Source of the DNA: Hymenoscyphus infarciens
Lineage: Eukaryota; Ascomycota; Leotiomycetes; Helotiales; Helotiaceae
Reading direction: 5' to 3'
DNA length: 64,000 nt
NCBI GenBank assembly: GCA_001414345.1
Contig: LLCB01000117.1
Span: forward strand, 1-64,000
The position numbers and the translations under genes were made by a program. Each line of letters begins with the position of its first letter. Position 1 is the stretch's first letter. The notes beneath the pieces were generated by a model. It worked only from the letters and a program-made list of their open reading frames with translations. It was not told where the DNA came from and ran no database searches. Shown here piece by piece: positions 1 to 64,000 of the stretch.

Positions 1-556
1 AACTTCCCCACGACAGACCTTCAAAAACTCACACTCCCAGCTCTATCACCAATACGCTTCAGACGCGCTCTACTAGATACCATCTTCCCCGCCGTCTTGT
101 GACTGCCCAGTCGCTATATGCCACTTCATCCTCGTACCTCACCGTATAATTCCCCCCCCCCCCCCCCCCCCCCCCTAAGAATAAATTCAACATGGCAAGT
201 AAAGAAGAAAAACCCCGAGTCCCGGAAAGAAAAAACACAATTCCAACCACTCTACCACCAAAAGCGACCGACAACAATAAAAAGAAAAAGAAAAAGAAAA
301 AGAAAAAGAATAAAAAGAAAAAGAATAAAAAGAAAAAGAATAAAAAGAATAATCCTCCTCCGCCGAAACCCCCTTTCCAAATCACGAAGCGAGAATCCTT
401 CTCCAGATTAGGAATTCGGTTTCGGACGCTTTTTTCGTGCTGCCTGCTTTTTCGAGAGATGGAAATGTAGGGTTTCTGGAAGCACATCTTACTTTACTTT
501 CAACACTTTTCCTGTGATGAGAGCTTCTAGACTCTGTTCCGTGGAGTTGGGTGTGT
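1..556. repeat. Low-complexity 3' flank: C homopolymer and A-rich microsatellite
   Basis: No gene is supported here. Positions 152-175 are an uninterrupted run of 24 C. Positions about 276-351 are an A-rich AAAAAG/AATAAAAAG microsatellite. The long open frames over these tracts (poly-Phe on minus, Lys/Arg on plus) are products of the repeats. The stretch lies just downstream of the Cys-repeat gene that ends at 557 and probably holds its 3' UTR. Confidence 0.8.
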
Positions 557-3201
557 CTAGTCGTCTCCAAAATCATCGCCGTCGTCGCCGAAATCATCGT
601 CGTCGTCGCCGAAATTGCCTCCTTCGTCTTCGCCCGGGTTATCGTCTTCGCCTGTATTATCGTCTTCGCCTGTATTATCGTCTTCGCCTGTATTGTCATC
701 TTCGCCCGTATTGTCGTCTTCGCCTGTATTATCGTCATCGCCGGTATTATCGTCTGGCGTGCCTTGATCTGGGTCATCTGGGTCATCTGGGGTAGTGCCT
801 TGATCTGGGTCATCTGGGTCATCTGGGGTAGTGCCTTGATCTGGGTCATCTGGATCATCTGGCGTGGTGCCTTGATCTGGATCGTCTGGCGTGGTACCTT
901 GATCTGGGTCATCTGGAGTTTCATCTGGCGTCCCACTCCCATTGCAATCCGGGTCGCTCTCATCACACTGTGGTCCTCCAGTTCCTCCACTGTGCGTGAA
1001 ATCGGAGTTAGTAATGCACTTTCTAGAAGTATGCTTGGAAAATGAGGAGAAAACAAGATTAAAAGAGGAGGAAGCGAGTCGTGTGAGGAGAGAATGTTTC
1101 AATCCTTACGAAAGAACGGGAAAGAGAGAAAAAGAACGTAGAGAACACTTACCAACTGGGGTCATCGGGAGTTACAGAGCAATCTACTGGTTCGTTTCCT
1201 CCACAGCTAACATCGTCAGGATTGGCGGAGCAATCTACTGGCCCATTCCCAGAACAGCTCGGGTCGTCAGGAACTTGGCTACAGTCTACCGGTTCATTCG
1301 AACAGCTCGGGTCTCCAGGAACTTGGCTACAATCTACCGGTCCATTCGAACAGCTCGGGTCGTCAGGAACTTGGCTACAGTCTACCGGTCCATTCGAACA
1401 GCTCGGGTCATCAGGAACTTGGCTACAGTCTACTGGCCCGTTTCCGCAGCTAACATCGTCAGGATTGGCGTCGCAGTCTACTGGCCCATTCCCAGAACAG
1501 CTCGGGTCGTCAGGAACTTGGCTACAATCTACCGGTCCATTCGAACAGCTCGGGTCATCAGGAACTTGGCTACAGTCTACTGGCCCGTTTCCGCAGCTAA
1601 TATCGTCAGGATTGGCATCGCAGTCAATGGGGGTGTTTTGGCCTGCCATAAATTAGCATAAGGTTTTCCTCGTTGAATCAGGAGCCGGGGGCAGTGAGTA
1701 AGGAAAAAACCTGCTCCCGACCACTAAGAATAGGAGTTCAAAAAGGAGAATTGGAGGGAAAAACTGGCTGCATACAAGAAGGGTCGCTTGGGTTCTCATC
1801 ACAATCTACCGTTCCGCTCCCTCCACAAGAAGGATCAGTTGAACTCCCATCAGCTGGGCAACCCGTTCCACTTCCTAAGCAAGACTCATCATCGGGGTTT
1901 TGGCTGCAGTCAACGGGGGAGCAAGACGGATCCTCAGGGTTCTGGCTGCAGTCAACGGGAGAACAAGACTCATCATCGGGGTTTTGGCTGCAGTCAACGG
2001 GGGAGCAAGACGGATCCTCAGGGTTCTGGCTGCAGTCAACGGGGGAGCAAGACTCATCATCGGGATTTTGGCTGCAGTCCACGGGAGAACAAGAAGGGTC
2101 GTTGGGATTTTGGCTACAGTCCACGGGATTGCAAGACGGATCATTCGGATTCGCTTGACAATCAGGCGTATTTTGGCATGATGGATCCTCTGGGTTCGCT
2201 TGGCAATCTGGCTTTCCGCTATTTTGACATGAGGGATTATTTGGATCACACTTCGGCGGGTTTCCTTTGCCACCAGATCCAGGAGAACCGCTACCGGGTT
2301 TAGAGCCCGACCCTGAAGAGCCACCCGAACTAGGGGGTGTTTTTGGTGGTTGACCCTTAGGCGGTTGAGGTGTTGTCTTAGGAGGAACGGTATTTGGTGG
2401 CTGAGTTTTAGATGGTTGCGGTGGTGTTTTAGGAGGGACTTTATTTGGTGGTTGGGGTTGACCGCTTGGTGGTTGTGGTGGTGTCTTAGGAGGGACGTTA
2501 TTTGGTGGTTGAGGCTGGCCATTAGGTGGTTGAGGCGACGCCTGAGGAGGACTGTTATTTGGTGGTTGGGGTTGACCGCTTGGTGGTTGCGGTGGTGTCT
2601 TAGGAGGGACGTTATTAGGTGGTTGAGGCGACGCCTGAGGAGGACCGTTATTTGGTGGTTGACCGTTAGCTGGTTGAAGTGGTGTATTAGGGGGGGCTGC
2701 TCCGTTGTTTGGAGGAGGCGGAGTTGCTTTGGGAACAGTATTGCTAGTCGAAGTCGAAGGCGGAGTGGGAAGAGGAAGGATCCTCAAACCTAAAAATGGG
2801 GAGTCAGTATTTAAAAAATGGCTCAGGATTCGGTGCAAGATAAACGCTGGGGTTATGATTCAGGAGAAAGAAAGCGGGAGACCGATGTCCCCATTACCTA
2901 CAAGTTCCGTTCTTCCCACCGATGGCATGACAATAAACAGGGAAAGCCTGATCACAACAGAAAAGGCTTGTGCTCGAATCACAATGAGCTATTCATCATA
3001 ATCAGTTTATATCTTCTTATTTCAAAGTTGCTTCAACCTTCGTTTTCGGAGGTTTTGAGGCCAGGAAGAATGTGAATACATACCACCAAAAAGAGCGCAA
3101 TTAGCCGCAGCACGATTGACAAAACCATTGTAGGTTGGCGCAGAAAGAACTGTAGAGCCCGTCGCCAAGATGGCGAGAGCGAGGGAGTTGGTGAGTTTCA
3201 T
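557..3201 (-). CDS. Secreted Cys-bracketed repeat protein (Pro-rich, ~21 C-loop units, acidic tail)
   Basis: Function not recognised; probably a secreted or wall-associated structural protein. Four exons on minus: 3201-3084, 2789-1776, 1642-1153 and 989-557, giving 684 residues. All junctions keep frame and both GTATGT/GTATGC and GTAAGT donors are good. Residues 1-20 are a signal peptide (MKLTNSLALAILATGSTVLS). Residues about 41-215 are a Pro/Gln/Asn-rich region built on PPQPPNN/PPKTPP repeats. Residues about 220-550 hold roughly 21 units of the form D-C-x-x-N/V-P-D/E-D-P/E-S-C, so two cysteines bracket each acidic loop. The tail (about 555-684) is TPDDPDQG then GEDDNT repeats. Introns 2 and 3 interrupt the repeat exactly inside a Cys codon, which restores the unit and supports the model. 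Intron 1 (294 bp) is long and could hide a small exon. A fungal metal-binding or cross-linked wall protein is possible but not shown. Confidence 0.85.
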
Positions 3202-3327
3202 TGTGAGCTCGGAGTTACAACGAGAAGGGAGTGCCTGTGAACTTAGAGTTCCAATGAGAAGGGAGTGTCGAAGAAGAAGTTGATGAGGATGGAGAGAAAA
3301 GGGAAGAAGGCGAGAAGAAAGAAGAAG

Positions 3328-3334
3328 TTATATA
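3328..3334 (-). promoter_or_regulatory. TATA box of the Cys-repeat gene
   Basis: TATATAA reads on the minus strand about 127 bp upstream of the ATG at 3201. No competing gene start lies nearby. Confidence 0.5.
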
Positions 3335-5598
3335 CTCCCCCCCTCTCATCCCGTCCTTCTCTCAATATTGTCTTCGATCTATAGCCCCGAAATTTGATAT
3401 CTATCGTTAGGCAAGTTTTCAATTGTCAAACAGTAAGCAGGGGTTATTTTTGAAGTTATCCGAGACCTTTGATATTACACTTCGGCGCTGAATGTAAGAG
3501 GCCAAGTCACCGTTCTGCGTACACCTGTAAGAAGATATTGTGTTAGATGTATTGGAACAACTGGCTTCATTGCCTCCTGAGACTTGGTTTAATAAAGAAT
3601 AACGATTCTCATTATCCCAAATCGTCCGGGTAATTGTTTTCCTCTTGCCCCAAACGACGAACGAGACGTCTAAACGAGGAAGTTTCGCAGCCGCGAAATG
3701 CAAAACGTGACAAAAAAAGTACGAGTGCGATACACCAACTTCCAATTCCAGGCTGACCCCAGTAGATGTGACGTTGAACACTCGCCCACACCCCTTTCAC
3801 AAGCGAAGCCACGATTCTAGATCGCAAAACAATGTGATCTGGTACCTGAAAGCTTAGCCCCTCGATCAGCCAGAGAAAAAGCCCAACGTCTAGATCCCGG
3901 TGTACAGCATGACTTGTACAAGTGCTTATTTTGAGCCGTTGAACAGAACTATCGGTACCTGAATCATGCCGTCATAGCTTGTAGGGCGAACCCAACGATG
4001 TCTGTCATAAAATTGGCTGCTACACATACTATATCGGAAATTTCCCCAGATTCTAAGGATCAACTCCGGGGTACAACATGGCTTGTGTGAGTGCTTGTTG
4101 GGAGGGAGTGCATAAAAGGTACGGGAAAAGGGTGCGAAGGCGCTCTCAGGGCTGAATCAGTCAAACCAAGGTCTGATGAAAAAATGATTGTTGAGATAGT
4201 ACAAGACAAGTAGCAAATAACTCTCAGGGCTGAACTTGTCAGACCAAGATTTGACAATGAAATGCTTGAATGGGAGTTCGGTCTGCAATGGGAGACTTTG
4301 CATTTACCACAATAGAAATTTGGTGGTGCACTAATAGAAAGCTTCTCGGATGGTAAAATGGTCAAAAGAGAAGAAACGATAGACTGCGATCGATGTATTT
4401 TGGGGTAGAATAAGTATGACGAAGATTGATGAAAGGAGACTGTGAACATCGGATGGAGAAAAACACAGTGCGGCTGAACAAAGGAATTGAAATTGTTGGA
4501 AGAAGAAAGAACGAGCATGATAGTAACAATACAAGCTGATGAGGAGAAGTCTAGCGGGGCCAAAATACGTGAGTTGATGCTTGATGGACAACATCTCGAC
4601 ATACATGAGGGGAAATTAATCTGAAAACTGTGGCTAGTGAAGCGTGGCTGACTACCATTCTGCTTGTCAAGACTCGTTGTTCCAACTTTTTGGAGCCACT
4701 CAACGTAATTATCCCGAAAGCCTGGAATAATTAATCCTAAGAGATTAGAAGAAGCAGTTGAGCAGAAAGTCATGTTATCTCCGCACCTTCAACCCTTGAC
4801 CGCTCTTCTTGTACAGGGGTAGGAAAAAAGACGGCCATTTGCCTACCTTACTAAAAGCTACCTACACTATGAGGTCAAATTAAGTCGTAAAAATATAACA
4901 AAAGTTTGCAATGATTTCTAAGACTACTATTAAAAAGTCCAAGAAATTTAAGAGACTTTAATAGAGTGGTTGTGGTTGTATGTAGAAATTTAGTTTCTGA
5001 AGTTTGGGTGCGGCCAGTGTGCGGGTGCCTCAAATTGCAACCGGATCTCGATACAGCCACGATGTTGTTACTCTGTGATTGGCGCCTCAGGTACTCTGCG
5101 AGGCTGACTTTGTTGCCTTTTCGGGATCATGAAGATCGTTGTTGAGTGACGGCAAGTGTCACATTTTGTGTATCTCTTGCACAAGGGACAGCTATGACTT
5201 TTATAGACAATAGTAGATTAAATTTCAAAACAAAACTAAGTCGCAAGCAGAGATCCAATTTCAATCCAAAACTAAGAGCCGAGAACCAATATCTAAACCA
5301 AGGAGAAAAAGTTAAAAGTGAAAACATGATGTCGTTACTGATTGTGTAGTAATACTTTTCCATCTTGTTTTTTTTGGTCTTTTTAGATCTGAAAGATTGA
5401 TAAGCGAAATGGGGCAACGAGAAAAAGAGGAATGCTGTAGGTGCCCCGAAAAATCCTTTGTAGTGCTCGCAAAATAATTTGGAACCTCGGATAGTCGACA
5501 CTGCTTGAAAAACGAAATTTGATATCCGTTAGAGACAATGGGCTAAAGTGATAGATGTCCTTCAAAGATGATGATCTATAAACGTGATATGCGGTTGT
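3335..5598. other. Intergenic region with small diverged direct repeats, no supportable gene
   Basis: Nothing here reads convincingly as a gene. Two imperfect direct repeats are visible: 4143-4188 against 4220-4264 (both starting CTCTCAGGGCTGAA), and about 3895-3930 against 4068-4103 (GTACARCATGRCTTGT core). The 237-codon minus frame at 4060-4773 translates these repeats and has no recognisable domain, so it is probably a decayed repeat and not a gene. Confidence 0.5.
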
Positions 5599-6782
5599 TC
5601 ACGATCGCGGTTGAAGTTTGGGGCAACAAGACAAATAATGAACACCGAGAGACGAGAAATCCAAAGAAGTACCACATTTCGGGTAAGTAGTACGAGTATC
5701 TCGTGGGGCAACTTGGTATGTATCGCATCCTGGATGCTCGTCCCTACGATGCTTCATAAGGTCCTTCTCCCTGAAATAACCCTTTCTCCCCACACGAGAG
5801 CAGCCTTGAATGTCGCAAGGAAACGCGCACTCATTGTGCACATCACGTATATGCTTGGTATATGCGGAACGAGATGGAAAGGGTTTGTTGTCGTCCTGTT
5901 GCTGCCTGGACATCTTTTTGAAAGACTCGTCGCGGTATTGAGGGCATTCAGGGTGTGTGCACACCGGGAATGTGAACTTCAAGGCATTCGTGCTTTCTAT
6001 ATCGTGATGGTGATAATTGCGCATATGCTGGGTGAGATGGTCGCGTCGTCTGAAGCCATCCGGCCGGCGATGAAGTCTGCAGTATAGACACGGATACTGG
6101 GGGTCTTCATCAATAAACTTCTCAAGGTGTCGATTGAGAACATCTAGTCTGGAAAATGATGCACCGCAATCACAAGCGAAGGGTTGGTGCTGCTGTTCTT
6201 TAGCATGTCGAAGAAGATCTACTTTAGTAGAAGCGGCTTCTCCGCACTGGATACAGTCAAATGGTCTTGATGTTAGGCAACGTCCATGGCCGGATACATG
6301 GGGTCGTTTTTCGTGAGCATCGCACTCTTTGTGGTCAATGAATAGTTTATCACAACTGGATACAGAGCAGGAGTACACAGGATGGCCCTCTATTTTAGCA
6401 TGATGACGTAGATTCCAGTTGACGTCCCAGTCCCAGCGGCTGGTAAAGACAATGCCGCAAGTAGCACATATTCCAGTGTGTCTATTCGCACGTTAGCCTA
6501 ATCAACAGCGAGAGTATGAGATAGCGTACGTGTGGTCTTTATCGTCAGCTGAAGCTGGAAATTGATCTTGATGAAAGATCTGAGCATACTCGCTAGGGTT
6601 TGCAACGTGGTTCATAGCCAAGCCGACTTCTGATTCGGTAACCGTTCTGACACCCTTTTTGTTAGCAAGTACTAACAAGATCCATCCCGCCGGCTGGTAT
6701 TGAAATCCAGGAATGATTGGTCCTCCGGGGTGATGATCCAATCATCGATGTTGAAAGTCTGATAGTCGAAAGGTTCCGACAT
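5599..6782 (-). CDS. C2H2 zinc-finger protein (about seven fingers)
   Basis: Probable nucleic-acid-binding, likely transcriptional, protein of 361 residues. Three exons on minus: 6782-6677, 6626-6530 and 6481-5599. The introns are 50 and 48 bp; the second has a GTACGC donor and an AATAG acceptor. Joining them links an N-terminus starting MSEPFDYQTFNIDDW to the finger region. Fingers begin near residue 73 (C-A-T-C, then H-H) and continue as repeated C-x2/5-C ... H-x3/5-H units, for example CSVSSC, CIQC, CLYC, CTHPEC and CDIQGC, each followed by paired His. One finger is compressed (C-D-C), so it may be degenerate. Most of the C-terminal two thirds is finger. Such multi-finger proteins are common in Pezizomycotina and usually uncharacterised; no target can be inferred. 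The first intron has its branch site unusually far from the acceptor, so that junction is the weakest part of the model. Confidence 0.85.
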
Positions 6783-7381
6783 GGTGGTGGGTAGGGCAGC
6801 GAGGAAGCTGATGAGGATTTCCGTGGGGAAAACTGGTGATGTATGCGTATTTTGCTGCGGAAGGTAATTGGGAGGTACCGCTACCCTTTTCTCGAGCCTA
6901 AGAAAATCCACCGCCGGAATAAGATGCCAGTTCTGATGGTGTGTTGCGGTTGGGCAATAATCCTTGTAAAAGGGTGGTGTTATCGACGCCCTCTTTTGGT
7001 GTTGCTGCAGGTGGCTTGCTTCGTCTTCTTAAATGAGGCGAACTAGCGAGGCAGTACTGCTGTCTTGGGGGAACCAATGGGGTTTCCCCCGTAAGTTTTG
7101 TTACATATCAATGAGGCTAGAAACCAGATCCTTGTTCGTTCCTTTGGAAATCGTCCCAAACTCGAGAACAAATCACAACGAAGAAGTAGATTTTTGGCTA
7201 TTTTTCTGCTCTCTTAGGGCTACAGAACAAATTCGAAAATTTCTGCATTCCAGGAGAGCTCATTTTCAGGGCTTACTTAGGACTTGAGATTTGATTAGGA
7301 GAAACGGGTATCGAAAATACTAAGAATAGGTAGCAGGGTTAAATATCGTATTAGTTCTTCATAGCTCACATATCCCAAACA
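6783..7381. other. Upstream region of the zinc-finger gene
   Basis: This region separates the zinc-finger start (6782, minus) from the peroxin stop (7382, minus). It should contain the zinc-finger promoter and the peroxin 3' end. The short plus-strand open frames show no domain and no splice-consistent extension. I see no other feature. Confidence 0.5.
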
Positions 7382-8511
7382 TTATCTCGCCCCAGCTCTA
7401 ACCCCACCAGGAAAACTCCTTGCACTGAGTAGAACCCCTTTGACACCTCGAATGCCGGCCTTGACCCTAGCAATTTCATCATCCTCTTTGGGTGTGCTAG
7501 TAGTCCCATAACCATTATTATACCCATAAACCGGAGGCACATATGCAATCCCATCAAGATATTCCCTCAATAAACCAATTGTAGTCTCCAGCTCAGTCGT
7601 GTTTTCGCCTTCGCCGTTGCTATCAGATATCAAGCCTCGTATTGATTTCGTCAAGGAAGTCAGGCTGGTGCTTTGATATTCGAGGGGAGAGGGTGGAAGT
7701 GGGGTCGTTGGTCGACTGCGGGGTGGTGAGGTTTGCACTCCAATGTCTCGGTGGAATAGTTCGGTTGGATCTCCAGCTTCGGAATCTTCCTCTTGCTTTT
7801 CTATTCTGTCGTTTGATATCTCTTCTGGGATCTCAGATACCACTCCTTCTAACTTCTGTATTAATTTAGAGAGGTTCGTCGACGCGGTGGAGGCGAGAGA
7901 GAGGCGGGAAGCGGTTAGGTTTGCAACCATGGGTGCCACGAGGTATGTTGATGTTCCATATAGGAGCAGAGAGAGGGAGGAGAATAGGTAAAGTGTCGTT
8001 AAAAGGCGGGGTTTCGTTATTAGTGGAGTGGGGTGTGCTGGCGTGGTGAGGAATTCGGGATACGTTATGATGGGAGGTTGTGAGGGGGCTGAATTTGTAT
8101 AATTCGTTGAAGATGGAGGAGTATATATTTGAGAATTTGGAGGCTGAACTGGTGTTTCGTGAATCTGTAACTGAATAAGTATTTAGTTTGATATTCGGAA
8201 AATGGGGATATTACTGCTTCCGCTACTGGTGTTGTAATGCTGCTAGCTTCAAGATTCCTCGATACGCCTAGCAACTCTTGTATCTCCTCGCTCTCCAGTC
8301 CTTTGCTTTCCAGAAAGGCGATCTTTTTGTCCGTTGAAGCATCCTTCACTTCGTCCTCCTCTAGGAATTTCCTCGCCCTGGCCAGAACTGTTTCTCGACT
8401 CGGTTTGGGTTCCTCAACAGGTTTGTTGTCTTCTTGTAGTGGCTTTTGCGCCGGATCCAGCTGCCATGAAGGCACACCTGCTTTCTTTTCCCCGGAATCC
8501 GAGTCGCTCAT
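7382..8511 (-). CDS. Peroxisomal membrane protein, Pex14/17 type (PEX33-like)
   Basis: Component of the peroxisomal docking complex that receives Pex5/Pex7 cargo receptors at the peroxisome membrane. Two exons on minus, 8511-8215 and 8164-7382, with a 50-bp intron (GTAATA donor, TTACAG acceptor) and 359 residues. Residues about 40-85 carry the Pex14 N-terminal signature (SRETVLARARKFLEEDEV, then KIAFLESKGL and EIQELLG), which binds receptor WxxxF motifs. A Pro-rich linker leads to YPEF at 134-137 and a membrane segment near 153-174. The part after the membrane segment is a predicted coiled-coil-like stretch (NLSKLIQKLEGVVSEIP) and an acidic/Ser-Pro tail. The linker-YPEF-membrane arrangement fits the filamentous-fungal Pex14/17 (Pex33) paralogue better than canonical Pex14, but that distinction is inference. 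It shares an upstream region with the gene starting at 8926. Confidence 0.88.
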
Positions 8512-8925
8512 CGTGAAGAGTTGGGTGGTTGACAAGAGATAGATGGGCGCAATATGTTCATGGCATTTTGGTTGTGATCGGCCCCAGAGAACTCCAAGCC
8601 GAGGCAAAAGAGTTCGCTTATGTAAGGAACAAGTGAGCTCATGATTGGCTTAGAGTTTGACTACCAGTTTCCTCCAGGTCACGTTTAGCATCGCCGTTCT
8701 TTCCCTAAATTCACATTACACACATTTCATTTCCAGCCCTGTCTTACTTTACGATTGCTTTCCTATTCGCTTTATTCAATTCCCTTGTTTTAAATATATC
8801 AACAATCCCTTCACCACCACCTCTCTCCACCGCCCAATTTGTGTCACCCATTTCTCTCTCCCTGCGAATCATAAGCATCAGCCTCTGCACCTACCGCCGC
8901 CCCTTCTCCGCAATTGGGATATATC
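8512..8925. promoter_or_regulatory. Divergent intergenic promoter region
   Basis: The peroxin (ATG 8511, minus) and the small gene at 8926 (plus) start back to back, leaving 414 bp for both promoters and 5' UTRs. The plus-strand side (about 8700-8900) is pyrimidine-rich, as is usual upstream of fungal start sites. No strong TATA or named operator was seen. Confidence 0.6.
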
Positions 8926-9405
8926 ATGTCGAGCAAAGGCGAACGAGCCAGTAAGAAGATGAGGCGATTGAGTACAGATTCGGAGGGGTCGGACGACCAA
9001 GGGGGGTACGATTGGGTGCAATCCAAGGGCAAAACGGTTCCAGCTCCAATTCCAACACCAACTCACGTAGCAAAGTCCAAGCAGACGTAAGTCAACTTTT
9101 TGATTTCAGTGTCGTTATTCTCTTCTTTTTGAGTCTTCTTTCGAGCTTGTTTGTGCTGGATTGTTTGGCGTGGAAATCCGGCGAAGCCAGTGTCCTGAAA
9201 ATCGAGATGTCGAGAGTAAAGCATGTTGGAGAATATGGATGAATGCATCCTCGTTACGGAAGAATTCAAGTACGAAGTCAGCACGTGTGTTGGTTGGACG
9301 ACGTTGACAAGCAAGGCGCCGCAAATGGTTTCGCCGCAGCGCGGAGAATACAAGTACCAGTATCATTCTTCGCCAAGCGCTGCTTCCTCCTCGTCATCTC
9401 ATTAA
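8926..9405 (+). CDS. Small unknown protein, two exons
   Basis: Not recognised. Exon 1 is 8926-9086, starting MSSKGERASKKMRRLSTD and ending at a good GTAAGT donor. The best continuation is 9222-9405, which gives 114 residues and ends in a Ser run; its second half (VTEEFKYEVSTCVGW, then QRGEYKYQYHSS) has coding-like composition. An alternative acceptor at 9190 would give a shorter protein ending at 9242. The N-terminus is basic and hydrophilic with no signal peptide. It ends about 300 bp before the Ies2 start, so it could also be an upstream transcript of that gene. The existence of exon 1 is more certain than the second exon. Confidence 0.45.
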
Positions 9406-9707
9406 TTGCGAGCAAGGGAAAGGTGGTGAACTGGCCTTGTCTCGTTTGCTGTCGTCTTAACCTCGCAGCCGCGTCAACGAGCGCGCATCACGAGTTTATT
9501 ATTTTTTTTGTTATCATCCCAGCATCCCAGGAGGGAAGGCTGGGCTGTGCAACTACCCGTGGACTGGCGTCATCTTTGAATCGCAACTCATACTTCCTTC
9601 TTTGTCCACTTGTCAACGTCGCAATTCTTTTTCTTCTCCTTCTTCTTCTTCTTCCCCCCAACACCGATTTCTTGCAAACCGACCCAGCACTCATAACAAC
9701 TTTCGTC

Positions 9708-11025
9708 ATGTCAGCTCGTCGTAGTCAGCGTTCCGCAGCCGTCAAGGCCAAAGAAGCAATTACTGATAATGCCCTGTACGATAGAGCGTCATCGCGATCG
9801 GGTCGCAAGGCATCTGAAAATATCTCTAGTGCGACCGTTTCACGTGGAAGTCTAACAGTCAAACTTTCATCTAGTAAATTGCGAGAAGCCACTCGATCAA
9901 GTCCATTGGCCCAATCAGTCAGCATTGCAAAGAAGGAGGGACTTTCTGGTGCCGAGATCATCCATGACAAGAGAACCAGAAATGTTCGAAAGAGCTATGT
10001 CCTGGAATCCGATAGCGAAGAAGATGAGGATGAAGAGATGGAGGATCTTGGAGACGAGGACGCTGAAGGCGAAGACGATGAGATCGAGGATGAGGACATG
10101 GATGCTGAGGATGATGGGTTGGGCGACGAAGACGCCGAGGGTGATATCGATATGGATGCCCCACCTCCACCACCAGTCATCAAAATATCCAGAGCGCAAA
10201 ACGGAAAACAAACCATTACCGCCAAGCCAGGTCCAAAACTCGACAACAAGACTGTTGAGCAAAAAGAAATCGCAGCCGGTAGCGACGACGATGAGGAATT
10301 GAGCGAATTGGATAGTGAGATTGGAGAAGAGGTTGATGAGGAAGAAGCTATGCAAACAGGCAATGAAGAAGACGCGGAGGGAGAAGACGAAGAGGTTGAA
10401 GCCGAGGAAGACGAAGAGCCCGATAGCGATGACGAAACACCAGGCGATGGTAGTCGTGCTTCAACTCCTGATCTCACCAAATTGACCAAGAGACAACGAG
10501 CAAGAATTGAGGAGAGCGGAAGTGGCCATTTATTGTCCTTACCCGATGGTGAGCCTTACCAACACATTTCAAGTTTCCCTCAACTGACCAATTTTTCAGA
10601 AGTTCAAGTCAAGAAGCATTTGACAGCTGAAGAGCACGCCATGCGAAGAGCAGAGATGGCGCGTCGACGAAAGAATCTCAGCGAGAAACGCAATGAAGAA
10701 GAGAAGGTATGTTTGCACTCCATCCTGCAATTGATTTTATATTAATCCTATTTAGATGGAAACCATCAACAAACTTCTTAAGAAGCAAGCCCCCAAAACA
10801 AACGCCCGTCGTCGAGATTTCAACGGAAATGGTGATGCGACACCCAATGGCGAGCCCCAGAAAGCAAATCCGCTATTTGTTAGATGGGTCAGCAATAAAG
10901 ATGGCAATCGAATCGGTGTTCCTGAGGAGTGGTTGGAGGCTCCAAGCGGAGGATTGTTTGGTGGCGCTGCTAAAGTTGATGGTGGTTTGGGCATGGGAGG
11001 GAAGCTTATCCAGGAGGTTTCCTAG
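9708..11025 (+). CDS. IES2: INO80 chromatin-remodelling complex subunit, Ies2/PAPA-1 family
   Basis: Subunit of the INO80 nucleosome-remodelling complex in the nucleus; in yeast Ies2 stimulates the ATPase. Two exons, 9708-10706 and 10756-11025, with a 49-bp intron (GTATGT donor, TTTAG acceptor), 422 residues. The N-terminus is basic and Ser-rich. Residues about 100-250 form long acidic Asp/Glu tracts. From about residue 255 comes the PAPA-1 region: LTKRQRARIEE, a SLPDGE loop, then the strongly basic EEHAMRRAEMARRRKNLSEK helix, which the intron interrupts before KLLKKQAPKTNARRR. A hydrophobic tail (FVRWVSNKDGNRIGVPEEW) follows. The frame stays open upstream to 9243, but the ATG at 9708 begins the family-like N-terminus, so the upstream part is taken as 5' UTR. 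Confidence 0.9.
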
Positions 11026-11563
11026 GTCGATAATTGTAGGTCAATGTTGTAGAGGGCTTGAGGGATGAGATAAAATATAGAATTTGGGGTCAATGCCAGG
11101 TCTTGTCTGGCGATGGGTTTGTATTTTTAGGTGTGCTAAGAGGGAATATCGAAAAATGGGGTGACATAGGCAATGGCCTTCTCTCATTCCTCATGCTCAT
11201 TTCCTCCCGCTCATCCTGAATTCTTTCTCCCTTGGATGATCATTTATAGGTGAGATCCTGTTTTTATTTTGTCATCTCAATCGTTGTGGAATCCTTAGGC
11301 TACAAGGCAACTTTTGTAATTTACCGCCGTAATTCCAATCCGCCTTATGACTGTACGGCCTCATGCTGTGATGTGCAACATCGTCAATATTCCCCCTGTT
11401 TTGTTTCAGCTCTAACTTTTTCCCAAATTCTCCTCTTTGTTTTGTTTTCACATAAAAGATGGTCCCCTCTGAACGAGCCAGACGGTGGGCATGCAGCACT
11501 CGTCTTCCAATTCCTCATTCTCAAAGTCCAACTGTCTCCCAGATCACACGCCTCAAGAAACCC
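11026..11563. other. Intergenic region between IES2 and the rvt pseudogene
   Basis: This holds the 3' end of IES2 and a pyrimidine-rich stretch (about 11170-11460) that looks like the former promoter of the rvt gene. Short open frames on both strands overlap each other and show no domain. Confidence 0.5.
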
Positions 11564-14352
11564 ATGGCAACTCAACACCAGACCCGGCTCGCCTCCACAA
11601 GCTCTACTGCGCACTTACTTTCTCAAACTCTCGCCTCTGTCACCAACATCAAGCTCTCGGAATTGACGAAACAACGCTCCGGTTTCGAGACCAAGAAGAG
11701 CGAGCTTTTACGAGCTGTGGAAAATGAAACCGATCAACTGAGAAAGTTACAATTGTTGATTGATTCTCAAATCTGTGAGGGCGAATTGAAGATAAAGGCA
11801 GCTTTTGGAACTGGCAGAAGTCGATCCGAGTGTTCCGACGGAGGCGATGAAGAATTGGCAAGGTGATCTAGAGGAAGATTTAAGGGTCAAATCAGAGAAA
11901 CTGAAGTATGCGGGGGAATTGGTGAACGAATGGTTGGCGGGGGAGAAGAAGGCTTCTCCACGACGATACGACACGATGAAGGAAGCTGAACGCGAACAAC
12001 TTCGGGAGCAACGACGGACTTGGGAATCGTATGCCTTTCAACCACGAGAAACCGACACGTCTGCGATCAAAGCTTTCCTGGAGAACTTATTCAGCAAGGG
12101 ACCCATCGTCCAAGAGGCTTACAAGGGAATTTTCAAGTCTACACGTGACTTTGAAGCTTCTCTTGACACCGAGAAGCTGGATGATAGGTCGATGAGATGG
12201 ATTATCGAGGGAATGTTGACAATGGACCCGAATCTGTTCACGGCTGAGAAACGAGAGATACTCTAGACTTTCTTGCATAATGACGCGGCTCTTGTCGAAC
12301 TTGCTGATGTTTTGAATATGAGACTGGCGGTCTTGAATACACTTGAATGGCATCCTGGAGCTATCCAGGTTGAGCAGCGTCGTCAATTGAGCGGGAAATA
12401 TCGCTTTTTCCAAGATGAGGTAAGTCAATCTTTAGAAAGCCATCACCCAATTCCGCTTTGAATTCCTTTTGCTTTTCTGTTTCAATATTCCTGGCATCCA
12501 TCTAGGAGCTTCTGCAAGCCATCCTTATACACTACATTGGTGTAGAGTGGTCAGTCCATTTCAAGAAAAGCCTTCGAGAATTTCGTTCTACAGATTGGGT
12601 GTGGCAGCCGTCCTCCAAACCAATGGACCTCCAGCGCCGGAAGGACTTCTTGGGGTTGGCTCACAAAATTTGTGATGGGAAGTCAGTCGAAGATTCCCGG
12701 GAAGCACATTTTCTTGAAAACATCTTCCTCGAGCAATTACAAACGACAAGAACCCCACAAACCGACGCTTACAACTCCGAATCCGACACTAAGCTTGAGA
12801 AAAATCCGTCCCAACAGACAGTACATCATCTCCTTCACATACTTGCCGCAGAGATTATCTTGAAAAACAAACAAGGCGGCCAACTGTCTGTGGTCCGAAG
12901 TGATTTCTGCTGGTTTGGTCCTTCTTTGCCTCACTCTACGATGTTTACGGTTCTTTCCTTCCTTGGTGTTTCGGAACGCTGTATAAATACCTTCCGTCGG
13001 ATACTAGAGGCCCCTATCAAGTTCGTGGAAGATGGACCAGAGGGGAAAGTACAGATCAGAAAGCGGGGTATTCCTATCGGAGGCCCCCTTGGTGTCATGC
13101 TAGGGGAGACACTCCTGTTCTGCTTGGATTTCGCTTTCAACCAGTTCACCGATGGCGCTCGCCTTTATCGTCTCCACGATGATATTTGGTTCTGGGGTGG
13201 TGAGGAAACGTGCGTTGAGGGATGGAAAGGGGTTTCTACTTTTACGGACTTGATGGGCTTGGAGTTCAATAAGGAGAAGACGGGAAGTGTCACGATTGGA
13301 AACACAAACGCGGGCTTGCCAGTTGGTGAAGTGAAGTGGGGTTTTTTTCAAACTTGATGCTGTCACCGGTAGATTCGTCATCGATCGTGAGGGTGTTGAT
13401 CAACATATTGAACATCTTGTGGGTCAGCCTGCTTCTTGCGAGTCGTTATTTGACTGGATTCAAGTTTGGAATATCTATGGGGTCCGGTTCTTCTCCAACA
13501 ATTTCGGAACGCCTGCGGACGCCTTTGGGTAAGTTTTCTTATCACTTTTTCGTTGTGTGAAATCATCAAGCAATTAACAAAAGTTGTTTGAGAACCTTTA
13601 GGAGATGGTCTTGAACTTTCCGACCCTCCGTTCAAAACGTTCTAAGACAATTCTTTTTATTGCTCGAGAGAACCCTATCACGGTCGACAAACAGCTTGAC
13701 CTCAAAAAATGGCAACTAACATCTTTACCACAAACAAGCCCACGTTGATGCCATGGTTGAGACTTTTGCCTATATTCAAAGAAAGGCATTCTCTTCATCG
13801 GGCGGAAGTGTCACTTCAACTATGAAGGAGATGATAAACCAAAGATTTGGCATCGAAGATGTACCCGACGGCTACTTGTACTTCCCGGTATCAGATGGCG
13901 GACTGGAATTGAAGAATCCCATCGCTGAATTGCTCATCATACGCGATCACATAGCCAACGACCCTTCGGAACTTGTCCAAAGCGCGTTGGATAAAGAAGC
14001 CCACGCTTATAGTTCTGCAAAGTCCCAATACGAAAACAATACTGTCGTGAGGTCGCACGATCGCTCTAGGGGAGTCCGGGTTGGTGATTTTAAAGCTGGG
14101 CCATTTATGTCCCTCGCGGAGTTCACAAAGTACCGAGAACAGACGTCTGAATCTCTTGGTGATGTATACCGAGACTTGACTGTGGTTCGTTCAGCGAAGC
14201 AAGAGACCTACTACGATGAATATACTGTTCTTGTGATGTATCGGTCTGAGATGGAAAAACGGTTTGGTAGTCGGAACATTGTGCCCAAAGGGTTACTTCC
14301 TACTGGAATGGTCGAAATGTTTCGGAAGAGTCGGTTTCAATGGAAGGAATAA
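11564..14352 (+). pseudogene. rvt: Domesticated reverse transcriptase gene (rvt-type), disrupted
   Basis: Fungal rvt genes are single-copy cellular reverse-transcriptase relatives, not transposons. The ATG is at 11564 (MATQHQTRLASTSS) and is followed by a coiled-coil-like segment (LTKQRSGFETKKSELL). The RT core is intact: motif A-like SDFCWFGPSLPH (about 12899-12934), motif B RGIPIGGPLG (about 13061-13090) and motif C LHDDIWFW (13172-13195) with both catalytic Asp. The C-terminal part runs 13753-14352. Three lesions break the frame: one extra T in the T run at 11803-11806, an in-frame TAG at 12264-12266, and one extra T in the T7 run at 13342-13348. One intron is clear (12420-12505) and a second starts at 13531, but no acceptor near 13602-13740 restores the frame. 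Both indels lie in T runs, so sequencing error must be excluded; the TAG is less easily explained that way. Confidence 0.85.
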
Positions 14353-14579
14353 TTTGTGACGGGTGGATTGTATGAGAACAGTGCCCTGGATTAAGTGCAA
14401 ATGGAGTTGTACTTTTGTTATAAAGAACTCTTTTCTCAACGAATAAATAACCTCTCCCCTCATATACGCGGGCATTGGTTTAGTTATCAACCATTCTTGC
14501 GAGCGATAATCAAAGCGGCGGTCGACTACTCTCATTGTTCCACATCAAAATGAGTGATTCTCCGAAAGATTTAAAACAA
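14353..14579. other. 3' flank of the rvt pseudogene
   Basis: A short spacer ending in the left copy of the MITE target duplication (TTAAAACAA, 14571-14579). No gene is seen. Confidence 0.6.
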
Positions 14580-15182
14580 CAGTAATTAACACTTTTGTCC
14601 CTTAAATAATCGTAAATACCTAGAATGTCCTTTAAATTACTTGAAAAGCGACTGCTCTATCCCTTAAATAATACGCTTTAAAAATAAGAGTAGTATAGTC
14701 AGAAAAGAGGGATATTTGAGTTAGTTTATACTTTTTCTCTATAGTAATTAACACTTTTATCCTCTAAATTAATTAAAAAGTAACTATCGCATCTCTTAAA
14801 TATTACCTCTTAAGAATAAGGGTATTCTAGTTAGAAAAGAGGGATATTTAAGTCAGTTATTATTCACTGTTTTTGCTATATTACGCCATCTATTTCTAAG
14901 TGAATTAAAGCTAGTACCTTAAGATTATAAACTTATATAGCATCTACTACTTTTAGTTAAAAGATAGAGGCAATTAGAGTACGAAAGAAGAAGGATATTA
15001 AGTCTTAGGAGAATACTTAAATTAAGAAAAAGTATAAACTGACTTAAATATCCCTCTTTTCTAATTAGAATACCCTTATTTTTAAGGGGTATTATTTAAG
15101 GGATAGAATAGTACTGTTTAATTAATTTAGAGGATATTCTAGGTATTTACGATTATTTAGAGGACAAAAGTGTTAATTACCG
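14580..15182. mobile_element. Fold-back MITE with long terminal inverted repeats and 9-bp target duplication
   Basis: A 603-bp AT-rich element with no coding capacity. The left end, CRGTAATTAACACTTTTGTC, is repeated inverted at the right end, and similarity continues inward for about 150 bp with few mismatches. A second, shorter direct copy of the left arm lies at about 14744-14860, so the left side is internally duplicated. The nine bases TTAAAACAA occur immediately outside both ends (14571-14579 and 15183-15191), a target-site duplication. A 9-bp duplication with long inverted repeats fits a non-autonomous Mutator-like element. It inserted about 230 bp downstream of the rvt pseudogene. Confidence 0.88.
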
Positions 15183-15191
15183 TTAAAACAA

Positions 15192-15846
15192 TTTAGAAAA
15201 TTTACCTAAATATTTGGGACAATCGTCTTTGATTGTTCTAGAATAACTGGACAGTGTCATGTTGTGCTATGATTGTGGTTTCTATCGCGAGCCCTCCTTC
15301 GGGGATGCCGAGAACACTGACGGGGAAAAAATCATTCTTTGACCATTCACAACGTCGAATGAATGTATGATTACGCATGGTGCTATTTTTTTCTTAATGA
15401 AGGTGTTTTCCGTCCACATTGCTATCGATTGCTAAACTTGGCCATCTGACTAAGAAGCGGACTGTCGAATGAGGTAGTGACTAGCGGGAAGCGGGGACGG
15501 ATACATCTGAAATTTATCAGAAAAATAACAAAAAAATCTAGAATGACTCTTCAATGGACAATTAATATTAGGATAAAGTTGAGAGAACAAAGTTGGACCG
15601 TTTTTCCGTCCCGCAGAGATCTTCGCCGCAGACCTGTCGCCCCATGCTTGGCTTCGCCGTACGTATTCAAAAATATATTTGGGGTCCGGAATCATTTTCG
15701 TCCTAATTGGGATATCACAGCGTGACATTTTGGTCGTTTACGAGCATAGAAAAAGAACCAAACCAGGGAAATACGAGATGTGCGTCAGCTATTGCATATG
15801 CAGCAGCACATCAGCCTATTTATTAATACAAGTAGAACACACCCCA
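15192..15846. other. Intergenic region upstream of the AA1-like gene
   Basis: Non-repetitive sequence of normal composition. Overlapping short frames on both strands at 15450-15728 have no recognisable domain. It probably includes the distal promoter of the gene at 15975. Confidence 0.4.
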
Positions 15847-15853
15847 TATAAAA
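15847..15853 (+). promoter_or_regulatory. TATA box of the AA1-like secreted protein gene
   Basis: TATAAAA lies about 120 bp upstream of the ATG at 15975, with a CA-rich, pyrimidine-rich leader in between. Confidence 0.55.
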
Positions 15854-15974
15854 GTACGCTGAAATCCAGTGTAATTTTCACATCATCGATAGTTTACTAA
15901 TCTAATCATCTCATCACAACACGACAAACCACTAGAAAGCCAAAGTAATTCTTAATATCGGTTAACTTGCAAAA

Positions 15975-16591
15975 ATGACTGCCCTCTCGAAATCAACTCT
16001 CTCCCTCCTCCTCCTTACTGCAGCCACTACTGCTTCGCCTGTCGCTTCTGGCGCGGACACCGTCTTCAGTCTTACCGACATTGTTTTCAACTGGTCTGAC
16101 ACTTACTCTGCCCCACCCCACATCTCTGTCTACGCCAGCGACATCTCCTTCGTCTTGACCAACGAAGCCATTTCTCGCACAACCAACTGCCATGGTATGT
16201 AACTTCACACCCCATCGTTGATTCCCAAATAAAATTACTAATTCTTCTCCGTAGTTGTAAGCACCGGCAACCTCCCAGCAGACGTTTTCTTCAACGGACA
16301 AACAAATTATATCTGCGACGGAGGAGTGTCCGCCTTCAGATTCACAAATGGAGTTAATGGAGACATTTTCACTGTCTCGGATGATACGTAAGTACTGTCA
16401 CTTCCACTTCCAATTTTTAGGACTTGATTTCTGACTTTCGGGATAGTAATGCTCCAGGAACTTTCACAGCAACTGCTGATTTGAGCTGTGTGGAGACTGT
16501 GACCATCAACCCTGACTGGCCAGCTACCTCTCCTTACAAGGTTGAGAGTCATGTTTGTACCCAGGCCGAGCTGCTTATTTCCGCTGTCTAA
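15975..16591 (+). CDS. Small secreted AA1-like (Alt a 1-type fold) protein, effector candidate
   Basis: Probable secreted beta-barrel protein of 165 residues; no enzymatic role is known for most members. Three exons, 15975-16194, 16255-16387 and 16447-16591, with 60- and 59-bp introns (GTATGT and GTAAGT donors). Residues 1-20 are a clear signal peptide (LSLLLLTAATTASPVASG region). The mature part has four Cys (in TTNCHG, YICDGG, DLSCVE and SHVCTQ), and alternating hydrophobic strands such as ISFVLTNEAI and SAFRFTNG resemble the AA1-like family, which includes Alternaria Alt a 1. Length and Cys number fit. Assignment to AA1-like is by overall pattern and is moderately secure; a role in host interaction is inference. 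Confidence 0.8.
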
Positions 16592-17491
16592 GTAGCGAGT
16601 TTTGTAACTGAGTGGGATGAAGACGTTTTATAAAGAGGATTCGGGAATTGATAAGCTTGAGAGTTTTACCTTCATCTGCCTCTGTAGTTCGACAGTTCAT
16701 ACAACGCCAATGCTATGTTGACGATGTCAAAAGATATGATAATTGTAGCACATGGTGTGGAATTGTTTGCGATAATTAAAGCTGTTGTTCAAGAAGCCCT
16801 GAAGAATCAAAAACTCGGCGTCGTGTCTCATATTCTCAAAATAAGAAATAGAAGTAATTGACCCTTTAAAAAGATAGGGAAATTTACGAAATCCATTGGC
16901 CGTTTGAGGCACGCAAACGCGGCTGGCCTGGCATTAAAAAGAGAAGATTATAGTAATTTATAGGCTCTATAAATGCAATACATCAAATAATAAATCTAAA
17001 TAGGTGTTTTGCTTCAAGAAGTTGTAATACTCCATCAAAGGTGGTATGTACGTCCCCGCAAATAATCATGGCTGCATCCCTGTTCGCTATGGTGAATAAA
17101 TAACCAGTTCTTCGAGATTCCCGGTACCATTTTTGAACTTGATTGTTCCAAGAACACCTGACTTAACAGTCCCTTATGACTCCAAGTGCACAGGATAACC
17201 TAAGTGAAATTACTCTAGAAATTGTAATTTCATCGAGGGCTCGATAGTTGACATTCGCTAAAGTCTCGGCGTATCCGATGAGACAACGATCAGTGTCAAC
17301 AGCAGAGATAAGCAGTATGGAGAAGGTGAAAATAATTTTTGATTTAGAATGAAAGAATATTGAATGAAAGATTATCGACCCTATCCTGCCAAAAAACCCC
17401 AAAAGCAGATAATAATAATTCTCGACTCGCCAACAACCACTCCAGTTCACACAACACTCATAGTAGCAACCACAGAGCCACCGATGATTTC
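16592..17491. other. Convergent intergenic region, no gene seen
   Basis: Lies between the stop of the AA1-like gene (plus) and the stop of the collagen-like gene (minus), so it holds two 3' UTRs. The composition is AT-leaning. Small open frames (for example 17163-17450 minus) have no support. Confidence 0.5.
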
Positions 17492-20400
17492 TTATGTTAC
17501 TATTTCGAGATTGAAGTCATCGAAATAGATTGATCCTCCGGTTGGTGCTGTGCCGCAATTTAACTCGGCTCTGAGAAGGGCTCCACCTAGGGCCACGTAG
17601 TCGGTTCCTCTGCTGAAAACGAATGTGCCAACGGTCTGTTGCCAACCTACTGCGTTGAGGGTGGCAGGAGTGGTAGTTGCCACCAAATCCGCGTAGTGTA
17701 CGTCATCGTTTAGATCTGTGCCACCAAGATAATAGACTACTGTACAGTCGGGGCTGGTGACACCCTCATTCTTCGTCCACTAATTGCTTTTAGCAGAGCT
17801 CGGGTCAACAAGTTGTTATTTACTCACGACAGAAAGTGTGTAATCAGTATCTGAACAGACTTGGACACCAGGTTGCTCGAATCTTGCGGCTGTGGCTCCT
17901 GTGCCCACGAAAGTGGTTTGGGCGGATTGTTGCCCAGTATGTGGAAGACTGACAGCTCCGCCTAATGCAAAGTTGTAGGTAACACCAGTAGAAGAACCCG
18001 CAACCACGTTCCAAACTGTATTGGGATCGTCCTCGAAACCCAGATCGAGACCAGGGTTTTGACATGATTGGACTGGCTACCAAAAGTTAGTGGGGATATC
18101 CATAATAGCAGAATATAGTATACTTACAGTGTCTCCGCCGCCACCACCGTCTCCTCCACCTGTGGGTTCCCCGGGAGGTCCCTAGTTGCAAGATTCCTGT
18201 GTCAGTTGGCTTCTTCAGGAAAGGATTCAGGACTCCTTTTAAATGTCTCAGGGGTACAGAAAGACGTTTTCGAATAGGGGAAAGAATGCTTACTTGGGGT
18301 CCCTATATTGCAAAAGTATTCAGTTAGCTCACTCATCCGCAAATAGCTGGTTGATGGGTCTCTGGAAAGGGGTAATTCTCCCAAAAGACTTGAAACGAAC
18401 GTAATGTTTTATGAGTCCTAGAAGGATCGGGATGGCTGAAGCTTTATCGACTTACGGTCAATCCAATTGGTCCTGTTGATTGCGTAAGTTGTCTGAAACA
18501 ATGGTTTGATCTTCAAGAGAAGGATAAAAAACACATTCACATACCTTCCGGGCCTTTAGAATGAGTGTGTTAGCTATGCCATCATTAATAAAAGTGCTGA
18601 AGTTTAGGATAACAAACCCTCGGGACCTGGCCAAATGTTAGCTGTGATCATGATAATCATAGGAGAGAGGTGGGGGTCGGGTCACGTGCCGATTGGTCCT
18701 TGCTCTCCTGCTATTGGTTAGTATAAAGCACTCTCAAAGAGGTAAATTATTGCGGGAGCTTGCCTTGCAATCCTTGAGGCCTGCAAGTGTCATCAGTTTG
18801 AATCACAAGCATTGGGACGAGGCTTTGGTTACATACCCTTGTGGTCTGCAAACACCATCAGCTCCAAATATAAGCATAGAATATCGTTATTTGACTCACC
18901 CGATGTCGCCTTGGGGCCTGCACAGAGAATATTAGCACTTGTTACCTATAAGAGACCCGTGAAGTCATTTCTGTACACCTTCTCCTACTAGGTATTGTGC
19001 AAAGCAGTTTCGGAATACTTGAAACTATTATTGAAGCATCTAGGGAAATTAGAGACAAAGAGAAGAGCTCTCAATTTCCCCAAACGTTCCAAATAAAGTT
19101 GCAAAGCATTCTAAGCGTTTAAAGCAAGAGCAAAACACTAGTGGGTGTTGCTTTTCGTGGCGGTTCGTGGAGTCATTATACTAGATTGTCTCGGAGAATC
19201 ACTGATTGTTCTAAACCACTGAGTTGGCCCTGAACAATCAGTATTTAGACCTTCTCTTTTTCCTAGTTTCTTCGTATAATGGGACACTAATCTCCGCCAC
19301 AGATACGTCCAGCCTGTGGAGGAAGATAAAGTTGACAGAATAGACTCGGGGCCTTTGTTATGAGGAGCGTGAGGGCTGTCGTTGGTACATACCCTTCGGG
19401 ACCTATCAAAATGTCAGCCTATGGTGTAGACACAAGAACAGCATAGATATCACCAACCTGTATCTCCATCGTTGCCTAAATTGATTGATTAGTCGTGGTT
19501 CCTTCCTCCAACATCGGGTTTGAGCTCCTTCGGGCCTACCTTGTGGGCCTGTATGAGGATTTAACTATAATGCACCAGTATAGAGAGTAGGGGAACCTGC
19601 CTTGAGCTCCATCGGCACCTAATCATGAGGTTAACAACACAATAACTTGAGCAGAGGAGAGTTTGTCCATGCCTGTCTGTCCAGGGTCCCCGCTAGAACA
19701 TACACACACCAACGTCAGCATGGATTATTCTTAATTAAGGAAAAACGATTGGTGAGCGATTTTGGGAATTCAGCGTCTCAATATCATATCTGGATAGTAC
19801 TCAAAAGTCCACCAGTGGGTGTTCGAGAGCACTGGAAGACGATAAATAACCACCGAGAATGAAGGGCTGAAAAGGGGGATTGGGGTTAAGATGAAAAGTC
19901 GCATACGTGGCACCTAAACAAGTTAGCTTCAATCGTTTGGAAATAAAGAGCGGGCTCAAACCTTGCAAACCCTGTGGGCCTAAAGAGGAAGAAATTAGTA
20001 CGGCGTGAAGATTATAAACAGAGCGAGCTCCCACCTGGATCGCCAGTCTAAGAGAAGAGAAGTCAGTAACAGTTCCTAAAGAAAACCAGGCTGCGCTGTT
20101 CTTGTTTGAGAAAAGACTCAGCCGCAATTGCCACAATTTGTAATGAATATGAATGCAATGACTCGGGCGCATATGTGAAAAGTTATCTCTCAAATCTCCT
20201 CAAAGCTCTTGTATAATAGGTGTCACTGTCTTGGAATTTTTGGCGTAAGACGTAGAGCAACGACTGAAACTGTTTTGGTCGCAGACCAGAGGACGACAGC
20301 AGATGCCAAATGATCCCACATTTGAAGCAGCCAGCGAACTGTGTACCAGCTCGTTTCCACAGTGATCCTTGGGTCTGGAAACGGGAAGAAAGTGGGTAAA

Positions 20401-20737
20401 TATCGACCCTTACATCCACGTGAGTATCACGTGTAGGTAAAAGTAACCTCTGCAACATAGCACCGCCGACTCCAAAGATATCATCGGATGACGGTCGCAT
20501 CACGTGTCTGTGAGAAACGAGTCTCTCCAGCTCTGAGACAGCACCACTGCACTGAAGTTGCGATTGGAACGGCTCATGAGAAGATCATGCGAGCAGTTCA
20601 GCAACAATACTAAACGTGCCCCGTGAGATTTGTTGATCGCGTCATGCCTCTTACGATGTCCCGCTCACCCGTGGAGTGAAAGCAGTGACCAAACTAAGAA
20701 CGAAGCGGATGGTGGAAGGAATATATTCGTGACTCAC
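17492..20737 (-). other. Exon map of the collagen-like gene, exons 47-65
   Basis: Continuing on minus: 20035-20047, 19962-19979, 19907-19913, 19673-19692 (GC donor), 19601-19618 (GC donor), 19540-19548, 19458-19475, 19393-19402, 18900-18917, 18837-18845, 18764-18780 (GC donor), 18690-18698 (GC donor), 18618-18626, 18545-18553, 18456-18472, 18294-18302, 18128-18181 (54 nt, last triplets plus Gly-rich linker), 17828-18076, 17492-17779 (stop TAA). The last two exons encode the globular C-terminal domain, with GTGAGT donor and CAATTAG acceptor between them. Confidence 0.82.
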
Positions 20738-23700
20738 AGGTCCACTATCTCACGTTAGCACAATGTTCCACTCTAAATGAAAGACGTAACGATCCCAAAT
20801 AGAACCTCGAGAATTCGGCACTTGAGATTTGAGGGAAAAGACGCATCGGAGGAAGAGATTGGGATACTAACGTCGCTCCAGTACTTCCAGTACTTCCTAA
20901 TATGTGTGTAAGTAGGCTAGTTTCAACATCCAAAAGAATGCTCCAAGGTTGGAGGTGCCTTGGAACAAATCAAATGGAGGACACGGGGATTGCTTGCCAG
21001 TTTGGCCCTGTTAAATCAGTCAGTAAGCGTTGGGAGGAAGAGTCTAGAAAATAGAGAAAGACGGTAACGTTCTCTCAACTATTTTTTCAACACGAGGGAC
21101 GTGGGGGAGGGAAAAGGATTTACACACCTGGGCACCGGTCGCGCGTGCAAAGAAAGTCAGCAATTGCAAGAGCTAAAAGTAGAACAAGCAACTCATCTGC
21201 TGGGCCGGACGGTCCGGTATCTCCTATTAAAGTGTCATGTCAGTCCACATTTTTAGGTATTCGAAACTGTCGAGCATTCTTTCCCGTATATCATTTTCGC
21301 CATGATTTCAAAAATTTGGGGCAATCGAATATCATAGGAAAAGTCTAGCACCATGAGAGATAATTTCTTGAGTGCCCTATGCCAAACTCGGAGAATTCCA
21401 GTTGCTGGAAATTCTCCCGGACCGCTCGGAGTTTGTAAATCGCTGCGAGCCTCAGCTCGTGGTGGACAATCAAAGCAGCAGTAAATGTTTCATGTTCCAG
21501 GCTCGGACTTTCCTATCCAGCCCATTTTGTTCTAACTTTCTGGGATAATTCTTTGCTATTATCCGACAAAGTTGAAACAATTTGATATATATCAACCCAG
21601 ATAGTTTCGAACAATGATTTTGATTGTCCGACATCCTCTGAGTTAATAAAAAGGATAAGAAGGGCGGAACAACAAGAGATCTTTATTGCAGCAAGTGTAA
21701 TCCACCACGGACTATCCAATTTAATGGAATATGGTGCGAAGTGGTTGTCCACCGCGCGTAGCAGTACGAATAATGCACCCGAGCCCCGGAATCGGGTGTT
21801 GGCTTGTTTTCGTCTTTGAATAACCTTCAGAAGAATGACTAGGAGAGAGCACATACCAATATTTCCCTAATAACAAAGGCATTAGTAAACATCCTTAGAG
21901 AGTTGAGAGAAAACAGGAATCCATCCAGGGGTCTTACCTTTACTCCAGCCGGTCCTAAGGCGTGTCAGTTGCGAAATTAGTCATATATCAGCTCTTTCGT
22001 TCAAACCCTGCAACGAGTTAGTTTGATTTTTCCTCGTGAGAGGATTGGGAGGGGAGAGCATTAGCACCCCGCTCGGCTGTCGAGATCACAGAATCGAGGA
22101 AAACTCATACTTGCGCTCCCGTGGCCCCTAATCGCCAGTAAGTAGCTGTATATACGTTGGAAGAGTTGAATATAATCTACCTGTCAATCCTAGTGGTCTG
22201 TTGCATGTATGTAAGTATACTCCCCTCCCCAGTAAATAGAAATTGGGTTTTCTTCTTACCCAGTCAAACCAGTAGCACTATGGAACGGTGGCGTCAGTGA
22301 TCCTCTTGAAAGACTGTGGATGAAGTCACGTACCCCGTCGTACTGTCATAAAACGTGTATGTTAGCGCTTGTCGTGAATATTTGCAGAGACAGCTACATA
22401 CCCAGTCAAGCCTTCATAGAATAATTAGCTAGGTTAGTAGATCACTAAGGATTGGATTCACTTTCCCTGGGGCCCTAATCGAGTTTAGCTTAGCACATAT
22501 GAACAGTTTGATTGCGAGGAAGTCTACCTGTTGCACTATTTCGTAATGTCAGCCTCTTTACGTGAGTATAGAAGGAGTCCACTCACCCCTGTGCACCTAA
22601 TCACACTCAAGTTAGACCTGTTATCGTCGGTAGTAAACGAGGGATCAATCACCTTGGGAGCCTGTACAAAATCAGCTCAGCAATTTCAACAAAACTACCA
22701 CAGAACGACAAACCCTGGTAAAAGTTAGCTTCGTTTCTTATAATTGAACAGATAACAACGTAAAGAAGTATCAGAGTGTCAGAACTCAGAACGGGCGCGT
22801 AAGCTGGCCATGTATGGTACAGTCTCATCATTGCGCGAAGCAAACTCGGAGAATTAAGGAATTGCTCCTTTAATTATCCTAAATTGTTCTTACAATTGTA
22901 GACTTGACACAAGGCACATGGAATGAGTGGTAAATTGAAATTCAGCTCAGGCAGCCAGAAAGTTTTGAGACCCCTCTGATGGAGGGAGCGTCGGGAGGAG
23001 CGCATCGCATCTCCCCGAAGACGTGGCAGAGGAAAAGGGGATTACTCACTGGCGTGCCAGTGTCGCCTTTAACCTTAATTGAGAAGCTTGAAGTTAGTAA
23101 CAGTCTTGAAAAAGACAATTCCAAGAAATTGGTGCATAACACCACAACTCGGAAATAGTCCTATTATCGTTGGATATTTTGCTTACACCACTACCTATAA
23201 TCAGCAAAGCGTTCTTCATGGAGGGGTAGGAGCTTGAAGAATAGTCGATTTTCAAGCAGCCCAAAAATGAAGCCGGTGAATGGGAATCTTAATTCTTACG
23301 TGTCGCCTGAAGATTGTTAGCGTTTACCGGTGAGGTGGGAAAGAGAAGAGCCTGCCTTTTACGCCTTGAAATCCCTAAAACGCAGAGGTTAAGTTAGCTT
23401 CAATGCTTCAATACTAGATGGCGGAAACAAGAAGAGGGGTGTTCTCAGATGGGGAATGCTCCAAAGAATCAACCCCAGTGTAGTAAGTAGTAGATTGTCG
23501 ACAACATAAAAGCAAAAGTCGGACTTCTGCCGTGTGAAGGAATAGCAGAACTCTCAAGTTTGATTCCGTGTATAGAAGGAAAGTCGTGGAGAAGGTGCAA
23601 TTCGTTTGGCGAGGGGGAGCATGTGCGGCCAAGTTGCCAAGACACTTGTAAATGGTGTCAACCTTCATACTACTGACCACACCGAGGTTTTGCATGATCT

Positions 23701-26700
23701 TATTTATGTAGCATTTTCGTGGCGGCTACGTTCATTGGAGTCGAAATGCCGCTTCTATAGATTTGCTTGGACGAGCGATGGCCGGGAAAGTCTCCACCCG
23801 CTCATGCTACCTCCGGAAAAGAATAAAGTAAGAACATGGGACTTCAACTTACCTGTGCTCCTGTAGAGGTATTAATTGTAGCTCATTATCACAGCCGCAT
23901 GATTCCTCACCTTGCTGTCCTGTTAATCCTTGGGGACCTCCAAGAAGTCAGTATTTATGGTTTCCAAATGGATTTACAAAGGCGACCAGAAGTCTTGCAG
24001 CATCAAGTGTGACCGCCAATCGGAGAACCTCCCGTAGCAACAAGTTTTAGTGTCTTTGGTACTAATGCAATGATGACTTCGGAAATGGAAGTCTTCAGCT
24101 GAGTTTCTTCACGATGGTGAGCAGAACACCGCCGCACCATAGCCCCTGGGCGGCAATTGCCATTTTTATCCGATGGCTGCAAGACTTCTGGACACGGCTA
24201 CTTGGGGTTTTCAGCTCACCGGTTGCCCCATTGCTTCCCTAAAACACGCATTCAGTATCGTTCTTATAGAATTGAGATGAGGCGGGGCTTTCTAGCTTAC
24301 CTGAGGTCTGAAAAATTCTTTTAGCACGGTAAATTGAGCAGCAGATATCAATATCGAGACTTACCCAGCAGGTCCACTGGCTGTGCGAGATTTCTGAGTC
24401 AGTTGACATTCGGTCCGAGTAGGAATAGAATTGTTCGAGGGGGACACGAAATCTGAACTCTCCTGGAACAACCTGGAAATCGAACTCACATCCCGTGGTT
24501 CCTATTGATATGTCAGTGTTTCATTCTTATTGATCAGACAGTCAAACAAGTGAAACTGATAATAAGCCGCCGCGGAGGCTTCAATGTCTGCTCATGATAG
24601 GACAAGTTACTTTCCCAACAAGAGAGCTAGTAAGTTATCCGATCCAAAACTCAATGTCAAGCTCCGTCTCTGGGCTTGCGGCGTGCTTGTGACGACTCAA
24701 GCAAGAGTGCCCAAACTAAACACCGCACAGCTTTGGAGACACGATACCATCGAATGGATGTCCTGATTGACATCACCTCACGTATAATGATCTTAAACAA
24801 TGTGGTTTGATCTTCAGTGACAAAGTTCGTCTGTAGCGTATTGGTGTATGCCGTCTATCACGCCCTCCTCAATCACGTCTTGGAGAGTTGGATCATGTGG
24901 AAGGTACCAGGTAATCAAGTGATGTACACCCTGATTATCTCGATTCTTTTCATGCCTTCAATTTGATTGTCCTAAACATCCTTGAATAGATTGAGGGGCA
25001 GGTCTTGGCTTGGCGGATTCCACCAGAACTCGGCCCGACGGCTTGTAACAACCTGTTTCTGTCCGTAATTTCACCAAGATACTTTGCAACAAAAATTGTT
25101 CCAAAATGCCTGGGATAATGTGTGAAATTGTTTCAAAAGTTTGGGGTAATTACTTGAATTACCCTGAATAGTTGGAACAAACAGCTCGGACAGGCAGGTA
25201 CAAACCGCGAGTGTTTACTGTCGCTTTCTTGCAGAGAGAATTCCGCAACAATTCTTGAACTATCTCAAAACCATACGAAGATGAATACTGCTGGCATTTA
25301 TGCATCTCTGCAATGGTCCAAGTACTAGTATCTGTTCTCCAGAATGGTTGTGGACGTGTCGGCGCCACCAAAGCTTTCTTGATAATTGGTTGAAACAGAC
25401 AAAAAGATGGTATGCGCACCTGTATCGCCCTTCGGGCCACTTCAAAGCAGGTCAGTCATGCTTTCTTTTCTCTCCTTCGGGGCGAAGTTTTCGTTGACAC
25501 CCAAAACGGGAATGTTAGGAGTGCGCGTATAGAGGACGTACGTTATTCCCTACAACCAACATGTTAGTCTATGTTCAACGTGCGAGATAGTGATGCAAAG
25601 GAGGTGAGGGCCAGCAAAATCCTGCTGAGATCACGCAAAGATTAAAAAATGCTGTCTACCTGAGGGCCGGTTTGACTATCATCACTTTGTCAGCGTCTTC
25701 ATGTAAGTAAGGATAGAAGAATTCTCCGCACCCAGTGGATCCTAAGATCAGTCAGAAGGGGTTGTTCTTGCAGTAAAGCAGATCTAGCGGAGATAGGTTG
25801 TGACGAGTAGTCCTTTACGCCATCCCCGACGCGAGGTTTTTTTTACCTGTGCTTCCTACGCCCTAAATTAGATTTTCATGGGTATAAAAAGGCGCAGAAT
25901 CCAGTACCTGTAGCTCCCTGTTGTCTGCAGATGGTATATTAGCCTAGCTGTACAAGCAAGAAACGTCGAAAACGTCGAAAGCTCACCCTGCTGGACTTGA
26001 GAACCGTCAGCTTGACATGCAGACACATAGATAACGTGGATTTTACCCCTAGAAGAATATGAAGTTAGTTTTGCCATATCCAGAATTGTGCCTGATTGGT
26101 AAACGGGAGTGTTTTGGAAAATAGAGTTGTGTGAGAAGGAAATATTCTCCAATCCCCCGAACAACCATTAATAGGGAAAAGAACTTGCAGTATCTCCCGG
26201 AGGGCCTATCAAAGTCTCGTTAGTCAACACTGCCACCATGCCATCACAGAGATGCTACCTTGAACTCCTATCTAGATGGTTAGCCTATTCTACCTCTATA
26301 AACAGTCATGGGTACATGCCCTGAGATCCGTTCACTCCCCTATCCATAGAGTTAGCTTCAGTATGTTCATAGAGCCAACCAGGAGTATTTATTTTACGCT
26401 GGGCCCTGATCGCCGGTGTCCTGAGAAGGTGTAAGCCAAGATAACTAGATATTGACTGGGCTTTTTCCTTACGCCTTTCCCGCCTTGACTTCCGGCGTCA
26501 CCTCCAAATGGTCAGCCACAACCCCCAGACAGCTGGAGATCCCGCCAAACCTTTGTCCCCTTTGCTGTAAAGGTATCTGAGTCAGCAATGCCGTTTGTAA
26601 AAAGTTCAGTGTTTGTCAAAAGAGAAGCAGACGATGGGAAAACACGTACTCCCCCTTGGATCCAGTCGCCTGTCAGGAACACACCATCAGTATTGCATGA

Positions 26701-27437
26701 AAACCTCGCTGGATCGAGTTTACCCACCCCAGGAACTGTCAGCACTTGTCAGCAACCTTCCTCGCCACACTTCGCTCGCACATTGTCATTCTGGTTAGAA
26801 GATAGAAGCGGGAAGGAGGGCTTACATCCGTCAGCGCCCGTTCTTCCAGGTGGCCCAATAGTTCCGCCCAATTGATAAATGTTCAGTCTTTGTGTTCCAC
26901 CACAAACTTGGGCTGTGTTACCCCTGCATGGGGTGGTACAATCCCCAGCAGGCATAACCATACTCCCGGAACGAATAGAGTTACCACAGTAGCACTAAAT
27001 ACATCATGTGAGCATAGGTAACTTAGAAGCCACGTGCGAAAGACTTCAGGACGATCATAGGTAATAAACATGCGAAAATTGATTTCGGAATTCCACTTCC
27101 CTTCTCAGGGGCAATTATGCAGAAGATTTGTGTAATAGTAAGAGGGTTCACAAAAGTGTAAGAAGAGATCTCATACATCGCCTCCATTCTCGACACCCAT
27201 AACGGTGTATCCTTGACATTGCGTGGCGCAAATTTCGAGAGTAAGCGAGTTGCTGCTGAAAAGCTTTCCTTGGAGTGCTTTGGTGGAAGCACTATCAGAA
27301 TAGCATCCTTCTGTCGTGAACGAGTAAACTGCGTTTCCCGCTGGATTAGGAACCGGGGATCCGTTGGCCAACGTCGATAAGCCAAGCAGGCGGTAGGCCG
27401 CCGTCCAAAAGAGTGTGGGGGGTTGCATGATTCGCAT
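17492..27437 (-). CDS. WSC-collagen-like secreted protein encoded by about 65 exons, mostly microexons
   Basis: Predicted secreted trimeric stalk protein of 608 residues. Signal peptide about 1-26. WSC domain about 41-128, with eight Cys including GDCYCG. Gly-X-Y tract 131-418 (96 triplets). Gly/Asp-rich linker 419-430. C-terminal domain 431-608 with four Cys and beta-rich sequence (NPGLDLGFEDDPNTVW, YTLSVVWTKNEG, IYFDDFNLEIVT), like a galactose-binding-type carbohydrate module. No GPI signal or membrane segment. WSC modules bind glycans in known fungal proteins. Exons 1 (27437-27177), 2 (26994-26826), 63 (18181-18128), 64 (18076-17828) and 65 (17779-17492) are ordinary; the 60 between are 1-29 nt, each flanked by donor, acceptor and CTRAC-type branch site. 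Exons sum to 1827 nt, divisible by three. A second in-frame ATG at 27428 is an alternative start. Extra frame-neutral microexons in the longer introns cannot be excluded. Confidence 0.9.
20738..23049 (-). other. Exon map of the collagen-like gene, exons 29-46
   Basis: Continuing on minus: 22714 (1 nt), 22653-22661, 22587-22596, 22528-22535, 22466-22474 (apparent GA donor), 22402-22411, 22334-22342, 22260-22277, 22181-22197, 22111-22127, 22007 (1 nt), 21938-21954, 21857-21866, 21197-21223 (AT donor), 21128-21144 (AC acceptor), 20998-21007 (GC donor), 20872-20896, 20738-20744. Phases change freely between exons, yet every junction completes a Gly-X-Y triplet. Confidence 0.78.
23050..27437 (-). 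other. Exon map of the collagen-like gene, exons 1-28
   Basis: Listed 5' to 3' on minus (low-high coordinates): 27177-27437, 26826-26994, 26728-26735, 26650-26669, 26551-26564, 26473-26501, 26398-26420, 26320-26339 (GC donor), 26259-26267, 26189-26205 (GC donor), 26047-26048 (2 nt), 25987-25995, 25908-25924, 25847-25855, 25732-25741, 25660-25675, 25542-25549, 25420-25439, 24490-24501, 24365-24380, 24301-24307, 24220-24238, 23911-23937, 23853-23860, 23356-23374 (GC donor), 23300-23306, 23187-23190 (4 nt), 23050-23073. Intron 24502-25419 (918 bp) is the longest of the gene. Confidence 0.8.
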
Positions 27438-28340
27438 TTGATAATTAATGAAAGTAAAAGAAATAAAGAAAAAAATCGCGGTGACGGAGCAAGGTGCAGA
27501 TCCAGGATTGTGGTCTTTAAATGACAGCAAATCTCGGGTGTTTTGGGGAGGCAAGAATGGTGAGATGGAATGTGGGTTGGAATGTATAGATTGACGATGA
27601 TGAAACGTTTCATACTCACGAATTGATTGGCTTGGAGAAGGCATCCAGGATAAGCTTCTTAGGCCACCAATACTTGTTTTTTCCGAGTGCCTAGCCCGTG
27701 GGAAAAGGAGGCTCAAGACGCAGTTTCTATTTGAGTTCGGATTCTATGTCTAGCAGATCGAATGAAAAACCGCCCTTTAGTTCTAATTACTGCATCACCT
27801 TTCATTTGGGGCTGGGAAACACGCTGCAAAGGAAAGCTCCGTGATCAGGCATCCGTTGACTGCTGATCAATTCCAAAGCAATGCTTTTTGACAAATTTTA
27901 TGATTCGTTGAAAGATGTTCTAGCTACGTGCGAATGAACCCAACGACTGATTCAACAAACCATGCCAATCGGTCTACAGTGAAAAAAGTATCCATAATAA
28001 AGAAGTGCGCACAAAATTTAGAAGGTCCGTACTCGAATTGGGTTTCGTTACAGACTCACCGCTTTTGGTCGTACCTGCCTCCTTCGTCTAATTGTTCCAC
28101 ATTCTGGACTATTGTGGGATATTCTCCTAAACAATTGGGAAAATCAACAACATTGACCTGGGCTTTTGAAGCAATCAAGTTCAATTGTTCGAAGTATTTG
28201 GGGCGTTGTTAGAATTTACTAGAAAATTGGAACAAGGGGCTTTTTTGTTGTCCACACGAGCGCTCGTCAGGAATGTTATGCCACTATTAAAAGGGGAAAC
28301 GCTATTCTGTCCTAACGCTAGCATGGGTACTATACTAGCG
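27438..28340. other. Upstream region of the collagen-like gene, bordering the AT-rich block
   Basis: Contains the promoter and 5' UTR of the collagen-like gene. The frame stays open upstream to 27716, but no signal peptide would then be at the N-terminus, so this is taken as untranslated. No clear TATA box was seen. Composition shifts to AT-rich near 28300. Confidence 0.5.
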
Positions 28341-30173
28341 TATAAAATTAGTAAAATTTCAACATATTTACTCTTACTATAAAACAATCGCTACCACCTT
28401 TCTAAAAAGGACTAGTCCTACCTAAAAAAGTGAATTTATACTAAGAGGCTGTAGACACGTAAAATCGGTTAAAAAGAGTAAATAAAGGTTGTAATAATAA
28501 TAAATTAATAAACTATATATAATCGAATAAAGCGCTTAAAAAGTTAATTTAAAGCTTAAAAAGCTTAAATCTAAAGACTTTTCTTAATTATATACTAATT
28601 ACCTAATCGGGCTAGTGCTTTCTCTTTACTTTTATACTAGGTATAGGTTCTCTTAGTATACTCTCTTACTAATTCTTATAAAACGTTATACTAAGGTCTT
28701 TAGTAATCTACTTATTAACTTCTATCTATTACTTTATATTATCTAGTATCTGATTTAGTTACGTCCTATTAATTAGTATACTATAATATATACTTTAAGA
28801 AGATAAAGAAGTAGTAGTAGTAGTATTAAAGGCATTAAATTAAGAGGTTAAATTAATGTCTATTTTAAAGTAGTAGAGGTTAGATTAAAAGAAGCTATTC
28901 TAACTTTTATAAGTAGTACTTATATATTATAATTGCTAAGTATCTTATATAGTAAGCGTATTAAATTCTATAGTAATCTCTTATTACTTTTCTACGATCT
29001 AATCCTCTAGCTTCTTATACTTAATTATATTCTAAAATTATTTAAATTTGCTAATACTTTTTAATAGTAATAGTTTCATTTATACCTCTAGTATACCTCG
29101 CTTTTAATAGAAGTTCTTAATTATATACTTCTTATTCTTAATCTAAAAGACTACTTCCTCTACCTCTTACTAACTATTTTAGTATATATGTATTTAAGAG
29201 TTTTTAGACGTAATATACTCTTTAAGAGGATTATTAAGTTATATTCGTCGAAGGCGTTAGAATATTATATATCTCTTAGTATCTTAGAAAGCACTTAAGT
29301 ACTTATACTAATCGAGTTACTATTATTAATCTTACGTGTTAAGCTTAAGAAAGAGAATATATTATTTAAGTATATACTAGTAGAGTAACTCCTATATATA
29401 AAAGCTCTTATAATTATACTTACTATTAGTATTAAGAGTATAGCTCTTATATAATAATTATTAAGCTTTTATAAGTAAACTCTTAGTAGCTTTATAATAT
29501 ACCTCCTCTACGTCTACTAAGTTACTTATTAAAATGTCTTATACTAATTATAAGAATAGTTCTAGTTAAGAATATTAATCTATAAATATGTTAACTTTAT
29601 TATTAAGATTATATATAGCCTTTTTGTTCTTATTTACTTAATCGTTAGCGCCTTTCTTAACTATTTATACTATAAAAGTAAGAGTATATCTAGAATCTTA
29701 GTTCTTATAAAAGAAGAGAGATCTTTTAAGCTTATAATACTATCCTTTATTTAAGCTAGTAGTAAGAACTTATATAAGGATTAGCTCTTCTTAATAAGCG
29801 TAGTTTACCTACTTTTTACTAGTATCTTTCTACTCTTTTTATATATACTTCTTTATATTCTAAGATTTATTCCTACTCTTTTTAAGAGTAAAGCTATCTA
29901 GAATTATATTAAAAGCAGATTATATTAATTTATTATATCTAACTTTTATATATTAATAAAATAATATACTCTTAAGATAGTTAACAGCTAATATAAGATA
30001 ATCTTATCTATAGTTCTTAAGACTTTAATCTATTATTTAGCTAGAGTACTATATATAAATAAAGTACTTAATAGTACTATATAGAGAGAAACTATTCTTC
30101 TTAATAAATACGTTCTTAATTATAAGTTACTTAGTAGTAGAGTTATTAGAGAGTATATACTTAATATACTATT

Positions 30174-30753
30174 TTATCGCTTTTCGTTATATATACGTAT
30201 TTGAGGCTATTTTGAGAATTTCTATATTTACTAGCTAGCTTCTAGTATCTCACTCTATACTCTCTTATATACCTTCTTTTTAGGCTAATTAGAAGGCTCT
30301 CTAAGTATCTTACTAATATAAGAGTGAAAAGAGTAAGTACTATTAGCTATCGTACTTATTTAAGAGGCTAAAAAAGTACTAACTAATCCTAGTAAGCGTA
30401 TCGTGAAGAGATATAAGAGTAGAGTTAAAAAAGAGCTTAATACTAAATAAGACGTTAAAAGCGATAAAAAGTGTTATTAGTAGAATAGAGGTTACTTAGT
30501 ATAAGAGAAGGTATATATATATATACCTTCTCTTTACTTAATAAGCTAATTCCTTAATTTACTATAAACCCTTTCTATTTATCGCTTTTTATTATATATA
30601 CGTATTTAAGGCTATTTTAAGAATTTCTATATTTACTAGCTAGCTTCTAGTATCTTACTCTATACTCTCTTATATACCTTCTTTTTAGGCTAATTAGAAG
30701 GCTCTCTAAGTATCTTACTAATATAAGAGTAAAAAGAGTAAGTACTATTAGCT
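30174..30753. repeat. Direct repeat, 175 bp, two copies
   Basis: Copies at 30174-30348 and 30579-30753 match over their whole length with about a dozen differences, nearly all transitions of the RIP type. The second copy abuts the 155-bp repeat described next. They may be parts of a larger LTR. Confidence 0.75.
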
Positions 30754-33700
30754 GCTTTAAGAGAGGTTACTCGACTAATTAAAGAGAAGCTACTATAAAT
30801 ATAAGAAAGAATAAGGCTTTTCAAAAGTAAAAAGGACTACGAGTAGTGTAAATAGTAATATAACGTAGTTATAATAGAGAATATACTATCTACTAACTAT
30901 AGAGGTCTTCTAAAGCCTACTAGGCTAGGAGAGGAGGAGCTCTGTCTATTAAAAAGCGTCTATTTAAAAGATATTGCTTCTAATAGCTTAGAGTAAAGTA
31001 TCTCTTAAAAGTATTTAAAGTCTACTTTCTAAGTATCTAAATATCTATATTTAATACTCTATTATTAGAAGTATATTATATAGCGCCTCTATATAGACTA
31101 TATTCTAAATATAATATACTATTACTAACGCCGACTATTTAGAGGTAGTAGTATAAAGAGCCGATATATCGGTTTCTTATAATGAAGCCGCTCTTCTAGT
31201 AAAAGAGTAGTATTATAAGAGGTTAAGAATTAAGAGTAAATAGCGCTCGAAGTGCTGTTATAGAGTAGATAGGTAATCCTATACCTAATACTAATATCTC
31301 TACCTCTATATACTCGTAGTCCGATTTACTCGATTATAGACGTATAATTATATATTCGTCTTCTTTAACAAAAGTAACATCTCGTTATTAAAGGCGTATA
31401 TATATAAATACTCTATAGTTAACTAAATCGGCGTCTTTATATATAATCTCTATAGTATAAAGGAATTCTATAAAAGCTAGCTTTATAGTAGCTTCGAAGT
31501 TAAGGCTATTAATCTATCCTAGCTATAAAACCCGAGGCCTAGCCTCTAGAGCTTAAGAGGTAATCTGACGTAATTATAGTATTAATAAAGGCTATATCTT
31601 CTTCTTCTTATAAGAGCTCTATATTACTTAAACGCCTACTATAATTCGACGTAAAAGTAAGGACTCGAATAGCTTTAGATCTAGGTTATGCTTTATATAT
31701 ATTAATCGAATCGTAGAAAGGCCGATTTATATAGAGTCTACTTTTAAAAGTCCTTAATTAATCCTATTATATACTCTTCTTAAAACCTACTTATAAAGTA
31801 CTAAAGTCGTTACTAGCCACGGTCGCTAGAGTCTCTTAACCTAGAACCTCTTAAAAGAGTGTATATACGTGCTATACACCTTCTAAGTATTCAGCAAGAG
31901 GCTATAATAGAGGAGTCTTATATATATCTTAGATATCCTAACTTTGTTCTTTATATATTTAAGGTAATCGAGAGAGGAATCGTTAAATCGAGAGACTACT
32001 AGTATAGGCATTAATTAGCTACTATTTTATATAAATTACATAAGAGAGCATCTACTAAGATATTATCTACTCCTAGTATATACTCTAATTATATATCGAT
32101 ATCGAATTAGATAGCTAGGTATAAAGTAGCTTATAAGAGGCGATTTTAGTAGAGGTATCTTAAGAACTACTTAAGAAGTCTAATCTATATAGTAGTATTA
32201 TCTATATAGATAATTACCCTCTTCGTCGCCTATACCTCTCTCTATTATTTAAAAGATACTCTTACTATCTTAATCTTAAAGATATTTATATTAAATTAAG
32301 AGTCTTTTCTAATCTCTAAGAGAGATAACTAAAGAGCGTATTCTTTTAGTAGTATATATATATACTCTTATTAAATATATCTCAGATTATCTACTTCTAA
32401 AAAGAAGGCCTCTAAGCCTTTAATAAAGACATCGCAAAAAAGGTATATATATAACTAGATATTATTAAAGAAGTATATACCGTCGAACTATAGTAATATC
32501 TTATTCTACTATCTAAGGTTCTTCTAGACTTCCTTTAAAAGACGCCTCCTTTCTATATAAGGTATATAGTTAGACTATATATATATGAATATCTAGAAGT
32601 TATAATAGAAAGCCTAGTCTAATTATACTATAGAGACGTAAAAAGACAAGAGGCTAGTAAGCGATTTAAGCTCGTTATAAGTAATACTTCTATAGTCGAT
32701 AAATTAGTATATCTCGAGCTTTATCTTAGCTAGCTTTTCTAGTAGTATAAAGGCTCTAAAAGTAATAGTATCTATTAAGTACTCTATTACTTCTAAGAGC
32801 GTACCTTAAGTACTCTTTTTATTATTAATTAATATACCTAATATTCGAGTAAGAGTTCTATACTCTATAGCTTATTTCTTAAGAAATTAAGACATAGCTT
32901 TAATAGCTTTAAATATAGTAAACTCTTTATCTAAATAGTAGCTTATAATATACTACTTTAAGTATAACTATATTATCTATTTAAGAGCCTCTATAAAGAT
33001 ATTAAAGATAAATAGTACTATAGTAAGGCTAAAGAGTAATACTATATAAGTGTAATAAATCTCTTTCTATTAGAAACCTAAAAGCTAGCATATTTATAGT
33101 ATAATTAATACTATTTGAAAAGCGTTAGATAGAGCTCTTTTAAGTATTATATACTCTTAGCTAGCTTCTTATACTATAACTAATACCTCCTAGAAGAAGA
33201 CGTACTTTAGATACGTATATTCGTCTAATATATAATAATTTATTAAGTAGTCTTCGAAGTAGAATAAATAGTATATTTAGCGTCGATTACTATTAGGCTT
33301 TAGTTTAGATATAAAACTAAGTAGAGAAGCTATAAAAGGTGCTCTCTAGCATAGATTAACTTTCTCGATTAAGCTAGCTTTTAAATCGTCTCTTACTTTC
33401 AAAGTTAAAAGCTTATTAAACTCAGTAGCTAATAAGAGGTTCTTTAATATATGTAAAACTTCTAAGCTCTTATACTTAATTAACGCCTTAAATCGAAGTA
33501 TATTATTAATGTTTTCTAAAAGTAAACAATTAAGATATTAAAGTAATAACGCCTTCTATACTTTAAGAGATAATAAAGAGAGTAATATATCTAGTAGTGG
33601 TTTTAATATATTATATAAAGAGAAGAATACTATAGTATTCAATTAAATAAGTATAGAAAAGTATAGATAAGAAGATATAAATTAGAATAAAAGATCTTTA

Positions 33701-35518
33701 TTAGTACTATCGTAGTCTCTATCTATTATCTCTTCTATACTAACTTCTTAGCTCTTCCTTATCTCCTTCTTATTACTCTTATCGTCCTCCTTTTATAAAT
33801 AGATTTAAACGTAATTCAAGTTCTTATAACCTTCTAGTTTACTTATCTTAAAGCACGTCTATAAAGAGATATTACTATCTTAATTATAACTTTAATAACT
33901 CTCTCTTCCTCCTCCTTCGCTACTATAGCCTAGTCTTCTCGTCTAATAGTATTAAGTAATTATACTCTTAAGTATATTCTATAATTCTACCTCTCTTAAT
34001 CCGCCTCTACTAACCACCTTTTCCTACTAGAAGAGTACTAATTAGATTACCTTTACCTAGGTATAATCCTTAGCTAGGTCTATAATTCTATAGTTAAAGT
34101 TATTAAGCTAAACGTAGATACCTCCGCTAAATAAAGAGATTATATATATAATATACACTAGAAAGTAATAGGACTACTTAGTAGTATTAGATCTAAAGAC
34201 CTTTAGCGTCTTCTTTACTCTAATATTTAGCGTATTAGCTTCCTTATTAAAAGAGATAGTACTTTCGTCGTCGTTAATTAAAGAAGTGTCGTCGTCTAGA
34301 TAGTAGAGATCTCTTAGCTTAAACATACCTTATATAATTTATATTAAGTACTTCTTATACTCTAGAGAGAGGCTATTAATTATATTAAGTATATAAGAGA
34401 GGATATTCTTACTATTATTATTTACTACTAATATTCCTTCTAATAGATTACCTTCTAGATTAATTCCTTTACCTATTAGTAACACTTCTTAATAAGAAGA
34501 GAGGTTAGCTTATTAAGTATCGTTAGTATATACTATCTCTTCCTCTAGTATATTAAATCGTTAGCTCTGCCTATCTATTCCTTAATTAGTAACTATTAGT
34601 ATAGTAATATTATCTTAATTACTCTAGCTAAGCTCTAGAACTCTTACTAGGTTACTCTAGGCAGTAGTATCAAAGTTATAAGAGTATTCTATACTAAAAT
34701 TAGCTTATAAGTAGCTCTAAAAGTTAGAGTATCCTATACTAAAGTTGTCTTAACCGAAGTTACCTTAGAGAAAGCTCTAAGAGTATTCTTAAAGATATCT
34801 AGAAGCAAAGCTCTAAGAGTATTCTCTATTAAATAGTCCTCTTATATAACCCTAGTATCTATTATTATATCTACTTATATATCTATTAACTTAGAAGTAT
34901 TAGTTATTTTAAAAGAGGAGAGAGTTATTTAGCTTATTTACTTAGATAGAGTCTTAGAGAGAGAGTTTATTAATACTATTATTATTATTATTATTACTAT
35001 TACTATCGCTGTCGCCTCTATCTTATAGATAGAAGTCTATTCTATTATTATCTTAAGCTTAACTCTAGTCCTACTATACTTATCTTCTTTAATAGGCTAG
35101 ATAGTAAGCGCTATTTATAGTATCGCCTTAATTAGTAGTAGTGTCCTAGGTAGTATATTATACTTATATAGCTGCTTAAGTGTTATAGCGTACTTTACTA
35201 ACTCGTCTATTATGCTTATTATCTTTAATATTATTATCTTCTACTAGTTAAGCTTAGAGCGCCTTAGCGGCTCTATTACTAGCCTTAGTAATAACGCTCT
35301 TATAAGCGACTTATTTACTACGCTTCAAAGACATTCTTAATAGATAGATAAGAGTATTATTAGGTTAAAAAAGAGCTTAATACTAAATAAGACGTTAAAA
35401 GCAATAAGAAGTATTATTAGTAGAATAGAGGTTACTTAGTACGAGAGAAGGTATATATATATATACCTTCTTCTTACTTAATAAGCTAATTCCTTAATTT
35501 ACTATAAACCCTTTCTAT
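30424..35518 (+). mobile_element. Probable LTR-retroelement relic bounded by 155-bp direct repeats
   Basis: The same 155-bp sequence occurs at 30424-30578 and 35364-35518, starting GTTAAAAAAGAGCTTAATAC and ending AAACCCTTTCTAT, with a palindromic GAAGGTATATATAT core. The copies differ at few positions. The 4.8 kb between them is RIP-mutated; its 30.9-32.1 kb part is slightly richer in G and C. The size is compatible with an LTR element, but no target duplication or coding domain could be confirmed. Confidence 0.6.
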
Positions 35519-35826
35519 ATATATTAAGCCTCTCTTTTACCTAGGTTATAATTTAATAAAAGTAAGCTTTAATAATCTCGCTATTTTTATTAGAGATAAG
35601 AAAGAAGACAGATAGTAAGTATACGCTCTTAAGTAAGTAATATACTAATAAGAAGAGCTTCTATTTAAGGTAATTAGTTTTATAAATAGAATTAATTAGT
35701 ATAAGATATCTATTCTTTATAAAGAGCTCGAGTCTCTTTACTTTTACCTATATAAATCTTTAAACTTTATACTCTTCTCTACTCTTTAGCTTACTCTTTT
35801 TAGAGCTCTTTCCTCTTTTATTAACA

Positions 35827-38800
35827 ATAATAGTATAACGGTATACTGTTCTATATAGCCGATATTACGTAGTATATGTTATATATCTTAGCTTTCGGTA
35901 GTTGTTGTTTTATATTATCTAATTTAAGAAGATTACGTACGTCTATACGTCTGTCTAGACTTTTAAACGTACTTCGTAGAGTTTAGGCTTTTGTATTAGC
36001 TAACGTATATCGTTGTTTAGTTTTATACCTCTTTTTATATTATCTAAAACCTCTTATATATAGTAGTCTACTCTTCTAGAGTTAGAAAAGGCTAGTTATT
36101 ATTTTCTTCTATATTAGTACCTAGTATCTATATACGTTATTCTACTATACGCACTTCTATATACCTCTACTATAGTTATATATATTTCATACTATTATAT
36201 AAAAACAATAACTCTTCTTTGCTAGTAATAGCTTTAATAATATCTCTTTTTAAGCTTATTACTACTCTTTGTTTAGAAGTTGATTTATACTCGATTTAGA
36301 ATATTATAATAATATTCTTATATAGCTAGGTAATTAGAAACTACCTAGACAGCTAGTAATACTAGGGTTTAGTATCTATATAGATAGCTAGTAAAAATCG
36401 TGTTTTAGTATATATTAAGAGATTAGAATATGCTAAGTGTTCCCGAGAGTCTTAATAACCCTAGGTTTAGTAAATAAGTCGACTTATAATAGTTATTTAG
36501 AAGGCTTCTAAATCTAATCTTACTCTCTCTCTCTCTAAATCGATAAAGATATTAAACCTAGTTCTGCTATAAGGCGTTAAATAACCTTCTAGAGCTATCT
36601 CTCTTTCTAAAAGCCGTCTAAATAACACTTATATACTAAGATCTAGAAGATCTTAAAGAAATAATAACGGTTAAAGAGACTAGTAGGACTTCTTAAATAT
36701 AGACTAGATATAGTTAGTTATATAAGCTTTAGAAATAGAAAATTAAGAAATAAGGAATTAGCTAGCTAAGCTAGAAAGACAGATAAGTAATATTTAAAGT
36801 TAATAAATTACTACTCTAAACTCTCTCTAATCTAATCCTCTTTTAAACCTTTAATTAAACTCTCTCCTACTTTAAAGCTCTAATTACTCTTTTTAGCTAT
36901 AAGTAGCTGCCTCTAATGCCTTTTAATATACCTTTTATTAATATCTTTGAAATATTAAACCTAGTTCTACTAAATAGCGTCGAGCGACAACCTCTTCTAG
37001 AGCTACTTCTCTTTTCAAAAGACTCTTTAAACCCTTTCTAAATCACCTCTATATACTAAGACCTAGAAGATTCTAATAAAACAATAAGTAAGACTTCTTA
37101 AATATAGATAATATATAAACGAGATAGCGATATAAAAACAAAGGAAAAAACAATTAGTTAAAGAGATAGAGGATAAAATTATAAGCGAACTTTAAAGTTA
37201 ATAACTAAATCCTATCTCTGAACTCTTACTAATCTAACTCTTATTCAACTCTTCTTTACTTTTAAGCTCTAATTTAGACCTCTTTCAGCTATAGGCAGCT
37301 ACCTCTAATACCTTCTCACTACTACTCTCGAATTAGATACGAATTAGTTGAAATACACTTTCTACTAAAACAAAACTTAAAAGCGAGCTCTTAGCTAAGT
37401 TATTACTATCTTTATTAATTCTAACTAAATATTATCTAACTCTACTCTAAACTTCTCTCTACTAGTAAACATTTAAAAGACTATAGTTATAGACTAAGTC
37501 CTAGCTACTAGTATAAAAGTTAAAAGAGGTAAAAGTAGAATTAAGAAGAAGATTATACTAAAGAAACTTTTACTAACTTCAAAAGGTTGCTTTTTAAGTA
37601 TAGCTATACTTAGAGAGATACTAGAATTAGAAAGATTCTTTTATATATAAGATAAGATTATATCTTAGCTCTAAAACCCGTCTGCTACTCTTAAGAGATA
37701 CTAGAATTATAACTTTGCTAAAATAGTAAACGATCTTTTAGCTATAGATAAGAAGGGATACTAAAACACTGAATATTTAGAAACGACGAAATTATTTAAT
37801 ATTAGTATTTCAGTTTAGAATACTCCTCTATCTAGCTCTGAACTTCTCACGATCTAATAGCGACTCTTTCTTCGAAATTAGAAGATAATTAAGTTCTTAA
37901 ATACCTTAAAGGGAATAAGATAATATAATAACTTTGGTATTAAACTTATTTAATTAGCTAAAACCTCTTCTTCTATTATCTTAAACTTTAGATAATAAGA
38001 CAACTTCGGTATTAACTTCGCTTTTAACTAGCTAAAACTACCTCTTTTATTATCTTAAACTTTAGATAATAAAACTCTTTCAAATTCGGTAATAAACTCT
38101 TTTAACTAGCTAAAACTACTCTTTTTATTATCTTAAACATTAGATAATAATTTTAACTTTGATAACTTAGCTATAACTTCGCTTTTGACTAGCTAGAATA
38201 ACCTCTTTTATTATTCTTAGATACTAGGACAATAATTTTAAACTTTAATAATATTTAGTAATAACTCTTTTATTTTAACTAGTTAAAACCACCTCTTTTA
38301 TTATCTCTAGATACTTAGACAATTCGATAAACTTTAGTAATAACTTCGCTTTTAACTATTTAAAACTACCTCTTTTATTATCTGAATACTTAGACAGCGT
38401 TTTTAATATTTAGTAATAAACTCTTTTAACTAGCTAAAACGCTATTAACTCTAATAAAAGTCTTATAGTCTTTCTCTTTTTCTTACTTTCTCTTACTTCT
38501 AGCTAGGCTAGAAGTTCCTTTTTTTTATTTAAATTCTTTAAAGTAGATACGAATCAGTTAAAATACGCTTTCTATTAAGACGAAACAAATAAGTAAGCTC
38601 TTAACTAAGTTATTATTATTAATTCTAACTAAGTACTATCTAACTTTACTTTAAACTTCCGCTAACCTAAGTTTAGATAAATTAGATATAAATTAACTTT
38701 ACTCTAAGTCCCTGCTAATCTTAGTTCAGACGAACTTACTTTCTTTTATATCTAGTAGGCTAGATGTTTTATTCGAATTTAAATTAGATACGAATTAGTA

Positions 38801-39649
38801 CGCTCTTAAAGTAAGCTCTTAATTAAGTTATCACTATTACTCTCAACGTTACCTCTTAACTAAACGACCTCTAACTCGACTCTAAATTCGCCTTCGACTT
38901 TTAAACTTTTTCTGATTTTACTCTACTTTAACTTTTTAAACTTTAAACTTTCTCTAACCTACTAGATAGATTAGACTATACTCTTTTAGCAAACGCGAAT
39001 ACTTACTTTTAATATTAAAGGATTAGAAACGAAGTCTCTTTTATAAGCATCTATAAATTAGGTCGGTTATAATTCAAAACCGATATCTTAATATCTCACT
39101 TCGCTTATAACAAATCTTAATAAAAATAAAATATCTATAAACTCAGGTTAGCTACTATTTAAACCTTAATCTATCTTTTTACTTATAATAAATATAATAA
39201 ATATAATACTTATACTATCTCGATTCAACTCTAAATAATAAGAGATAGAAGACTTAGAACGAGTCTTTTTTAAGAGAGAGAGATATAATAGTATACCGTC
39301 TTATATAGCTAATATTATATAGCATATACTATATATATTAGCTTTCAGTAGTTATTATTTTATATTATCTAATTTAGAAAGGTTATATACGTTCGTACGT
39401 CTATCTAGACTTTTAAATATACTTCGTAGAGTTTAGGCTTTTATATTAGCTAACGTATATCGTTATTCAGTTTCGTACCCCTTTTTATATTATCCGAAAC
39501 CTCTTATATATAGTAGCCTACTCTCCTAGAGTTAGAAAAGGCTAGTTATTATTTTCTTCTATATTAGTATCTAGTATCTATATACGTTATTCTACTATAC
39601 GTACTCCTATATACCTCTACTATAGTTATATATATTTTATACTATTATA
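35827..39649 (+). mobile_element. LTR-type repeat pair, family A, direct copies
   Basis: About 370-bp repeats at 35827-36199 and 39285-39649 align throughout. Both begin ATAATAGTATA and end ATACTATTATA, so the termini are short inverted repeats, as in LTRs. The interior (about 3.1 kb) has no readable frame and holds a tandem array. The flanks share no clear target duplication. Confidence 0.7.
37930..38440. repeat. Tandem array of about seven diverged 70-85-bp units
   Basis: Each unit contains AACTAGCTAAAAC, then CTCTTTTATTATC, then a TTAGATAATAA segment and an ATTCGGTAATAA-like segment. Units begin near 37958, 38026, 38100, 38190, 38275, 38360 and 38420. The array lies inside the family A interval. 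Confidence 0.65.
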
Positions 39650-40937
39650 GATAGAGTTATAAAAGTAGAGTCTCTTTCCTTATACTATATACTTCTTTAA
39701 GTGTTCTACTACTTATTCTATCTTAATAAGGAAGCTAACTTACTTATTAGAGAATTTAAAAGATTCGATTAATCCTTTAACTCTACTAAGGCCTTATCTC
39801 TAAGTAGTAGTATTAAGTAATCGTTTCTAATTATATATATTCTTAAGTAAGAAGTATCGTCCTCTAGTATTATCTAATTACGCTTAGCTTCTTTTAAGAG
39901 TAACTATAATAGTAGAAGGCTTATATCTAACTTTAAGTTAGTCTTTAATAATTTAGTATATAGTGTAATTCCTTCTCTTTAGATCGTAATTATTAAGAGT
40001 ATAGCTATAATCTCCTATAGTAGCGGTTTATATAATTTAGACCTAATTATTAAGTAGGTAGTAGATTACTTAAATAGCGTAAGAGTACTTAGAGGTTAAA
40101 TTATATATAGTATTAATTATTTTATTAGTAGCTATACTTTAATTCTTTTTATACTTAAAGGTATAATTATATTAAAACGTTTATATATTATCTTTATTAC
40201 TTTAAGAGGCGTACTTAATACTCTATACGTTTAAGAAATAAGGCTATAGTATATTAAAGTCCTTCTTAGATAGTAATATCTTATCTAAATTAGTATACTT
40301 AAATAACTTCTCGTACTACTATAAGAGGCTCTTAGGATTATTAAAGAGATTAACCTTTTATAGAAGAGGATAGAGAGTCTTAGACCGTTTATACGCTTAT
40401 AGGTTAAAAGAGTTAGACTCTATCTTAGGTTAAAAGATTAGAAAGATAGAAGAGAGTATTAATATATTTAAATACAAATTTAAATTCAGCTATAAGCTAA
40501 TTTAAATATACTAGATATAGATATAATATAATTTATATTAAAGAGGTAAAAAGGCTTAAATTTATTTACTTTTATATATAAGAGACGCTTACTTCTAGTA
40601 AGTAGATATAAGAGAGTATCTCTTCTACTAGAGAGTCTAGAGAGCTAGCTCTCTAAAGAAAAGATAAGTACTTATATATATTACTATTAGAATATGTCTA
40701 GAAGTTAGATAATACTCTAAAGAGATAAAACTAAGGTTATTTCTACTTTTTAGAGATATTAATATTTTTATTAGTTTTATTAGTTCAACTAGTTAAGTAT
40801 ATATTTAAGTATTTTACAAGTATTAAGTACTTTTAAGTAATAATTTAAGTTATATCTATAGTTTCTAGGGTATTAGTATTTAGAAATATAATAATATATA
40901 TATATAATATAAAAGGATTTTAAAACGCTTCTAATAA

Positions 40938-41058
40938 AGTAAATAGAAGAATAAGAGAGCGAATTACGTAGTAGCGCTCTTAGTATACTAGAGGCTACTA
41001 GAGTAAATAGAAGAATAAGAGAGTGAATTACGTAGTAGCGCTCTTAGTATACTAGGGG
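40938..41058. repeat. Tandem duplication, 64-bp period, two copies
   Basis: AGTAAATAGAAGAATAAGAG begins at 40938 and again at 41002, and the following GAATTACGTAGTAGCGCTCT segment is also repeated nearly perfectly. The near identity suggests the duplication is more recent than the surrounding mutation. Confidence 0.8.
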
Positions 41059-41188
41059 CCCCTGCTAGCGTTAAGACAGAATAGCGTAATCTATTAAAAT
41101 ACAGTATCTCTCTTAGTAATACGATTATATAGTTAAATAGAGTAAATGTTAAAAGCTTCAAAAATAGAAACTATAAGCACTATAACCT

Positions 41189-44100
41189 ATTATAGAACAA
41201 AGGTGGGTTAAACAAAGGATTACCTAATAATCCCACCTTTTAAGTAAGAAGTATAGTATTTAAAGTCTTATACTCTTCTCTATAGTTCTAAGGAATTAAG
41301 TATCTATTTTAACTTTACTTTACTTATCTTATACTCTTAATATAGCTTCTATAATCGTTATAGTTATAAGCCTAGTTAGTAGATAGAATACTACTTCTAC
41401 TATACTAGTTATATTAGCTTTATTCTCTCTTTATCTATCTTTATCTCTCTTCTTAGAGTATTGTTTTAATAATAGTAAGCTTACTCTTAACTAAAAAGGT
41501 CCTTCTTATTAACTAAAACTCGTAGCCTATATAGTATAACTGCTTCTTTTATATTATCTACTAAGAAAGAGTTTAAGAATACTTTAATTTAAATAATCCT
41601 AATACTAAGAACGTTAATAAGCTTAAAAGACCTTATTCTATAATTAAATAAGCTATAATTAATAAGAATATAAGACTTAAAGAAGTATAACTTATAATAA
41701 ATAAAGCTTAGAATATACTCTTAATAGCTTAATATCTAAGAAGAGATTAACTAGAATAACTACTTTTAGTAATAGCTAATAACGCTAAAAAAGACTTTAA
41801 AAATAATATTAAAAGATATACTTTTAAAATTAATAAGCTTTATACTATATAATATAAGATCTATAAAGTTAGCTTCTAAGTAGAGAGTACTATAGATAAG
41901 TCTATATTCTTAAAAGCTTAATCTTTACTTAAGTATACTAGGAAATTTACTTCTTAGAACCTAATTTAAAAGCTTAAGAATAATCTAGTACTAATATTAA
42001 AAAGTATAGAAGATATAATATATATAGAATACTAGAACACGCTTACTTAAACTAAATTAGAGTTTATAAACTCTAATTACTAGTTCTTTAACTAGAAACG
42101 CTATTATAACTAAGTAAAAAAAACTTTAACTCTTAGAGATTAAGAGCCTACTTATAGTAAAAGACTTCTTAGATATAGTTTACTAAATTATATAGTTAAT
42201 TAATAATATAGAGCTTAAAAAGAGACTTATATTACTTAATAATCTTATTAAAATGTTTTTAGAGATCTTATATAAATACCTTATATTAAAAACTAGTAAG
42301 AAGGCTAGTAGAATATTCTTAGTTTTTAAAGATAGAAGTAATAATCTATCTAATCCTAGGAATAGAGCTTAAAATAGAGATTCTAATAATAAGAAATGTT
42401 TATATAAAAATAGATAAGAATATTTTTAGAAATCTACTAAGTACTAAATCTTAGAGTTTATACTTACTAAGAAGTATACTCTTACTTTTAATAACTATTT
42501 AAATACTAAGAAATTAAACGAGATTATATAATACTTAGAATTCTTATTTTAAATAGACTTTAAGAAGAAACTAATTAAAAAGTTTCTTATAGTATAATCT
42601 AAGTTTAGAAAGGGATTTAATAACTCTACTAATAGTACTTAGAGGTTATTAAAAGATCTAGTTAGAAATATAAGTACTATAATCTTATCTTTAAAGCTTC
42701 TTACTAATCTAGAAAGAATAAACTAAGCTCTAAAATTAAGAATCTATACTTTTTTAGCTAAATATATTAGATATCTTCTTATAGATTTAATACTTTTTAA
42801 TAATTATAAAATAGTCTACTTAGTTAATAGTAAGAATATACTTATCTTAGGAACCTTTAAACGTTCTAATAATATAGTAGAATTAAGAATAACTAGTATT
42901 CTAATTAATAGAATAAGAATAAGAATTATAAAGAAGATTCTTAAAAGTAAGAGAAGAAGTAATACTATAGATCTAATACTTACTAATATTACTATTATTA
43001 AAGGATTTTATTCTAATATTATCTTAGAAGTATATATTAGAGAATCTAGAGTATAGTATAATAAGTATAACTATTTACTATACTTTAGACTTATAAAGAA
43101 TAATATAGTTATTAAATCTTTAATAAACTTAGTCTTATTTAAATATAATCTTATTAATAACTAAATTAAGCTTTAAAATCTCTAAGCTATATTTACTTTA
43201 ATATATTTAATACTTTTTAAAAAGATTAATAAACGCTTATATAAAAAGATAAACGATTATATTAAACTAAGAAGTAATTTAGTAGAAATATAATATAAAA
43301 GATTAGAATATCTAGAATAAGAAGCTCTTAAAGCTCTAGTCTAGTTTATAAAGAATATAAAAATTATAAGTATTAAATAAGTAAAGTACTTATACTATAT
43401 TAAAACCTATACTTAGAATATTATTTTAAGATATATCTCTAAGAATAAGAGTATATAACTATTCTAATAATACTTATAAGATCTATTTAATTTTCTTACT
43501 AGATATAATAAAGCTAAATAGCTTCTTTTAATAAAAGAGAAGTATAATAAAAAGCTTTTTAGATTTATAATAATAAATAAAAGAGAAGAAATAGTATTTA
43601 AAAAGCTTAAAAACTTTAAAAGATAGATTAGATAATAATATAGTCTTTTAATTTATAAGCTAAAGTATAATAATAATAAGTTAGTAATTCTATAATATAG
43701 AGTCTTAGAATATACTTTATAGACTATAGAAAATAGAATAGACTTAGAACTTATACTTACTTATACTTATAAACTAAATAGAGAGATAAAGAGAGTAAGA
43801 TAAAAAGTAATTATATACTTAATTAAAATATTATTTACTACTAACTTATTAAAAAGGCTTTAGACTAAGTTAACTATAGCTAGAGTCTAGCTTTATAATA
43901 TAAGCTTTAACTAAAGAAATAAGTTTAAGATATTAAATAAGATACTTCTATTATAGTTTAATACTTATTTCTATTAGTATAATTTAAATTTTAAGAACTT
44001 AGTAATAAAAGATCTAAAACTAGATTAAAATAGAGTTTATATTTATAGATCTAGAGCTTATCTACTTAAGTAGAAGAGAGAATAAAAAATTAAAAAAAGA

Positions 44101-47100
44101 GTATTTAAAGTTAACTCTAGAGTCTATATAAGTTATTTAGTTAGATATATCTTATTAAATATCTACTATATCTAGGTTCTTTTGGTTAATTAAGTTATTA
44201 TAACTTAGAATATTATATTTAATAAGAAATCTTTTATATATACTAGAATTTAAAAAGATAGAATAATAATCTATTATAATTACTTATTTAGTAGTTTAAT
44301 TTATAATTAAATAAGAGTAATAAAAGATTAAAGCTCTACTTAATAGTATTAGTATATATAAAATAGAGAGTATAAGAGAACTAATACTAGAAGCTAAACT
44401 AGTAAGTGATATCTTATATAAAGCTACTAATATACTAAGTAAAGCTTTAATTAGCTAGAACTTAGAAGTAAGCTTAGAAAAGAGAGATATAATCTCTTCT
44501 AGTTTTAGACTTCTATTATCTAAAGTAATACTTAAACTTAAAAGTATATTAGAATAAGTTATAAGCTCTTTAAATAGATAAAATATAAAAACCTTATAGC
44601 GATTATAGAAGCTATATCGAGAGTATAGAATAAGCAAAGTAAAGTTAAAATAGATGCTTTATTCTCTAGAACTATAGAGAAGAGTATAAGGCTTTAAATA
44701 CTATGCTCCTCGCTTAAAAGATAGAGATTATTAGGTGATCCTTTATCTAACCTACCTTTGTTCTATAATAAACCTTCTAATAAACTATAAGACTCTTTTA
44801 ATAAGTATTAATAAGATTCTCTTAATTATAAAATAATACTAAAAGTATAAAAGGCCTAAGTAGTCTACTACTTAGATTAAGTAATAGAATACTAGAGAGA
44901 ATCTTTTAATAAAATAAAGAGAATAAGCCTCTTTAATATTAAAGTATTATATTAGAAAGAACTCTTAATATATTAGTTCTAGAAACTTTAAAAATAAAGA
45001 TAACTAAGAAGTAGAGAATAATAAATATAGAAAATAAAAATCTTAAAGAGCTTAAGATAAAGTAAAGATATATAAAGAAGATATATCTACTTATTTTAAG
45101 AAAGAGTAAAAGAGATTAATCTTAAAAAGAGAATACTAAAAATATAATAATCTCTACTTTACTAGCTATATTAATTAGAATAGAGCTCTAATAAGCTATT
45201 TTAGAATATTTAAATTATTTTTCTAGTATTTTCTAATCTTTATTAGCGAGTATAGTATTAAATAGAGAGAAATTATAAAATATCTATTATATTATTATAA
45301 TAGTAATAATAGAGAAAGAAACACTTTTAAAACCTAGATATTTCTACTTTTATTAGCTAAAACTAATAAAAGAACTAAAATTATAAAGAAAACTTATAAA
45401 CTATTTACTTAGTAAGTATTTTAAAGATAATTTAAAGCTTAAAATTAAGAATCTAAAGAAAAGGAAATACTAGTATATAATTAAAAGATAGAATACTAAA
45501 ATAAAACTATTACTCTTAAAATAAGTATTTATATATAAATATAACTTTATAAACTATCTACTTTAATATTAAGCTTAGCTTATAGTTAGAGGTAATCTCT
45601 AATAAAAAAAAACTATTCTTTTGATTTATACTACTATATTTATAATAAGATTATTCTAAATAGCTATTGCTATTATAACTAGATTTAACTTAGAAATTAA
45701 GTAATATAATATTATAAATATATTTATTAATATAATAGTCTATTACTTAGGCTATTCTAAATAGCCGGAGATATCTACTATATATAAGGTTTAGCTATAG
45801 TATATTTAGCTTTTAGCTATATTATTTTATATTATCTAATTTAGAAAGATTACGTATATCCGAGCTTTCGAACGGCTTTTAGTCTCTTTTTTATTATCTA
45901 AACTTCTTTTATATCGTCTAAATCTCTTATATATAGCTATCTACTCTCTTATAGTTAGAAAAGGCTAGTTTATTCTTTTCTTCTATATTAGAGCCTAGTA
46001 TCTATATATATTATTCTACTAAATATACTCTTATATACCTCTTCTATAGTAGTATATATTTCGTGCTATTATAACTAATATAAAAAGAGATATAGAAGCT
46101 TCTCTAGTAGCTTACTAGCTTTTAAATAGATATTAATAAGAAAGACTATATATTAAATTAGATAAAGTACTTTATAAGTTAAGAGATTCTCTAGCTTTAT
46201 AGTTTAAATACTTTATAATTATAATAATATGAAATATATACGACTATTAAAGAGGTATATAGAAGTATATTTAAAAGAATAATATATATAGATACTAGGT
46301 ACTAATATAGAAGAAAATACTAAATTAAGCCTTTTCTAACTATAGAAGAGTAGACAGCTATATATAAGAGGTTTACACTATACTAAAAAGTCTAAAAGCT
46401 AAAGTATAAAACCTTTCTAAATTAGATAATATAAAATATTAACTACTAAAACCTTATATATATATAGTATATAATATATAATCTCGGCTATATAGAATAG
46501 TAAGCTATTATAATAATAACTCTTGAAGAATATAGTTTAATACTCTATTTAGAAGAGTCTTATATTTATATAAATCTTCTAAGAAAGGTTTTTATAATCT
46601 TTTATATAGATAATATATAAATAATATACTATTAAGATAATATATCTCTAGTAAGAGTTATAATAGATAAGCTAAAGCTTTTATATAAGTTATACTTACT
46701 TAGTAATATAGAATAGTATCTTAGAGTAAAAGTCTATAAAGATAAAGTATAGAAAAAGATATAGCTCTTTTATAATACTTATATTAAATAGATTACTAAA
46801 TAATTTAAGCTTATTAATAGAGATTACTTAAGTATACTACTCTTAATATATAAACTAAAAAAGAACTAAGAAATAGTAAAACCTATATTTATAAAGTTCT
46901 ATTAAGAGAAGATAGATTTAGTACTCTATATAGTATTTACTACTTCTTAGTTTTTATACTTCTTAACTAATTATAATAATAAATATATAATAGTAATAAA
47001 CTAGTATATTTAATACTTATTTAAAATAAGATTCTTAGAAATTATATATAAAGAAGAGCTTAGAGATATATAACTAGTACTTATTTTAAATATATTATAT

Positions 47101-49642
47101 ACTAATAATCTAGAAACTTAACTATCTTTTAATAGATATATAATATTATTATTTAGTAGACTTATAACTTAGAGAGCTTTATACTAAGATATAATTATAA
47201 AAATAATAATAGAAGCTAAGCTCTTAAAAGTAGAGTTACTAGATATAAGAATAATAACGTTAAAGTATCTCTTTAAAGAACTATAGCTTAATTTAAATAA
47301 GATATAGAATATATTCTATAATAATTAATAAACTATTTAATTAGTTACTAGTAAAAATAAAAGAATATTTATAAAGCTTTAATATATAGATATCTAGAAT
47401 ATATTAATAGAGATCTTTCTAGATTACTTATTTACTAATAAATAATATTATTTAAATATAAATTTAAATATTTTAAAACTTTACTCTAGAATACTTATTT
47501 ATTTAGTAAAATACTCTTTTAAGAGATAGAATTATACTAATTTTTAGGTTAAAAAACTTTTTTAGAATAGTAAAGAATACTTTCTACTATTTTATATATT
47601 ATTATCTTTTACTTTATTATTTTTACTTATAGATTACTTAGTAGGTTTTATTCTTTTTATATTATAATTATTTTAAAAGTATTAAAAGCTTATTTTAGAT
47701 TTTATTTATTTATTCTATTATATACTTAGTAATTAAGTATTATAAAACTCTTTTAAAAAGTATAAAACTAAATATAAATATAAAGTTTTAAAGAAACTAA
47801 CTATTACTATATAAAGATAAAATATATTAACTAACTAATAATACTTCTTTTAATACTTAGAAATAGTTTTACTAATAATAGTAAGTATTATAGCTATTTT
47901 ATTAAGCGTATTACTAAGATTAATATTATTAGACTTATTATTACTATTATTATTCTTAGACTTCTTATACTTCTAGCTTTTTAAAGAACGCTTAGAATAG
48001 TTATAAATAAGTTTCTTAAAAGACGATTTTTTAAAAACTAACTTTATAAAAGTAGTTTTCTTTGAAATAATCTTTTTTAAAATAGACTTTTAAGTAGCTT
48101 TTAAAAGAGCCTTAAAAAGCTTTTAGATAGACTTATACTATTTAAAGAGAGAGATAATATTTTTACTATAAATTATAAAACTCTTATAAGAAGTACTCTA
48201 GGTCTTAGGTTAACTATAAGTAGTAGCTCTTATAAGTAGAGTATTATTTAAGATAGAAGCTATAAAAGAAGTACTCTTAAGAATACCTTTACTATACTTT
48301 AAAACTCTAGGAATATTACTATCTAATATACTATTAGAAGTAGAACTCTAAAAACCTCTAAGCTTCTTATAATAATATATATAGTTAAGAACTAAGAATA
48401 ACTAAAAGCTTCTAAAACTCTGTTTAAATCCTATATAGATTATATTATATAACTTCTCTTACTTCTAAACTATAAAATTAGTTAAAGAAATAAAATAAAA
48501 AGTATAAGACTAACTAAATAAAGCTTTATATAAACTTTATTACTAATATTAGTCTAATATTTTTTAAGATTTTTAGTTAAAATAATTATAAAAGAGAGAT
48601 AAATACTTAAAAGAGCTTTATAAGAATAGCTTATTATATAGTTAAAGTAATAAGTAATAGTTTTAGATTTAGTATTAAAATAATAACTAGTTAATTTCCT
48701 AGTAATAGTAGAAGTAATATAACTCTTATATAGAGCTTTTTATAAGTTAGAATTATTAGAGTAAACCTTCTTAATAGAAGATATAATAAGTAGACTCTTA
48801 TTACTAATAGTTAAGCGTTTAGTATTAGTACTAAGAAGTTCGTTTAAGCGCTTAGTAGTATTACTAGAGAGCTCTTTAGATAGGACTTTAGGCTTAGTAA
48901 GGTCTTTATTAACCTTTTCATATTTACTAGAGCTTTTAACTTCTTACTTCTCTAGCTTATTCTTAGAGGTATTAATAGCGTAAAATCTACTAAGATACTA
49001 ATCTAGAGTATAATTAAACTAGAAGAATAAATACTTAAGAGATCTAATATTTAATATTCTAAAGTAAATAACTAAAGTAGAGTATAAGAATTAATATACT
49101 TAAATAAATACATTTTAAGTACTTAACGCTTAAATAAGGCTCTTCTAAATATAGAGGTATTATCTTTATTATTTTTATAGTTTTTAAATAAGAGCATAAG
49201 TTTAGAATTTATATATATCTATTTATTATCTAGAGAATAGGAGATCTTAGAAAGAGGCTATTTTTAGTTAATATAAGAGCTTAGAAAAGAGAGATATAAG
49301 CTTTTTATTATAGTCTTTTATTAGATAGTATATACTATAGTAGTTTAGTAGTATTAAGAGAGTTTTAAGAAAGTTATAAAAAGAAAGAAAAGAGATTAGA
49401 TTCTTAAATCTATATATATAGTAAATAACGCTTTTCTAATTAGAAAAGGTTATTTAAGAGATATATTATAGAATAAAAGTAGGTTAGATAAAGGATTATC
49501 TAATAACTCTATCTTTTAAGTAAGAAGTATAGTATTTAAAGTCTTATACTCTCTTCTATAGTTCTAAGAAATTAAGTATCTATTTTAATCTTACTTTACT
49601 TATTCTATACTCTAAATATAGCTTCTATAATTGTTATAGAAG
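41189..49642. repeat. LTR-type repeats, family B, three copies (two direct, one inverted)
   Basis: About 175-180-bp copies lie at 41189-41370 (plus), 44594-44772 (minus) and 49465-49639 (plus). They share TATTATAGAACAAAGGT near the start and a TAAGTAAGAAGTATAGTATT core. Opposite orientation of the middle copy shows that at least two elements overlap or are nested. No coding domain is readable between them. Confidence 0.65.
45731..46513. repeat. Two further family A copies in inverted orientation
   Basis: A diverged family A copy at 45731-46073 (plus) is followed by another at about 46219-46513 (minus), with about 145 bp between them. They are more diverged from the 35.8/39.3 kb pair than that pair is internally, so they belong to an older or different insertion. 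Confidence 0.6.
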
Positions 49643-51928
49643 CTAGTACTAAAGTCTTTAGATCTTATTATAAATATATACCTAAGAATATAGAGCGATT
49701 ATAATAATAAGAGTAATAATAACCTTAATAATAATAACTACTAGCTGAAAGTATTACTTAAAATACTCGATCTAAGATAAAAGCTAGAGAAGATACTTTA
49801 TAAGTATCTACTATATAATAATAACTTCTAACTTCTAAATAGTAATAATAATAGTATCTAATCTTTTAAATAATATCTATCTCTCTATTAAAAGAGAAAG
49901 ATTTAAGTAATCTAGTATAATCTCTAATCTAATCTCTAGGTCTACTAAAAGACGACTATATCTCTTTCTTTCTAATATACTAATTTAGTAATAATTTATA
50001 TACTACTAATAATAACTTTAATAATTCTACTAAACGTTTAGACTCTAATTAGTAATAGAATAATCCTAGTAGAAAAGTATTAATATAAATAAATATAGTA
50101 TATTTTAAACTAGAGTTAACTTTATAAAGTTTTAAGAGATAAGATTACTCTTATAAAAGTATATAAGAATAACTAAAAGTATAGTAGAAAAGAGAATAAC
50201 TTTATAATTAAAGTTATAAAATTCAAAGAATATATAAGAGAAGTAGTATTTTACTAGTAATTTACTCTCTTACTTTCTCTACTATACTAAAAGATAATAC
50301 TTTAAATTACTTTTATACTACGCTTTTTAGTAACTATAGTAATTAATCTTTTAAAGTTTTAGTTATAGCTATATAATAATACTTTAAAAACAAGCTCTAT
50401 AAAAGAGGCTAATTATTAAAGTAGAATAATATTAATTTATAAAATATAATATAAGTATCTAGAGTATTAATATCTAAGTATTCTAAGAGTATACTATCTA
50501 AGCTTAATTTACTAAAGTTTTCTCTTCTAATAGACTTCTAAACTAAAAATTAGTTTTTAAATAAGTTAATCTTAATATATAAAGATCTACTAGATTATAC
50601 TATTATAATATTAACCTTACTCTAGAACCTTTTAATTTTAAATACTATTACTCTTCTTTAAAGTTTAATTTAGTTATATTTAAGAGTCTACTTAGAGATA
50701 GTTATAAATAATACCTTAATAACTAAATAATAGTTCTATAAAAGTAGATAAGATAGAAACAAATTTAGTAATATAGATAGATATAAGAAGAATATATATT
50801 AAATATATAGAAAGACTAACTATTTATTATAAAATTATAGTTAAGAAGAGGAGATATTAGAGGAACTTTAAGTAATTACTTAACTAAAAAGGTAATAGTA
50901 ACTTATTAGACTCTAGTACTAGCTCTAGCTCTACTAGTAAAGTTATTTATTATAATATTACTTCTATAAGATTTATTAATAAATTAAATACTAAATACTT
51001 TATTATAGGTTTAATAACTTTAGTATAAAACTATACTATTAATAGATATATTCTACTATTACTAATCTTAGATAATATATCTAAGGTTATATATATATTT
51101 ATAGAAGAAGTAAAGTCTTTATAATAATAGCTAAATAGTATATAAAAGATTACTTCTTTAATATAATAATTATTACTAGAGTAGTATAAAAGTTAAGCGT
51201 AGAGTATAACTAATATCTTATATATATTAAGCTTATTAAAAAGGTCTCTATTAATAAAGAAAGTAAGAGTTAATTTAGTATTAAGTTTAATAAAAGATAT
51301 CTTCTGTTTTTAGAATTAATAATAATTAATATACTAATTAGAAAAGTAGAGTTTTATATACTATATTTTAATACTTCTTTTATCTTTTATATTAATAATA
51401 TAAATAGCTTAGATATTACTCTTAATAATCTTTAAGATTTATATATTAAATAGAAGAATAAGAAAGAGATAAAAGTTAAAAGATTCTCTATTATATAATA
51501 ATTTAGTTACTATTTTCTACTTTAAGATAAAGCTATATATAATCTTATATAAGAATTTCTATATTACTTTATCTTTTTATAATAACTTTAAATTTAATTA
51601 TAGTATTCTAACTAATACTTTCTTCTTTAATAAATAGATAGTTTTATATTATATAAATAAAGTAATAAGAGATTAGACTAGTAACTTTTTACTAGATATA
51701 GAAGTACTAAGTATATTAGAGGTCTTTTAAAGATATTAGATTAATCTATATCTTAGACTCTTTAATTATATTATTATAAATACTAGAATAAACTTTATTA
51801 GAAAAGACTTTATATAATCTACTACTAGAATAAGTATTATAGTAGAATAATATTATAGACTAATTTAATAAGTATATCTCTTCAGTTATTCTTATACTCT
51901 ACGTATAGACGCGTTTAGTAGTCTAGTT

Positions 51929-51957
51929 TAAAACTACTCTTATTTAGAGTAGTTTTA
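51929..51957. repeat. Perfect 12-bp hairpin
   Basis: TAAAACTACTCT and its exact inverse AGAGTAGTTTTA flank a TATTT loop. A perfect hairpin inside RIP-mutated sequence could be the end of a small inverted-repeat element. It is too A/T-rich for a typical terminator and has no gene next to it. Confidence 0.45.
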
Positions 51958-52298
51958 GACTAAAATCTAGGTAGCTTCGAACTACGATACTACTAAGCTA
52001 GTTTAGAAGTACTAAGATATTAAAATCTGAATTAAAGCTATTTATACTTACTCTATATATAGTAGAGGTACGCCTCTTTCTATCTCTTTATTTAATCTCT
52101 TCTACTCTCTTAATAACTTCTATTTTATAGAATTCTTTCTAGTTAAGAAACACGTCTATAAGGCGTACTTAAGAGGCCTTCTTTTTAAAGACTTTTTTAG
52201 TAGCTTTTAAGGCTCTTTTAGTAGACTTTTTCGTACTAGGAGTAGTATTAGCTTTACGAGAGAAGGTATATTAATTAAAAAGAAGTAATAAAAGAGTA

Positions 52299-52345
52299 TA
52301 AAAGTAGCAGTAGAAGTAGTAGAAGTAGTAGGAGTAGTAGAAGTA
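52299..52345. repeat. AGT/AGG-type trinucleotide microsatellite
   Basis: An imperfect run of AGTAGA/AGTAGT trinucleotides inside the AT-rich block. Confidence 0.7.
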
Positions 52346-55240
52346 GATAGGCTTGTATTATAGACTAACTTACGCTGAAATAATTTTTTTTTTTAGTAAA
52401 GCTTTTTAAATATAAAAATATAGATAAATTATTATTAAATTTCTATATTATTATATACTTTAGTAGAGTTTAAAGAATAAGATAATAATTTAAATATTTA
52501 GTCGCGTTAGAGCTGGAAATATAAGATTAGAACCGCGTTCTACTAAGTTATATAGAGTATAAGAACAACTGAAGAGATAATATTATATATAAGTAAGAGC
52601 TTTAACTATTATAAAGTTTAGTACTTTAAATAGCTTTTAAAGTAATTAACGACATAATAGGCTGAAATAGACTAGTCTCTACTTTATTAGTATATAGAGT
52701 TTATACTTAAATAACTATAAAGAATATATCTTCTTAACTAATTTCTATAAGATCTAAGTCTTATAAAAAAAGCTACTAAAGAGACATAAAAGTAGATTAT
52801 ATTCTATTAAGTTAAAGAAGCTTTTAATATATAAAATAGACTAATTAACTAAGTTAACGATTTACTTTTAAATTTAGATATTTTAGTATAATAAAAGTAT
52901 AAAAAGTTATAAATAGCTTTTTTTATTTTTTAAAGAATTAAGAATAAGAACTATATTATATTACTACTAAGTAGTTCTATAAAGTTTTAATTTATAATTA
53001 TAAAACTATACTTTATTAGAACTTTTAAAACTTTTAGAATAGTACTAGTAACTAAGGAAGTTTATATAATATAGTATTATCTAAAGTATTACTATAATTT
53101 TATAAAAAAGAGAGAACTTTTAAACTTTAGAGTAAGTAAGAAGTAGAATAGAGTATCTATTACTCTTCTTTTAATATTAACTTTAATAGTTATAGATCTA
53201 TTAAAATACTAATATTCTAGAGCCTCTTTTGAAACTACTCTAGAAGCGTAGATATAAATAGCTCTAAAAGTATCTAAGACTTCTAAGTAGTTCTTTTAAG
53301 ATATTATTCTAAGAATTAGATACTTTTATTAATAATATTAACTATATTACTCTTAAAAATACTAAAACTTTTCTTATTAATTTAAGTAAACCTTATAATA
53401 TTAAAGTATTTATAGCTAATAATAGTATAATATATATTAAATTATAATAGAAAGAGATTTGTAGATTAACTAATTAAAGTATATTTAAGATTAATACTTA
53501 GAAAGAGTTACTTCTAGATACTAGAATATTTGAATTATAGTTTATAAAAAATATTAACTTTAAAAGTATAATACTTACTTTTATAATACTAAGACTAGTA
53601 ATCTAAGTATATAATAATACTAGAAAGTTACTAATACTTACCTAAGTATCTACTATTTAAAAAGTAAGCTAAAGAATTATTAACTAAATTAAATTAGAAA
53701 TTCTTTATATAACTAGCTAAGAGTTACTCTTAGTAAGAGAATATATTCTTTAAAATAGTTAAACTATTATATAGTATTCTAGAAGCTAGTAACTATTAGT
53801 TTATAATATATTATAAACACTATATTATAAGGCTTATAATCTTTTATATACTAAGTTATCTTAATATAATAAATAAGTATAATTAAATACCTCTTTTAGT
53901 ATAGTAGACTTTTAAACTAAAAATACTTTATACTTACTAATAATATTTTTACTAATAAAAGAACTATTAAGAAAGCTAGATTTATATCTAAGAAAAGAAA
54001 AGAGCTTACTATTAATTATCTAATTAAATTTAATAAAGAGCTAATTACTAAGTATTAAGATAGCTCTATTTCACTTATCTAGAACTATATAAAACACTTA
54101 AGTTTAGTATAATATATACTAACTAAAATATCTAATATAAAAGACACTTTATATATAGTAAATACTAAGAACTAATATATTATATAGCGTATCTAAGAAG
54201 TATACTTAGCTATAGTATTATAATCTAAGACTGCTTTTGATTTATTATATATTATCTAAACTATTAATTTCTAAAATAATAATATTTTACTTCTTAATAA
54301 ACGGATTTAATAGTAAATTAATAATACTATAAAAGAACTTAAAGTTATTAAATTAGATAGGTCTTTCTCAAAGTTATATAACTTTACTAATAGATTATTT
54401 ACTAATAATAAGAACTTATTATTATACTTATAAAGAAGAAGAAGAATACTAATATTTTATATTAGTCTTCTACTAAGTATAAGAGAGTTATCTATAGTAT
54501 TTTAGTATTAGAATTATATATAATAAGCTTTAGTTTTAATATCGTAGCTTTAATTAAATCAACTTTAGAAAGTATCTTAAGTTTTAAAGTTCAACTTATA
54601 ATATATACTACTTTAAAGTCTATTTATAAATATATAACTAAGTTAGATATAACTAAAGAGAAGTAACTAATAATTAATATTATATATCTATAAGAAGTAT
54701 ATAAATTAAAAGAGATTAATAAGATTATATAAATTAATAGTAGAAGTAATTCTATAGATATTATAGCTAAAAAGAGTTACTATAATATCTTATAAAAGTT
54801 AATTACTACTAATAAGCTAGAGTAGATATTAAGCTTAGAGAGTAAGTAGAATAGAATAAGAGAAAATAAGACTAGAAAATAAGACTTTGTTATTAGTTAA
54901 GAATAAATAATAAAAGAATCTAATTAGTTAAAACTAGATATAAGATTTTTAATAATTTTAAGTAATCTTTACCTTTTTAAAGAAATACTAGTAGTAGTAT
55001 ATTTAAGAGTAAAGAACTACTTAGGTTAGTATATATAGAAACACGTAACCTTCTCGCTTAAGAACTATTTTAATAGATATTATAGCTAGCTTTACTTAGT
55101 ATATAAAAACGATAATATAACGCTTTTTATATCGCTTTTATAACTATAAGTTATACTAATAATTATCTTCTTCTTCTACTGGTTCTTTTTAACTCTTATA
55201 AGACTATTATTAACTACTACTAAAATTTGTAAGATAATAT

Positions 55241-55638
55241 ATCTAACTATTATCATTGTTCTAGATAGTTGAGTCATTTTAGATGCTTATTCGTGATACT
55301 CCAGTGCGTATCGCTTCTTCTCGATTGTCCGATTTAATTGAGCATGCTTGTCCTGGATGGCTTTGGAAAATTAGTATACTCATTTGAATTATTTATGACT
55401 TTGACGAATTATAGGCTAATTGAAAAAGAAGCAACATAGTTATGATTTGATATTGAATATTTTGCCACTAGAGCTCTTGCTGTAAAATAAATACACCCAA
55501 GTAATTGAAGTTCAAAAACAAATTGATATAAACTCCAAGAATTAGCACCATCCCACGCTATGCTAATATGCTGGAAACAAAAACACAAAGTATCCAAAAT
55601 ATCATCTAACAATCTGGTCGTCTGAACTGATTCGTCGT
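55241..55638. other. Transition from the AT-rich block to ordinary sequence
   Basis: Composition and dinucleotide use return to normal. It holds the 3' flank of the GPI-type gene ending at 55639. A short minus frame at 55409-55612 has no support. Confidence 0.5.
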
Positions 55639-56265
55639 CTACAACAATCCAACAGCAACAAGGAAGGCACCGGCCATGACACCAACAACTGGGACGGTGA
55701 AATCACTTCGTGCAGCGTTTGTGCTAGTTGATGATGGCGAAGAGGAAGTTCCGGTGGATGTAGCTGTAGCACTGGAAACAGCAGCTCCGGCAACGGAACT
55801 GGCTGATTCGACCACAGAAGACGCAGCGCTCTTGATGCTAGCGATCTTGGAGGATGCAGCGGCATCAGTATATGTGGCACCGGCTGTCTTTGCAACGCTT
55901 TCAACGCTGCTGGCGATGGCTGAGGCCTCGGACAAGAGCGAGCTTCCGGCTGTCGAGTAAACACTATGAGCGCTGGCGATGGCGGATGAGGCTTTCGAGA
56001 GTTGTGCTGGGATGGCGGTGGAGGCAACGCTTGCAATCGAGGAAAGCTTTGTTGCCCCGGCACTCTCCAAGGAGGTGGCGATGACAGAAGCTTGGGAAAG
56101 AATGGAGCTTCTTTGGGAAACTGCTTGTGAAGCTAAACTGGGGCCGGCTGTTGCAGCGAGCGAAGTAGCACTATCGAAGACGGATTTGAGATCTTGAGGT
56201 TCTCGCTGTTCGATTGCGATTGATGAGCCAGCAAGGGCGACAAAGAGGAGTGGTGAGAATTGCAT
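55639..56265 (-). CDS. Secreted Ser/Ala-rich GPI-anchor-type cell-sur­face protein
   Basis: Single-exon gene of 208 residues. Residues 1-17 are a signal peptide (MQFSPLLFVALAGSSIA). The mature region is a long Ser/Ala-rich, probably helical, repeat of SxxSxxASxxAS type, followed by a Ser/Thr-rich stretch (TSTGTSSSPSSTSTNAA) likely to be O-glycosylated. The C-terminus (TVPVVGVMAGAFLVAVGLL) is hydrophobic and preceded by small residues, as in GPI-attachment signals. No enzymatic domain is seen, so a wall or surface structural role is inferred. A TATATAC element lies about 90 bp upstream (near 56354). The antisense frames at 55676-56197 are mirror products of the Ser/Ala codons. Confidence 0.87.
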   Translation of the reverse strand: MQFSPLLFVALAGSSIAIEQREPQDLKSVFDSATSLAATAGPSLASQAVSQRSSILSQASVIATSLESAGATKLSSIASVASTAIPAQLSKASSAIASAHSVYSTAGSSLLSEASAIASSVESVAKTAGATYTDAAASSKIASIKSAASSVVESASSVAGAAVSSATATSTGTSSSPSSTSTNAARSDFTVPVVGVMAGAFLVAVGLL

Positions 56266-58169
56266 GATGGGAAATTTGGGAGTTGTGGATGTTGACAGGT
56301 TGAAGGTGTCAAGGACGCAAGATTGTTTAGAATGTGAGATGAGAAAAGATAGGTATATACTACACGTATTGAAGGGGCAAGACAGACTTGCTTTATAGAA
56401 AAGAAAAGGATGGACCAACCAACAACACCAAGCCGCGTGTTGCTTGGGCGGTGCGAAATAAATCAAAGCTTTCCATAATGGAAAGCCACCCTTCACAGCC
56501 ACACTGACCTCACTGTGGTCCCGGGTCCCCTCATTCCACTTTAATTAAAGAGGATCGCTGGGAAAAATACTTGTAGACCGCAGATGAGCCGCGAGGGAAA
56601 ATTGCACAGAGGAGCGAATCGCGGGCTCGGAAGAGACAAGCGGTTTCAAACAGAAATCCTCTGGAATTTAAGGTTACGGATGCTCGACACCGGTTCGAAT
56701 TCGAATTCGTTGGATGGAAAAGTAGATCTGCGGTGTTGACAAGGAACCCGAGATATAAAAACGTCCGCAGATTCCGGGATTTTCACAAAGTTTAATGTGA
56801 ATTCCTCGTGCACAGCATCGTACGATATCAACCCCAAAGAGGCATTCTTGGAGCACATCAAGACCTAGCATTCCTGGTATGTGTAGAGACTCGGTACAGT
56901 AGAACGTAATCATGGTGATGGTGTGATGCTCGCTGTTTCGGAATATCCGGGGTAAGACAGGATTCGTATTGTGGTGTGGCGAGGTCGAGTAGGGAGGCGC
57001 AACATCCAACAATTAGTCTTCTGGATGCCTTGAAGGAAAAGGTCTTTTGGTAGAGAGTAGAGACACTTACGCATCAACAGCTCGCAACTCGCAGTCTGCA
57101 AAGAGTCAATGACTGATGCTTAATTTGGTACTGGTAGATCCCTCACATTTTCAGCTCAGCTGCTTCGTTGTTCTCCACCCCCAGCGATTTTTCAAGACGG
57201 ACTCGTACACGCACACGCATGGGCAGCATCACCATGTCTGGTTCTTAAGACGGCATACATGTTCTTAAGACGGCATACATGTTCCTAAGACGGCATACAA
57301 CATGTTGGAGCAGAGAGGGACCTCGGGATTCGGTTTGAAATCAGATGTTGGCATGTTGGGGTGAAGCTTGGAGGAAGAAGCCGAAGTGCGTAGCTCGCAA
57401 GGTTACTTCGGAAAAATGATTAATCCGCTGTTCCGAAAAACCGCCACCTGCACAAATCGAATCTCTATCTCCAACTCATTCTTGCCCTCAGTCCAATTTA
57501 TGCTTCCATCTGTACCTACCTTTACCTATTTTGCTAAGTCTCTTCCTCTCTACCTATGTCTCAGGCACATCTCGAGAATCGATGACGTCTGTCAGTCTGA
57601 CGCCTTTCGTGGCAGTCACTGAAGACATCGTGCTAGAATATTTCAAAAACGACTAACTATTCGAACCTAACTCGCACAATATCTTCTATTGTTCGAAGTT
57701 GGTTCGAGTAATGACTATCTTCATTTCATTATTCTTCTGAGCCGTTCGCAAAATGGAAAAGATATTGAAGGCATGATCGCCACGTACAACTATTTTCCCT
57801 GGTGAGTTGAGCTGTGGTATCACATGCTGCTCTGTTGTCAATTTCTTCAATCGTCGTTGGTTTTTACTTTATATTCTCAAGTTGATAGTTTCATTATATT
57901 TACTCGATACAGGGAAAGCAGGGGAGCAAAGAAATCGACTCGCTAGCTAAAAAGAGAGTACCAAGTTCCCTTTCGGGGTTTCAATAACACAGCCTTTAGA
58001 CAAATCTATATTTCAACCAAAACTGCCACACAATCCTCTCCAATCACTCTTCTACATATCGATTCCTCGTCCTCGTTATTCCAAATTCGAACCCCCATCG
58101 ACCATAGATAGCAAGTGACAGACAGACCTAGCAAGTAGACCCGGGAAACTCAACCCATACAAACCACCA
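56266..58169. other. Intergenic region; possible spliced transcript, no confident gene
   Basis: On minus, 57110-56646 contains GT/AG-like signals (a donor at about 57070 and an acceptor at about 57036) and two overlapping frames, one starting MMCSKNASLG near 56861. None gives a convincing joined protein. The interval also contains a three-copy 20-bp repeat (listed separately) and the promoter of the GPI-type gene. Confidence 0.4.
57241..57300. repeat. Three tandem copies of a 20-bp unit
   Basis: GTTCTTAAGACGGCATACAT occurs at 57241, 57261 and, with two differences, 57281. Confidence 0.95.
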
Positions 58170-58553
58170 TCATCCAGTACGACCAAAACGACCAAAACGA
58201 CCAATACGAGGAACAAAACTATCATACATCCCAGCGTCTGGAGCCCGATATCGAGGATAACCAGGATTGTATCCAGAGAGAGTTCCCCAACGGCTTCCAG
58301 GTAACCAAGGCCCGAAATTGAAACGACGAGCTCGATAATCCACGCGCCGACCCGGAATATCGACGACTATATCCCATGCTGCGACGGCATAGCTGAAAAC
58401 ATGATGCTCTCTGATTTTGGTGTCTGCCTGAGCCGTGATGTTTCTTCGGGAGAGGGAACCGCCATTTCGGTCGGTGATTTTGAGGAGTGCTAGGGAAGTG
58501 AAGCCACTTTCCAGGTCCAGGAATGTGAAAAGGCTGCGCCCTTGTGTTGGCAT
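58170..58553 (-). CDS. Small unknown protein with Arg/Gly/Phe-rich C-terminus
   Basis: Not recognised. A single open frame of 127 residues starts MPTQGRSLFTFLDLES. The middle part alternates polar and hydrophobic residues (HHVFSYAVAAWDIVVDIPGRR), and the end is a basic aromatic tail (RIGRFGRFGRTG). No signal peptide or membrane segment. An ATAAATA element lies about 135 bp upstream (near 58690) with a CA-rich leader, which supports it as a real transcript. Low complexity at the C-terminus suggests nucleic-acid or protein binding, but this is a guess. Confidence 0.55.
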   Translation of the reverse strand: MPTQGRSLFTFLDLESGFTSLALLKITDRNGGSLSRRNITAQADTKIREHHVFSYAVAAWDIVVDIPGRRVDYRARRFNFGPWLPGSRWGTLSGYNPGYPRYRAPDAGMYDSFVPRIGRFGRFGRTG

Positions 58554-58870
58554 GTTGCTTGGATGTTTGAGGTTTTTTGGGTTGTGTCTTGAGTGTCTTT
58601 GGGTTGGGCTCTGGGAGAGAGTGGATTTGTGTTGGAGTGTTGGAGTGATGGTGAAATAATGGAATGTTGTGGGGAGTGCAGCTCGGTATTTATCTTGAGA
58701 ATTGATGGTGTATTAATTGAGAAGATCTCACCCTGACAGGAGGTCTGACCGATATTCTGAGGAGGATTCATCAATACGCAGTTGACTTGACTACGCCGAA
58801 CAGGAGCTTTTTTCGCCAAAAAAAAAAGGGTGCCGCGAAAGACACCATCAAATTCAGTTGTTGTCGTATT

Positions 58871-59095
58871 CTATCGCGTCCAGTCACATCGAATCAACAC
58901 CACCATCTGCTCTAACCGCCGCTTTCTTTTCCACCAGGGGTCATCAGTAAAAGGATTCATGGCAATACCAAAGAGCTGGACTTTAAATGAGTAATATGTC
59001 AAAACCCTACGGACGACTTGGTCACACTCGAAAGCAAGAACCGCAGACTGGATATGATTCTCGAGAAACACAAAGTCGCTCGGGAACTTGCAAGC
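58871..59095 (-). CDS. Open coding-like segment, possible last exon of the gene at 59744
   Basis: The frame encodes a coding-like stretch (FPSDFVFLENH, then VVRRVLTYYSFKVQLFGIAM, then DDPWWKRKRRLEQMVVLIR) ending in TAG. It lacks a good ATG at its start but has a TTGCAAG acceptor-like site at 59096. A donor-like GTCAGA after CKDIFK in the upstream gene (near 59354) would join it in frame with a 260-bp intron. That is unusually long for this window, so the link is tentative. Confidence 0.35.
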   Translation of the reverse strand, partial: ACKFPSDFVFLENHIQSAVLAFECDQVVRRVLTYYSFKVQLFGIAMNPFTDDPWWKRKRRLEQMVVLIRCDWTR

Positions 59096-59318
59096 TGCTC
59101 CATTTGACGTGTCATTGCGTTTCAGAGCAAATCACCTTACGAATCAGTCAACGCCACTACCATTTTTGTGCAACCGGGATTTCCCCCAATATTCATCCAG
59201 ACTCAACAGGCAATGGTCCACCCAGCACTATCCTATTTTCCCACCAAACTCTCCAACGAATGTCCTCACCATGTCACCATTGATCTAAATCTGGCTTGTA
59301 TCGAAAAGTCCATACTGA

Positions 59319-59744
59319 TCAGCTCTGATTGTCTTCTTTCGCCCAATATCTGACCTTGAAGATATCTTTGCACTGCCGCGATACCATCAGTCCGAAAAAG
59401 TCGTCGTCATCAGCGTCGAAGGGTCTGACGCACACCCTCGAAAGGGCTGGTTTTAGGGGGAACCGAAAGTTAGAAAGGTTATCTCCGGGGTCTTGGATTT
59501 TATTGCTGCTACCCCAAACAATGGCAACATCGATCTCCCAAGTGTCCCGGGTGTTTTCTCCATGCTCCTTCACAATCCTCTCCAAGAATCCCCTCTTGTT
59601 CGTGGCGCTGCCATTGATGTAAATACCGGGACACGATCCTGGGGCGAGGTTGGTGGCAATTTGAATTGTATGAAAGAAGTGCTTCTCCGCCCCTTGGTTG
59701 TCTTTTGGTTTATAGTACTCGACGAGTGCAAGGATCTTCGACAT
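59319..59744 (-). CDS. Unknown protein, 141 residues
   Basis: Not recognised. It starts MSKILALVEYYKPKDNQG; the frame extends upstream only through non-ATG codons, so the ATG at 59744 is used. It contains a mix of hydrophobic and charged segments (ERIVKEHGENTRDTWEIDVA) and a short acidic patch (DADDDD). No signal peptide, membrane segment or known motif. It may end at 59319, or be spliced to the segment at 58871-59095. Confidence 0.5.
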   Translation of the reverse strand: MSKILALVEYYKPKDNQGAEKHFFHTIQIATNLAPGSCPGIYINGSATNKRGFLERIVKEHGENTRDTWEIDVAIVWGSSNKIQDPGDNLSNFRFPLKPALSRVCVRPFDADDDDFFGLMVSRQCKDIFKVRYWAKEDNQS

Positions 59745-60575
59745 GTTGGGCAATGGTGCGGTGATGATTTTCTTGAGCTTGTTCGGGCGAGTGACGAAAA
59801 GGAGCAACCTATATGTTTGATCCTAGAAGTGGTTGAGTCTGGGATATATATTTTTGACTCTTTGCTGCAAGAGTGTCTTTGCTTCCATATTCTACCTTTT
59901 GAACGCAACTTCAAGCTGTTGCACGATGGCATATCGCATGATCCGGATCACTTTGGAACCTCATGAATATTCGGGACTTGGCTTTCTCTTTAGTCAAAAC
60001 TTGGAAGCTTCAAGATTGGAGAGTCAGAGAGATTCAGAGAGATTCAGATTTTCTGGCCTCAAGTCTTCCCCTTGTTCTATCAGTTTCTCCGGTTATTTAT
60101 TCCAGAGATTGTCAATGCCTTCAGTGAGGATTTAGGACTCCGTTTGAGTTGCTGTAGTCACCAATCACCTCGCTAGTTCGAGGTTGAGAACCACTCCTAT
60201 AGCCTCACGCAGATCCTTATAAATTCGTCATATGTTCTGGCATAGTCAAGACGCGTGAATAAACTTGGGGGAGTTTTGGCTTATTTTAAGAGGGAGGATC
60301 TGTAGAATGTGGAAAACTCAACATCCCCCTTCAACTTTCTTCTGGTTCCATCTTGTCTTGTTGATCTACCAGATTATTCTAGCGGAAGTCACCTGAAAAC
60401 TAGAAGAAGAAAAGCTAATATTGTAGCACGTTCTGTAGTGGTACCACGAATTATATGTCTGTTTCTTACTTGTACGCTCTCTGCCTCCATTCTTTCCCCC
60501 AATTGATCGCCATCAAGTGCAACCAACACGATACTTGGGCGAAAAACACAAGACTTCCCACTTGCGACATGGCTT

Positions 60576-60989
60576 TTGCGTACGGGCCTAAAAGATATTC
60601 AAAGACAGGTCACATCCTCTTCTGCTTTCGCTTCCGCGCCAAACACGAACTCAAAGAGCAACACTGGGTTCAACCAGTACAACTCAACCTCACTCGACAA
60701 CAGCTCTCAGCACAAGTCACCGAACCTGGCGAAGACCTCTTCATGGAAATTCAAAGAAATCATACGAACCCAACTCAAGTCCTTGGCATGACCATTGGCA
60801 GAAAACAAGTAAGAACTAGCCAAATCTCTCAATTCGTTGGCGGTGACTTGTATTTGGAAATTCACGGATCCTAATGGGAATCCATTCAAGTCCAGTTTGG
60901 CTGGTTCCTGGGGCGGTGCTTCAGCTAGGGTACAGTCAATGGCACTTGCAAATGGATTGGGAACTCTTGATGTTGTTTTGAACCAATAA
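60576..60989 (+). pseudogene. Decayed gene fragment with two in-frame stops
   Basis: One frame reads as protein on both sides of two stops: a Ser/Asn-rich part (SSSAFASAPNTNSKSN) before, and KFTDPNGNPFKSSLAGSWGG to a final TAA at 60987-60989 after. The stops are TGA at 60789-60791 and TAA at 60810-60812; each could arise from an Arg or Gln codon by one C-to-T change. No start codon or upstream exon was resolved. An overlapping plus frame from 60569 (MAFAYGPKRY) is open but less protein-like. The family is not recognised. Confidence 0.4.
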
Positions 60990-61296
60990 GTGAGCTTTCA
61001 ACAGAAGCTCTGTCACACGGATAAGGCGGATATAGAAAGCCTTATTAGGCAGTAGCTGGTGGCAAAGGCTGTCCTCCATTTGTAAAGGGCTATACGGACA
61101 TTTCGGTTAAAACCGATTTCTTTAATCCTTTTTGATTTTCTACTCACCGCCTTTAGCCGATACCGGAGGAGGTAACAATTAGTATTCTTATTCCCCGCGG
61201 ACGATTTCACTTGGCATTTGGATTCATTCATGCAATCCCTATACTCGAGATAAACAGAATGAGTATAAAAGTTTCGAGACTTCGATTTAAGACGAG

Positions 61297-61437
61297 CTAC
61301 TTCGTCCCAGGCGTAACAAAGGTTATCCCAATAGAGCAATTGCCATATTTCCGTAGCTTTATGCTACCACAAAAACCCCGGAAAAGTCTGTAAAGTGACC
61401 CCCCGGAATAACCTTTGTTTCGCCTGGGACGAAGTAG
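61297..61437. repeat. Short inverted repeat, 32-33-bp arms, 76-bp spacer
   Basis: CTACTTCGTCCCAGGCGTAA with the following CAAAGGTTATCC (61297-61328) recurs inverted at 61405-61437 with one substitution and one extra base. It could be a small fold-back element or the terminal repeats of a deleted DNA transposon. No target duplication is evident. Confidence 0.75.
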
Positions 61438-62157
61438 ATATTGTTCTTTCTATGGCGTTTTTTCCCGACGAAACCGGGATGATTTTCCCACGATGCATTA
61501 GTAACTTCTATCTATTTGTCACGGGTTGGAGTAAGTATAGTTTAGTAATTCAGTCTCATGCTCTATTACCTTGTGTAAGATCCCCCACTTCTTTGTGAAA
61601 CCCGCCAAGCCGATAGCCGAGGAACCTTGCGTTGGTGGCAACATCATTGTAAAATCAGAAACCCTGACAGAGAGAGTCAGTGAGTACTTGCTGATGATAA
61701 TTGTTTTCATATAAGAGCCGAAAATGCGACTGTTTTTATATCCAGTTTACCCACAGTTTACGGAGCACTAACTATGCATTGAGCTGCATATAAGCAGTGC
61801 AACTCTTCCTCTCATGATGGGCAGTACCCATCACGCCACTCATTGCATATTAACTAGTATAATAACGGTACGTTTATAATCCTCGTACATTCGATTGTAC
61901 AGCGTAGGGTGGCACCATTACTCACTCCCATTCGTCCGTCTAATGCCCCCCTTTTCCGGATGCAGATTGTGAGTTCACCAAAGTAGGTCCTTTCATCACA
62001 AAGCTACGAGCTCCCTTCCATATCTGATCGTTTCTACATCATGCCGTAGGGCAGAGGTGAGAAACTGGCATGTGAAAGTGACTCGTGATGATATTACCAC
62101 ATTGTTTATGACCCGCCTTTATCTGTAGCTTTCGTCATACATCTATCTGAAAATAGG
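61438..62157. other. Intergenic region upstream of the oxalate decarboxylase gene
   Basis: No gene is supported. The sequence is normal in composition and probably holds the distal promoter. Short frames on both strands overlap the end of the inverted repeat. Confidence 0.5.
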
Positions 62158-62164
62158 TATTTAA
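62158..62164 (+). promoter_or_regulatory. TATA-like box of the oxalate decarboxylase gene
   Basis: TATTTAA lies about 95 bp upstream of the ATG at 62255, followed by a pyrimidine-rich leader (CCCTTTCCTCCCTTC). Confidence 0.5.
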
Positions 62165-62254
62165 ACAAGTTCCCTTTCCTCCCTTCAAAGTTGTATAGTC
62201 CCAGCAGATTTTCCTTTCTTGCACGAGGATTTCACAAGTACAGAAACATCAACA

Positions 62255-63924
62255 ATGTTCAATTTGTTACTTGCTACCGGAATTTTCCCCATTATTCTCG
62301 CCTTGCCGGCACCACAAATCGGCGATTATGGAGAGAATACAGGGGCTGTAGCAGGCATCAAACCACCCACCCCAACCGTCACTTCAGCTTCTGGTTCCCT
62401 TTATGGACCCTCGTCTCTTCTTGGAGAAGTCGCTGCTCCTTCACCAATCAACGGTGGAGACTCAGCAATAGTACCGGACGTCAAACTTGTGAATGGCCAA
62501 GAAGCAGATGCAAATCTGGGGTTATATCTCGACTTTGAGAGCATCGAAAAACCACAGCCCATTCGAGGAGATGTTGGTCAAACCGATCCTGGACCAAGTG
62601 ATTCAAAAAACCCCCACATTTAATAGTTTGAGACTTATCTGGTTTTCTAGGAACATTCGACTATGAACGACTGAACCCGGATTCATTTGCTCCTCCGGGG
62701 ACTGATGCTGGCGACGTCCCCCAGGCAATGTGGCCACTAGGTCTTAGCAGCAATCGACTTGGAACTGGAAAACAATCTGGCTGGGCTCGTCAACAAAATA
62801 TTAACCAACTGCCGGCTGCAAAAGAAATGGCTGGAGTAGACATGCGTCTCGCTCCTCACGCTTACCGCGAACTCCACTGGCACACGGCCAATGAATGGGC
62901 TCTAATGCTCAAAGGTTCTGTCCGACTTAGTGCTGTCAACGAAGACGGTGAAACCTTCAACGACGACATCAGTGCTGGTGATGTATGGTTCTTCCCTGCT
63001 GGAATTCCACATTCAATTCAAGCTCTGGATCAAGGATGCGAATTTTTGCTTGTGTTTGATGATGGAACCTTTAGCGAGGATGGCACTTTCCTTGTCTCCG
63101 AAATGTTTTTGAGAAATCCGAAAGAGGTCTTGAGTAAAACTTTACAGACACCCGTTTCGGCATTTGATAACCTACCCAAAGACCAACTTTACATTTTCCC
63201 TGGAACCCCGGCACCGGCCAACTCTAGCGAGCAAAATGTCACTTCTCCATATGGGGAGCTTCCGATCAACGAATCTTTCACTTATCACTGGTCACAACAA
63301 GCTCCCTACACGGTACCCGGTGGCTCAGTCAAGATCCTAGATACAACAACATTTCCCATTGCAACTGATCTGGCAGCAGCACTTGTCACAGTTCAGCCTG
63401 GTGCAATGAGAGAATTGCACTGGCATTTGACAAGTGATGAATGGAATTACTTCTTGCAGGGAAGTGCACGGATCACTGTCTACGATGCTCCCCAGAGCTC
63501 AAGAACATTCGACTTTACAGCAGGTGATGTAAGTCCCAAAGTCTCCCCTCGCGTGATAAGGGAAATGATGGCTGAGAAATGATGATCAGGTCGGTTACAT
63601 TCCAGCATCCAACTCTCATTACATCGAAAATACTGGTGATACCGATGTCATTTTCCTCGAAGTTTTAAAGCAAGGGAAATTTACGGATATCAGTGTGGCT
63701 CAGTGGCTAGCATTAACACCGAAACAAGTCGTCCAAGATACGGTATTTTAACCCCCTCCTATTACAAAAATGATGAAGAATGCTAACAATATTCGAAGCT
63801 TGGCCTTCCCGATGAAACACTCGATAACTTGCCGAAGAAGAAAACATTCATCAAGCCTGGAAATAAAAACCTTACTGCTTTGGCGGGAGAGCCAAATGGA
63901 AGTGCTGCTTATGTCGGTAAGTAA
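62255..63924 (+). CDS. Oxalate decarboxylase, secreted bicupin
   Basis: Manganese enzyme that converts oxalate to formate and CO2; in fungi it is usually secreted or wall-bound. Four exons: 62255-62597, 62651-63528, 63590-63742 and 63799-63924, about 499 residues. The first junction restores the family sequence DPGPR-T and RLNPDSFAPPGTD. Residues 1-19 are a signal peptide (MFNLLLATGIFPIILALPA). Cupin 1 has the metal site HWHTANEW (near residue 189) and a lid-type loop FDDGTFSEDGTF; cupin 2 has HWHLTSDEW (near 368). Both sites keep the His-x-His-x4/5-Glu pattern. The lid motif reads SED where bacterial enzymes have SEN. The last exon ends in GTAAGTAA, which is both a stop (TAA at 63922) and a splice donor (63917), so a further exon at or past the window edge is possible. 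Confidence 0.9.
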
Positions 63925-64000
63925 ATGGAATTACCCCTGGCAAGCAGCCCAAGTGTAAGAGAAGCAGGCGATGGCAATGCAGAATTGTTTATGGAGAATC
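63925..64000. other. Right window edge, 3' flank or further exon of the oxalate decarboxylase gene
   Basis: If the GTAAGT at 63917 is used as a donor, an exon could start after the AG at 63941-63942 or beyond the window. The 76 bp are too few to decide. Confidence 0.3.

Follow-up and report, generated by a model that had tools for sequence, protein, structure and literature searches.

In animal fibrillar collagen genes, each exon opens with an intact Gly codon, and exon lengths are multiples of 9, often 54 nt. Runs of very short exons are described for the schistosome micro-exon genes (MEGs), which contain 10–20 of them (6–81 bp, mostly multiples of three), separated by introns of 0.1–5 kb, and which are hard for automatic annotation (PMC10526429). 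Exons of a single nucleotide are also reported, one with transcript support in Fusarium CYP621A (PMC12940212) and one in Arabidopsis (PMC4674806). A fungal collagen-like microexon gene was not found among the literature matches listed, as judged from titles and the first part of abstracts.

The 64,000-nt window, which is the whole stretch of DNA analysed, very probably carries at 27437..17492 of the minus strand a gene for a predicted secreted fungal collagen-like protein with 64 exons, 59 of which are microexons. The host is probably a member of the Helotiales. The model comes from our own independent parse. Splice-site scores were assigned manually according to the fungal consensus, without training on this genome. 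Exon boundaries were hand-set for exons 1, 2, 63 and 64 and for the end of exon 62, and the remainder were placed by the programme. The exons were numbered as follows:

Exon 1, 27177..27437, minus strand: 261 nt; contains the start codon, a hydrophobic leader at the N-terminus and the beginning of the WSC domain.
Exon 2, 26826..26994, minus strand: 169 nt; remainder of the WSC domain and the initial Gly-X-Y triplets.
Exons 3–61, 18294..26735, minus strand: microexon array; 59 exons of 1–29 nt, 779 coding nt.
First bases of exons 3–12, minus strand: 26735, 26669, 26564, 26501, 26420, 26339, 26267, 26205, 26048, 25995.
First bases of exons 13–22, minus strand: 25924, 25855, 25741, 25675, 25549, 25439, 24501, 24380, 24307, 24238.
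First bases of exons 23–32, minus strand: 23937, 23860, 23374, 23306, 23190, 23073, 22714, 22661, 22596, 22535.
First bases of exons 33–42, minus strand: 22411, 22342, 22277, 22197, 22127, 22007, 21954, 21866, 21223, 21127.
First bases of exons 43–52, minus strand: 21007, 20896, 20744, 20047, 19979, 19913, 19692, 19618, 19548, 19475.
First bases of exons 53–61, minus strand: 19402, 18917, 18845, 18780, 18707, 18626, 18553, 18472, 18302.
Exon 62, 18128..18181, minus strand: 54 nt; final two Gly-X-Y triplets, then a Gly-rich linker.
Exon 63, 17828..18076, minus strand: 249 nt; first half of the C-terminal domain.
Exon 64, 17492..17779, minus strand: 288 nt; remaining half of the C-terminal domain, with the stop codon.

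Joined, these exons give 1800 coding nt and 599 residues, with an ATG at 27437, a stop codon ending at 17492 and no internal stop in the 599 joined codons. In the protein, a WSC domain is followed by an uninterrupted run of 93 Gly-X-Y triplets, its longest, and by a C-terminal domain. The signal peptide in exon 1 was called by eye from the hydrophobic leader. WSC (PF01822) matched residues 44–120 at 66.8 bits (cut-off 27.8). Collagen (PF01391) matched at 134.9 bits (cut-off 27.2). Both this match and the 93 triplets come from the joined model, a protein that the parse constructed so as to contain the repeat. Between the WSC and C-terminal exons only one ORF of at least 120 aa was observed, 130 aa long and spanning introns 45–48. 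An Rfam scan of the window gave no match. An AT-rich island adjoins the gene.

The first-pass annotation had described about 60 microexons of 1–29 nt, and 59/64 exons fall in this range (median 12 nt). Two have 1 nt and one has 2 nt, and introns of 48–918 nt separate the array exons. The annotation counted 65 exons against our 64, 96 triplets against 93 and 1827 nt against 1800, and the tract put at 828 nt came to 801 nt by hand count. A single additional exon (length 9–63 nt and divisible by 9, acceptor score ≥2, donor score ≥0) did not fit in any intron of at least 95 nt. The argument that 828 = 92 x 9 would expose a single misassigned base is partly circular; because the joining itself imposes divisibility by 9, this is weaker evidence than had been claimed. 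The smallest exons and the weakest spot in the model are listed here, with slashes at the splice junctions:

Exon 11, 26047..26048, minus strand: 2 nt (GG); drop of 9.2.
Exon 29, 22714..22714, minus strand: 1 nt (G), context ccag/G/gtttgt; 10.4 nats lost if the acceptor is forbidden.
Exon 38, 22007..22007, minus strand: 1 nt (G), context gcag/G/gtttga; 9.9 nats lost if the acceptor is forbidden.
Exons 41–42, 21124..21223, minus strand: weakest spot; exon 41 has the donor gtccgg and the 4-nt exon 42 yields Gly-Pro-Cys.

Support over the next best path was below 5 nats at 15/60 acceptors and 11/60 donors. Single exons of the model may be wrong.

Parsing of the gene gave a score of 399.8 on the minus strand and 21.0 on the plus strand. 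The scores of 200 dinucleotide shuffles averaged 34.5 with a maximum of 62.7. The pattern greatly exceeds chance, and it lies at the place and on the strand assigned by the first-pass annotation. Real sequence served as a second control (57 strand runs, mean 30.1). The 54 runs off the gene reached at most 51.6 (one sequence was run twice, as L014 and W0). The other 3/57 runs fell on the gene span; W10000 minus, which holds the gene's own 3' part, scored 99.9, while W10000 plus and W17491 plus scored below the best ten of the 57 runs. Open costs of −4 to −6 gave 63–65 segments, and −7, −8 and −10 gave an identical 61. An open cost of −3 was rejected as too lenient, giving 79 segments with spurious exons within long introns.

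On a rival reading, a parse that chooses tiny exons freely could assemble any periodic protein by chance. In its favour, an open cost as low as −3 inflates the segment number, and requiring a dinucleotide other than GG in the same sequence still gave scores of 62–177 (GA best), because splice units can be reused. Nevertheless, shuffles, off-gene runs and the opposite strand all stayed at or below 62.7. A bare parse, which used only GT/GC and AG at an open cost of −8, recovered 55 exons, 44 of them identical to the model, and its sites were strongly enriched for features that were not scored. CTRAY lay within 50 nt of 0.76 of its acceptors as opposed to 0.26 of other AGs, and +5 G was present at 0.72 of its GT donors as opposed to 0.17. 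Furthermore, a paralogue on the same plan is present. A chance parse can therefore be dismissed for the entire array, and we assign it a negligible probability.

CTRAC occurs 46 times on the minus strand of the gene and 4 times on the plus strand (23.0 +/- 4.1 in 200 shuffles). Intron length is 48–64 nt in 35/63 introns. GC donors make up about 1% of donors in fungi; the proportion here, 8/63, is far higher, and all eight read GCANG, a pattern favoured by the scoring. Fourteen introns of 95–160 nt were scanned for internal donor/acceptor pairs indicative of lost exons or stwintrons. Three had none, and the best pair in the others scored 7.1 compared with a mean of 9.6 for model exons. The longest intron contains a repeat:

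Intron 18, 24502..25419, minus strand: 918 nt; query positions 192–326 correspond to a short repeat dispersed in the genome (core at about 25095–25205), with at least 19 further matches at 71–84% identity.

Introns fall most often directly behind the first base of a Gly codon (26/61 introns). In the tract, 47/60 introns lie at or within Gly codons, where 20 would be expected if positions were even, and 10/60 lie at a triplet start (hand counts; the intron after exon 62 was left out of the former). This bias would fit introners, that is, recent copies of one mobile intron family inserted at AG/G of Gly codons. Genome searches covered a 540-nt stretch of eight exons with their introns, intron 18 and intron 45. 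The 540-nt stretch matched only itself, and the gene has only a few, short internal repeats, which makes introners improbable. A transposon origin was considered for the long introns and set aside; of the two searched, intron 18 carries the dispersed repeat and intron 45 matched nothing else.

It was also considered whether the gene has recently lost its function, or whether its transcripts are mostly mis-spliced, the chain being intact and splicing too error-prone to yield protein. The adjoining AT-rich island and the weak sites at exons 41–42 point in this direction. Against it, the 93 triplets run across the array with neither stop nor frame break, and splice signals are retained at nearly all introns. 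Loss of function is accordingly held to be quite improbable.

Exon lengths bear on whether microexons are skipped in varied combinations to produce collagen chains of different lengths, as in the alternatively spliced schistosome MEGs (PMC10526429). Lengths are divisible by 3 in 19/59 microexons, 17 of which are also divisible by 9. These 17/59 could be skipped singly with the Gly-X-Y register kept. However, 40/59 are not multiples of 3, unlike the schistosome microexons, which are described as mostly multiples of three (PMC10526429), so most single skips would break the frame. We regard such a family of variants as unlikely, though less so than introners or lost function.

The paralogue lies on contig C559 and has the same domains, with 26 exons of which 19 are 8–46 nt long. 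Its parse score was 276.7, and 8 outer segments of the path's 29 were dropped as spurious. Identity between the two proteins is 55% over residues 7–145 and 38% over residues 424–598, and introns occur at matching places within the WSC and C-terminal domains. CBM_4_9 (PF02018) scored 25.8 bits in the paralogue against a cut-off of 25.9, and this gene gave no match at E 0.1. In the paralogue, exon-intron cassettes (about 157 bp) have been duplicated in tandem; of three 157-nt copies, the other two share 93% and 83% identity with the first. Its 225-nt exon, which is uninterrupted, consists of a tandem repeat of 18 bp.

Protein-database searches with the WSC and C-terminal parts, which admitted proteins of about 330–1050 residues and needed shared words, found no orthologue in a second genome; the same database gave many fungal matches to a neighbouring gene. 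It also contains a relative of a neighbouring gene with 98% identity over 69% of the query, on a 14-kb contig (P0001), so sequence reads from a nearly identical fungus may exist. A strict splice-unit pattern had 0 matches in the whole genome, this gene included. A looser pattern gave at least 169 matches and its reversed control at least 253, thus no excess, and among the matches listed, up to contig C281, the sole cluster seen was seven in this gene. Dynamic-programming parsing of the genome covered genes with a WSC or Collagen match. No further collagen microexon gene was found in 17 WSC-bearing stretches of about 10 kb each or at 4/5 Pfam Collagen match sites, the fifth being the C559 paralogue. 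Stretches on C481, C144 and C270 were rejected as simple repeats (QNG, GRR and SNG/SKG, respectively), and one on C236 for background scores only.

Taken together, we favour, with a probability of roughly 85%, a functional gene encoding a secreted WSC-collagen-CBM-like protein, with 59 consecutive microexons for the collagen part. It would be spliced by intron definition, and the array would have expanded, at least in part, through duplication of cassettes. Each intron would be recognised as a unit, with U1 at GTRNG or GCANG and SF1/U2 at CTRAY, which lies at a median distance of 12 nt upstream of the exon. Recognition would take place mostly within 48–64 nt, so that exon length hardly matters. 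Efficiency of intron definition is reported to depend on intron length and not on exon length (PMC8624252). Introns flanking exons of 1–10 nt probably cannot be bound simultaneously and would therefore have to be removed in order. With the upstream intron out first, an ideal donor would arise at both 1-nt exons (CAG/gtttgt and AAG/gtttga). In the cell all exons would then be joined, and the protein would be secreted and may form a triple helix. The cassette duplication that is fresh in the paralogue shows one way such arrays grow, and the older array of this gene may have the same origin.

More tentatively, helotialean fungi may possess a class of collagen genes that expand through duplication of whole exon-intron cassettes, turning the repeat tract into a microexon array readable in strict order by intron definition, with the introns breaking up the repeat and preventing slipping and recombination. 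We consider this possible but doubtful. It would explain why internal DNA repeats are nearly absent here while the uninterrupted paralogue exon is a tandem repeat. If transcripts confirm the gene model, a single fungal pre-mRNA would require 63 splicing events, most of them next to exons that are too short for exon definition, and the gene would be an extreme natural test of how tiny exons are recognised and joined. Genes of this kind would probably escape standard gene finders and aligners, and could therefore be common yet overlooked.

Like the MEGs, this gene has a run of consecutive very short exons and encodes a secreted protein, as predicted here and as described for MEGs (PMC10526429). 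It differs in having 59 exons of 1–29 nt, mostly not multiples of three, and introns of mostly 48–64 nt. The likeness is in exon plan only and suggests no sequence kinship. The resemblance to animal fibrillar collagen genes noted in the first-pass annotation holds in that many introns cut the Gly-X-Y repeat, but not for exons based on 9 nt (17/59). The exons are far smaller and the introns lie mostly inside the Gly codon, so the likeness is weak. The 54-nt exon 62, numbered 63 in that annotation and taken for a collagen-type exon, matches in size by coincidence because it holds only two triplets before the linker. Among filamentous fungi, the microexon described for Trichoderma virens Xlr2 is single and regulated (PMC11121469). 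The 1-nt exon of Fusarium CYP621A shares the AGGGT context with both 1-nt exons here (PMC12940212). The Fusarium (PMC12940212) and Arabidopsis (PMC4674806) reports describe one such exon per gene, whereas this gene has two, within an array of 59.

The minus strand from 27437 to 17492 carries a WSC-bearing N-terminal segment and, more than 8 kb further on, a C-terminal domain. Within the intervening sequence, the sole open reading frame of at least 120 aa (130 aa) spans introns 45-48. The exons of this gene were joined by a dynamic programme, the parse, which links them across introns of 40 nt or more bounded by GT/GC...AG and makes every third codon start with GG. Weights for donor, branch and acceptor were set by hand from the general fungal consensus, not trained on this genome. 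The parse gave an identical 61-segment answer at open costs (its penalty setting) of -7, -8 and -10. Open costs of -4 to -6 gave 63-65 segments and -3 gave 79, the surplus being weak sites within long introns.

With flanking exons added by hand, the gene model has 64 exons and 1800 nt, and encodes 599 residues with no internal stops. Exons 3-61 are microexons (n = 59) of 1-29 nt each, with a median of 12 nt and a total of 779 nt; 29/59 are 10 nt or shorter. The collagen-like gene with about 60 microexons proposed by the first-pass annotation is upheld. That annotation had counted 65 exons, against 64 in the present model, and no place was found for the extra exon and 27 nt. The joined model protein matches the Pfam profiles Collagen (134.9 bits) and WSC (66.8 bits), and its longest Gly-X-Y run is 93 triplets. 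The encoded protein is predicted to be secreted, with a WSC domain leading into a collagen-like rod some 280 residues long and a CBM-like domain at the C-terminus; its location may be the cell wall or matrix.

The gene's parse score was 399.8; 200 dinucleotide shuffles averaged 34.5 and never exceeded 62.7. The plus strand of the same stretch scored 21.0. As controls, 57 strand runs covered further parts of the genome and of the window. The top control score, 99.9, came from a block overlapping the gene's own 3' part; once the three that fell on the gene were set aside, the maximum of the remaining 54 was 51.6 (a single sequence, run twice). When GG was swapped for other dinucleotides on the same sequence, scores were 62-177, with GA highest, because splice units are partly reusable; GG remained far ahead. 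The minus strand has 46 copies of CTRAC vs 4 on the plus strand (23.0 ± 4.1 in 200 shuffles). The strongest test of the model against chance is a bare parse, which used GT (GC penalised), AG and introns of at least 45 nt but no other splice consensus. At open cost -8 it returned 55 exons, 44 of which match the model exactly. Three features that it did not score were enriched: 76% of its acceptors (n = 54) have CTRAY in the preceding 50 nt vs 26% of other AGs (n = 529), a pyrimidine precedes AG at 83% vs 40% elsewhere, and +5 G is found at 72% of its GT donors (n = 50) vs 17%. At open cost -6 there were 75 exons, 50 matching exactly, and enrichment fell to 65% and 61%.

Of the 63 introns, 35 measure 48-64 nt, 5 measure 71-90 nt, 12 measure 101-127 nt and 11 measure 140-918 nt. 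The twelve of 101-127 nt are about twice the usual length and possibly contain lost exons; examination of the 95-160-nt introns for internal splice sites revealed none that was convincing. For the branch-like motif, the parse selected CTRAY at 51/63 introns, a median of 12 nt upstream of the exon. By hand count, 47 of the 60 introns in the tract fall at the start of or within a Gly codon, where an even spread predicts 20, and 26 sit after its first base. Microexon lengths are divisible by 9 in 17/59 cases and by 3 in 19/59; therefore nearly all in-frame microexons are also in repeat register. Intron 18 contains a piece of a short dispersed repeat (window 25095-25205) with at least 19 further genome matches at 71-84% identity.

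Forbidding single sites cost a median of 9.0 nats for acceptors and 9.2 for donors. Losses were below 5 at 15/60 acceptors and 11/60 donors, partly because a whole 9- or 18-nt exon can be omitted. The model is least convincing at exons 41 and 42: the donor of the former reads gtccgg, and the latter, 4 nt long, adds Cys to the repeat. GC donors follow exons 8, 10, 25, 43, 49, 50, 56 and 57 (8/63), an unusually large share for a single gene. All eight read GCANG, as expected of good GC donors, a form that the scoring favours.

Exons 29 (22714) and 38 (22007) are single G residues in the context ag|G|gt, and their surroundings form a faint repeat pair (75% over 28 nt). The exons upstream end CCA and CAA, so removal of the upstream intron first would build near-ideal donors, CAG|gtttgt and AAG|gtttga. 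We infer that this is the order of removal. A 1-nt exon has reportedly been recorded for Arabidopsis. Exons 29 and 38 share their AGGGT context with a 1-nt exon reported in Fusarium CYP621A, where transcripts support it (PMC12940212). More generally, complete signals on short introns favour intron definition, the efficiency of which is set by intron length, not exon length (PMC8624252); the same review cites Prp40 as needed for inclusion of such small exons. Enhancers within exons this small are unlikely, and neighbouring introns are probably removed sequentially.

When the C-terminal domain was searched against its own genome (65.6 Mb, 742 contigs), the single relative beyond itself was on contig C559 (E 8.7e-18), adjoining WSC matches. 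The model of this paralogue (C559:93500-100500) retained 21/29 best-path segments (97873 to 95165), with outer exons set by hand. Its 26 exons predict a WSC-collagen-C-terminal protein of 539 residues that contains 76 Gly-X-Y triplets. Exon lengths are 8-46 nt in 19 cases, and the others include single exons of 54, 59 and 225 nt. Identity between the two proteins is 55% across residues 7-145 and 38% across 424-598, and introns occupy corresponding places between the WSC halves and between the C-terminal halves. The CBM_4_9 profile (cut-off 25.9) gave 25.8 bits with the paralogue and no match with the gene's own C-terminal domain. Three copies of a 157-nt unit lie in the paralogue's array (the other two are 93% and 83% identical to the first; spacing 157 and 166 nt), each the length of two microexons plus two introns; the paralogue's new microexons therefore come from copying of entire exon-intron cassettes. 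The repeat has also grown without introns, as the 225-nt exon consists of an 18-bp tandem repeat. Internal repeats in the gene itself are faint, which is compatible with an older array.

Two further genes were identified in the window:
9243-10745, plus strand, INO80 subunit 2-like gene, PAPA-1 region
62728-63582, plus strand, Cupin-domain protein (Cupin_1, 111 bits)
The best named relatives of the INO80 subunit gene are in the Helotiales Hymenoscyphus fraxineus (76%) and Glarea lozoyensis (69%), each over 68% of the query; another protein-database relative, P0001, is 98% identical over 69%. An AT-rich island, which looks like a mutated repeat island, occupies 28001-56000 (17-29% GC per 2-kb step vs 37-50% in the rest of the window), and its first step starts 564 bases upstream of the gene's start codon. 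Elsewhere in the genome, two Collagen-profile matches were rejected as microexon genes, since C481:86000-94000 parses as QNG triplet runs and C270:26500-34500 as SNG/SKG triplet runs.

Protein-database searches, which took proteins of about 330-1050 residues, found no relatives of the gene; gene finders would probably truncate genes of such build. No fungal collagen gene built in this way appeared among the literature matches listed, which came mostly from openly accessible journals and were judged by title and opening lines of the abstract. Single microexons are known in filamentous fungi (PMC11121469). The micro-exon genes of schistosomes combine long introns with 10-20 short exons, the lengths of which are mostly divisible by three (PMC10526429). 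By its predicted architecture, the gene described here is a micro-exon gene outside the schistosome family.
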